Assembly: GCF_009735685.1 (NCBI RefSeq)
Contig: NZ_WHPN01000014.1
Span: forward strand, 1 to 36,302
Length of the DNA stretch: 36,302 nt
Reading direction: 5' to 3'
Origin: Streptomyces lycii
GTDB lineage: Bacteria; Actinomycetota; Actinomycetes; Streptomycetales; Streptomycetaceae
Position 1 is the first letter of the stretch. Each line of letters begins with the position of its first letter. The translations under genes were made by a program, and so were the position numbers. Shown here one piece after another: positions 1-36,302 of this stretch. The notes beneath the pieces were generated by a model, which saw nothing but the letters and a program-made list of their open reading frames with translations, made no database searches and was not told the origin of the DNA.

Positions 1-775
1 CGAACGCGGCGGCCAGTACGGCGGCGACCCCGAGGCACATCCCGCCCAGGTTGAGCCAGGGGTGCGGGTATTGCGGGTCGGGGACGGTCGTGAGGACGAC
101 GGCCGCGCCCTGGCTCGGCCAGATGGCGAGGATGCCCTCGAGCGAGGAAGGGAAGAGGCCCCCGAAGGCGGGGATCAGGAAGACGATACCCACCAGGGTG
201 GCGAGTGCTCCCGCGGTGGCCCGCATGATCGTGCCGAGCGCGACGGCCAGCAGCGCGATGGCGGAGAGATAGAACCCGCCACCCGCGACGGCGGAGAGCA
301 CGCCGGGGTCGCCGAGCCGGGCGCTCGGCACGTCCTGCCCGGCCAGGAGCGCCTGCCCGAGCAGGAAGACGGCGAACATCAGCGCCTGGCCCGCGACCAT
401 GGCGGTGGCGGTGGCCACCACCACCTTGGCGGCGAGCAGCCGGTGCCTGCGCGGTGTCGCGGCCAGTGACGTCTGCATCAGGCCGGTCGCGTACTCCGAG
501 GTGACGACCAGGATGCCCAGCACACCGATGATCAGCTGGGCGACGAGGTACGCCGTCAGGCTGAGGCTGGTCGGATCCCAGTCCGCCCGTTCGGCGGCGG
601 TCGCGCTCCGGTACTCCTGTCCGGCGGAGCTCATCGAGAGGGCGGTGATGCCGAGCCCGACCACCATGAGGCCGCCGACGGTGTACCAGGTGGAGCGCAG
701 GCTGCGGAGCTTGATCCACTCCGCGCGGAGGGTGTGGGCGAAGGTTACCCGGGGCGTGGTGGCGGGCGCGCTCAT
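1..775 (-). CDS. ABC-2 type transporter permease (C-terminus cut by window edge)
   Basis: Membrane subunit of an ABC exporter. The protein starts MSAPATTPRVTFAHTLRAEW at the ATG whose first base is 775; the TFAHTLRAEWIKLRS opening is typical of ABC-2 permeases of the DrrB/bacitracin-exporter kind. About 258 residues are visible, with hydrophobic segments such as LVAQLIIGVLGILVV, MFAVFLLGQALLA and ALATLVGIVFLIPAF, and the usual SEYATGLMQTSL stretch after the second segment. The frame stays open to base 1, so the C-terminus lies outside. Its ATG overlaps the TGA of the upstream ATPase (ATGA), so the two are translationally coupled subunits of one transporter. The substrate cannot be read from the sequence; antibiotic or lipid export is usual for this class. 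Confidence 0.88.
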   Translation of the reverse strand, partial: MSAPATTPRVTFAHTLRAEWIKLRSLRSTWYTVGGLMVVGLGITALSMSSAGQEYRSATAAERADWDPTSLSLTAYLVAQLIIGVLGILVVTSEYATGLMQTSLAATPRRHRLLAAKVVVATATAMVAGQALMFAVFLLGQALLAGQDVPSARLGDPGVLSAVAGGGFYLSAIALLAVALGTIMRATAGALATLVGIVFLIPAFGGLFPSSLEGILAIWPSQGAAVVLTTVPDPQYPHPWLNLGGMCLGVAAVLAAAF

Positions 776-1689
776 GCGGTGGCTCCCTGGTACTCGACGC
801 TGTCCCTGGTCAGTTCCATGAAGGCGTCCTCCAGCGACGGCCGCTGGGGGGTGAGTTCGCTCAGGGGGACGCCGTGGTAGGCGGCGAGTTTGCCGATGTC
901 CTCGCTGGTCATGCCGGAGACGAGGAGGGCGTTCCCGTGTCCGTCCCGGACGGTGGCCCCGGCGGTGGTCAGCCGGCGCGCGAGGGAGTCCGGTTCGGGC
1001 GTGCGGACGAGTACGCTGCCGTCGCCCTCGGCGGCGTGCAGGAAGTCGCTCATGCCGGTGTCGGCGATGAGCCGGCCCCGGCCGATGACGACCAGGTGGT
1101 CGGCGGTCTGCGCCATCTCGCTCATGAGGTGGCTGGAGACGAGCACGGCGCGGCCCTCGTGGGCGAGGGAGCGCATGAAGTCGCGGATCCAGCGGATGCC
1201 CTCGGGGTCGAGCCCGTTCACCGGCTCGTCGAAGATCAGCACCCGCGGGTCGCCGAGCAGCGTGGCCGCGATGCCGAGCCGCTGCCGCATGCCGAGCGAG
1301 AAGCCTCCCGCCCGCTTGCCCGCCACGCCCTCCATCCCGGTCCGGGCGAGCACGGCGTCGACGCGGCGGCGGGGGAGGCCGTTGCTGACGGCGAGCGCGA
1401 GGAGATGGTCGTACGCCGTCCGGCTGCCGTGCACCGCACCGGCGTCGAGCAGGGCACCGACCTCGGTCAGCGGGACGGGCAGGTCACGGTGGTGCCGGCC
1501 GCCGATGGTCACGGAACCCCGGGTGGGCGCGGCCAGGCCCAGGATCATCTTCATGGTCGTGGACTTGCCGGCGCCGTTCGGGCCGAGGAAGCCGGTCACC
1601 TGCCCCGGTTCCACGGTGAAGGACAGGTCCTCCACCACGGTGTCGGGCCCGTACCGCTTGGTCAGGCCCTGTACGTCGATCCTTGTCAT
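772..1689 (-). CDS. ABC transporter ATP-binding protein (DrrA/BcrA type)
   Basis: Cytoplasmic ATPase that powers the adjacent ABC-2 permease. In 305 residues it shows Walker A GPNGAGKST (36-44), signature FSLGMRQRLG, Walker B VLIFDEPVNGLDPEG and the switch histidine in VSSHLMSEM, in the right order. The C-terminal stretch with RPSLEDAFMELT is typical of the DrrA/BcrA/CcmA class of multidrug and antibiotic exporters. An AGGA lies 8 bases before the ATG at 1689. The stop overlaps the permease start by 4 bases, so this is the first gene of a two-gene operon. No regulator sits next to it. Confidence 0.93.
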   Translation of the reverse strand: MTRIDVQGLTKRYGPDTVVEDLSFTVEPGQVTGFLGPNGAGKSTTMKMILGLAAPTRGSVTIGGRHHRDLPVPLTEVGALLDAGAVHGSRTAYDHLLALAVSNGLPRRRVDAVLARTGMEGVAGKRAGGFSLGMRQRLGIAATLLGDPRVLIFDEPVNGLDPEGIRWIRDFMRSLAHEGRAVLVSSHLMSEMAQTADHLVVIGRGRLIADTGMSDFLHAAEGDGSVLVRTPEPDSLARRLTTAGATVRDGHGNALLVSGMTSEDIGKLAAYHGVPLSELTPQRPSLEDAFMELTRDSVEYQGATA

Positions 1690-1923
1690 GACCGGGATCC
1701 TGGCGGGCCGGGCCGGGGGATTCCTGAGAGGTTCTGGGAGGAATCTGGGAATCCGGCGCCCCTGGCGGCGCCCCCGGCCGCGGCCCGCGCCGCGGTGGCG
1801 GGACGTTCACAGGAAACCCTGGGATCCGCCCGGGTGCTTCCGGGCGGCGGGCCGTGACCGGACGCGTGTCGGCGCGGGGTCGGCGCGGGGGCCGGTGCGG
1901 GGCGGGTGCCGCTTCCGTGCCGG

Positions 1924-1945
1924 GGCGGCCGGCGGACCGGCCGCC
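1924..1945 (-). terminator. Hairpin downstream of the lipoprotein gene
   Basis: Perfect 9-bp stem GGCGGCCGG/CCGGCCGCC with a CGGA tetraloop, 67 bases past the lipoprotein stop in the direction of its transcription. No T-run follows, as is common in high-GC actinobacteria. It is the only clear structure in the 323-bp gap 1690-2012, which otherwise holds low-complexity GC-rich sequence and the upstream region of the ABC operon. Confidence 0.5.
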
Positions 1946-2012
1946 GGCCCGCGGGCGGCGGACGGGTGGGTGACCGGGAACCGGCCGGCCGGTGGCCGGA
2001 GCGGCGGCCCGC

Positions 2013-2726
2013 TCAGCCGGTGAGCTTGGCGTTCTGCGCCTCGACGATCGCCTCGGGAATCCTGGCGTCGCCCGGTGCCGAACTCAGGAACGCGTCGCCG
2101 TCGTACGCGAAATAGAGGACGACCCTGTCACCGAACCGGGCGGCCTGGGTGCGGAAGGTGTGGTTCACGCCCTGGACCTCGTAGTTCGCGGCGAAGGCCA
2201 GTGACTCGTCGCCGTACCCGGGGTCGGCCTCGGCGCGGACCGAGTCATAGGGGTTGGTCCCGGTCCCCTTCGCCGTGAAGCCGCCGTCGCAGGACCGCAC
2301 GGCCTCCGCCAGCCCGGCCATGGCGGCTTCGGCCTCGCCGGGCGCGTAGACGGAGACGGTGACGGAGGTTTCCATGCCCTGGTGGTCGTCCTCGTTCACC
2401 TCACGGGTGGCGGTGGCCCGCGGATCACCGATGGGCAGGTCGTTCATCGCGTACGCGGCCTGGGCGCATGCCGGCTTGTCGACCTTCAGGCTCTGCTGGT
2501 CCTTGGCGATGGCGTGCTTCGCGTCGGGCTTCTCGACCTCGTAACCCTTGAGGTCGGCCGTGGTGAGGAGGCGCCGCGCCAGGTCGTCGGCGGGCCGGTG
2601 GGTCTTCGTCCCGGAGGAGGGGGCGGCGCCGTCGGTGTTCCCCTCGCCGGTGCCGCACCCCACCAGGGTTCCGAGGGAGAGCGCGGCCAGTGTGAAGGTG
2701 CCCGTGACGGAGGGGCGGCGCATCAT
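2013..2726 (-). CDS. Secreted lipoprotein, unknown function
   Basis: A 237-residue exported protein. It begins MMRRPSVTGTFTLAALSLG and has a lipobox LVGC with the lipidated Cys at residue 24, followed by a flexible GTGEGNTDGAAPSSG linker. The rest looks like a soluble alpha/beta domain of the kind seen in many actinobacterial lipoproteins (LLTTADLKGYEVEKP near the start, then a segment with RSCDGGF and the motif VVLYFAYDGDAF). I chose the ATG at 2726 because GGAGAA lies 6 bases upstream; an in-frame start 13 codons earlier would bury the signal peptide. The fold resembles PknH-sensor-like or LpqN-like lipoproteins only in outline, so no function is assigned. It is monocistronic, with its own downstream hairpin. 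Confidence 0.82.
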   Translation of the reverse strand: MMRRPSVTGTFTLAALSLGTLVGCGTGEGNTDGAAPSSGTKTHRPADDLARRLLTTADLKGYEVEKPDAKHAIAKDQQSLKVDKPACAQAAYAMNDLPIGDPRATATREVNEDDHQGMETSVTVSVYAPGEAEAAMAGLAEAVRSCDGGFTAKGTGTNPYDSVRAEADPGYGDESLAFAANYEVQGVNHTFRTQAARFGDRVVLYFAYDGDAFLSSAPGDARIPEAIVEAQNAKLTG

Positions 2727-2899
2727 GTCGACTTCTCCCTGCGGGTGTGAGGCGTGGTCGGCCACGACCCTATCCGCACGAGCACACCGGGGCGACTGCG
2801 GGTGCCGGACCGTGAGCGGAGCGCGACCGGGCGGGCCCGTGGCGGAAGTTGGCGGCGTGCCGCACCGGCCGGGCGGCCCGCCGGCCGCGGGACGCGCCG

Positions 2900-2931
2900 C
2901 CCTGGCTGCGGCAGCGCCGCCGCAGCCAGGG
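2900..2931 (-). terminator. Terminator of the HAF-repeat gene
   Basis: Perfect 13-bp inverted repeat CCCTGGCTGCGGC / GCCGCAGCCAGGG with a 6-base loop, starting 7 bases after the stop codon of the minus-strand gene at 2938. This is one of the strongest hairpins in the window. Confidence 0.8.
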
Positions 2932-2937
2932 AACGGC

Positions 2938-3987
2938 TCAGCCGCAGCGCCAGGTCGTCGGCGACAGCTTGCCGGTGGTGGTGTTCTGGATGTACCCGGC
3001 CACCGAGCCGTTGTCCGCGGAGACGTACACGCCCACGCGGTTCCCCAGCGTGGCGATCTGGGTGTCCATCCGCCACACGCCGTACAGCACGGCGCCCCAG
3101 TTCCACGGCTCGTAGCCGACGCTCTGGCCGGTGCTGTTGATCGAGTGCAGCGAACCGCTGTTGGGGACGACCATCATGCTGCCGTCCTTGTCCCACACCG
3201 CGCCGCTGGTGCTGCCGGCCATGCCGGCGACCCGGCCGTTGGAGATCGCCCCGCCGTGGGCCTTGGCCGTGCCCGTCGGGACCGCCAGCTTCCGGGCGCT
3301 TCCCGAGCGCCACAGGTACACGGCGGTGGAGCTGACGGGCGCGCCCTCGGGATAGTGGTTGACCAGTACCGTGCCGTCCTGGTCGATGCCGGCCGCCTCG
3401 GTATGGCCCGCCGTGGGCAGGCCGCCGGACAGCTTCACGGCGGTGCCGGGCGCGTCCGCGGGCCACAGGACCGCGGTATGGGGGGAGTCCTCCTCGGCCG
3501 TCCTGGTCCAGCCGACGATGTCGCCGGTGTCGTTGATGCCCGTGGCGAAGGAACTCCGGGCGCCGGCCGGCAGCGGCAGCCGCTCCAGCTTGCCGTCGCG
3601 CGAGCGGAAGGCGCGGCCGATGTTCTCGGCGCCGACCGAGTAGCCGACGACGGTGCCGTCGCGGTTGACGCCGTTCACCGTGATGCTGGCGGAAGGCTCC
3701 AGAAGCCTGCCGTAGTCGATGGCCCGGCCGTCCTTCCAGCGCACGACGCGGTTCTCCCGCGTGCCGTCGGCGGAGCTGCCGCTGGATGCCTCCCCGGCGT
3801 AACCGCCCTGGCTGTCGGCCGCGTCGACGTTGCCGCTGTCGGTGCCCGCGGGCAGCGGGAGAGTGGTGGGGGTGCACGTCGCCGCTCCCGTGGCGGCGGA
3901 CGCGGCAGGAGACATGAGGACGGAGGCTGCTCCCACCGCGAGGGCCGTCAGGGCCGTCACGGTCGTCGCCGTACGTCTGGACCGCAT
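2938..3987 (-). CDS. Secreted HAF-repeat (beta-propeller-like) protein
   Basis: A 349-residue exported protein. The start MRSRRTATTVTALTALAVG with an Ala-rich end (SPAASAATG) is a signal peptide of about 34 residues. The mature part carries degenerate repeats of the form IN-x-x-G-x-VVG-x-S/T (GVNRDGTVVGYS, GINDTGDIVGWT, GIDQDGTVLVNH, ISNGRVAGMAG, SINSTGQSVGYE, SADNGSVAGYI), each followed by a strand with a Trp or Arg. That is the pattern of the 'extracellular HAF family' repeat, which forms a propeller-like fold. No enzymatic residues stand out, so binding or surface structure is more likely than catalysis. The start at 3987 has AAGGAG 8 bases upstream. Single gene with a strong terminator. 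Confidence 0.8.
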   Translation of the reverse strand: MRSRRTATTVTALTALAVGAASVLMSPAASAATGAATCTPTTLPLPAGTDSGNVDAADSQGGYAGEASSGSSADGTRENRVVRWKDGRAIDYGRLLEPSASITVNGVNRDGTVVGYSVGAENIGRAFRSRDGKLERLPLPAGARSSFATGINDTGDIVGWTRTAEEDSPHTAVLWPADAPGTAVKLSGGLPTAGHTEAAGIDQDGTVLVNHYPEGAPVSSTAVYLWRSGSARKLAVPTGTAKAHGGAISNGRVAGMAGSTSGAVWDKDGSMMVVPNSGSLHSINSTGQSVGYEPWNWGAVLYGVWRMDTQIATLGNRVGVYVSADNGSVAGYIQNTTTGKLSPTTWRCG

Positions 3988-4146
3988 GTGAACAACTCCT
4001 TCACTGGGTGAACACGGGACGCTCCACCCTCGCAAAGAGGGCTGACGGCGAACTGACGTGCCGGGCGCGGCGGTTCCGGGTGAAGGCGGTGAGGGAGTAC
4101 CTGACGGCCGCGGGGCCGCGGCGGTTGTGGGGCGACGGCGCCGGGC

Positions 4147-5607
4147 TCAGTAGGGTGCGCCCGCCCGCCACCACTGCTGGTTGGGGCTGCCCTTGCAGGT
4201 GTACTGGACGGCCCGCGCGCCGTCCGCCGTCGAGCCGTGGCGGATGTCCAGGCACCTGCCGCTGTGCCGGGCGGTGATCCGGTGCCGGCCACCGCCGAGG
4301 TCGGTGATCCGCCACTGCTGGTTGGCGCCGGTGCCGCAGGCCCGCTGCGTGATCCGCGTCCCGTCGGCCGTCGACGAGCCCGGCACGGTCAGGCACTTGT
4401 GGCTGTACCGGACGACCAGGCGGTGGTAGCCGTTGCCCAGGGAGCGCACCTGCCAGTGCTGGTTCTGGTCCTTGGCGACGCCGCAGCTCCGCTGCATCAC
4501 CCCGGCGCCGTCGGCCCGGGACCACCGCGCGGCCAGGCACTTGCCGCTGTGCCGGGCCCGCAGCTCCTCGTACGCGTGCCCGGAGCCGGCGCCGCGCACC
4601 ACGCCCGTCGCGGTGTCGACGAAGACCCGCGGGTGCCAGCGCATCGACAGCGTTCGGGCGGAGGGGAACCGGAGCGGCAGCCAGACGTACTCGGAGTCCT
4701 TGACCCTGCCGCCCCAGGCGTTCGCATGCCGGTCGCCCATGTAGAGGTACGAGGTCGTGGTACGGCCCCGCACCGGCAGGACGAACGCGGACTGCGAGCC
4801 GTAGGTGATGCTGTCGCCGACGTCGGCCTGCCTGCTCCAGGGGCCGGCCATGCTGCGCGCGGTGCTGTACCGGGCCTGGTTGGGCTGCCAGCCGGTGACG
4901 CCCGAGGACAGCAGGAAGTAGACGCCGTTGCGCTTGAACACCGCCTGCGCCTCCCGCTGGACACCGCGCAGGGTGGTGACCCTGGCGGCCACCCGGAGAT
5001 AGTCGGGCGTCAGCCGGAAGACGGTGAGGTCCTGCTGCTTGTTGGTCGTCGAGATCAGGTACGCCCTGCCGTCGTCGTCACGGAAGACGGTCATGTCGAA
5101 GGACTTGTACCCCAGGGGGCGGAAGCTGCGCCGGTAGGTGTAGTCGCCGTCCACCGTGCGCGACGTGGCGATGGCGACCCGTCCCTGTCCGAAGTCCCCC
5201 TCCTTCCTCTCCTTGCGCAGGAACAGCACGTACTGCCCGGTGCGGGCGTTGTGGACGACCTTGGGCCGCCAGAGGGTGGCCACCCTCAGCTCGCGGGCCG
5301 AGGACTGGGTCAGCACGTGGTTGCGGAACGTCCAGGTGCGCAGGTCGGTGGAGCGGTACACCGAGATGTACCGGAAGCGGTTGTTCGGGTGGGGGTTCTC
5401 GCCGAACCAGTAGTAGTACCTGCCGGTCTTGATCACGCCGCCGCCGTGCCCGTGCAGCACCCTGCCCGCGGAATCGGTGAACCGCACGCCGTTGGTGACG
5501 GTTGCCGGGGCGGCTGCTCCGGGCTCGCCGGCGGCCGGGTGCGCCGGGAGCAGGCCGACGCAGGCGGCGACGGCCAGTCCGATGATGATGTGCAGTGCTC
5601 TGCGCAT
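4147..5607 (-). CDS. GH43 (subfamily 24-like) exo-beta-1,3-galactanase with C-terminal CBM13
   Basis: Secreted glycoside hydrolase of 486 residues that should release galactose or beta-1,6-branched galacto-oligosaccharides from the beta-1,3-galactan backbone of arabinogalactan. A Sec signal peptide (MRRALHIIIGLAVAACVGLL, cleavage near AAG) precedes a five-bladed propeller domain (about 35-345) with HGHGGGVIKTGRYYYWFGE, RPKVVHNARTGQYV, SFRPLGYKSFDMTVFRDDDG, GVTGWQPNQARYS and SQSAFVLPV. These align by memory with fungal and clostridial GH43_24 enzymes, including the Gln (SQSAF) described in place of a catalytic base. A ricin-B/CBM13 trefoil follows (about 350-486) with the motifs QNQHW, NQQW and NQQWW. 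It lies 24 bases behind the GH30 gene, with GAAAGGG before the start. One odd point: LWRPKV stands where I recall VERPKV in the family. Confidence 0.8.
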   Translation of the reverse strand: MRRALHIIIGLAVAACVGLLPAHPAAGEPGAAAPATVTNGVRFTDSAGRVLHGHGGGVIKTGRYYYWFGENPHPNNRFRYISVYRSTDLRTWTFRNHVLTQSSARELRVATLWRPKVVHNARTGQYVLFLRKERKEGDFGQGRVAIATSRTVDGDYTYRRSFRPLGYKSFDMTVFRDDDGRAYLISTTNKQQDLTVFRLTPDYLRVAARVTTLRGVQREAQAVFKRNGVYFLLSSGVTGWQPNQARYSTARSMAGPWSRQADVGDSITYGSQSAFVLPVRGRTTTSYLYMGDRHANAWGGRVKDSEYVWLPLRFPSARTLSMRWHPRVFVDTATGVVRGAGSGHAYEELRARHSGKCLAARWSRADGAGVMQRSCGVAKDQNQHWQVRSLGNGYHRLVVRYSHKCLTVPGSSTADGTRITQRACGTGANQQWRITDLGGGRHRITARHSGRCLDIRHGSTADGARAVQYTCKGSPNQQWWRAGAPY

Positions 5608-5631
5608 GGCTGAGCCCTTTCGGGAGGGCGG

Positions 5632-7206
5632 TCAGGGCCGGACGTTGTCGATCTCGATGCTCTGGACGGAGTTGGCGCTGAAGTCGACCGCCAGCCGTTT
5701 GCCGCGCACGGGGACCGCGGGGACGGCCGCGTACTGGCGGCCGATGCGGTAGCCCGGGTCGGCGTCGGTCACCCGGCGGCGGACGACGTTGCCCACGGTG
5801 GCGAAGCGGGAGAGGTCATAGGTGACCCGCTGCGGGGTGTTGCCGCGCACGGTGACCAGCACCAGGCGGCGGCGGAGCGCGTCGTAGGCGGCCACGGTCG
5901 ACCGGCTTCCGCTGTCGATGATGCGCATGCCGGGGCGGATGTGGCGGGTGTACTGGGCGAGCACGAAATACTTGTTCGCCACGTACGGGTCGGTGCCCGG
6001 GTAGGGGTCCGGCTCACCGAGGGATCCGGCCTTGCGCGTCCGGTCGAAGCTGTAGACGGCTTTGAGCAGCCCCCAGCTGAGCCGGTGCCCGGTGGCCGGA
6101 TCGGTGATCTGGCCGTCGACCGGCTGCCAGTAGCACCAGGCGGTGGGGTGGAGACGGCGCAGGTCGAGCGCCACGTGGTAGGCGAGATACAGGCCGTGTT
6201 CGTACTGCTCGCCGTACTCGCTCTGCCACAGCCGCTTGCCGCTGGCGCGCACGTTGTCGTACAGCGCCGAGCGGGCGGGCCCGTCGTCGTCGTACTGGTA
6301 GCCGTGCGTGTTGACCTGGCCGACCAGGCGCCGGGTGTTGAGGGTGGCCATGTTGGTCCAGGTGTAGCCCGCCCGCCGGTACGACAACTCGTCGGAGGCG
6401 GCGATCGCTACGTCCCCGAGGCCGCGGCTGTCGAGTTCGTCGCGCAGATGGTGGATGATCCGCTGCTGGACCGGCCGGTCGGGGAGCGCGCCGATGTAGC
6501 AGCCCTCGGCCCTGCCGTTGGCCTTGTGCCCGCCCCGCGACGGCTCGTTGAAGGGCTCCACGCTGTCGAACCGGATCCCCCAGTGGTCCCGGGCGTACCG
6601 GGCGACGGTGGCGATGTAGCGGGCGTGCTGCCGCTGGTACCGGTCCTGCAGATTCTCGCCGCCGTCCGCCGCGCCGGACGGGTTGTGGTTCCTGCACATC
6701 CACCAGATCGGCGAGACGGAGAACATCTGGAAGACGTCCGCCCCCCGGGTGTGCGCGTGCCGCAGCATGGCCCGCTGCTCGGCGTCGTTCGACCAGTTCC
6801 AGCTGTCGGGGTCGGCGGGGTCGGAGCTGAGCCAGTTGACCCAGTAGCCCTGCATCTTCCGGAACGCCGGCAGGTTCGGGGAGGCCACCATGCGCGGACC
6901 GCCCGGCCAGGCGGGCTGCCACATGCTGGCGCCGAGGTTGTACCGGACGACGTTCAGACCGAGCCCGGGCAGGACGCTGCCGTGATACCGCACCCAGCGG
7001 GTGGTGTAGAAGATGTCCGCGAGCGTGCTGTCCCTCCCGAAGACGTTCGCCCACCAGGACAGCGAAGCGCCCCATCCCTGCCACCTGCCGTAGCCGCGGG
7101 CCGGATCGACCCTGGTCGTGTAGTCGGCCAGGGCCGGTGTCGGAGCCAGCACGCTCCCGGCCGCGACGGCCGCTCCCAGCCCCAGGACATGGCGCCTCGT
7201 TGTCAT
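5632..7206 (-). CDS. GH30 (subfamily 5-like) endo-beta-1,6-galactanase
   Basis: Secreted hydrolase of 524 residues expected to cut the beta-1,6-galactan side chains of type II arabinogalactan. A twin-arginine signal (TTRRHVLGLGAAVAAGSVLA...ALA) is followed by the GH30 barrel beginning GYGRWQGWGASLSWWANVFG. The general acid is Glu221 in VEPFNEPSRGG and the nucleophile Glu330 in LWQSEYGEQYEHG. A beta-sandwich typical of GH30 follows the barrel (ALRRRLVLVTVRG to the end). LSWWAN and PIWWMCRNHNPSG are features I associate with the GH30_5 beta-1,6-galactanases rather than with GH30 xylanases. It is the first gene of an operon with the GH43 galactanase 24 bases downstream, which supports the substrate call. 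The start at 7206 has purine-rich GGGGGCCGGAG upstream. Confidence 0.82.
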   Translation of the reverse strand: MTTRRHVLGLGAAVAAGSVLAPTPALADYTTRVDPARGYGRWQGWGASLSWWANVFGRDSTLADIFYTTRWVRYHGSVLPGLGLNVVRYNLGASMWQPAWPGGPRMVASPNLPAFRKMQGYWVNWLSSDPADPDSWNWSNDAEQRAMLRHAHTRGADVFQMFSVSPIWWMCRNHNPSGAADGGENLQDRYQRQHARYIATVARYARDHWGIRFDSVEPFNEPSRGGHKANGRAEGCYIGALPDRPVQQRIIHHLRDELDSRGLGDVAIAASDELSYRRAGYTWTNMATLNTRRLVGQVNTHGYQYDDDGPARSALYDNVRASGKRLWQSEYGEQYEHGLYLAYHVALDLRRLHPTAWCYWQPVDGQITDPATGHRLSWGLLKAVYSFDRTRKAGSLGEPDPYPGTDPYVANKYFVLAQYTRHIRPGMRIIDSGSRSTVAAYDALRRRLVLVTVRGNTPQRVTYDLSRFATVGNVVRRRVTDADPGYRIGRQYAAVPAVPVRGKRLAVDFSANSVQSIEIDNVRP

Positions 7207-7676
7207 CTCCGGCCCCCACTCCGCGTCGTGTGACGGTGGCCCGGAGCTCGCCCGGAGTTCCGCCCGGGGCGGGGGTGCGCCGGGCGGGACTCGGGGGTGG
7301 GTGTGCGCCGGGACGGTCTCAGCCCGAAGGTAGGGACCCGCAGCGGGAGCGGCACAGCGGCCACTTGGGTGACGGGAAGTCAGGTCCACGGGCCCGCGCT
7401 GTGGTTCGCGCCGCGAGCGCCCGGCGGGCTCTCCGCGGGGGTACGGAGCCGCGCGCCGGAGTGAGCTGCCGCACGCGCTGTCACGCCGCCCGGCGGGCTC
7501 ACGCTGCTCGTCGAGTCCAGCCCGCCGGTCTCGCCCGCCGGGTTCCCGGCATGGGGACCCTCCGGCCCCTGACCGCCCGGCGGCAGCCCTCTCGTGCACG
7601 GTCCCGGCGCTCGCATGTCACACCCGCCGGCTGTGCGGTGTCTGAAGGCCGAACCCCCTCGAAAGAAGGAGACACC
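7207..7676. other. Divergent intergenic region (galactanase operon / oxidoreductase)
   Basis: This 470-bp stretch separates the minus-strand galactanase operon from the plus-strand oxidoreductase. I see no gene in it. It holds the ECF41-type promoter at 7616-7642 and two near-identical cgcccggcgggct segments (about 7418 and 7487). The galactanase promoter must lie here too; a minus-strand TACCTT (7326-7331) could be its -10, but I see no convincing -35 and no LacI-type palindrome. Confidence 0.5.
7616..7642 (+). promoter_or_regulatory. ECF41-type promoter upstream of the oxidoreductase
   Basis: TGTCACA (7616-7622), a 16-base spacer and TGTC (7639-7642), ending 34 bases before the ATG at 7677. 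ECF41 sigma factors are reported to use TGTCACA in the -35 region and CGTC in the -10 region. Exactly the same arrangement precedes the sigma-factor gene at 9055-9081, and both spacers end in GCGG. The -10 differs from the published form by one base (TGTC). Confidence 0.72.
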
Positions 7677-8879
7677 ATGACCGGGAACACCGAGGTGGTC
7701 GTGATCGGCGGCGGATACGCCGGCGTCCTGGCGGCCAATCGCCTGACACAGCGCGACGACGTGACCGTGACGCTGGTCAACCCGCGCCCCGTCTTCGTCG
7801 AGCGGCTCCGCCTGCACCAGCTCGTGGGCGGGTCCCACGAGGCGGTCACCGACTACCGGGAAGTCCTGTCCGGCCGCATCCGGCTGGTCGTCGGCACCGC
7901 GGCCCGGATCGACGCGGCCGGGCGCCGCGTGGCCCTGGCGGACGGCGACACGCTCGGCTACGACTACCTGATCTACGCGGTGGGCAGCGGCAGTGCCGAC
8001 CCGAGCGTGCCCGGAGCGGCCGAGTTCGCCTACCCGATCGGCACCCTGGAGGAGGCGCAGCGGCTGCGGCCGGTCCTCGACGCCGCGCCCGCGACGGCGG
8101 CGGTGAGCGTGGTCGGCGCCGGTCCGACCGGCATCGAGACCGCCGCCGAGCTGGCGGAGGCCGGCCGTTCCGTGACGCTGGTGACCGGCGGGGTGCTCGG
8201 CCCGTATCTGCACGCCCGGGGGCGGCGCTCCGTCGCGGGGACGCTGGCCGGGCTCGGCGTGACCGTGCTCGAAGGCCCCGGCACGACGGTGACGGCCGTG
8301 ACCCGCGACGCCGTGCGGCTCAGCGGCGGCCGCACGCTGCCGAGCCGGGTCACCGTCTGGACCGCCGGGTTCGGCGTGCCGGACCTGGCCGCGCGCAGCG
8401 GGCTGAGCACCGACTCCCTCGGCCGCCTCCTCACGGACGAGACGTTGACCAGCGTGGACGACCCGCGGATCGTCGCGGCCGGCGACTCGGCGGCACCCTC
8501 GGACCTGCCGTACCGGATGGGCTGCCAGTCCGCGGTCCAGCTGGGCCCGCAGGCCGCCGAGACCGTGCTCAGCCGGATCGCGGGCAGCCGGCCCGCGTCC
8601 GTCCACGTGGGCTTCGCCGGCCAGTGCATCAGTCTGGGACGGCGCGCCGGGATCTTCCAGTTCGCCCGCCGGAACGACACCACGACACCCTTCCATCTCG
8701 GCGGGCGTGCGGGCGCGCGGCTCAAGGAACTGGTGGTCGAGCACACCGTCAAGCAGTTGGCGTACGAGGCCCGCAAGCCCGGCAGACGCAGCCGGTGGGC
8801 GAAGGACGGCCGGCGCCAGGAAGTGCTGCGGTCCCAGCGGGGCGACGCTCCGTCCCGCGCCACGGAGCAGCCGGTCTAG
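7677..8879 (+). CDS. FAD/NAD(P)-dependent oxidoreductase (NDH-2-like), ECF41 partner gene
   Basis: A 400-residue flavoprotein of the pyridine nucleotide-disulfide oxidoreductase superfamily. The N-terminal FAD-binding fold starts VVVIGGGYAGVLAANRL (GGGYAG near residue 12). A second dinucleotide fold, for NAD(P)H, has VVGAGPTGIETAAELAE near residue 145, and the C-terminal FAD contact is RIVAAGDSAAP. There is no redox-active CxxC pair, so it is nearer to NDH-2 or ferredoxin-reductase-like enzymes than to disulfide reductases. AAGAAGGAG precedes the ATG at 7677. It is preceded by an ECF41-type promoter and followed by an ECF41 sigma gene; oxidoreductases are among the standard ECF41 neighbours (carboxymuconolactone decarboxylase, oxidoreductase or epimerase). 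The natural substrate is unknown. Confidence 0.9.
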   Translation: MTGNTEVVVIGGGYAGVLAANRLTQRDDVTVTLVNPRPVFVERLRLHQLVGGSHEAVTDYREVLSGRIRLVVGTAARIDAAGRRVALADGDTLGYDYLIYAVGSGSADPSVPGAAEFAYPIGTLEEAQRLRPVLDAAPATAAVSVVGAGPTGIETAAELAEAGRSVTLVTGGVLGPYLHARGRRSVAGTLAGLGVTVLEGPGTTVTAVTRDAVRLSGGRTLPSRVTVWTAGFGVPDLAARSGLSTDSLGRLLTDETLTSVDDPRIVAAGDSAAPSDLPYRMGCQSAVQLGPQAAETVLSRIAGSRPASVHVGFAGQCISLGRRAGIFQFARRNDTTTPFHLGGRAGARLKELVVEHTVKQLAYEARKPGRRSRWAKDGRRQEVLRSQRGDAPSRATEQPV

Positions 8880-8921
8880 CCGGTTACCTGTGCCAGGCCC
8901 GGCCGCCGGCGGAACCGGAGT

Positions 8922-8971
8922 CCGTGCCGTGCGACGATCCCCCGCTCGTGGGGCGCCGCCGCACGGCACGG
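8922..8971 (+). terminator. Nested hairpin between oxidoreductase and sigma factor
   Basis: Perfect 12-bp outer stem CCGTGCCGTGCG / CGCACGGCACGG enclosing 26 bases, which contain an inner CCCC/GGGG stem. It begins 42 bases after the oxidoreductase stop and ends before the sigma gene's own promoter, so the two genes are probably separate transcripts. It lies in the 318-bp gap 8880-9197, which has no gene. Confidence 0.65.
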
Positions 8972-9054
8972 GCCGCGGAGACTCCGGCGGTTTCCCCGGG
9001 TGGTCCTTGGGCCCCCGGTGGCCCTCCCGGCGGCGGAGCGTCGCCGGCGCGACC

Positions 9055-9081
9055 TGTCACAGCTGTGTGCCGAGCGGTGTC
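9055..9081 (+). promoter_or_regulatory. ECF41-type promoter upstream of the sigma-factor gene
   Basis: TGTCACA (9055-9061), 16-base spacer, TGTC (9078-9081): same motif and spacing as 7616-7642. It lies 116 bases before the ATG at 9198 and implies autoregulation of the sigma factor. This is inference from the pattern; the leader would be rather long. Confidence 0.65.
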
Positions 9082-9197
9082 CCATTCCCGACCGGACCGA
9101 ACAGCAACCGGTTCACACGGCTGCCGACGAGGATGATCGTGCTGACGCACCGGATCCCCGGCGACCGGAGCCGGCCGCGAAGGAGAAGAAGCGAGAC

Positions 9198-10094
9198 ATG
9201 AGCCAGAAGGCCACCGACCCGGCGACCGAGACGTTCCTCGCCCATCGCAGCCTGCTCTTCACCGTTGCCTACGAGATGCTCGGATCGGCGGCCGACGCGG
9301 AGGACATCCTGCAGGAAACCTGGCTGCGCTGGGTCAAGGTCGACCTGGAGCAGGTGCGCGACCGGCGCGCCTACCTGGTCCGCATCACCACCCGGCAGTC
9401 GCTCAACCGGCTGCGCACGATGAAGCGCCGCAAGGAGTCGTACGTCGGTCCCTGGCTGCCCGAGCCGCTGCTCACCACACCGGACGTGGCCGAGGACGTC
9501 GAACTCGCGGAGAGCGTGTCGATGGCGATCATGCTCGTCCTCGAAACGCTGTCGCCGACCGAGCGTGCCGTCTTCGTGCTGCGCGAGGCCTTCGACGTCG
9601 GCTACGACGAGATCGCGGCCGCCGTCGACAAGAGCCCCGCGGCCGTCCGGCAGATCGCGCACCGCGCCCGCCGGCACGTCGACGCGCGCCGTCCGCGCAC
9701 GGCGGTCTCCCCGAGCGAGACCCGGAGGGTTCTGGATTCGTTCCGGCACGCGTTCGAGACCGGGGACCTGCAAGGACTCCTCGACGTGCTCGCTCCCGAC
9801 GTCGTACTGGTGGGCGACGGCGGCGGCGTCAAGCACGCCGCGCTGCGGCCGGTCACCGGCGCCGACAAGGTGGTCCGCATGTTCTTCGGCGGGCTGAGCA
9901 AGGTCGAGGGCACGCTCACCGCCGAACCGACCGTGGTCAACGGAAACCCGGCCCTCCTCGTCCGCCTGAACGGCGAGATCGACGGCATCCTGGCGGTCCG
10001 TGCCGACGGCGCCCGCATCACCGGCCTCTACTACGTCCGCAACCCGGAGAAACTGTCCCGCATCCAATCCGAGACGCCGCTCAGCCTGCGCTGA
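9198..10094 (+). CDS. ECF41 family RNA polymerase sigma factor (SigJ-like)
   Basis: A 298-residue extracytoplasmic-function sigma factor. The sigma-2 region is at about 10-75 (LLFTVAYEMLGSAADAEDILQ, then ETWLRW) and sigma-4 at about 110-165 (LSPTERAVFVLREAFDVGYD). A SnoaL/NTF2-like C-terminal domain runs from about 175 to 290. ECF41 hallmarks are present: the inter-domain WLPEPL (about 87-92), a DGGG element (GDGGGVKHAA, about 205) and NPEKL near the end (NPDKL in the family). Members use the C-terminal domain in place of an anti-sigma factor, and none is seen nearby. The start at 9198 is preceded by AGGAGAAGAAGCGAG. The upstream ECF41-type promoter and the oxidoreductase partner complete the standard arrangement. 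Confidence 0.93.
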   Translation: MSQKATDPATETFLAHRSLLFTVAYEMLGSAADAEDILQETWLRWVKVDLEQVRDRRAYLVRITTRQSLNRLRTMKRRKESYVGPWLPEPLLTTPDVAEDVELAESVSMAIMLVLETLSPTERAVFVLREAFDVGYDEIAAAVDKSPAAVRQIAHRARRHVDARRPRTAVSPSETRRVLDSFRHAFETGDLQGLLDVLAPDVVLVGDGGGVKHAALRPVTGADKVVRMFFGGLSKVEGTLTAEPTVVNGNPALLVRLNGEIDGILAVRADGARITGLYYVRNPEKLSRIQSETPLSLR

Positions 10095-10100
10095 GCGCCG

Positions 10101-10140
10101 TTGACTGCCGTTGACCGGCGTTGACCGCCTTTGACCGGAG
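10101..10140. repeat. Four tandem 10-bp repeats, consensus GTTGACCGSC
   Basis: Four exact-length 10-bp units (GTTGACTGCC, GTTGACCGGC, GTTGACCGCC, TTTGACCGGA) begin 6 bases after the sigma-factor stop. Each carries TTGAC, so the same face of the helix is presented about once per turn. A short CTCAGC/GCTGAG hairpin (10081-10096) spans the stop. Further on (10178 to about 10220) a weaker 14-15-bp gggacacgcccgccg repeat follows. No gene lies in 10095-10363. Confidence 0.7.
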
Positions 10141-10363
10141 GAACGGCCGCGCGGGAACCCGTGGCGAAACGCCCCCCGGGACACGCCCGCCGGGGACAGC
10201 CCTCCGGGGACACGCCCCGGCGGCCCGGCGCGGCGACCGGTGTGGTGCGGCGCCCCCGGGGCCCGGCGGCAGAACGCCCGGTCCGGGGAGGCGGGTCCGG
10301 GGCCCGGTCGGCTCCCGTTCCCGTCCGGGTCTCCGCGGTGGTCCGGCCGCCCGGGGAGAGGCG

Positions 10364-10738
10364 TCACTCCGCCCACGGAAGCGGAATGCCGGTGTCGCTG
10401 CCGGGCATCAGCGCTCTGCCGCCGACGGCCATGGCGACGAGCGCCGCCCCGGGGCCGCCGGCCGTCCTGAGCTGCCGTACCACACCCGCGGGGAGGATCA
10501 GCGCCTGCCCGGCCGTGACCTGTTCGCACCTGCCGTCCACCTCGGCCTCGAACTCGCCCCACAGGGGCATCCACACCTGTTCCCGGTCGATGATGTGCAC
10601 CGGGGTGGACGCCCCCGCGCCCAGCTCCACACGCCAGGTGCTGATCTCGGTGCTGCCCTGGCTGGGGCCCGCCAGGCCGGACATCGCGCCGGCGGGCGTG
10701 ACGGTCGTCCGCTGCTCGCTCTCGCTGACCACGTACAT
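10364..10738 (-). CDS. Small cupin-domain protein
   Basis: A 124-residue single-domain cupin, probably a cytoplasmic metal- or ligand-binding beta-barrel. Motif 1 is degenerate (STPVHIIDREQVWMPLWGEFEAEVDG) and motif 2 is LPAGVVRQLRT. The usual His-x-His and Glu metal set is only partly kept, so the enzymatic role is uncertain; sensing or small-molecule binding is also possible. It starts at 10738 with AGGAGG 5 bases upstream and is divergent from a marR gene across a 73-bp region that holds a double palindrome. The MarR protein is therefore its likely repressor. Confidence 0.82.
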   Translation of the reverse strand: MYVVSESEQRTTVTPAGAMSGLAGPSQGSTEISTWRVELGAGASTPVHIIDREQVWMPLWGEFEAEVDGRCEQVTAGQALILPAGVVRQLRTAGGPGAALVAMAVGGRALMPGSDTGIPLPWAE

Positions 10739-10749
10739 GTGTCCTCCTG

Positions 10750-10790
10750 TGTAAAGTGGCTTGACTTGCAGCGAGTAAAGCCACTTTACA
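10750..10790. promoter_or_regulatory. Double operator between cupin and marR genes
   Basis: Two similar palindromes 24 bp apart: GTAAAGTGGCTTGAC (10751-10765, arms 5/6 matching) and GTAAAGCCACTTTAC (10775-10789, perfect 6-bp arms). Viewed as a whole, TGTAAAGTGGCTT (10750-10762) and AAGCCACTTTACA (10778-10790) form a perfect 13-bp inverted repeat around 15 bases. The symmetry fits two MarR dimers controlling both divergent genes. A plus-strand TTGACT (10761-10766) with TTTACA 18 bases on (10785-10790) could be the marR promoter, overlapped by both sites. Confidence 0.82.
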
Positions 10791-10811
10791 TACGTGTGTC
10801 AAGATGGACCG

Positions 10812-11303
10812 ATGGAGACCCGCGACCCCCTGGAGACCGGCGACCCCCTGGAGACCGGCGAGCTGACCTTCCTCCTCGGGATGGCCTTCCAGCTGGTCCT
10901 CTCCGAGTTCGTGAGCCGCCTGGACGCCGCCGGCTACGCCGAACTCCGCCCCGTCCACGGCCTGGTCTTCCAGGCCCTCCGCGACGCGGGCGCCACGAGC
11001 AGCGAACTCGCCGAACACCTCGGGGTCACCAAACAGGCCGCCGGCCAGATCATCGACGACCTGGAGAAGCGGGGATACGTCGAGCGGCAGCCGCATCCGG
11101 CCGGTGGCCGCCGCAAGCTCGTCGTCCTGACGGCGAGGGCCCGGGACCATCTGACCGTGGCCGGACGGGTGCTGCACGAGCTGGAGGCACAGCTGGCCCG
11201 GCAACTCCAGGAGGCCGGCCTGCGGCTTCCCCGGACCGAGCTGGCGGCCGTGATCCGGACCCTGGCGGGCGACCGGGTCCCGCCGCTGCGCCCCGTGTGG
11301 TGA
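10812..11303 (+). CDS. MarR family transcriptional regulator
   Basis: A 163-residue winged-helix regulator. The DNA-binding core is SSELAEHLGVTKQAAGQIID followed by LEKRGYVERQPHPAGGRRKL, the wing with the conserved GxRRK-like end. N- and C-terminal helices form the dimer. A repeated METRDPLETGDPLETGE tract opens the protein. I chose the ATG at 10812; an in-frame GTG at 10794 is possible and neither has a clear ribosome site, so a near-leaderless message is plausible. It is divergent from the cupin gene, with two palindromic operators between, which suggests control of itself and of the cupin gene in response to a small ligand. Confidence 0.9.
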   Translation: METRDPLETGDPLETGELTFLLGMAFQLVLSEFVSRLDAAGYAELRPVHGLVFQALRDAGATSSELAEHLGVTKQAAGQIIDDLEKRGYVERQPHPAGGRRKLVVLTARARDHLTVAGRVLHELEAQLARQLQEAGLRLPRTELAAVIRTLAGDRVPPLRPVW

Positions 11304-11360
11304 CCGGGCGTCGCGGAATCCGCCGGGCGCGTACGGATGCCGCGGCAGTAGAGTGACGCG

Positions 11361-11903
11361 GTGACCTCTCCGCCGAAGGACCCGCCGTCGCCGGCGGGCG
11401 AAAGCGACCGCGACTCGGCTGTACAGCGCCTGCAGGAGGCGTACGTCGAAGGACACATCTCGCACGAGGAGATGGACGAACGCCTCCACCAGGTGCTCAG
11501 CGCCGAGACGCACGGCGAACTCGTCACGGCTCTCGCCTCGTTGCCGGAGGAGAACCCCGGCAGCACGTCCACGATCGCCGCCGCCAGTGGACGGATCCGG
11601 CGGCGCGGTGCCTGGCGGGTGCCCCGGGTCCTCAAGGTCGACTCCGCGCTGGGCCGGGTGCACCTCGACCTGTCCCGGGCACTGTTCGACAGTCCCGTGG
11701 TCGACATCGAGCTGAACCTCGGCACCGGCAGGGCCAGGATCACGGTGCCGCGCGACGCGGTCGTCGACCTCGAGGGCCTGCGCACCACGTGGAAGGACAC
11801 GCGCTACCGGCCCCGGCGCACGACCGGCCCGGGCGGGCCGGTGATCCGGATCTCCGGAACGATGGGGCTGGGGCGGCTGAAGATCCGCCACGCGAGGCGC
11901 TGA
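11361..11903 (+). CDS. DUF1707 (SHOCT-like) domain protein
   Basis: A 180-residue protein with an N-terminal DUF1707 module: RDSAVQRLQEAYVEGHISHE then EMDERLHQVLSAET. Its two short helices and conserved E-G-x-I/L-x-x-x-E-x-D-E-R are characteristic of actinobacterial membrane- or envelope-associated proteins. The C-terminal part (VLKVDSALGRVHLDLSRALF to VIRISGTMGLGRLKIRH) resembles the beta-helix-like C-terminal domain of LiaF/DUF2154 proteins. No membrane segment is present, unlike many relatives. It starts with GTG at 11361 and has a weak ribosome site. The gene lies 57 bases after marR on the same strand, so it could be co-transcribed. Precise role unknown. Confidence 0.85.
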   Translation: MTSPPKDPPSPAGESDRDSAVQRLQEAYVEGHISHEEMDERLHQVLSAETHGELVTALASLPEENPGSTSTIAAASGRIRRRGAWRVPRVLKVDSALGRVHLDLSRALFDSPVVDIELNLGTGRARITVPRDAVVDLEGLRTTWKDTRYRPRRTTGPGGPVIRISGTMGLGRLKIRHARR

Positions 11904-11913
11904 GGAGAGGCTT

Positions 11914-11929
11914 GGGGCCTGTCCGGCGG
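11914..11929. repeat. Left terminal inverted repeat of the IS relic
   Basis: GGGGCCTGTCCGGCGG, the perfect inverse of 12981-12996. It lies 10 bases after the stop of the DUF1707 gene. A shorter complementary copy of its core (GCCGGACAG) recurs at 11986-11994 at the end of the kinase gene. Confidence 0.72.
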
Positions 11930-11994
11930 ATCTCTCCGGGCTCGGCGCTCCTGGCCGGCTGCGTTACTGCGCGGCACCAAGGTTGGCCGGACAG

Positions 11995-12519
11995 TCACGC
12001 GAGCGATGGCCACCGGTCGGCGGCCCACTCCAGCCATCCTGACCACCCAGGAGGCGGACCTCCTACCTCGTGTGCACCGAGTTCCGTGGCGTCGGGCTCC
12101 TCGAACAGCGTCCTCCAGTGCAAGAGGTCCGTCTCGCTCATCGCGAAGGTCTGATCAGGGGTGGTCGACTGACGATGGGCGATCCGAGCACGTTGGGTCT
12201 CATGGTCCACCGGCACGTACACGAGTTGACAGGACGCGCCCACAGACATCACCAGCCAGCGGATCGCGGACCTCTCGTCACGAGACCAGCATCCGAAATC
12301 CAGGACCACGTTCGTTCCCAGCCTCAGCGCCTCCAGACCCAGCCAGAGCAGGCGTCCTTCCAGCACATCGCGCTTCCCGGCCGGCTGCGGATCGCCGAAC
12401 AGTGGGAGCATCCACTCATCCGGCGTCAGCCGCAGCGCGTTGTGCTCCTCGGCCAGCTGTCGAGCCCTCGTGGTCTTTCCGGCCCCGGGCAGGCCAACCG
12501 TCAGGAACAACGTCGTCAC
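11995..12519 (-). CDS. Predicted P-loop kinase (COG0645-like), possible IS passenger
   Basis: A 174-residue single-domain P-loop NTPase. Walker A is GLPGAGKTT (residues 9-17); LTPDEWMLPLFG and VVLDFGCWSRDER follow, with a lid-like segment TQRARIAHRQ. This order belongs to a common actinobacterial family of predicted nucleotide- or small-molecule kinases related to chloramphenicol phosphotransferase and zeta-toxin folds. The substrate is not known. It starts with GTG at 12519 and no good ribosome site is visible. Base composition is less G+C-rich than the flanks. It lies between the transposase relic and the left inverted repeat, so it may have been carried in by the element. No antitoxin-like partner was seen. 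Confidence 0.8.
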   Translation of the reverse strand: MTTLFLTVGLPGAGKTTRARQLAEEHNALRLTPDEWMLPLFGDPQPAGKRDVLEGRLLWLGLEALRLGTNVVLDFGCWSRDERSAIRWLVMSVGASCQLVYVPVDHETQRARIAHRQSTTPDQTFAMSETDLLHWRTLFEEPDATELGAHEVGGPPPGWSGWLEWAADRWPSLA

Positions 12520-12548
12520 GCCCAGATCTTGTCACGAAGGCCAAGTGA

Positions 12549-12941
12549 TCACGGCTTGAGCCAAAGGCGGATCGAAGCCACGGTGACGGTGCCGTGGAAG
12601 ACATAGGCGCGCTTGTCGAATCTCCTGGCCACGGCCCGGGAGTTCTTCAGCGCGTTGATCGTTCGCTCAACTTCGTTCCTGCGCTTGTAGATCGTCTTGT
12701 CGAAGCCGACGGGCCGGCTGCCCCTGCTGCCGCGGCGGTGGCGGTTGGCCCGCTGGTTCTTCGGCTCGGGGATCGTGTGCTTGATCTGGCGTCGTCGCAG
12801 GTAGCGGCGGTTGCGGCGGGAGGAGTACGCCTTAGCTCCGCCGAGTTGGCGGTGACTGCCCCAACGTCCCCCGCGGAGCGACTTCGGCAGCTGCGGCTTC
12901 AGCCGGACCCATGCGTCTCTTGTGAGATCTCCCCGCCCCAT
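12549..12941 (-). pseudogene. IS5 family transposase, internally deleted
   Basis: A 130-residue remnant. The first 25 or so residues (MGRGDLTRDAWVRLKPQLP, then RGGRWGSHRQ) match the start of IS5-type transposases. After residue ~35 it jumps to the C-terminal part: AKAYSSRRNRRYLRRRQIKH, TIPEPKNQRANR, then YKRRNEVERTINALKNSRAV with the DDE-motif Glu. The middle, with both catalytic Asp residues, is missing in frame; intact relatives have about 270-290 residues. It cannot be active by itself but could be mobilised in trans if its ends work. Confidence 0.85.
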
Positions 12942-12980
12942 ACGCATGCCAACGAACCAGGACCGAGACGGTCACAAGAC

Positions 12981-12996
12981 CCGCCGGACAGGCCCC
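12981..12996. repeat. Right terminal inverted repeat of the IS relic
   Basis: CCGCCGGACAGGCCCC, the perfect inverse of 11914-11929, 39 bases upstream of the transposase start codon, the normal position of an IS5-type left end. Confidence 0.75.
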
Positions 12997-13180
12997 CGGC
13001 GCCCCGCCCGGCCGTGTGCGGGGCCCGGCCTGCCGTACCACCGCCCGTCCGGGCCGCGGATCGGCCGGCGGACACGTTTCCGGCCGGGACGGCCCGCCGC
13101 CCCGTGGCCCGCGTCCCCGGCCGGCCCCGGCTGAACGGGCCGGGCGTGGTCCGTGATGACCCGTGAGGCAGGGTAGGGGC

Positions 13181-13684
13181 ATGCCTGCGTACGAGACGAT
13201 GCCGTTCCACCTCCGGACCGAGCGGCTGATACTGCGGCCCTGGGCGGAGGCGGACGCCGCCGAGTTCAGCGCCCTCCTCTCCGAACGCGGCAAGGGCACA
13301 CCCGCGGTCGAGCACATCCGGACGTCCATCGCGGAGCTGCTCGCCGCGACGGCGGAGACGGGGATCGCCCTGCTGCCGGTCCAGCGCCGCGCCGAGGGCG
13401 ACTTCATCGGCTACTGCGGGTTGATCATCGGCCGCTCCACCCTGGAGGAACCTGAAATCGCCTACGAGCTGTTCCGGCGCGCGCACGGGCGTGGCTACGC
13501 CACCGAGGCGGCCGGGGCGGTGCTCGACGCCGCTGTGGCGACCGGGCGGAAACGGCTCTGGTCGACCGTCGGCGCGTGGGACACACCCTCGCTCCGTGTC
13601 CTGGAGAAGCTCGGATTCGAGCGGGACCACGTCTCCACGGAGGAAAACGGTGAAGTGGTGTGGCTGACCCGCGCGTTGCCGTGA
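13181..13684 (+). CDS. GNAT family N-acetyltransferase (RimJ/RimL-like)
   Basis: A 167-residue acetyltransferase using acetyl-CoA. It opens with LRTERLILRPWAEADAAEF, the classic RimJ/RimL start, and has EPEIAYELFRRAHGRGYATE; the RRAHGRGYA stretch is the acetyl-CoA pyrophosphate-binding loop (motif A). LWSTVGAWDTPSLRVLEKLG is motif B. Such proteins acetylate a protein N-terminus or a small amine; the substrate cannot be told. The ATG at 13181 has GGGTAGGGG upstream. It stands alone, 184 bases after the right end of the IS relic. Confidence 0.92.
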   Translation: MPAYETMPFHLRTERLILRPWAEADAAEFSALLSERGKGTPAVEHIRTSIAELLAATAETGIALLPVQRRAEGDFIGYCGLIIGRSTLEEPEIAYELFRRAHGRGYATEAAGAVLDAAVATGRKRLWSTVGAWDTPSLRVLEKLGFERDHVSTEENGEVVWLTRALP

Positions 13685-13787
13685 CGCGGGGGCGGCACCC
13701 GCACCCGGGTCCGCCGCACCCGCACCTGTGTCCGCACCGGCTTCCGCCGACAAGGTCCACGGGTCCACGGCCGGGCCGCCGGCGCCC

Positions 13788-14639
13788 TCAGTAGACGATG
13801 GACACGATCCGGCAGACGGCCTCCGCGAGCCGGGGCTCGCCCCGGACGTGAGCGCGGGCCAGGGCCGTCGCGGGACCGACGCCGCGCGTGCACAGCCGCC
13901 AGGCGGTTTCCGGGTCCAGCCCGACGGACGCCGCCAACCCGTCGCCGGGCGGTTCGGCCGGAGACCAGCCGTACGCGGTGGCGGTGACGGTCCACCTGCC
14001 GCCGGCCGGTCCGTCGACCACCACCTCGACACCGGTCCCGGCAGGCGCCGGGGTGTCCCGCAGGGTGTGGGGCAGGGCCCGCATGAAGGTGTCCAGGACC
14101 GTGGACCAGGCAACCGGTTCCGGGTCGGTGCCACGGCCGGTGGCATGGCGGATCTGCTGGCGGTGGGTCCAGTACTCGGTGAACTCGCGGGCGATGTCCA
14201 GCCAAGCCGGTGCCGGGTCCGCCCCGGCCCAGGACACGCCGAGCGCGGGTGTTTCGAGGTCGGCGCCGGCGAACCGGCGGACGAGTTCGGTCCCGGCCGC
14301 CTCCAGGGCGTCGACGAGCGACGCGGAGCTGTCGTCGGCGTGGAGGTCGACCCATTCCTGATTGGTGCGGTGGATGAACGCCTTTAGGGACTCCCCGGGC
14401 GCGAAGGACCGCCGGTAGCCGCCCCTCGTGCTGCCGAGGCGGGCGCACTGGTCACCGAGGATGTGCGCGGCCATGTCGTGCACGGTCCAGCCCGGGACCG
14501 CCGGCTGGCGCCAGTCGGCGGGCCGCAGAGCGCGCAGGGTGCCGAGCAGCGCCTCCAGCTCGGGCCCGAAGAGCGGCCGGGCGTCGATCGGCTCGCCCAG
14601 CTGGGCGGTGCCGGGCACACCGGGGGACTGCGGATTCAT
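13788..14639 (-). CDS. Maleylpyruvate isomerase family mycothiol-dependent enzyme
   Basis: A 283-residue member of the DinB/MDMPI superfamily. The N-terminal four-helix bundle has GWTVHDMAAHILGDQCARL, with the first metal-binding His, and the second metal site is EFTEYWTHRQQIRHATG, with the conserved Glu and His three residues apart. The C-terminal MDMPI domain has DPETAWRLCTRGVGPATALA. Relatives use mycothiol as the thiol cofactor for isomerisation or thiol transfer. This supports an actinobacterial host, since mycothiol is confined to that group. I chose the ATG at 14639; a GTG two codons upstream is possible and the ribosome site is weak. It is divergent from the DUF4394 gene. Confidence 0.87.
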   Translation of the reverse strand: MNPQSPGVPGTAQLGEPIDARPLFGPELEALLGTLRALRPADWRQPAVPGWTVHDMAAHILGDQCARLGSTRGGYRRSFAPGESLKAFIHRTNQEWVDLHADDSSASLVDALEAAGTELVRRFAGADLETPALGVSWAGADPAPAWLDIAREFTEYWTHRQQIRHATGRGTDPEPVAWSTVLDTFMRALPHTLRDTPAPAGTGVEVVVDGPAGGRWTVTATAYGWSPAEPPGDGLAASVGLDPETAWRLCTRGVGPATALARAHVRGEPRLAEAVCRIVSIVY

Positions 14640-14835
14640 GGGCACCAGGCTGTCAGCCAGGGAGCCCGGCCCGCCATTGAATACTCGCTCCCCGGTACGG
14701 AAGGGCGGCTGCCCGCGTCCCGCGTTCGTCAGCTACGGACGGGCCGCGGGCCCCGGGCGGCGGAACGGGACCGGAGGGCCGGCCCCGCGGCGGGAAACCG
14801 CGTCGTGCCGGGTCCGGGGAGCTGGCGCGGCGGAC

Positions 14836-14880
14836 CGTCCAGTCACCGTCCAATGGACGTCCAGTCCCGCCGCATAGCTT
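14836..14880 (+). promoter_or_regulatory. SARP-like promoter: three 11-bp direct repeats and a -10 box
   Basis: CGTCCAGTCAC, CGTCCAATGGA and CGTCCAGTCCC are abutting 11-bp units (14836-14868), followed 8-10 bases later by TAGCTT (14875-14880). Heptamer repeats at 11-bp spacing placed about 8 bases before the -10 are the known SARP binding layout; PhoP boxes (GTTCACC units) share the 11-bp period. The next gene downstream is at 14963, and a SARP gene follows at 16097. The central GTCCAATGGAC is also a small palindrome. The rest of the 323-bp gap 14640-14962 shows no gene. Confidence 0.62.
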
Positions 14881-14962
14881 GTGGCCGTCAGCGGTGGCCG
14901 GGGCTGCGACCACGCCGGAGTGCCTCTGCCACGTCACACGCTCATCGGAGGGGGAAGAATCC

Positions 14963-15829
14963 ATGAAATCGGGGATCAAGAGGAGAACCGCCGCGGCGGT
15001 CACCGTGATGTCCGCCGTGACGGCGCTCGTCGTGGCGTCGCCGGGCAACAGCTCGGCCGTCCCGGCCGCCGACAGTCTGCGCGCGTACGGAATCTCGGCG
15101 GACGGCACGCTGATGGCCACGTTCACCACCGACCGGCCCCAGGTGCTCGACTGGGTCAGGACCGTCACCGGGCTCAGCGGTGACGCCTCCTTGGCCGGGA
15201 TCGACTTCCGCGTGCAGGACAAGACCCTGTACGGCGTCGGCGACAAGGGGGGCATCTACACGATCACGATGCCGCCGGTGACCGAGGACGTGGTGGTCAA
15301 GAAGGTCTCCCAGCTCGAAGTCGTGCTGTACGGCACGAACTTCGGGGTCGACTTCAACCCCGCGGCCGACCGGCTCCGGGTGATCAGCGACAACGGCCAG
15401 AACCTGCGGCACAACCTCGCCGACCACAGCACGATCGAGGACACGACGCTCACCACGCCGCCCGCCACCGGGCCGGCCAAGGGCGTCACCGCCGCCGCGT
15501 ACACCAACAACGACCTCAACGCGGACACCGCCACCACCCTCTTCGACATCAACACGACCACGGACCAGAACGTCATCCAGTCGCCGGCCAACGAGGGCAA
15601 GCTCGCCGCTACCGGTGCGCTCGGCGTGGACGCCGCCGCCAACGCGGGCTTCGACATCTTCAGCGACCTGACCAGCGGCAAGACGACGTCCGTGACCGGC
15701 TTCGCGGCACTCGGGAACGGCTCGGTGTCCAAGCTGTACACCGTCAACCTGTTCACCGGAGCCACCGCCGCCGTGGGGCAGTTCCCGCTGAACATCACCG
15801 ACATAGCCGTAGCACTCGACACGAACTGA
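14963..15829 (+). CDS. Secreted DUF4394 domain protein
   Basis: A 288-residue exported protein. Its signal peptide is MKSGIKRRTAAAVTVMSAVT, then ALVVASPGNSSAVPAAD. The mature part fits DUF4394: LRAYGISADGTLMATFTTDR, ASLAGIDFRVQDKTLYGVGD, GTNFGVDFNPAADRLRVISD, NGQNLRHNLAD, VTAAAYTNNDL and ending FPLNITDIAVALD. The family is predicted to form a beta-propeller-like fold; no catalytic role is known to me. The ATG at 14963 has GGAGGGGGAAG upstream. It has its own terminator and is preceded by SARP-type repeats, so it is a candidate direct target of the SARP gene that follows. Confidence 0.88.
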   Translation: MKSGIKRRTAAAVTVMSAVTALVVASPGNSSAVPAADSLRAYGISADGTLMATFTTDRPQVLDWVRTVTGLSGDASLAGIDFRVQDKTLYGVGDKGGIYTITMPPVTEDVVVKKVSQLEVVLYGTNFGVDFNPAADRLRVISDNGQNLRHNLADHSTIEDTTLTTPPATGPAKGVTAAAYTNNDLNADTATTLFDINTTTDQNVIQSPANEGKLAATGALGVDAAANAGFDIFSDLTSGKTTSVTGFAALGNGSVSKLYTVNLFTGATAAVGQFPLNITDIAVALDTN

Positions 15830-15854
15830 CGCGTCCGCGCACCTGCCGGCCATC

Positions 15855-15891
15855 GGTGAGCCCGCCCCGCATCCCCGGGGGCGGGCTCGCC
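15855..15891 (+). terminator. Terminator after the DUF4394 gene
   Basis: Stem GAGCCCGCCCC / GGGGCGGGCTC (perfect 11 bp, 9-base loop), extended by a T-G wobble and two more pairs to 14 bp. It begins 25 bases after the stop at 15829 and separates the gene from the regulator. Confidence 0.8.
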
Positions 15892-16096
15892 GCCGTCGGC
15901 TGCCGCCCGCCCGCCGCACACCCGGCACGACACGCCCCCCGGCCCCCGCCCGCTGGCTACCATGGCTCCGAAGAGCGGTCGGAAGAGCGGCATGCCGCCG
16001 CCGGTGCCGTCCGGCGGCCGGGCGGCTTCGGCACACGGCTGGGGACACCGCGGGGCCGCCTTCCGCGCACGGCAGTGTGCCGAGGGGGGACGCGCC

Positions 16097-19000
16097 ATGC
16101 ACGTGCAGGTCCTGGGCCCGTTGGAAGTCCGGCGCGGCGACGCCCGGATCGAACTCGGTACACCGCAGCAGCGTGCCGTGCTCGGCCTGCTGCTGCTGGC
16201 GGGCGGCCGTCCGCTGTCGCGCGCCGAACTGGCCGACACCCTGTGGGGCGACAGACAGCCGCGCAGCGCCGCCAATCTGATCCAGACCTATGTGAAGCGA
16301 TTACGCCACCTGCTGGAGCCCGGCCGTCCCTCGCGCACCGCGAGTACGGTCCTGCCGCGCCTGGGGGAGTGCTACGCGCTGCGGCTGCCCGGGGACGAGG
16401 TCGACCTGCCGCGCTTCCGGCGGCTGGCCGCAGAGGCCGAGGCCGCGCACCGGGAGCGCGACCCGAGCCGGGTGGCGGCGCTGCTGGGTGAGGCACTGGG
16501 CATGTGGCAGGGCCCGCCCCTCGCCGACCTGCCGTTCCTCGCCACCCATCCGGCGCTGGTCGCGCTGACCCGGGAGCGGCGGGCCGCGGTCGCCCGGTAC
16601 GGGGAGGCGCTGATCGCGGCGGGCGGCGCCGGAGAGGCGCTGTCCGTGCTGGCCGAGGCGGCGGCCGAACAGCCGCTGGACGAGGGCGCGCAGGCCCGGC
16701 TGGTGCGGGCGTACGCCGCGGCCGGCCGGCGCGACCTGGCGTTCGCCGCCTGTCTGGACACCCGCCGCAGGCTCGCCGACGAGCTAGGTGTCGACCCCGG
16801 TCCCGAGCTGACGGCCGCGTACACGGAGCTGCTGCGGGAGCCGGACGGCGTGCCGGCCGGCCTCCGCGGACCGGGCCCCGGCCGCGGCGCGCACCCGTCT
16901 CCGGCGCCCGGCCCGCCGGACTCTCGGACACCCGGCCCGCCGGGATCTCCGGCTCCGGGCGCGCCGGGGTCTCAGGCACCCGCGCCACCGCCCGCTCCGG
17001 ATCCCGGCCCGGCCGGCCCGTGGCCCGATCCGCCGCCCCCGCGCCCGGTACCCGCGCAACTGCCCGCCGACGTCTACGGCTTCTCCGGCCGGACCGCGGA
17101 ACTGCAGGCGCTCGACGACTCGTTCCCGGCGGGAGAACCGCCGGCGGACGGCCCCGCCGCCCTGGCCGTCCGGGTGATCTCCGGCACCGCGGGGGCGGGC
17201 AAGACCGCCCTCGCGGTGCACTGGGCGCACCGGGCGCGCGACCGGTTCCCCGACGGCCAGCTCTACGTCGACCTGCGCGGCTACGACCTGGACCGGCCGA
17301 TGCCCTGGGCCGACGCCCTCACCGGATTCCTCCGCGCACTCGGGCTGCGCGGGGCGCACATCCCCCTGGACCCGGACGAGCGCGCCGGCCGGTATCGCAC
17401 CGAGACGGCCGGCCGCCGCATGCTGGTCGTCCTGGACAACGCCCTGTCGGTGGAGCAGGTCCGGCCGCTGCTGCCGGGCTCACCGTCCTGTGCCGTCCTG
17501 GTGACCAGCCGGGACCGTCTCGCCGGGCTGGTGGCGCTGAACGGCGCCCGGCGGCTCGGCCTCGGACCGCTGCCGCCCGGCGAGGCGGTCGCGCTGCTGG
17601 GCCTGCTCGTCGGGGAGCGGGCCGGCACGGACCCGGCGGCCTGCGCCGCTCTGGCCGAGCAGTGCGCGCGGCTGCCGCTGGCCCTGCGCGTGGTCGCCGA
17701 ACTGGCCGTGTCCCGCCCGGGGGTGGCACTCCGTGAACTGGTGGCGGAACTCGGCGACCTGCGGCGCCGGCTGGACCTGCTGGACGTGGGCGGGGATCCG
17801 CGCGCCGCCGTACGGACGGTGTTCTCCTGGTCGTACCGGCAGCTGCCGGTGGCCGCGGCCCGTGTCTTCCGGCTGCTGTCCCTGCATCCGGGACCCGATT
17901 TCGGTGTTCCCGCCACCGCGGCCCTGACCGGGGAGAGCGAGGAGGACGCGGCCCGCGCGCTGGACGGGCTGACGCGCGCTCACCTGGTCCGCTCCCCGCG
18001 CCCCGGCCGGTTCGCCCTGCACGACCTGCTGCGGGCCTACGCCGACGGCCTCTCGCACGGGCACGACGGGGAGGACAGCCGCCGCCGGGCACGCACCCGC
18101 CTGTTCGACCAATGCCTGGCCGGCGCCACGGCCGCGATGGACCAGCTGTACCCGGCCGAACGCCACCACCGTCCGCCCACTCCGGGCTCCCCGCCCACTC
18201 CGGCCACTCCGGCCACCTCGCCCACTCCGGCCACCTCGCCCCCGGCCCCGGTGCGGGACGCCGCGGCGGCGCGGGCCTGGCTGGACGCGGAGCTGCCGGT
18301 CCTGGGCTCGCTGTGCGCCGCGGCGGCGGACGGGCCCCTTCCGGAACAGGCCGTCCGGCTGGCGGCCGTCCTCTACCGCCATCTCGACGGCGGCCGGCAC
18401 GCCGAAGGGCTCTCCTTCCACAGCCACGCGCTGCGCGCCGCCGAGCGGGCCGGGGACCTCGCCGGGCAGGCCCACGCCCTGACGAATCTGGGCGCCGTGC
18501 ACTGGCGCCTCGGCGAGCACCGGTCCGCCGAGGAGCACCTGCGGCGGGCCCTGGACCTGCACGAGAGGACGGACGACCTCGCGGGCCAGGCGCGGACCCT
18601 CTCCAACCTCGGCAACGTCCACTGGCGCGTCGGCGGCCACGCATCCGCCGCCGACTGCCAGCGGCGCGCGCTGACGCTGTACGAACGCGTCGGCGACCAG
18701 GTCGGCCGGGCCCGCACGCTGACCAACCTCGGCAACGTCTGCCTCCGGCAGGGGGAACTGGACACGGCGGCCACCCACCAGCGCGGGGCACTGGCCCTCC
18801 AGGAGATGACCGGTGACCGGGTCGGCCGGGCCCGCACCCTGGTGTTCCTCGGCACCGTCCGGCTGCGCCAGGGCCGCACCGAGGACGCCGCTCGCCATCT
18901 CCACCAGGCCCTGGGGCTGTTCCGCGAGCTGGGGCACCACGGCGGCGAGGCGTACGCCCTGACCGGTCTCGGTGACGTCTGCCTGCGGCAGGGGCGCTAC

Positions 19001-19285
19001 GACCTGGCCGCGGAGCACCACCGGCGGGCGCTGCGGCTGTTCGGCGCCACCGGCGAGCGCTACGGCGAGGCGGCCGCCCTCAACGGGCTGGGTGAGGCGC
19101 TGTGCGGCGCCGGACGGTACGCGGAGGCGCTGACGCGGCACGTCGGGGCCGGTGCGGTAGCCATCGCCACCGGGGAGCGCGACGAACAGGCGCGCGCCCG
19201 TGCGGGCGCTGTCCGCGCCCGGGTACAGGCGGCCGGCGGCGACACGTCCGTACCGGTGTTCACACCCCCGCAGATCAGCAACTGA
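16097..19285 (+). CDS. AfsR-like SARP regulator (BTAD, NB-ARC, TPR)
   Basis: A 1062-residue regulator. Residues 1-90 form an OmpR-like winged helix (MHVQVLGPLEVRRGDARIEL, AANLIQTYVKRLRHLL). The BTAD follows to about 250 (FRRLAAEAEAAHRERDPSRV, ADELGVDPGPELTAAYTELL). A Pro/Gly/Ala-rich linker leads to an NB-ARC ATPase from about 325: YGFSGRTAELQAL, Walker A GTAGAGKT (363-370), Walker B RMLVVLDNAL, sensor LVTSRDRLAGL, and LPLALRVVAELA. A second Pro/Thr linker (about 690-718) precedes six or so TPRs of 40 residues (about 785-1030; ALTNLGAVHWRLGEHRSAEE and the like). The start at 16097 has GAGGGGGGA 7 bases upstream; an earlier in-frame ATG at 15962 would add 45 unrelated residues. Proteins of this plan activate secondary-metabolite or developmental genes, but no biosynthetic cluster lies in the window. 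Confidence 0.95.
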   Translation: MHVQVLGPLEVRRGDARIELGTPQQRAVLGLLLLAGGRPLSRAELADTLWGDRQPRSAANLIQTYVKRLRHLLEPGRPSRTASTVLPRLGECYALRLPGDEVDLPRFRRLAAEAEAAHRERDPSRVAALLGEALGMWQGPPLADLPFLATHPALVALTRERRAAVARYGEALIAAGGAGEALSVLAEAAAEQPLDEGAQARLVRAYAAAGRRDLAFAACLDTRRRLADELGVDPGPELTAAYTELLREPDGVPAGLRGPGPGRGAHPSPAPGPPDSRTPGPPGSPAPGAPGSQAPAPPPAPDPGPAGPWPDPPPPRPVPAQLPADVYGFSGRTAELQALDDSFPAGEPPADGPAALAVRVISGTAGAGKTALAVHWAHRARDRFPDGQLYVDLRGYDLDRPMPWADALTGFLRALGLRGAHIPLDPDERAGRYRTETAGRRMLVVLDNALSVEQVRPLLPGSPSCAVLVTSRDRLAGLVALNGARRLGLGPLPPGEAVALLGLLVGERAGTDPAACAALAEQCARLPLALRVVAELAVSRPGVALRELVAELGDLRRRLDLLDVGGDPRAAVRTVFSWSYRQLPVAAARVFRLLSLHPGPDFGVPATAALTGESEEDAARALDGLTRAHLVRSPRPGRFALHDLLRAYADGLSHGHDGEDSRRRARTRLFDQCLAGATAAMDQLYPAERHHRPPTPGSPPTPATPATSPTPATSPPAPVRDAAAARAWLDAELPVLGSLCAAAADGPLPEQAVRLAAVLYRHLDGGRHAEGLSFHSHALRAAERAGDLAGQAHALTNLGAVHWRLGEHRSAEEHLRRALDLHERTDDLAGQARTLSNLGNVHWRVGGHASAADCQRRALTLYERVGDQVGRARTLTNLGNVCLRQGELDTAATHQRGALALQEMTGDRVGRARTLVFLGTVRLRQGRTEDAARHLHQALGLFRELGHHGGEAYALTGLGDVCLRQGRYDLAAEHHRRALRLFGATGERYGEAAALNGLGEALCGAGRYAEALTRHVGAGAVAIATGERDEQARARAGAVRARVQAAGGDTSVPVFTPPQISN

Positions 19286-19414
19286 CCTCCGCCACCGGGC
19301 TGTCCGGCCGTGCGGCGGCTCCGACGCCCGTGCTGCCCTCGACCGCCGGGACGGAGCCGGTCCGCGCCCGTGACGGGCCGGTCCGAGGCCCACGAACGCC
19401 CCCGCGGAGGGACG

Positions 19415-19462
19415 TTGACATAGCGGAACGTTGTTCCGTATCGTAAACGGAACAACGATCCG
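19415..19462 (+). promoter_or_regulatory. Sigma70-like promoter with two TetR-like operators
   Basis: TTGACA (19415-19420), 18-base spacer, TATCGT (19439-19444). A perfect palindrome CGGAAC-GTT-GTTCCG (19424-19438) fills the spacer and a second copy CGGAAC-AAC-GATCCG (19448-19462, one mismatch) covers the start region, 24 bp away. This fits repression by a TetR-type protein of the hydrolase gene at 19555. No regulator gene lies alongside. Downstream, the leader has GCTTCGC/GCGAAGC (19462-19480) and CCGCCGCCGG/CCGGCGGCGG (19502-19530) hairpins. Confidence 0.78.
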
Positions 19463-19554
19463 CTTCGCCGTTCGCGAAGCCGGGCGTTTCTGACCGCCTT
19501 GCCGCCGCCGGCCCGACGAACCGGCGGCGGAGGCTTTGAAAGGACCCACACCGC

Positions 19555-20514
19555 ATGAGCGAAACGACTTACCCGGCCGGCGTCTCCGTCCCGCCCGCCC
19601 CCGTCCTGTCGGTCAGTCCGGTGGTGCTGCCCGCTCCGGGCCGCGCCGTCGACCTGGCCCTGCGCGTCTCCGCGCCCGTGACGGGGAGCGAACTGCCGGT
19701 CGTCCTCCTCTCGCACGGCCAGGGCTACTCCAACCACCTCTCCTCACTGAACGGCTACGCCCCGCTCGCCGACTTCTGGGCCGCGCACGGCTTCCTCGTC
19801 ATCCAGCCCACCCATCTCAGCTCGAGGACGCTGAACCTGCCGGCCGACACCCCCGGGGCGCCCCTGCACTGGCGTTCACGGGCCGAGGACATGTCGCGCG
19901 TCCTCGACCGGCTCGACGCGGTCGAGACCGCCGTGCCGCAGCTGCGCGGGCGCGTCGACCGGGGCCGGGTCGCCGTGGCCGGGCACTCGATGGGCGGGCA
20001 CACCGCGAGCCTGCTGCTGGGCGCCCGGCTCACCGATCCGGACGACGGGACGGAGGTGAACCTGGCCGATCCCCGGATCACCGCGGGCGTCCTGCTGGCC
20101 GCGCCCGGCCGGGGCGGCGACGCGCTCGCCGGGCCGGCGGCCGAGAATTTCCCCTTCCTCTCGACCACGGACTTCTCCGCCATGCGGACGCCCGCGCTCG
20201 TGGTCGCCGGTGACAAGGACACCTCCGGTCATCTGACGGTCATGGGCCCGGACTGGCACACCGACCCGTACGTCCTCTCCCCGGGGCCCAAGTCCCTGCT
20301 CACGCTGTTCGACGCGGAGCACGGGCTCGGCGGGGTCTCCGGATACGACGTGGCCGAGACCACGGACGAGAACCCCGCACGCGTGTCCGCGGTCCAGCGG
20401 CTCACCTGGGCCTACCTCCGCACCGCGCTGCACCCCGGGGACCCCGCGTGGCAGGCGGAGTGCGAGGCGCTGGCCTCCGGCCCCGACCCGCTGGGCCGGG
20501 TCGAGTCCAAGTAG
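19555..20514 (+). CDS. Alpha/beta hydrolase (chlorophyllase/PAF-acetylhydrolase-like)
   Basis: A 319-residue cytoplasmic hydrolase. Motifs: oxyanion region VVLLSHGQGYSNHLSSLNGY; nucleophile elbow VAVAGHSMGGHTASLLLGAR (GHSMG); acid strand ALVVAGDKDTSGH; and a late His in DAEHGLGGVSGYD. The lack of a signal peptide, and PLADFWAAHGFLVIQPTHLS after the first strand, fit chlorophyllase-like or PAF-acetylhydrolase-like esterases with an unassigned substrate. GAAAGGA lies upstream of the ATG at 19555. Expression is probably induced by a ligand through the two palindromes at 19424-19462. Confidence 0.9.
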   Translation: MSETTYPAGVSVPPAPVLSVSPVVLPAPGRAVDLALRVSAPVTGSELPVVLLSHGQGYSNHLSSLNGYAPLADFWAAHGFLVIQPTHLSSRTLNLPADTPGAPLHWRSRAEDMSRVLDRLDAVETAVPQLRGRVDRGRVAVAGHSMGGHTASLLLGARLTDPDDGTEVNLADPRITAGVLLAAPGRGGDALAGPAAENFPFLSTTDFSAMRTPALVVAGDKDTSGHLTVMGPDWHTDPYVLSPGPKSLLTLFDAEHGLGGVSGYDVAETTDENPARVSAVQRLTWAYLRTALHPGDPAWQAECEALASGPDPLGRVESK

Positions 20515-20580
20515 GCCCGGGGCGCGTCCCCCGAGCGAGCTACCCGCAGGTGTCCACCGGGTGGTGACGATTTCCGGCCG

Positions 20581-20630
20581 CCGGATCCGTAGCGTCCCAT
20601 CCAGCCGCGGCGCTCCGGCTGCGGATCCGG
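20581..20630 (+). other. Stem-loop in the leader of the CPBP-HK-RR operon
   Basis: CCGGATCCG (20581-20589) and CGGATCCGG (20622-20630) form a perfect 9-bp outer stem enclosing a second CAGCCG/CGGCTG stem (20602-20621). The structure ends 15 bases before the ATG at 20646, so it adjoins the AAAGGGAAT ribosome site. CCGGATCCGG-like sequences are also palindromic, so each arm could instead be a protein-binding half. Confidence 0.5.
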
Positions 20631-20645
20631 CAAAAGGGAATCTTC

Positions 20646-21482
20646 ATGAGACTGATCTGGCAACTGCTGGCAGTGACGGCGGTCGCTCTCGTCGGCGGCC
20701 TGAGCGCCGCCGCGGTGCAGGACACCTGGTGGCTCGCGGCGGTCATCGGCCTGCTGACAGCCGTACTGGCGGTGCTGGTCTACGGGTGGGTGGTGCGGCG
20801 GACCGAGCACCGCCCGTGCACGGAGGTGGCCCGGGAAGGAGCCGGGGCGGCGCTCGGCCGGGGAGCGCTGATCGGCGTTTTGATGTTCGCTGCGGTCATC
20901 GCGAACATCGCGCTTCTCGGGCACTACGAGGTCGACGGCCAGGGTTCCGTGACGGGTGCGGTGGGACTCCTCGGCTTCATGGCCGCCGCCGCGGCGACGG
21001 AGGAAGTGATGTTCCGCGGCGTCCTGTTCAGGATCGCCGAGGAACGCCTGGGCACCTGGATCGCGCTGGCGCTGACCGGTGTGCTGTTCGGCCTGGCGCA
21101 CCTGCCCAACGACAACGCCACCGTGTGGACTTCCGTCGCCATCGCGATCCAGGCCGGCGGCATGCTCGCCGCCGCATACGCCGCCACCCGCACCCTGTGG
21201 GTCCCGATCGGCCTGCACTTCGGCTGGAACTTCGCCGCGGCCGGCATCTTCGGCACGGCGGTCTCGGGCAACGGCACCCCGCAGGGACTGCTGGACGCGG
21301 CCACGTCCGGCCCGGTGCTGCTCAGCGGCGGCGACTTCGGCCCGGAGGGCAGCCTGTACGCGGTGCTGTCCGGCCTGGTGCTGACGCTGGTGTTCATGTG
21401 GCTGGCCCACCGGCGCGGCCGCATGGTGCCCCGCCGGCGGCGCGCCGGCCGGGCCGACGCCGCCACTACACTTGCCCGGTGA
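20646..21482 (+). CDS. CPBP family intramembrane glutamic protease
   Basis: A 278-residue membrane protein with about eight hydrophobic segments. The three CPBP/ABI motifs are intact: EEVMFRG with Glu119-Glu120, FGLAH with His152, and HFGWN with His191 and Asn195. Family members (Rce1-like) cleave inside the membrane; in bacteria they serve in bacteriocin immunity, signal processing or regulated proteolysis. It opens MRLIWQLLAVTAVALVGGLS, with AAAGGGAAT before the ATG. Its TGA overlaps the GTG of the histidine kinase (GTGA), so the protease is made together with a two-component system and may act on the kinase or on its stimulus. Confidence 0.9.
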   Translation: MRLIWQLLAVTAVALVGGLSAAAVQDTWWLAAVIGLLTAVLAVLVYGWVVRRTEHRPCTEVAREGAGAALGRGALIGVLMFAAVIANIALLGHYEVDGQGSVTGAVGLLGFMAAAAATEEVMFRGVLFRIAEERLGTWIALALTGVLFGLAHLPNDNATVWTSVAIAIQAGGMLAAAYAATRTLWVPIGLHFGWNFAAAGIFGTAVSGNGTPQGLLDAATSGPVLLSGGDFGPEGSLYAVLSGLVLTLVFMWLAHRRGRMVPRRRRAGRADAATTLAR

Positions 21483-22633
21483 TCAGCCTGCGGCAACTCC
21501 CGGAGCGGTGGCGCCGGTTCGACGTCACGGTCCGGGACCTCCCCCTCGGACTGCTGCTCCTGCTCGGGTCGCTCCTGCCGATGGCCCGGAACCACGGGAC
21601 GGAGCTGGGCGAGCTTCCGGACCGCCCCTTCGACGCCGTGGCCTTCCTGGCGGTCGCCCTCGAATGCCTGCCGCTCGCCGTGCGCCGGCGGTGGCCGGCC
21701 GTCTGCCTCGTCCTGGTGTCGCTCGGCTTCGCCGCCGACCAGCTCCGCGGCTATCACGCGTTCGCGGGCACCGCGCTGCCCATCGCGCTGATCAGCGCCG
21801 GCGCCCATCTCGAACGCCGCCGGCGCGCCATCGCGATCCTCCTCTCCGCGGCGTACGTGCCGCTGGCGGTCGCGCTCGACCGGCTCGGCTCGGGGGAGGG
21901 GGTGGACGGGTTCGTGACCTTCTACCTCGTGCTGGTCCTCGCCTGGGGCATCGGGGCGTGGCTGCGCGCCACCCGCGCCGAGGAGGCCGAACGCCGCTCC
22001 CGCGTCGCCGAGGAGTCCCGCGCCGCCGAACGCACCCGCATCGCCCGCGAACTGCACGACGTGGTGACCCATCACGTGACGGCGATGGTCGTCCAGGCCG
22101 AGGCCGCACGCTATCTGACCGCTGCCCCCGACCGGCTCGACCAGACCCTGACGGCCGTCAGCGACACCGGCCGGCGGGCCATCACCGACCTGCGGCACCT
22201 TCTCGACCTGCTCCATCCCGGCCACGGCGCCCCGGCCGGGACGCCGCACGTCGGCAGGTTCTTCACCCTGGTGGAGCAGACTCGCCTGACCGGGCAGCCG
22301 GTGGAGTTCACCGAGCGGGGCACGCCCGCGGAGTCCGCCGGCAATGCCGGCCTCGTGGCCTACCGGGTCGTCCAGGAGGCCCTGACGAACGCGCTCAAGT
22401 ACGCCCACGGCAGCCTGACCACGGTCCGGGTGGACCACGGCGAGCAGGAGATCACCGTGGAGGTCGGCACGGACGGTTCCGGTGCGCCGGCCGGCTCGCC
22501 CGGCGGGAGCGGAAGGGGCCTGGCCGGCCTCCGGCAGCGGGTCGGCGTCCTGGGCGGCGACTTCAGCGCGGGCCCGCGACCGGGCGGCGGCTTCGTCGTA
22601 CGGGCCCGGATACCCGCGGGCAGCCCCTCGTGA
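21479..22633 (+). CDS. NarL-type sensor histidine kinase
   Basis: A 384-residue membrane kinase. The N-terminal half has four to six hydrophobic segments (LPLGLLLLLGSLLPMA, FDAVAFLAVALECLPLAVR, FVTFYLVLVLAWGIGAWL) and no large outer loop, so it probably senses in or at the membrane. The HisKA_3 domain has the phosphorylated His193 in RIARELHDVVTHHVTAMVVQ. The HATPase has VVQEALTNALKYA (N box), a weakened G1 (TDGSGAP) and SGRGLAGLRQRVGVLGG (G2). The GTG start overlaps the protease stop, and the TGA overlaps the response-regulator GTG. It phosphorylates the partner encoded next. A decayed homologue lies convergently at 23982-24320. Confidence 0.92.
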   Translation: MISLRQLPERWRRFDVTVRDLPLGLLLLLGSLLPMARNHGTELGELPDRPFDAVAFLAVALECLPLAVRRRWPAVCLVLVSLGFAADQLRGYHAFAGTALPIALISAGAHLERRRRAIAILLSAAYVPLAVALDRLGSGEGVDGFVTFYLVLVLAWGIGAWLRATRAEEAERRSRVAEESRAAERTRIARELHDVVTHHVTAMVVQAEAARYLTAAPDRLDQTLTAVSDTGRRAITDLRHLLDLLHPGHGAPAGTPHVGRFFTLVEQTRLTGQPVEFTERGTPAESAGNAGLVAYRVVQEALTNALKYAHGSLTTVRVDHGEQEITVEVGTDGSGAPAGSPGGSGRGLAGLRQRVGVLGGDFSAGPRPGGGFVVRARIPAGSPS

Positions 22634-23289
22634 CCGCGCCGGTCCGCGTCCTGGTCTGCGACGACCAGTTCCTCGTGCGCACCGGACTGGTGACGATCAT
22701 CGACGCCCAGCCCGATCTCGAGGTGGCGGGCGAGTGCGGGGACGGCCGGACCGCGGTCGACCTCGCCGGCCGGCTGAGTCCGGACGTCGTGGTGATGGAC
22801 GTGCGCATGCCCGTGCTCGACGGCATCGAGGCCACCCGCCTGCTGGCCGGCGCCGGGGTGCCGCATCCGGTGAAGGTGCTCGTGGTGACCACGTTCAACC
22901 TCGACGAGTACGTGTACGAGGCGCTGCGCGCCGGCGCGAGCGGATTCCTGCTCAAGGACGCGCCCCCGGCCCAACTGCTGCACGGCATCCGGACCGTGGC
23001 CAAGGGCGTGGCCCTGCTGGACCCGGAGGTGACGCGCCGGCTCGTCGGCAGATACGCCGCCCGCATCCGGCCCGCCGGGGACGCCCCGCAGGACATCCCG
23101 CTGACCCCCCGCGAACTGGAGGTGCTCCGCCTCATCGCGGACGGCCGCTCCAACAGCGAGATCGCCGCCACCCTGCAGATCAGCCAGGAGACCGTCAAGA
23201 CCTTTGTGTCCCGCATCCTCACCAAGCTCCGGCTCCGCGACCGCGTCCAGGCGGTGGTGTACGCCTACCGCCAGGGGCTGGTGACCTGA
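22630..23289 (+). CDS. NarL/LuxR family response regulator
   Basis: A 219-residue cytoplasmic DNA-binding protein. The receiver starts RVLVCDDQFLVRTGLVTIID and has phospho-acceptor Asp57 (VVVMDVRMP), the switch Thr in VVTTFNLDEYVYEALRAGAS and Lys in GFLLKDAPP. The LuxR-type HTH (about 150-210) is LTPRELEVLRLIADGRSNSE followed by TVKTFVSRILTKL. The GTG start at 22630 overlaps the kinase TGA. It is the last gene of the protease-kinase-regulator operon, closed by a hairpin 4 bases after the stop. Confidence 0.95.
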   Translation: MTAPVRVLVCDDQFLVRTGLVTIIDAQPDLEVAGECGDGRTAVDLAGRLSPDVVVMDVRMPVLDGIEATRLLAGAGVPHPVKVLVVTTFNLDEYVYEALRAGASGFLLKDAPPAQLLHGIRTVAKGVALLDPEVTRRLVGRYAARIRPAGDAPQDIPLTPRELEVLRLIADGRSNSEIAATLQISQETVKTFVSRILTKLRLRDRVQAVVYAYRQGLVT

Positions 23290-23292
23290 CGG

Positions 23293-23315
23293 GCCCCGCC
23301 GCTGGCAGGCGGGGC
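23293..23315. terminator. Terminator shared by convergent genes
   Basis: Perfect GCCCCGCC/GGCGGGGC stem with a 7-base loop, 3 bases past the response-regulator stop. Its other side ends the decayed regulator on the minus strand, so it can serve both. Confidence 0.7.
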
Positions 23316-23984
23316 TGCCCGGGACGACCAGACCGGCCTCGTGGGCGACGACGACGGCCTGGGCGCGGCTGTCCGGATCGGGCTTCGTCATGGTGCGGTT
23401 CAGATGCGTCTTGACGGTCGCCTCGCTGATGAAGAGCTTCTCGGCGATCTCCGCGTTGGACAGCCCCCGGGCGGTCAGCCGCAGCACCTCGCGTTCCCGC
23501 CCGGCCGGGCGCCCAGGTCCGCGGGTGTCTCGGGGACGGGCTCCGAATGCTTCACACACGCCTCGATCAGCCGCCGGGTCACGGCCGGCGCGAAGAGCAT
23601 GTCACCCCGCGCGACCGCGGTGGTCGCGTCGATCAGCGCTCCGGGCCGGTGTCCTTGAGCAGAAAGCCCGAGGCGCCCGCGCGCAGGGCCGCGTACACGT
23701 ACTCGTCGAGATCGAAGGTGGTCAGGACCAGGACGCGCGGCAGCGGGTCGGCGGCCTCCGCCAGGATGCGCTTGGTCGCCGCCGTGCCGTCCAGTCCGGG
23801 CATGCGGATGTCCATCAGGATCACGTCGGGACGCTCCCGGGCCGCGCACCGCACCGCCGCTTCCCCGTCCGCCGCCTCCCCGGCCGCGTCGATGCCCGGG
23901 GCCGCCCGCAGCAGGGCCACGAGTCCGGCCCGGATCAGGCACTGGTCGTCGACCACGAGCACCCTGGTCGTGCCGGTGGTTCAT
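23316..23984 (-). pseudogene. Decayed NarL-type response regulator
   Basis: The coding sense is split over three frames. Receiver: LVVDDQCLIRAGLVALLRAA, VILMDIRMPGLDG and GFLLKDTGPE (23962 down to about 23640). After one missing base near 23637 (CGCTGATC) the protein continues LIDATTAVARGDMLFAPAVT to PETPADLG in another frame. After a second missing base near 23510 it resumes GREREVLRLTARGLSNAEIA, EKLFISEATVKTHLNRTMTK and AGLVVPG in the third. A fourth break near 23962 separates the ATG (MNHRHDQ, 23984) from the receiver. No stop remains at the C-terminus. It is a homologue of the intact regulator at 22630-23289, facing it tail to tail. Confidence 0.85.
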
Positions 23985-24320
23985 CCCCCCGGCGGTCGGT
24001 GGGCGCGGGTGCGGTCGGCAGGGTGAGGCGCACACCGAAGCCCCCTCGGCCCGCGGACCGGCGTCCACGGCTCCGCCGCAGAGCCTTGCGCGTTCCCGCA
24101 TACCGATCAAGCCGTGCCCGGACGTTGACGGGAAATCGACCGGGGCGGCGCGGGTCCCGCTGCCGTTGTCGGAGATCCGCACCACCAGGTCCCGCGGCCG
24201 GTACTCGACGTGCACGGTCGCGTCCGCAGGACGGGCGTGCTTGATCACATCGGTGAGCGCCTCCTGGGCGACGCGGTACGCGCACAGCTCCACACCCGGC
24301 GGCAGCGCCGGATTTCGCCG
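23982..24320 (-). pseudogene. Histidine kinase remnant (ATPase domain only)
   Basis: Only the catalytic domain survives: NPALPPGVELCAYRVAQEAL (N box region), LVVRISDNGSGTRAA (G1), GHGLIGMRERARLCGGAVDA (G2). The frame breaks at a run of five C on the plus strand (24041-24045), after which GFGVRLTLPTAPAPTD continues in another frame. Everything upstream (sensor and HisKA_3) is gone, cut near 24314-24330, where plus-strand sequence of a different gene begins. It pairs with the decayed regulator just downstream. Confidence 0.82.
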
Positions 24321-24328
24321 GACGTCCG

Positions 24329-24586
24329 CAGCTCGACTCGGACTCGTCCCGGCCGTACGTCTATCCGGGGCAGACGGGCGCCAAGGTCAAGCAGGTCCAG
24401 TGCCTGATCAACATGTACAGCGACTACGCGTACTGGCTGGACGAGGACGGCATCCACGGTTCCAAGACCAAGGCGGCGGTCGGCTACGTGCAGCGCTGCA
24501 ACGGCACGACCGGCGGTGTCGACCACATCGTCGGCCCGAGCACCTGGTCCCGGCTGTACAGCCGCAAGGCGGGCTGCGCGTTCTGA
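24329..24586 (+). pseudogene. 3' part of a peptidoglycan-binding domain protein
   Basis: Open frame without a start codon. It reads RPYVYPGQTGAKVKQVQCLI, NMYSDYAYWLDEDGIHGSKT, KAAVGYVQRCNGTTGG and VDHIVGPSTWSRLYSRKAGC before the TGA at 24584-24586. This is a PG_binding_1-like module (GxxGxxVxxxQ..L and D-G-x-x-G-x-x-T). Such modules normally follow a signal peptide and often sit in cell-wall hydrolases; here the whole 5' part is missing at the junction with the kinase remnant. A strong terminator 24 bases on suggests that the 3' end of the original gene is intact. Confidence 0.78.
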
Positions 24587-24609
24587 GGCGTCCCGCAGCG
24601 GGGGACGGG

Positions 24610-24642
24610 CGGCGCACCGGCCGGTGGGGGGCCGGTGCGCCG
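24610..24642 (+). terminator. Terminator of the peptidoglycan-binding gene remnant
   Basis: Stem CGGCGCACCGGCC / GGCCGGTGCGCCG, perfect 13 bp with a 7-base loop, 23 bases after the stop. It lies in the 300-bp gap 24587-24886, which also holds the repeat at 24734-24777 and no gene. Confidence 0.78.
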
Positions 24643-24733
24643 TCGTGCCGTCGGCCGTCCGGCCTGCCGCCCCTGCCGCCTCCGCCCCCTGCGTTTCTCC
24701 GGCTCCGGCGCGGACCGGGACGGGGGAGCGGGA

Positions 24734-24777
24734 GCCGGATCCCGGCCCGCCTGATGCCGGATCCCGGCCCGCCCGAT
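24734..24777. repeat. 22-bp tandem repeat, 2.3 copies
   Basis: GCCGGATCCCGGCCCGCCTGAT (24734-24755) is repeated at 24756-24777 with one change, and a third copy starts at 24778 (gccgga). It is intergenic, downstream of both flanking genes. Confidence 0.75.
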
Positions 24778-24886
24778 GCCGGAATCCTGCCGGAGCCGCG
24801 CGGTGGACGCGGGCGGGGCGCCGGGGCGGGGCGGGACCCGCTCCGCCGTGCCCTCGCCGTGCCTCCGCCGGGCCCCGTCCGTTCCC

Positions 24887-25819
24887 TCAGTGCCGGACCG
24901 CCACGGGCCGCACACCCGCTGACGCCGCCCGGCGCACGAAGCCGGTGAGCTGCCGGCGGGCTCGCCGGGCCTCGACGGTGGGCCAGAGCGGGTAGGCGTG
25001 GATGCCGTGGCGCTCTTCGTGGAAGTCCACGGTGACACCGGTCGCCGAGGCCAGGTCGCGGAAGCGCCGGGCGTCGGCGAGGAGGATGTCCCGGGTGCCG
25101 ATCAGCACGGTCGTACGGGGCAGACCGGCCGTGCCGCCGTTGACCGGGCTCACCATGGGGTCGCCCGGGCCGAGGCCGTCGGCCCACAGCGCGCCCGCGA
25201 ACCGCAGGGGCTCCACGGCGAGCATGGGGTCACCCGGCTGGAGCTCCGCGATGCCGGGATTCTCCATGGACACGTCCAGCCAGGGGGAGATCAGCACCAG
25301 CTCGTCGGGCGGGGTGCGGCCGGAGTCCCGGAGCCGCTGGGCCAGGGCGAGGGCCATGCCGCCGCCTGCCGAATCGCCCATGAAGACGGTGGGACCGGCG
25401 GCCCGTTCGGTGAGCGACGCGGCCAGTTCCGTCGCCGCCGGGACGAAGCCGCGGGCCGTTCCGCGCGGGGCGAGCGGGTAGAGGGGCACGGTGACGTGCG
25501 CCGGGCCGTCGGTGGCCAGCTGCCGGATCAGATGCCAGTGGTTGGCGCCGATCTCCTCGATGTAGGCACCGCCGTGCAGATAGAGCACCTCGGTCCCGGG
25601 GCGGGTGCCGCTCGGGGAGACCCGGTAGCAGGGCCAGCCGTTCCGGAAGTCCAGCGCGATGTCGCAGGTGCGGTCCAGCTTCTTCGGCGGCCCGTACGGC
25701 TTGGGGCGGGTCTGCTGCCGCTCCACCTTGCGCCGGACCTCGCCGGTGTCGCGGTAACCCAGCTTCTTCCCGGCCGCGAACATGCCGAGAAGCAGAACGC
25801 CGCTGGTCAGGCCGGGCAT
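24887..25819 (-). CDS. HSL-family alpha/beta hydrolase (esterase/lipase)
   Basis: A 310-residue esterase of the hormone-sensitive-lipase (GDSAG) type. Oxyanion motif VLYLHGGAYIEEIG; nucleophile TVFMGDSAGGGMALALAQR; acid in VLIGTRDILLADARRF; catalytic His in ERHGIHAYPLW. The N-terminal MPGLTSGVLLLGMFAAGKKL is a short hydrophobic helix that may lie on the membrane or form the lid. The start at 25819 has AAAGGAG 8 bases upstream, which rules out a longer in-frame extension of 55 low-complexity residues. Family members hydrolyse short-chain acyl esters; the physiological substrate is unknown. Confidence 0.93.
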   Translation of the reverse strand: MPGLTSGVLLLGMFAAGKKLGYRDTGEVRRKVERQQTRPKPYGPPKKLDRTCDIALDFRNGWPCYRVSPSGTRPGTEVLYLHGGAYIEEIGANHWHLIRQLATDGPAHVTVPLYPLAPRGTARGFVPAATELAASLTERAAGPTVFMGDSAGGGMALALAQRLRDSGRTPPDELVLISPWLDVSMENPGIAELQPGDPMLAVEPLRFAGALWADGLGPGDPMVSPVNGGTAGLPRTTVLIGTRDILLADARRFRDLASATGVTVDFHEERHGIHAYPLWPTVEARRARRQLTGFVRRAASAGVRPVAVRH

Positions 25820-25936
25820 GGAATGCTCCTTTCGGTGGCCGTCGCACGTTTGCGTGCCAGTCACCGGCTGCCCCGGACCGCGCTCCGGCGAACGTCCCGT
25901 TCCGCAACGGCCCGGCCGGCCCGCGGACGGCTGCCG

Positions 25937-25964
25937 GGAGCCCGGAGCCCGGAGCCCGGAGCCG
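25937..25964. repeat. GGAGCCC tandem repeat, four copies
   Basis: Three exact 7-bp GGAGCCC units and a fourth GGAGCCG, in the 259-bp gap between the esterase and the MmyB-like regulator, whose stop is at 26079. Confidence 0.75.
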
Positions 25965-26078
25965 GGCGGGAGCCGGGGGAGCACTCTCCCGGATCGCGGC
26001 AGCGCCAGAGGTGCTGCCGGACCGGTGCCGCGGGACCACTGCTGCCGCCGCGGGCGGAGGCGGGCCGCGTGCGGCGGT

Positions 26079-26921
26079 TCAGCCGCGGGCCAGATCCTGG
26101 AGGCCGACCACGCGCAGCAGCTTCAGCCGCCCGGATGACTCGCTGCCCGGGCGGGCCGTGTAGACGATCAGCCGCTGGTCGTGCTCCGGGCTCAGCAGCA
26201 CCTCGCAGTCCAGCTCCAGCAGGCCGACGACCGGATGCAGGAAGCGCTTGACGTCGCTGCGGCGCACGGCGACGTCGTGGGCGTCCCACAGCGCGGAGAA
26301 CTCCTCGCTCGCGGCGCGGAGCCGGCGTACGAGCCGGGCCAGCCGCGCGTCGTCCGGGCGCCGGGCGAGTGTGGCGCGCAGATCTGCCACCGCCGCGCGG
26401 GCGGAGCGGTCCCGGTCCTCGGGCGGGAACATGTCCCGGCCCGACGGGTCCGTGAAGAACCGCCAGGTGATGTTGCGCTCCGCCTCGGGCCGGGCGGACG
26501 CGTCACCGTGGAGCGCCTTGGCCATCGCGTTCTGCGCGAGGATGTCGGCGCGGTCGCTCACCACCTGGGCGGGCGTGTCGGTCAGCCGGTCGAGGACGAG
26601 GAGCAGCCCGGGGCGTACGTGCTCCGTGGCCGGCCGGTTGCGCGGCGGCTCCTCGCCGGCCAGATGGAAGAGGTGGTCGCGTTCGTCGCCGCTCAGCCGC
26701 AGCGCGCGGGCGACGGCGGCGAGCATCTGGCGGGACGGGCGCGAGCCCCTGGCCTGCTCCAGCCGCGTGTAGTGGTCGGTGGACATGCTCGCGAGCTGCG
26801 CCACCTCCTCACGCCGCAGTCCCGGGGTGCGGCGCCGGGTGCCCTCGGACAGGCCCACGTCGGCAGGGGCCAGCCGGGTGCGGCAGCGGCGGAGGAAGTC
26901 GGCCAGCTCGGTTCTGTCCAC
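26079..26921 (-). CDS. XRE-type HTH regulator with MmyB-like ligand domain
   Basis: A 280-residue regulator. The N-terminal HTH (about 5-75) has FLRRCRTRLAPADVGLSEGT, RRTPGLRREEVAQLASMSTD and HYTRLEQARGSRPSRQML, the signature of a large actinobacterial group. The C-terminal MmyB-like domain (RPGLLLVLDRLTDTPAQVVS, NITWRFFTDP, DVKRFLHPVVGLLELDCEVL, LIVYTARPGSES) probably binds a fatty-acid-like ligand. It starts with GTG at 26921, with TTAAGG just before it. It is divergent from an aldo/keto reductase gene; members of this group commonly control a divergent oxidoreductase. Confidence 0.92.
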   Translation of the reverse strand: MDRTELADFLRRCRTRLAPADVGLSEGTRRRTPGLRREEVAQLASMSTDHYTRLEQARGSRPSRQMLAAVARALRLSGDERDHLFHLAGEEPPRNRPATEHVRPGLLLVLDRLTDTPAQVVSDRADILAQNAMAKALHGDASARPEAERNITWRFFTDPSGRDMFPPEDRDRSARAAVADLRATLARRPDDARLARLVRRLRAASEEFSALWDAHDVAVRRSDVKRFLHPVVGLLELDCEVLLSPEHDQRLIVYTARPGSESSGRLKLLRVVGLQDLARG

Positions 26922-27181
26922 GCCTTAACCATGCACCGGCGGGCCCGGGCCCAGCCAGGGACTGCCGGTCCCCGGATGAGGGCGTCTCTCCCGCCGGCGG
27001 CCGCACCGCCGCACGCTGGAACCCGGCTCGACGGACCGGCGGCGCCCCGCAGGTGCGACGGGACGGACACCGGAGTGCCGCGTACCGCGGGCGGGCGCCC
27101 CGACGACAGCTGAGCCGTCGCCCACGGGCGCACCGGTGTTCACGAATGATCCGGAATCCTGAGAAAAGAGGCATGATCGCC

Positions 27182-28204
27182 ATGCAGTACCGCACGCTCG
27201 GCCGGACCGGTATCAAGGTCAGCCCCTATGCGCTCGGCGCACTGATGTTCGCCACGACCATCGGCAATCCCGACTCCGACGACTCGGCCCGCATCATCCA
27301 CAAGGCGCTGGACGCGGGAATCAACGTCATCGACACGGCCGACGTCTACGGCGACTCCGAAGAGGTGGTCGGCAAGGCGATCCAGGGCCGGCGCGACGAT
27401 GTGGTCCTCGCGACCAAGATGGGCCGTCCGATGGGCGACGACCCCAACCGGCGGGGCGCCTCGCGGCGCTGGATCGTGACCGCGGTGGAGAACTCGCTGC
27501 GCCGCCTGCGGACCGACCACATCGACCTCTACCAACTCCAGCGGCCGGACCCCGACACCGATGTCGAGGAGACCCTCTCCGCGCTGTCGGACCTGATCCA
27601 CAGCGGGAAGGTCCGTGCGATCGGCACGTCCACGATGCCGGCGTCCGACATCCTCGAGGCCCAGTGGGTGGCCGAGCGGCGCGGTCTGGCACGGTTCCAC
27701 ACCGAGCAGCCGCCGTACTCCCTGCTCGACCGGGGCATCGAACGCGAGGTGCTGCCGGTCGCGCAGCGCTACGGGGTGGGCACGCTGGCCTGGGGAGCGC
27801 TCGGACAGGGACTGCTGACGGGGCGCGTGCGGAAGGGAGGGCGGAACGAACTCCGCCGCGCCGGTCTCTTCAGGCACCTCAACGACGAACGCCGGCTCGA
27901 CGCCGTCGAGCAGTTCATCTCGCTGGCCGACGAGGCGGGCATGCCGCTGACCCATCTGGCCATGGCGTTCGCGATCGCTCACCCCGGCGTGACCACCGCG
28001 CTCGTCGGGCCGCGCACCATGAGCCATCTCGACGACCTTCTCGCCGGCGTCGACGTCGCGCTCACCGACGACATCCTCGACCGGATCGACGAGATCGTCC
28101 CGCCGGGCACCGACGTCGCCCCGCTCGACCAGGCCCATGTGCCGCCGGCTCTCCAGCAGCCCGGCCTCCGCCGCCGCCCCGCCGGCGAGCGCACCGCCGC
28201 CTGA
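27182..28204 (+). CDS. Aldo/keto reductase with Gln at the catalytic His position
   Basis: A 340-residue NADPH-dependent oxidoreductase of the AKR superfamily (YghZ/YhdN-like). Catalytic residues: Asp51 and Tyr56 (DTADVYGDSE), Lys79 (LATKMG); the fourth, normally His, is Gln120 in DLYQLQRPD. Cofactor-binding segments are RAIGTSTMPASDILEAQWVA and TTALVGPRTMSHLDD. LGALMFATTIGN and QPPYSLLDRGIEREVLPVAQ place it among reductases of short-chain or sugar-like carbonyls. I chose the ATG at 27182, 10 bases after AAAGAGG; the ATG at 27173 is too close to it. The gene is divergent from the MmyB-like regulator; an 8-bp CACCGGTG palindrome lies at 27131-27138. Confidence 0.92.
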   Translation: MQYRTLGRTGIKVSPYALGALMFATTIGNPDSDDSARIIHKALDAGINVIDTADVYGDSEEVVGKAIQGRRDDVVLATKMGRPMGDDPNRRGASRRWIVTAVENSLRRLRTDHIDLYQLQRPDPDTDVEETLSALSDLIHSGKVRAIGTSTMPASDILEAQWVAERRGLARFHTEQPPYSLLDRGIEREVLPVAQRYGVGTLAWGALGQGLLTGRVRKGGRNELRRAGLFRHLNDERRLDAVEQFISLADEAGMPLTHLAMAFAIAHPGVTTALVGPRTMSHLDDLLAGVDVALTDDILDRIDEIVPPGTDVAPLDQAHVPPALQQPGLRRRPAGERTAA

Positions 28205-28645
28205 CCACGGGAGCGCGGCGGACCGCGCACGCCTCGACGGCCGTCCCGGGATGAGCCCGCGGTTCGCGGAACCGGCCGCGTCCCGACGCCGACGGGCTCC
28301 ACGTCCCGCAGCCGCCGCCGTGGCGCCGCCGGGCGGGCGAATCGTCCGGGAGGACCGAGCCGGGGGACGCCGACTGCTCCGGCCCCACCGCGGCCGCCTG
28401 CCGCGCGGAGGGGGCCGTCGGCGACGTACGACGAGCGGCGCGAGGAAGCTCGCCCACCAGGAGGCTGCCGGTGAGGTGAGCCGGACGGCCCCGCTCCGGA
28501 CGGCCCCCTCCGGACGGGCCCGCCGGGCCGGCCGGAGGGGCGGGAGCACGAGGCCGGACGAGGTGGCCGACGGGGTCGCCGGACCTGGCGGCGGAACGGC
28601 GAGGCCGAGGAGGTGGCCGGACCCGGTGGCGGGACGGCTCGCCCC
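28205..28645. other. Convergent intergenic region, low complexity
   Basis: This 441-bp stretch lies between the stops of the aldo/keto reductase and the xylanase. It has no convincing gene. It contains a 14-15-bp CCGGACGGCCCC repeat (28481-28518, about 2.6 copies) and a degenerate GAGGTGGCCG repeat (about 28559-28634). GC-rich hairpins are many but none stands out as a terminator. Confidence 0.5.
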
Positions 28646-29959
28646 CTATCCGGTCACGAAGGTCGTCACACTCTGGGCGGGAAGCTCGCCGGTGAAGGAG
28701 CCGTTCGACACGCTGACCGCGCCCTGGGGCGCGAGGGTGCGGCCGGCGTCCGTCAACCAGGACGTCACGCCGGACGAGGCGCCGTTCCCGAGGGTGAACG
28801 ACTGACTCACCGGCGAGGCCCCCTTGTTGACGGCGACGACGACGATTGCGCCGTCACCGCCCTTGTACGCCGAGGTGTGGACGTTCGCCCGGGGGCTCGG
28901 CGTCACATCGAGCCGCACGTGTCCCGGCCGGACGAACTTCGAGAAGTGCGCCATGGCGGCACCGCGCTTGCTGATGCGGCCGTCCTCCCGCATGGGACCG
29001 TAGCTGCGCCGGATGTACCACCACACGTACGCCTGGAACTCTGCGTCCACCAGGGCGCGGTGGACGTGCTCCGCGACGTCGAGTGCCTGGGGCCAGAGAT
29101 CCGCCGAGTCGCTGCTGTTGGGGTGGTAGACCTCGGTCATCCAGAGTTCCTTGCCCTGGCCCTTCTGCCGGAAGAGCGGATAGGGGAAGTCCTGGGACCG
29201 TGTGCCGTAGAGGTGAGCCCCGAGCACGTCCAGATTGGCGAGCGCCTGTGGATCGTTGAGGATCGGATCGGAGAAGCTCTTCACATACTGGAAGGACTCC
29301 GGCGCGATGACCTTGGTGCTGATCGAGCCGGCGTTCTCCCGCAGGAAGCGGATCATCTCGGCCGGGGTCCACCACGTCCATTCCTGCGCGTAATCGGGCT
29401 CGTTCTGCACCGAGACGGCGTACAGGTCCACCCCGTTGTCGCGCATGTAGGCCGAGAAGTCGTTGAGGTGCTGCGCGTAGGCCGCGTACATGTCGTACCG
29501 CAGCCGCCTCGCGTTCGTCTGGCTGCCGCGGACGAAGGTCTCGACCATCCGGGCGGGCGGATTCCAGGGGGAGGCGATGACGGTGGCGCCCAGTTCGGTC
29601 GCGCGCCGTGCCGTGGCGACCTCGCGGGCCCAGTCCGCCTGGTTCTCGTGGACGGGGATCCGCAGCACGGAGAACCCCAGCTGTCCCTCGCCGTTGCCGA
29701 ACGCCGTGTCCCGCTGGGCCGGTGTCAGATCGCTGATCCAGACCGTGTGGTTCATGCCGCCGAAGCCCCGGATCGTCTGCCGCTCCGCCGACGGGTCGAC
29801 GATCACATCGGCGGCGGGCGCCGCGGACGGCGCCCGGGAAGCGCCCGCGGCCGGCGCCGCGGCCAGCAGCACCGGCAGGGTGCCCATGGTCGCCAGCACC
29901 GACCTCCGGCTGGGCGTGCCGGGTCCTGTGGCCGTGGACTCGTTCGGGGGTAATCGCAT
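28646..29959 (-). CDS. GH30 (subfamily 8) glucuronoxylanase, XynC-like
   Basis: A secreted xylanase of 437 residues that cuts beta-1,4-xylan at sites directed by methylglucuronic acid side groups. A twin-arginine signal (SRRSVLATMGTLPVLLAAAP) precedes the barrel, which begins IRGFGGMNHTVWISDLT. General acid Glu187 is in SVQNEPDYAQEW and nucleophile Glu276 in ELWMTEVYHPN. WWYIRRSYGPMREDG carries the Arg that, in Bacillus XynC, contacts the glucuronate, and ISKRGAAMAHFSKFVRPGHV leads into the beta-sandwich, ending LPAQSVTTFVTG almost as in XynC. GGAGGA lies 5 bases before the ATG at 29959. It stands alone, and no xylan-binding module is attached. Confidence 0.93.
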   Translation of the reverse strand: MRLPPNESTATGPGTPSRRSVLATMGTLPVLLAAAPAAGASRAPSAAPAADVIVDPSAERQTIRGFGGMNHTVWISDLTPAQRDTAFGNGEGQLGFSVLRIPVHENQADWAREVATARRATELGATVIASPWNPPARMVETFVRGSQTNARRLRYDMYAAYAQHLNDFSAYMRDNGVDLYAVSVQNEPDYAQEWTWWTPAEMIRFLRENAGSISTKVIAPESFQYVKSFSDPILNDPQALANLDVLGAHLYGTRSQDFPYPLFRQKGQGKELWMTEVYHPNSSDSADLWPQALDVAEHVHRALVDAEFQAYVWWYIRRSYGPMREDGRISKRGAAMAHFSKFVRPGHVRLDVTPSPRANVHTSAYKGGDGAIVVVAVNKGASPVSQSFTLGNGASSGVTSWLTDAGRTLAPQGAVSVSNGSFTGELPAQSVTTFVTG

Positions 29960-30364
29960 GGTTCCTCCGCCTGTGCGTCGTGTTGCCCTGCGCCCTCTTC
30001 TGTGCCTGTCGCCGTCGGTCGACGCTGTTCTGCCCGGTGCGCCTCCGGTTCCGTGAGCGGTGTCCGGCCGCCCGTCCGCGATGGGCGGGCCGGCTGGTGG
30101 GCGGGGCGCGGTCCGTTTCCGCCGGGGCCGGCCGGGGTGGTGGGCGGCAAGGGAGGGCGTGGCGGAGCCGGTGCATTGGGGGCTCCTCGGAAGGAGATGC
30201 GCCGCGAGGAGCACGCGGCGGCCGGGAACGGTCACGTTCTGGAAACCCTTGCCGCAGAAGCATGGAGGCACCCGGTCCGGACGTCAATCAGCCCGGTCCG
30301 GCCACGCGCCCGAGCGGCTGCGCGACCGTCCTCGCCGACTCCCACCAGGCCAGGTCGCCGGGAG
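29960..30364. other. Upstream region of the xylanase
   Basis: 405 bp between the xylanase start and the SDR stop. I see no gene. A direct repeat CCCGGTCCGG occurs at 30271-30280 and 30292-30301, 21 bp apart, and a TTC-TG-GAA inverted pair lies near 30237-30244. I looked for GAAA/TTTC xylanase operators and found no convincing one. An intact in-frame extension of the xylanase reading frame runs through this region but has coding-poor composition. Confidence 0.45.
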
Positions 30365-31153
30365 CTACAGGGCGTGGCCCCCGGCGACCTGAATGACCTG
30401 GCCGGTGATCCAGCGGGCCTGCTGAGAGGCGAGGAAGACGGCGGCGTCCGCGATGTCTTCCGGCTGTCCCACCCGTCCGAGCGGGATCAGCTCGCGGACC
30501 TGTGCCTCCAACTCCTCGGACATCCAGCCCGTTTGTACGGGGCCGGGTGCCACGGCGTTGACCCGGATTCCGGCCTTGCCCAGGTCCAGGGCGGCCGCCC
30601 GGGTGAACGCCTCCAGGGCGGCCTTGGACGTGCCGTAGCCGATCTGGCCCGGGAAGGCACGGGCCGCGTCGGTGGTGACGTTCACGACGCACGGCGGCTG
30701 CCGGCCGGGAGCACCGTCGGCACGCCGGGCGAGTTCGCCGGTGAGCAGGGCGGGTGCGATGGCATTGACCCGGTAGTGCCGCTCCATGCCCTCCGGGGTG
30801 AGTGCGTCGACGGTGTCGGGGCTCTCGCAGTGAGCCGCGCAGTTGACGAGCACGTCCACCGGCCCCATCGGGTCCTCGACCGCGTCCAGCAGGCGCTCGG
30901 CCGCGTCGGGCGCCGACAGGTCGGCGGGAACGGCGACGGCCCGGCCGAGTTCCGCCGCGAACGCGTGTGCCGTTTCGGCGGACGGAGTCCGGTGCTCCCA
31001 GCGCCGGTTGCCGGGGGCCGCGGTCTCCGTGGCGTAGTAGTGCACCGCCACCCGGGCGCCCTGGGCGGCGAAGGCCCGGCTGATGGCCCGGCCGATGCCC
31101 CCGCTGCCGCCGGTCACCAGTACGACCCGCTGGTCGAGTCCTGTGTTGAGCAT
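30365..31153 (-). CDS. Short-chain dehydrogenase/reductase (FabG-like)
   Basis: A 262-residue NAD(P)-dependent SDR. Cofactor motif VVLVTGGSGGIGRAISRAFA; VDVLVNCAAH; catalytic Tyr/Lys in IGYGTSKAALEAF; the usual Ser position is Thr in VVNVTTDAARAF; C-terminal PLGRVGQPEDIADAAVFLAS then GQVIQVAGGHAL. This is the classical 250-residue type that reduces 3-oxoacyl or similar carbonyls. I take MLNTGLDQRVVLV at 31153 as the start, although its ribosome site (GGAG 12 bases upstream) is distant. A codon-phased 9-nt repeat lies directly upstream and could encode an acidic extension if an upstream TTG were used. Confidence 0.88.
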   Translation of the reverse strand: MLNTGLDQRVVLVTGGSGGIGRAISRAFAAQGARVAVHYYATETAAPGNRRWEHRTPSAETAHAFAAELGRAVAVPADLSAPDAAERLLDAVEDPMGPVDVLVNCAAHCESPDTVDALTPEGMERHYRVNAIAPALLTGELARRADGAPGRQPPCVVNVTTDAARAFPGQIGYGTSKAALEAFTRAAALDLGKAGIRVNAVAPGPVQTGWMSEELEAQVRELIPLGRVGQPEDIADAAVFLASQQARWITGQVIQVAGGHAL

Positions 31154-31159
31154 GGGAAC

Positions 31160-31213
31160 AGGGTTCTCCGCGTTCTCTGCTTTCTCTGAGTTCTCTGGAT
31201 TCTCCGGGTGCTC
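31160..31213 (-). repeat. Six 9-nt repeats (GAG AAN NNN) in the SDR leader
   Basis: Read on the minus strand, six consecutive 9-nt units GAG-CAC-CCG, GAG-AAT-CCA, GAG-AAC-TCA, GAG-AAA-GCA, GAG-AAC-GCG, GAG-AAC-CCT end 6 bases before the SDR start codon and are in phase with it. Translated, they would give (Glu-Asn-x) repeats. Each also offers a GGAG/AGAG purine box. Confidence 0.75.
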
Positions 31214-31360
31214 TGCGTCCTCTGCGTCTCCCGCCTCGCGTACGCCCCAGGGGGACAACCTGACCGCTCGCGGGCCGTCGCGCAAGGTCCCGGGGACATC
31301 GGCGGCGGTTGCGGACCCCGGGCGGACGGGACACCCCCGGGCTGTCGGAGTGTCGCGGGA

Positions 31361-33262
31361 TCACGGGGTGACGACGGCGAAGCCGGGATCCGGGCCGCCG
31401 AGGTGACCGAGGAGTTCGGCCAGCTTCCCGGGGTCGCCGGTGACCTCGACGTCCGCGCGGCCGGTCAGTTCACCGGGGGCCGTGGCGCCGAGGAGGACCG
31501 CGCGCAGGGTGGCTTCGCCGAGGGTGATCTCCGCGTCCGGCTCGCCCGCGGCGGGGCCGGTGCCCGGGACATGGGTGAGGACGCCGTTGCGCAGCCGCAG
31601 GGTGACGGGATCGCCGTCCGTGAGCCGGAAGCGGACGGCGATGTCCGCGTCCCACGCGCGGGGGCCGTCGACGCGGATGGCGAGGGCGTCGAAGAGCTGG
31701 TCGAGGGTCAGGGCGGCCAGCAGATCCGGCGCGACGGTGGAGGTGGGGGTGCCGACCGCGCCGTGGCGCAGTTCCAGGGCTCCCATGAGGAAGAAGTTCC
31801 GCCAGGTCCCGTTCTCGCTGCCGTATCCGAGCTGCTCCAGGGCGTCGGCCTGCAACTGCCGGGCCCCGGCGTTGTCCGGGTCGGCGAAGACCAGGTGGTT
31901 GACGACCTGCACCACCCACCGGAAGTCACCGTCGGCGAACGACCGCCGGGCGCGCCGCAGCAGCTCGTCGGCACCGCCCAGGAACTCGACGTACCGGCGG
32001 CCCGCCTCGGTCGGCGGGTGCTCCCACAGACGGGCCGGGTTGCCGTCGAACCAGCCCAGGTACCGCTGGTACACGGCCTTGGCGTTGTGGCTGACGGAAC
32101 CGTAGTACCCGTGGGTGTGCCAGGCCTGTTCCAGGGCCGGGGGCATCTCGATCCGCTCGGCGATCTCCAGCGGGGTCAGCCCCTGGTTGAGCATGCGCAG
32201 CGTCTGGTCGTGCAGATAGGCGTACAGGTCGCGCTGCTCGGACAGAAACCTCAGGACGCGGTCGCGGCCGCGGACCGGCCAGTGGTGGGAGGCGAAGGCG
32301 ACGTCCGAGCTGCCGACGAAGAGGTCGACGGCCTCCGTGAGGTAGCGGGCCCAGGTGCGCGGGTCGCGGACCTGCGCGCCGCGCAGGGTGAGCAGGTTGT
32401 GCAGATTGTGGGTGGCGTTCTCCGCCATGCAGAGTGCCGCGTGGTCGGGGAAGTGGATGTTCAGCTCCGCGGGGGCCTCGGTGCCGGGGGTCAGCTGGAA
32501 GACCATCCGGACGCCGTCGACCGTTTCGCTCCGGCCGGTGTGCGTGATCTCCCGGGTCGGCGGGATCAGCCCGACCGAACCGGTGGAGAGGGTCTGGCCG
32601 AGACCGGCCCCGATCTGCCCGCGCCCGCCCTTCGGGAGTGCGGCGCCGTACATGTAGGCGGCGCGGCGGTTCATGGCCGTACCGGCGTAGACGTTCTCGC
32701 TGACGGCGTGGTCGAGGAAGCCCCGGGGCGCGAGGACCGGGACGCCGGCCGCGACCTCGTCGTCGCCGGTGACACCCCGCACGCCGCCGAAGTGGTCGGC
32801 GTGGCTGTGGGTGTACAGCACCCCGGTGACCGGCCGGTCACCTCGGTGGCTCCGGTAGAGGGCGAGCGCCGCTCCGGCGGTCTCGGCGCACAGCAGCGGG
32901 TCGATCACGAAGACTCCCCGCTCGCCCTCCACCAGGGTCATGTTCGACAGGTCGAAGCCCCGTACCTGGTAGATGCCGTCGGTCACTTCGAACAGGCCGT
33001 GGCCGGAGCAGAGCCGGCTCTGCCGCCACAGGCTCGGATTGGCGGTGTCGGGGCAGTCCTGGCCGAGAAAGCCGTACGCGTCGAGGTCCCACACCGCGCG
33101 TCCCCCGGCGTCACGGATCACGCGGTCCCGGGCCGTGCCCAGGAATCCGCGGCGTGCGTCGTCCAGGTCCGCGGTGTCGTCGAAGGGGTACCGCCGTCGC
33201 ACCGCCGCGTTGCCCTCGGCGATCCCGGGCTCCGCGGCCCTGGCTTCCGGGCTCTGGGACAT
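31361..33262 (-). CDS. Type III (metallo-beta-lactamase) alkylsulfatase
   Basis: A 633-residue enzyme of the SdsA1/BDS1 family that hydrolyses primary alkyl sulfates such as SDS to alcohol and sulfate with two zinc ions. The metallo-beta-lactamase domain has THSHADHFGG (about 150-159), LLCAETAGAALALYRSHRGD before it and FPDHAALCMAENATHNLHNL after it. A helical dimerisation domain (QRDLYAYLHDQTLRMLNQGL, AWHTHGYYGSVSHNAKAVYQ) precedes an SCP2-like C-terminal domain (ADIAVRFRLTDGDPVTLRLR to the end). No signal peptide is present, so it is probably cytoplasmic, unlike Pseudomonas SdsA1. GGGGAGA lies 5 bases before the ATG at 33262. Confidence 0.94.
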   Translation of the reverse strand: MSQSPEARAAEPGIAEGNAAVRRRYPFDDTADLDDARRGFLGTARDRVIRDAGGRAVWDLDAYGFLGQDCPDTANPSLWRQSRLCSGHGLFEVTDGIYQVRGFDLSNMTLVEGERGVFVIDPLLCAETAGAALALYRSHRGDRPVTGVLYTHSHADHFGGVRGVTGDDEVAAGVPVLAPRGFLDHAVSENVYAGTAMNRRAAYMYGAALPKGGRGQIGAGLGQTLSTGSVGLIPPTREITHTGRSETVDGVRMVFQLTPGTEAPAELNIHFPDHAALCMAENATHNLHNLLTLRGAQVRDPRTWARYLTEAVDLFVGSSDVAFASHHWPVRGRDRVLRFLSEQRDLYAYLHDQTLRMLNQGLTPLEIAERIEMPPALEQAWHTHGYYGSVSHNAKAVYQRYLGWFDGNPARLWEHPPTEAGRRYVEFLGGADELLRRARRSFADGDFRWVVQVVNHLVFADPDNAGARQLQADALEQLGYGSENGTWRNFFLMGALELRHGAVGTPTSTVAPDLLAALTLDQLFDALAIRVDGPRAWDADIAVRFRLTDGDPVTLRLRNGVLTHVPGTGPAAGEPDAEITLGEATLRAVLLGATAPGELTGRADVEVTGDPGKLAELLGHLGGPDPGFAVVTP

Positions 33263-33635
33263 CTCGGTCTCCCCTCACAGCGACGTACAAAGGCCGCGCC
33301 ACGCGGAACGCACCCAGTGCCACCTTCACCCGCCCGCGGGGTGGGCGACGACCGGGTGTGCTCCGTCCGGGGAGCCGCGGCGGCAGGGACCGGTCCGAAT
33401 CCGGTACGCGCAGCGCCCGCCCCGCCGGCCGGTCCGGCGGCCCGCGCTGCTCCGGCGCCGGGCGCCCGGCGCCCGTGACGGTGCGGGACGGATGTGACGG
33501 CGCGCTGCGCACGGCGGAGACCGCCGCCTCCGAGTGCTCGGCCCGGCGCACGCGCGAGTTCTCCCGTGCCGTCCGCCCGGCCTCCGGGCTGAAGGCGGTC
33601 ACCGGCCGCGACCGCGTCCTTGGCGCGGACGCCGG
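33263..33635. other. Intergenic region with a 20-bp perfect palindrome
   Basis: 373 bp between the peroxiredoxin stop and the alkylsulfatase start. The only striking structure is a perfect 20-bp palindrome (33454-33473; half GGCGCCGGGC), which could act as a terminator for the peroxiredoxin gene or as a protein site. No gene was found, and I see no clear promoter for the sulfatase. Confidence 0.55.
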
Positions 33636-34052
33636 TCACGCGTCGCGATGGTCGCGGAACCACTGCGCCACCTGGTCGGCGTGGGTGTCCGGCGGGAAGA
33701 CCGGATAGAAGACGTGCTCGATCGTGGCACCGCGCAGTACGAGGCTGAGCCGCCGGCAGAGCGTCTGGCCGTTGGCCTCGAACGTCGGGAGGCGCAACTC
33801 GTCCGCAAGCGTGAGCCGGGGATCGGAGAGCAACGGGTAGGGCAGGTGCAGCCGGTCGCCGAGCGCCCGCTGGTAGTCGGCCCGGTCCGAGGACAGGGCG
33901 AGTACGCGGTCGGCGCCTGCTGCCCTGAGCGCGTCGAGGTTGTCGCGGAAGCCGCAGGCCTCCTGGCTGCATCCGCGGGCGCCGGGGATCTCGTTCCAGC
34001 CCTCCGGGATGTCGGCGGCCGGATCTCCCGTGAGCGGGTAGAGGAACAGCAC
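33636..34052 (-). CDS. Peroxiredoxin (AhpC/TSA, PrxQ-like), N-terminus frameshifted
   Basis: Thiol peroxidase fragment of 138 residues in its intact frame. VLFLYPLTGDP and IPGARGCSQEACGFRD give the peroxidatic Cys and a second Cys five residues on, as in PrxQ/BCP-type enzymes; VLALSSDRADYQRALGDRLH and LPYPLLSDPRLTLADELRLP follow. The GTG at 34052 would omit the first strand of the thioredoxin fold. Homologous sequence continues upstream (LPGRTLPALAFTGTDGDAVR, LDAVSDGRW) to about 34150. A further in-frame start MLPKADPLPAPVDDGAP is at 34195 but in a frame one base off, the break lying in a C-rich run near 34150. It is either a pseudogene, a sequencing error, or translated from 34052. Confidence 0.7.
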   Translation of the reverse strand: MLFLYPLTGDPAADIPEGWNEIPGARGCSQEACGFRDNLDALRAAGADRVLALSSDRADYQRALGDRLHLPYPLLSDPRLTLADELRLPTFEANGQTLCRRLSLVLRGATIEHVFYPVFPPDTHADQVAQWFRDHRDA

Positions 34053-34195
34053 CCAGCGGCCGTCGGATACGGCGTCCAGACGGACGGCATCTCCGTCCGT
34101 GCCGGTGAAGGCCAGGGCCGGGAGCGTCCTGCCCGGGAGGTGGGCGGGGCGCCGTCGTCCACCGGGGCGGGCAGGGGGTCGGCCTTGGGCAGCAT
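34053..34195 (-). other. N-terminal coding remnant of the peroxiredoxin
   Basis: ATG at 34195 begins MLPKADPLPAPVDDGAP; a one-base deletion in GCCCCGCCC (about 34150-34160) shifts it out of the frame that encodes AHLPGRTLPALAFTGTDGD and the intact catalytic part. The 432-bp gap 34053-34484 also contains the microsatellite at 34221-34262 and a GCCGGT/ACCGGC hairpin (34420-34440) after the permease stop. Confidence 0.6.
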
Positions 34196-34220
34196 CTCGT
34201 CCGGTTCCCTCGCAGGCTCG

Positions 34221-34262
34221 GTGGCAGTGGCAGTGGCAGTGGCAGTGGCAGTGGCAGTGGCA
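34221..34262. repeat. (GTGGCA)7 microsatellite
   Basis: Seven exact 6-bp copies. On the minus strand, in phase with the ATG at 34195, they read (Ala-Thr)n. The same frame continues upstream as RLSHSRDQLTRRRDEAARRG then FPAPAPAPTTTS, which looks coding, but no start codon is present. Confidence 0.85.
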
Positions 34263-34484
34263 GAGGTAGTGGTGGGAGCGGGGGCCGGGGCGGGGAATCC
34301 GCGCCGGGCGGCCTCGTCCCTGCGGCGCGTCAGCTGGTCGCGGCTGTGCGACAGCCGGGCGATGGGGCTCGGCCGGCCCCGGACGGCCCCGGGACCGGGC
34401 GGGGCGGTCCCCGACCGGCGCCGGTGACCGGGTGACCGGCCGTCGCCCGCGATGCCGCCGGCTCCGGGGCGCGGCCTTTGGAAG

Positions 34485-35375
34485 CTATTCGTCCCTGACC
34501 CGGGTGACCAGCTGTGTCGGGTTCACGTAGCGCAGGGCGAGGACGAGGAGGACGAGCATCGACAGGGTGTACATCACGGCCATCGCGTCGATGGACTGCT
34601 GGGTGCGGATGCCCGCGGAGAACATGGCGTAGTAGAGGGCGACGATGAGGGTCTGGCTGTCGGGGCCCGCGGTCAGGAAGGTCAGTTCGAACATGCCGAC
34701 CGTGCGCACCAGGACCAGGACCGAGGCAGCGAGGATCCCGGGGACCAGGAGCGGGGCGAGGACGCGCAGGAAGATGGCCGTGGTGCGGGCGCCGCACATC
34801 CGCGCGGCCGCCTCGATACGGGGGTCGATCTGCTCGATGAACGGGGTCATCGTCAGCACGACGAACGGCACCGACGGGACCAGGTTGGCCAGGATCACGC
34901 CGGTGAACGTGCCGGCCAGATGGAACTTGTAGAGCACCGTGGCCATCGGGATGCCGTAGGTGATCGGCGGTACGAGGATCGGCAGCAGGAACAGCAGCAG
35001 GACGAGTTTCTTGCCCGGGAACTGCCGCCGGGCCAGGGCGTAGGCCGCCGGCACGCCGATGACCACCGAGAAGAACACCACCAGGACCGACACCAGGGCG
35101 GTGGCCCAGAAGACCTGGCCGAGCTTGAACTCCTGCCAGGCGTCGCCGTACCACTTCGTCGTCCAGCCGTCGGGAAGCCAGGTGGTGAACCAGCGGGTCC
35201 CGAACGAGTCGAGCAGCGGTACGCCGATGACCCCGGCCAGGTTGACGAAGAAGAAGCCGAAGACGGCCAGCGCGACCCAGTTGGAGGGGCGGCGGTACCA
35301 CCGGCGGCGGGCTTCCCGGGCGGCCGGGGGAGCGGGGGAGGCCGCGGGGTCGCGGGTTGCGGGTGTGCCGGCCAT
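34485..35375 (-). CDS. ABC importer permease (PotC-like, second subunit)
   Basis: A 296-residue inner-membrane subunit of a binding-protein-dependent importer. A Pro/Ala-rich cytoplasmic N-terminus is followed by about six membrane segments (WVALAVFGFFFVNLAGVIGV, ATALVSVLVVFFSVVIGVPA, LVLLLFLLPILVPPITYG, TLSMLVLLVLALRYV). The EAA-type loop that meets the ATPase is IDPRIEAAARMCGARTTAIF, then LRVLAPLLVPGI. It resembles the PotC/PotI polyamine and putative iron or thiamine transporters. Its ATG shares one base with the stop of the upstream permease (TGATG), so the two are coupled. The ATPase and binding protein are not in the window. Confidence 0.92.
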   Translation of the reverse strand: MAGTPATRDPAASPAPPAAREARRRWYRRPSNWVALAVFGFFFVNLAGVIGVPLLDSFGTRWFTTWLPDGWTTKWYGDAWQEFKLGQVFWATALVSVLVVFFSVVIGVPAAYALARRQFPGKKLVLLLFLLPILVPPITYGIPMATVLYKFHLAGTFTGVILANLVPSVPFVVLTMTPFIEQIDPRIEAAARMCGARTTAIFLRVLAPLLVPGILAASVLVLVRTVGMFELTFLTAGPDSQTLIVALYYAMFSAGIRTQQSIDAMAVMYTLSMLVLLVLALRYVNPTQLVTRVRDE

Positions 35376-36302
35376 CAGCCCTTGCCTCCTGTCGACCCGC
35401 GGTACAGCATCGAGCGCCAGAGCATCACCAGGGCCACGACCACCAGCATCACCGCTCCCATCAGCATGGCGATCGCCGACCCGAGGGAGTAGTCGAAGTC
35501 CTGGAACGCCGCCTGGTACGCCTCGATCGACATGACGTGGGTACTGCCGCGCGGGTCGCCGACCAGCTGGGCGGACGGGAAGACCGCGAAGGCCAGCACG
35601 AAGGACAGACAGAACGTGATCGCCAGGCCCGGGGCGAGCAGCGGCAGCATGACGTGCCGGAAGCGCTGGACACGGTTCGCGCCGAGCGTCGACGCCGCCT
35701 GCTCCAGGCTGGGGTCGATGCCCGTGAGATACGACAGCGTCAGCAGGTACGAGAACGGGAAGCCCGTGATGATCAGGGACGCGAAGACGCCCCAGTAGTT
35801 GTGGACCAGGCCCAGGGGTTCGTCGACGAGACCGAGGTTCAGCAGGATCTTGTTGAACCAGCCGGTCGGGCCGAGGTAGCCGAGCAGGCCCTGTGCGGTC
35901 AGCACCGTGCCGAGGGTGATCGGCATCACCAGCAGGGTGATCATCAGGCGCCGTCCGCGGAAGTTCCCGCGGGTGCGGAAGGCGACGGGGACGGCGGCGA
36001 GACAGTTCACCAGGGCCGCGGGCACGGCCAGACGCAGGGTGATCCAGAGGGTCTCGCGCAGATACGGGTCGGTGAAGAAGGTGCGGTAGTTGGCCAGCGG
36101 GCCGCCGCCCTCCTTGGGCTGGAAGGAGAGCTGGAGGCCGTAGAGGAAGGGGTAGCAGAACAGCACCAGCAGGAAGGCCACTCCGGGCAGCAGCAGGAGG
36201 AGGTTGCGGTCGACGCCCCGTTCCGCCAGGCGGTGGCGCAGGGACGGCCGGCCGGAGCCGGAGGCGGGCGGCGGGGGAGCAGGCGGCGCCTCGGAGGTCC
36301 CG
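35375..36302 (-). CDS. ABC importer permease (PotB-like, N-terminus cut by window edge)
   Basis: First permease of the same importer. The frame is open from 35375 to the right edge. It shows a Pro-rich start (APPAPPPPASGSGRPSLRHR), then LAERGVDRNLLLLLPGVAFL, LLVLFCYPFLYGLQLSF, and further membrane segments (LMITLLVMPITLGTVLTAQG, GVFASLIITGFPFSYLLT, AITFCLSFVLAFAVFPSAQL). The EAA loop is IDPSLEQAASTLGANRVQRF, then RHVMLPLLAPGL. The first codons lie outside the window; a GTG at 36181 is unlikely because it would skip the first half of the first helix. Such PotB/PotC pairs take up polyamines, opines or similar cations; the substrate is not certain. Confidence 0.9.
   Translation of the reverse strand, partial: GTSEAPPAPPPPASGSGRPSLRHRLAERGVDRNLLLLLPGVAFLLVLFCYPFLYGLQLSFQPKEGGGPLANYRTFFTDPYLRETLWITLRLAVPAALVNCLAAVPVAFRTRGNFRGRRLMITLLVMPITLGTVLTAQGLLGYLGPTGWFNKILLNLGLVDEPLGLVHNYWGVFASLIITGFPFSYLLTLSYLTGIDPSLEQAASTLGANRVQRFRHVMLPLLAPGLAITFCLSFVLAFAVFPSAQLVGDPRGSTHVMSIEAYQAAFQDFDYSLGSAIAMLMGAVMLVVVALVMLWRSMLYRGSTGGKG

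Follow-up and report, generated by a model that had tools for sequence, protein, structure and literature searches.

Which regulator reads the SARP-type box that lies ahead of a DUF4394 gene in Streptomyces lycii, and what does the box control? The locus lies in a stretch of 36,302 nucleotides (contig NZ_WHPN01000014.1, positions 1 to 36,302; hereafter the window), in which the box is followed by the DUF4394 gene and then by the gene for a large SARP. SARP-type regulators are best known for the control of antibiotic production, and those of the large type, with NB-ARC and TPR parts, are commonly taken as pointers to such control. The box is read here, at a probability of roughly 0.83, as an operator-promoter at which the AfsR-type SARP encoded next door would directly activate the DUF4394 gene, whose product is likely secreted; this reading draws on sequence comparison and on analogy with AfsR.

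The box consists of three abutting 11-bp repeats on the plus strand: repeat 1 (CGTCCAGTCAC, 14836..14846, register -51 to -41), repeat 2 (CGTCCAATGGA, 14847..14857, register -40 to -30) and repeat 3 (CGTCCAGTCCC, 14858..14868, register -29 to -19). Six bases (GCCGCA) separate repeat 3 from the predicted -10 hexamer TAGCTT (14875..14880), and transcription is predicted to start at about 14887. The first-pass annotation had placed the hexamer 8-10 bases beyond the repeats; the positions were confirmed, and the distance from the last heptamer is 10 bases. In the alignment of relatives, which also covers repeat 2, repeat 1 is the most variable of the three and repeat 3 is well conserved. The layout typical of SARP-family operators, with 11-bp direct repeats at constant spacing from a -10 hexamer, was found in the window and in the 15 listed DUF4394 promoters, all 15 of which have a 6-bp gap between repeat 3 and the hexamer and T at position 3 of repeats 2 and 3. 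A scan of 14640-16200 gave no match to a sigma-70-type promoter, and Rfam gave no match at gathering scores. The triple heptamer pattern, with up to three mismatches allowed, occurs once in the window, where it is free of mismatches (shuffle mean 0.02). The genome-wide repeat search that the first-pass annotation had proposed returned three matches to the exact two-copy pattern in the entire 7.65-Mb genome, two of which are the window box. The third (C191) was rejected as a further box; it runs antisense within a long ORF, which we read as kinase-like, and lacks a suitably spaced -10 hexamer.

The gene behind the box (14963..15829, plus strand, 288 aa) is preceded by GGAGGGGGAAG and encodes a member of the DUF4394 family (PF14339, E 8.7e-70; 235.1 bits against a gathering score of 29.6, with profile positions 2-230 of 230 covered). 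The earlier description of it as a secreted DUF4394 protein holds for the family, and secretion is likely from the N terminus, which was read by eye, without a predictor, as a probable Sec signal peptide. An AlphaFold2 model (mean pLDDT 79.8, with residues 1-34 unreliable) is nearly all beta, and its best Foldseek matches are YWTD propellers such as LRP6 (TM ~0.5), so the modelled fold is likely a beta-propeller, of unsure blade number. A sequence search found no relative among solved structures. Between the DUF4394 and SARP genes lies a GC-rich hairpin (15854..15892, plus strand; fold of -39.9 kcal/mol for 15850-15910, z -2.8) that is possibly a terminator lacking a T run; a scan for T-run terminators found none. 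A similar inverted repeat is visible at a second Streptomyces locus (L040).

The SARP gene (16097..19285, plus strand, 1062 aa) encodes the predicted reader of the box. Its frame is open from 15962 and relatives align from the ATG at 16097, to which the start was moved. The first-pass annotation had called the product a SARP/NB-ARC/TPR regulator, a description that stands for the OmpR-type DNA-binding domain (Trans_reg_C, 37.2 bits, cut-off 26.2), the BTAD domain that follows it (99.9 bits, cut-off 22.1) and the TPR part behind the SARP domains (TPR_12, 131.1 bits). The NB-ARC part is below threshold in Pfam (19.4 bits, cut-off 23.5), yet phmmer, which matched the AfsR structures 8k60 and 8jke, gave 249 bits to 8k60 over residues 319-1008. 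The protein thus has the architecture of a large AfsR-like SARP. It is not an AfsR equivalog (NF053617), scoring 471.7 bits against a cut-off of 1430. The genome holds 17 BTAD matches; the next most similar SARP in it shares 41% identity. No relative of the SARP was found on viral contigs.

The closest described system is AfsR and its target afsS in S. coelicolor (structures 8hvr, 8jke and 8k60), in which, according to PMC10936776, two SARP protomers occupy repeats at -40 to -30 and -29 to -19 with sigma region 4 atop them. The same source reports that AfsR R92 contacts the T at position 3, that changing this T abolishes AfsR binding, and that ATP relieves the inhibition of AfsR by its NOD and TPR. 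The window shares with this system the SARP + NOD + TPR architecture, the retained recognition threonine, the T at position 3 and 11-bp direct repeats that overlap the -35 position, repeats 2 and 3 being the counterparts of the upstream and downstream afs box repeats. It differs in its core (CGTCCAG versus CGTTYAT), in having three repeats, in the Lys at the position of AfsR S91, in the regulator falling outside the AfsR equivalogs and in a target that is a likely secreted DUF4394 protein and not AfsS. Since repeats 2 and 3 stand at the AfsR register, with TAGCTT at -12 to -7, and the T at position 3 is invariant, the box can be interpreted by analogy as an operator of the AfsR type that differs in base preference (CGTCCAG versus CGTT(T/C)AT). 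Two adjacent SARP protomers would then occupy repeats 2 and 3, with a third on repeat 1, and would keep sigma region 4 and RNA polymerase in place at a promoter that has a -10 hexamer without a sigma-70-type -35/-10 match, as AfsR does at afsS. By further analogy with AfsR, the SARP would be held inactive by its NB-ARC and TPR part until some signal permits ATP binding. The heptamer triplet with 4-bp spacers also resembles the operators of PimR-type SARP-LAL regulators, for which PMC5930380 gives two heptamers as the minimum for binding; that source describes for PimR a different heptamer (CGGCAAG), a LuxR-type C-terminal half and a polyene pathway regulator as the target.

Within Streptomyces, DUF4394 is present in 73 of 295 sampled genomes. 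The best 40 of 92 DUF4394 places besides the window were inspected, together with G184 (two of the places), and SARP candidates were taken as the best 8 per genome in genome-wide scoring. A SARP with 54-69% identity to that of the window adjoins DUF4394 in 4 of these best 40 places, as it does in the window itself, and a box search of 392 genomes added G300 (L082), which has the pair, and G184 (L081). All six Streptomyces DUF4394-SARP pairs carry the box. With at most two mismatches allowed, this stringent box was found in 7 of the 392 genomes, ahead of DUF4394 in every case and beside a SARP of the clade described below in 6 of the 7; the reversed-pattern control gave 0. A sample of the class yielded the stringent box in 1 of 394 genomes, the window genome itself, which speaks for specificity of the box; alternatively, variants outside the genus escape the stringent pattern, or genomes with such variants were not drawn. 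The pair occurs in three gene orders, namely DUF4394 then SARP (the window, L040), SARP then DUF4394 (L034, L064) and convergent, tail to tail (L061, L082), and the box lies ahead of DUF4394 in each. A tblastn comparison of six window frames that flank the pair with 15 other loci carrying the pair or the box (flanks of some kb) returned a single partial match of 32%, and the pair and its box therefore look like a conserved unit and not like part of a longer syntenic block. In two further genomes (G069, G213) a DUF4394 gene (L046, L060) lacks the box and a clade SARP is encoded elsewhere, which fits local control.

In G184 the box is kept (L081, 6153-6706, minus strand), DUF4394 lies in broken pieces, and no SARP is nearby; no clade SARP was found in that genome, where the best SARP is 36% identical. 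The locus looks like a decaying module. Most unlinked DUF4394 genes (those with no clade SARP within the sequence inspected, mostly 6 kb on either side, with L035 and L070 ending early at contig edges) have a different upstream region. A conserved stretch matching one pattern (TTTGTCA..GCGCA) was found at 24 of 36 such loci, and L042, L044, L045 and most other unlinked loci show TTTGTCACAGTGCGCAAA ... CGCTTGTGGAGG ... CTTAATG about 100-250 bp upstream, where linked loci have the box. The unlinked Streptomyces genes thus seem, from these upstream sequences, to be wired to another regulator. Other SARPs of about 27-36% identity lie near two of them (L056, L059).

The pairing also occurs in other genera. 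When GTDB contigs were scanned with an alignment built from seven SARPs and the best 79 loci were retained, DUF4394 was found close to the SARP in Amycolatopsis (L122, L123, L128), Lentzea (L120, L121, L127), Umezawaea (L112), Actinophytocola (L139), Actinoplanes (L093) and Streptomyces sp. NRRL WC-3626 (L091). Among the loci listed there are 18 SARP-linked DUF4394 genes from 15 distinct genomes and three families. The plain pattern GTCCA-N6-GTCCA, followed by TAnnnT at the right distance and within 300 bp upstream, was found at 17 of these 18 and at none of 36 unlinked genes. The corresponding Fisher p of 4e-13 overstates the association, since the linked copies cluster on the DUF4394 tree (2 changes) and are not 18 independent events. 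The first-pass annotation had proposed that a failure of the repeats to be conserved among relatives keeping the gene pair would count against a SARP box; they are conserved, and its suggestion that DUF4394 is a direct, local target of the SARP gains support from this co-distribution. The one exception is in Actinoplanes (L093), where the DUF4394 box is degenerate at the same register (score 1.5, under the control 95% point of 2.2) and a perfect triple box precedes a CBM2 gene. In Lentzea, two tandem DUF4394 genes lie downstream of the SARP, and a separate box precedes each of them (L120, 14471 and 15414; L121, 13593 and 14541; L127, 13503 and 14450).

A box matrix was trained on 15 of the sites reported here (covering 12 of the 19 clade loci that pass), so that only held-out sites and the plain pattern count as tests. 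Held-out DUF4394 sites scored 52 (L112), 30 (L139) and 48 (L081) against a control maximum of 8.5 over 252 reversed strands. Of the 26 clade loci among those listed, 19 exceeded this maximum (12 training, 7 held out), as did 1 of the 50 outsiders (L104, 9.3), presumably by chance.

The clade itself was defined on a midpoint-rooted tree of 76 DNA-binding/BTAD sequences from the loci listed, 26 in the clade and 50 outside it; the duplicates L091 (= G131) and L131 (= G213) and 11 loci without a 200-residue DNA-binding/BTAD match, L090 included, were left out. All box carriers except L104 fall into this one clade of 26 SARPs among the matches listed (support 100/100), which spans Streptomycetaceae, Pseudonocardiaceae, Micromonosporaceae and Streptosporangiaceae, the Streptosporangiaceae members having only weak boxes. 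The position of AfsR S91 is Lys or Arg in all 26 clade members (Lys in the window) and in none of the 14 outsiders inspected of the 50 on the tree. AfsR T88 is retained in 25 of 26 members, and the R92 position is Arg in 5, among them the window, and His in 21, a loss of the T-contacting residue that counts against the AfsR-like reading for most members. Clade SARPs have a distinctive recognition helix, by which they would read CGTCCAG-type repeats and control a neighbour at their own locus.

The neighbour is not always DUF4394. Among the loci listed, the three SARPs nearest to that of the window on the tree are those of L040, which has DUF4394, and then L086 and L087 (65-70% identity), where the box precedes a short ORF and genes whose products have Asn_synthase, PqqD and Transglut_core3 domains (all three profiles run on L086, Asn_synthase alone on L087). 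Both neighbourhoods are likely lasso-peptide clusters judging by these domains, and two of the three nearest SARPs, with the same box, thus fit the earlier remark that such a regulator normally serves metabolite clusters. L086 and L090 encode a 42-aa precursor-like peptide, and L087 shows a similar start. The likely lasso-peptide genes lie at 10805-15437 in L086, at 14164-16232 in L087 and at about 6953 on the minus strand in L090, with the box directly before the precursor-like ORF. The SARPs of L086 and L087 group with those of the window and L040 (100/97) within a set of eight (96/93), the remaining six of which are all linked to DUF4394. Within this set the target appears to have changed while the box stayed, in a direction that the midpoint-rooted tree does not settle.

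Held-out boxes at the same register precede the lasso-precursor-like ORFs of L086, L087 and L090 (scores 15-16), the CBM2 protein of L093 (20.9), an aminotransferase in L089 (20.7) and a 247-aa protein with a signal-like N terminus in L094 (10.4). The box is absent or weak in 7 of the 26 listed clade loci: none was found in the sequence inspected for L092, L095 and L118, and at the other four loci there are weak candidates, ahead of genes for a NucA/NucB-like protein in L109 (its Pfam score falling under the cut-off), for proteins whose N termini look signal-like in L088 and L124, and for a PucR-type regulator in L113. The L113 regulator and the L089 enzyme are not secreted. The L124 candidate (9966, minus strand) is a variant, CGACCAGTCGG CGACCAGTCGC with TAACGT at the same register, and may reflect a changed base preference of its SARP. 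Taken across the clade, the arrangement probably represents a SARP switch that acts locally, in which the box was kept during evolution while the target, in most cases a likely secreted product, was exchanged.

Other explanations for the box were considered. It could be read by a global regulator of 11-bp repeats, PhoP or AfsR itself, with the neighbouring SARP incidental. Both proteins are described as recognizing the afsS direct repeats (PMC10972967), and the AfsR repeats CGTT(T/C)ATCGNN match the box at CGT in positions 1-3 and at A in position 6. Positions 4-7 differ, however (CCAG in the box, TYAT in the AfsR repeats), the same box precedes other neighbours of the same SARP clade, and in the window genome it is unique despite the 17 BTAD matches. 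PhoP and AfsR are, to our knowledge, near universal in Streptomyces, whereas the stringent box was found in 7 of 392 genomes and lies beside a clade SARP in 6 of those 7. This reading is very unlikely; PhoP as the reader, which the first-pass annotation had named as a competitor, is unlikely from the distribution of the box in the genus (7/392) and the class (1/394).

The clustering of linked DUF4394 copies on their tree would also suit a promoter relic that was inherited with the gene and kept by descent, the adjacent SARP hitch-hiking without any regulation. The alignments, as read here, show the repeats retained in Streptomyces and Pseudonocardiaceae while the sequence past the -10 hexamer diverges; the gene order is altered while the pair is retained, and the box stands before unrelated genes beside the same SARP clade, all of which makes simple descent very unlikely. 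A small unrecognized biosynthetic cluster that includes DUF4394, with the SARP in its usual role, is suggested by the two of three nearest SARPs at likely lasso-peptide genes, and a short precursor ORF could go unnoticed. Against it, the nearby window frames with Pfam matches encode a mycothiol-type enzyme, a hydrolase-like protein, a CPBP protease and a GNAT enzyme, the six flanking frames are essentially absent from other pair loci, and the Lentzea boxes precede two successive DUF4394 genes; such a cluster is very unlikely. The preferred reading remains direct control of DUF4394 by the adjacent SARP.

As in the antibiotic and RiPP clusters described in PMC12224297 and PMC10972967, the activator gene adjoins its presumed target, and clade relatives (L086, L087, L090) sit at likely lasso-peptide genes; the window differs in that its target is a single gene without sign of biosynthesis. 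PMC12224297 takes small SARPs that lie outside clusters to mark clusters that were missed, and the present clade of large SARPs offers another reading. At about even odds, the clade has left antibiotic control and become a set of portable local switches for exported products, in which the helix would read the CGTCCAG triplet and the gene behind the box would be swapped (a DUF4394 propeller, a lasso peptide, a CBM2 protein, perhaps a nuclease-like protein) while regulator and operator are kept. If so, the clade would provide a natural SARP recognition code and a way to find SARP targets from sequence. In four actinobacterial families a likely operator and a target, mostly of a likely secreted family, can be named in this manner, and a box that is kept while its target changes makes a natural set for the study of SARP DNA recognition. 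With a definite regulator, box and target to work on, the locus also offers a way into the function of DUF4394 and the signal that an NB-ARC/TPR activator senses. In the literature searched, whose coverage excluded most subscription papers and all bioRxiv preprints, no paper on DUF4394 was found. The SARP-DUF4394 pairing was likewise not found there (broader searches being judged by titles and abstract starts), in keeping with the earlier remark that it is not a described system, and a search for CGTCCA with SARP and Streptomyces gave nothing on the subject by titles and abstract starts.

Autoregulation of the SARP was also considered and rejected, as no complete box with the orientation of the gene was found upstream of the SARP gene in five loci inspected. 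L034 has a partial box about 110 bp upstream of its SARP, with two repeats 22 bp apart on the opposite strand. At the same locus a second triple repeat without a good -10 (7424-7392, minus strand) lies between the SARP and the DUF4394 promoter, and the SARP frame at 10357 stops early, at residue 549, with similarity continuing in another frame. Upstream of the SARP start, L061, L064 and L034 share a conserved stretch (CTTCCGGACATG and its neighbours), which is perhaps a control site of the SARP itself.
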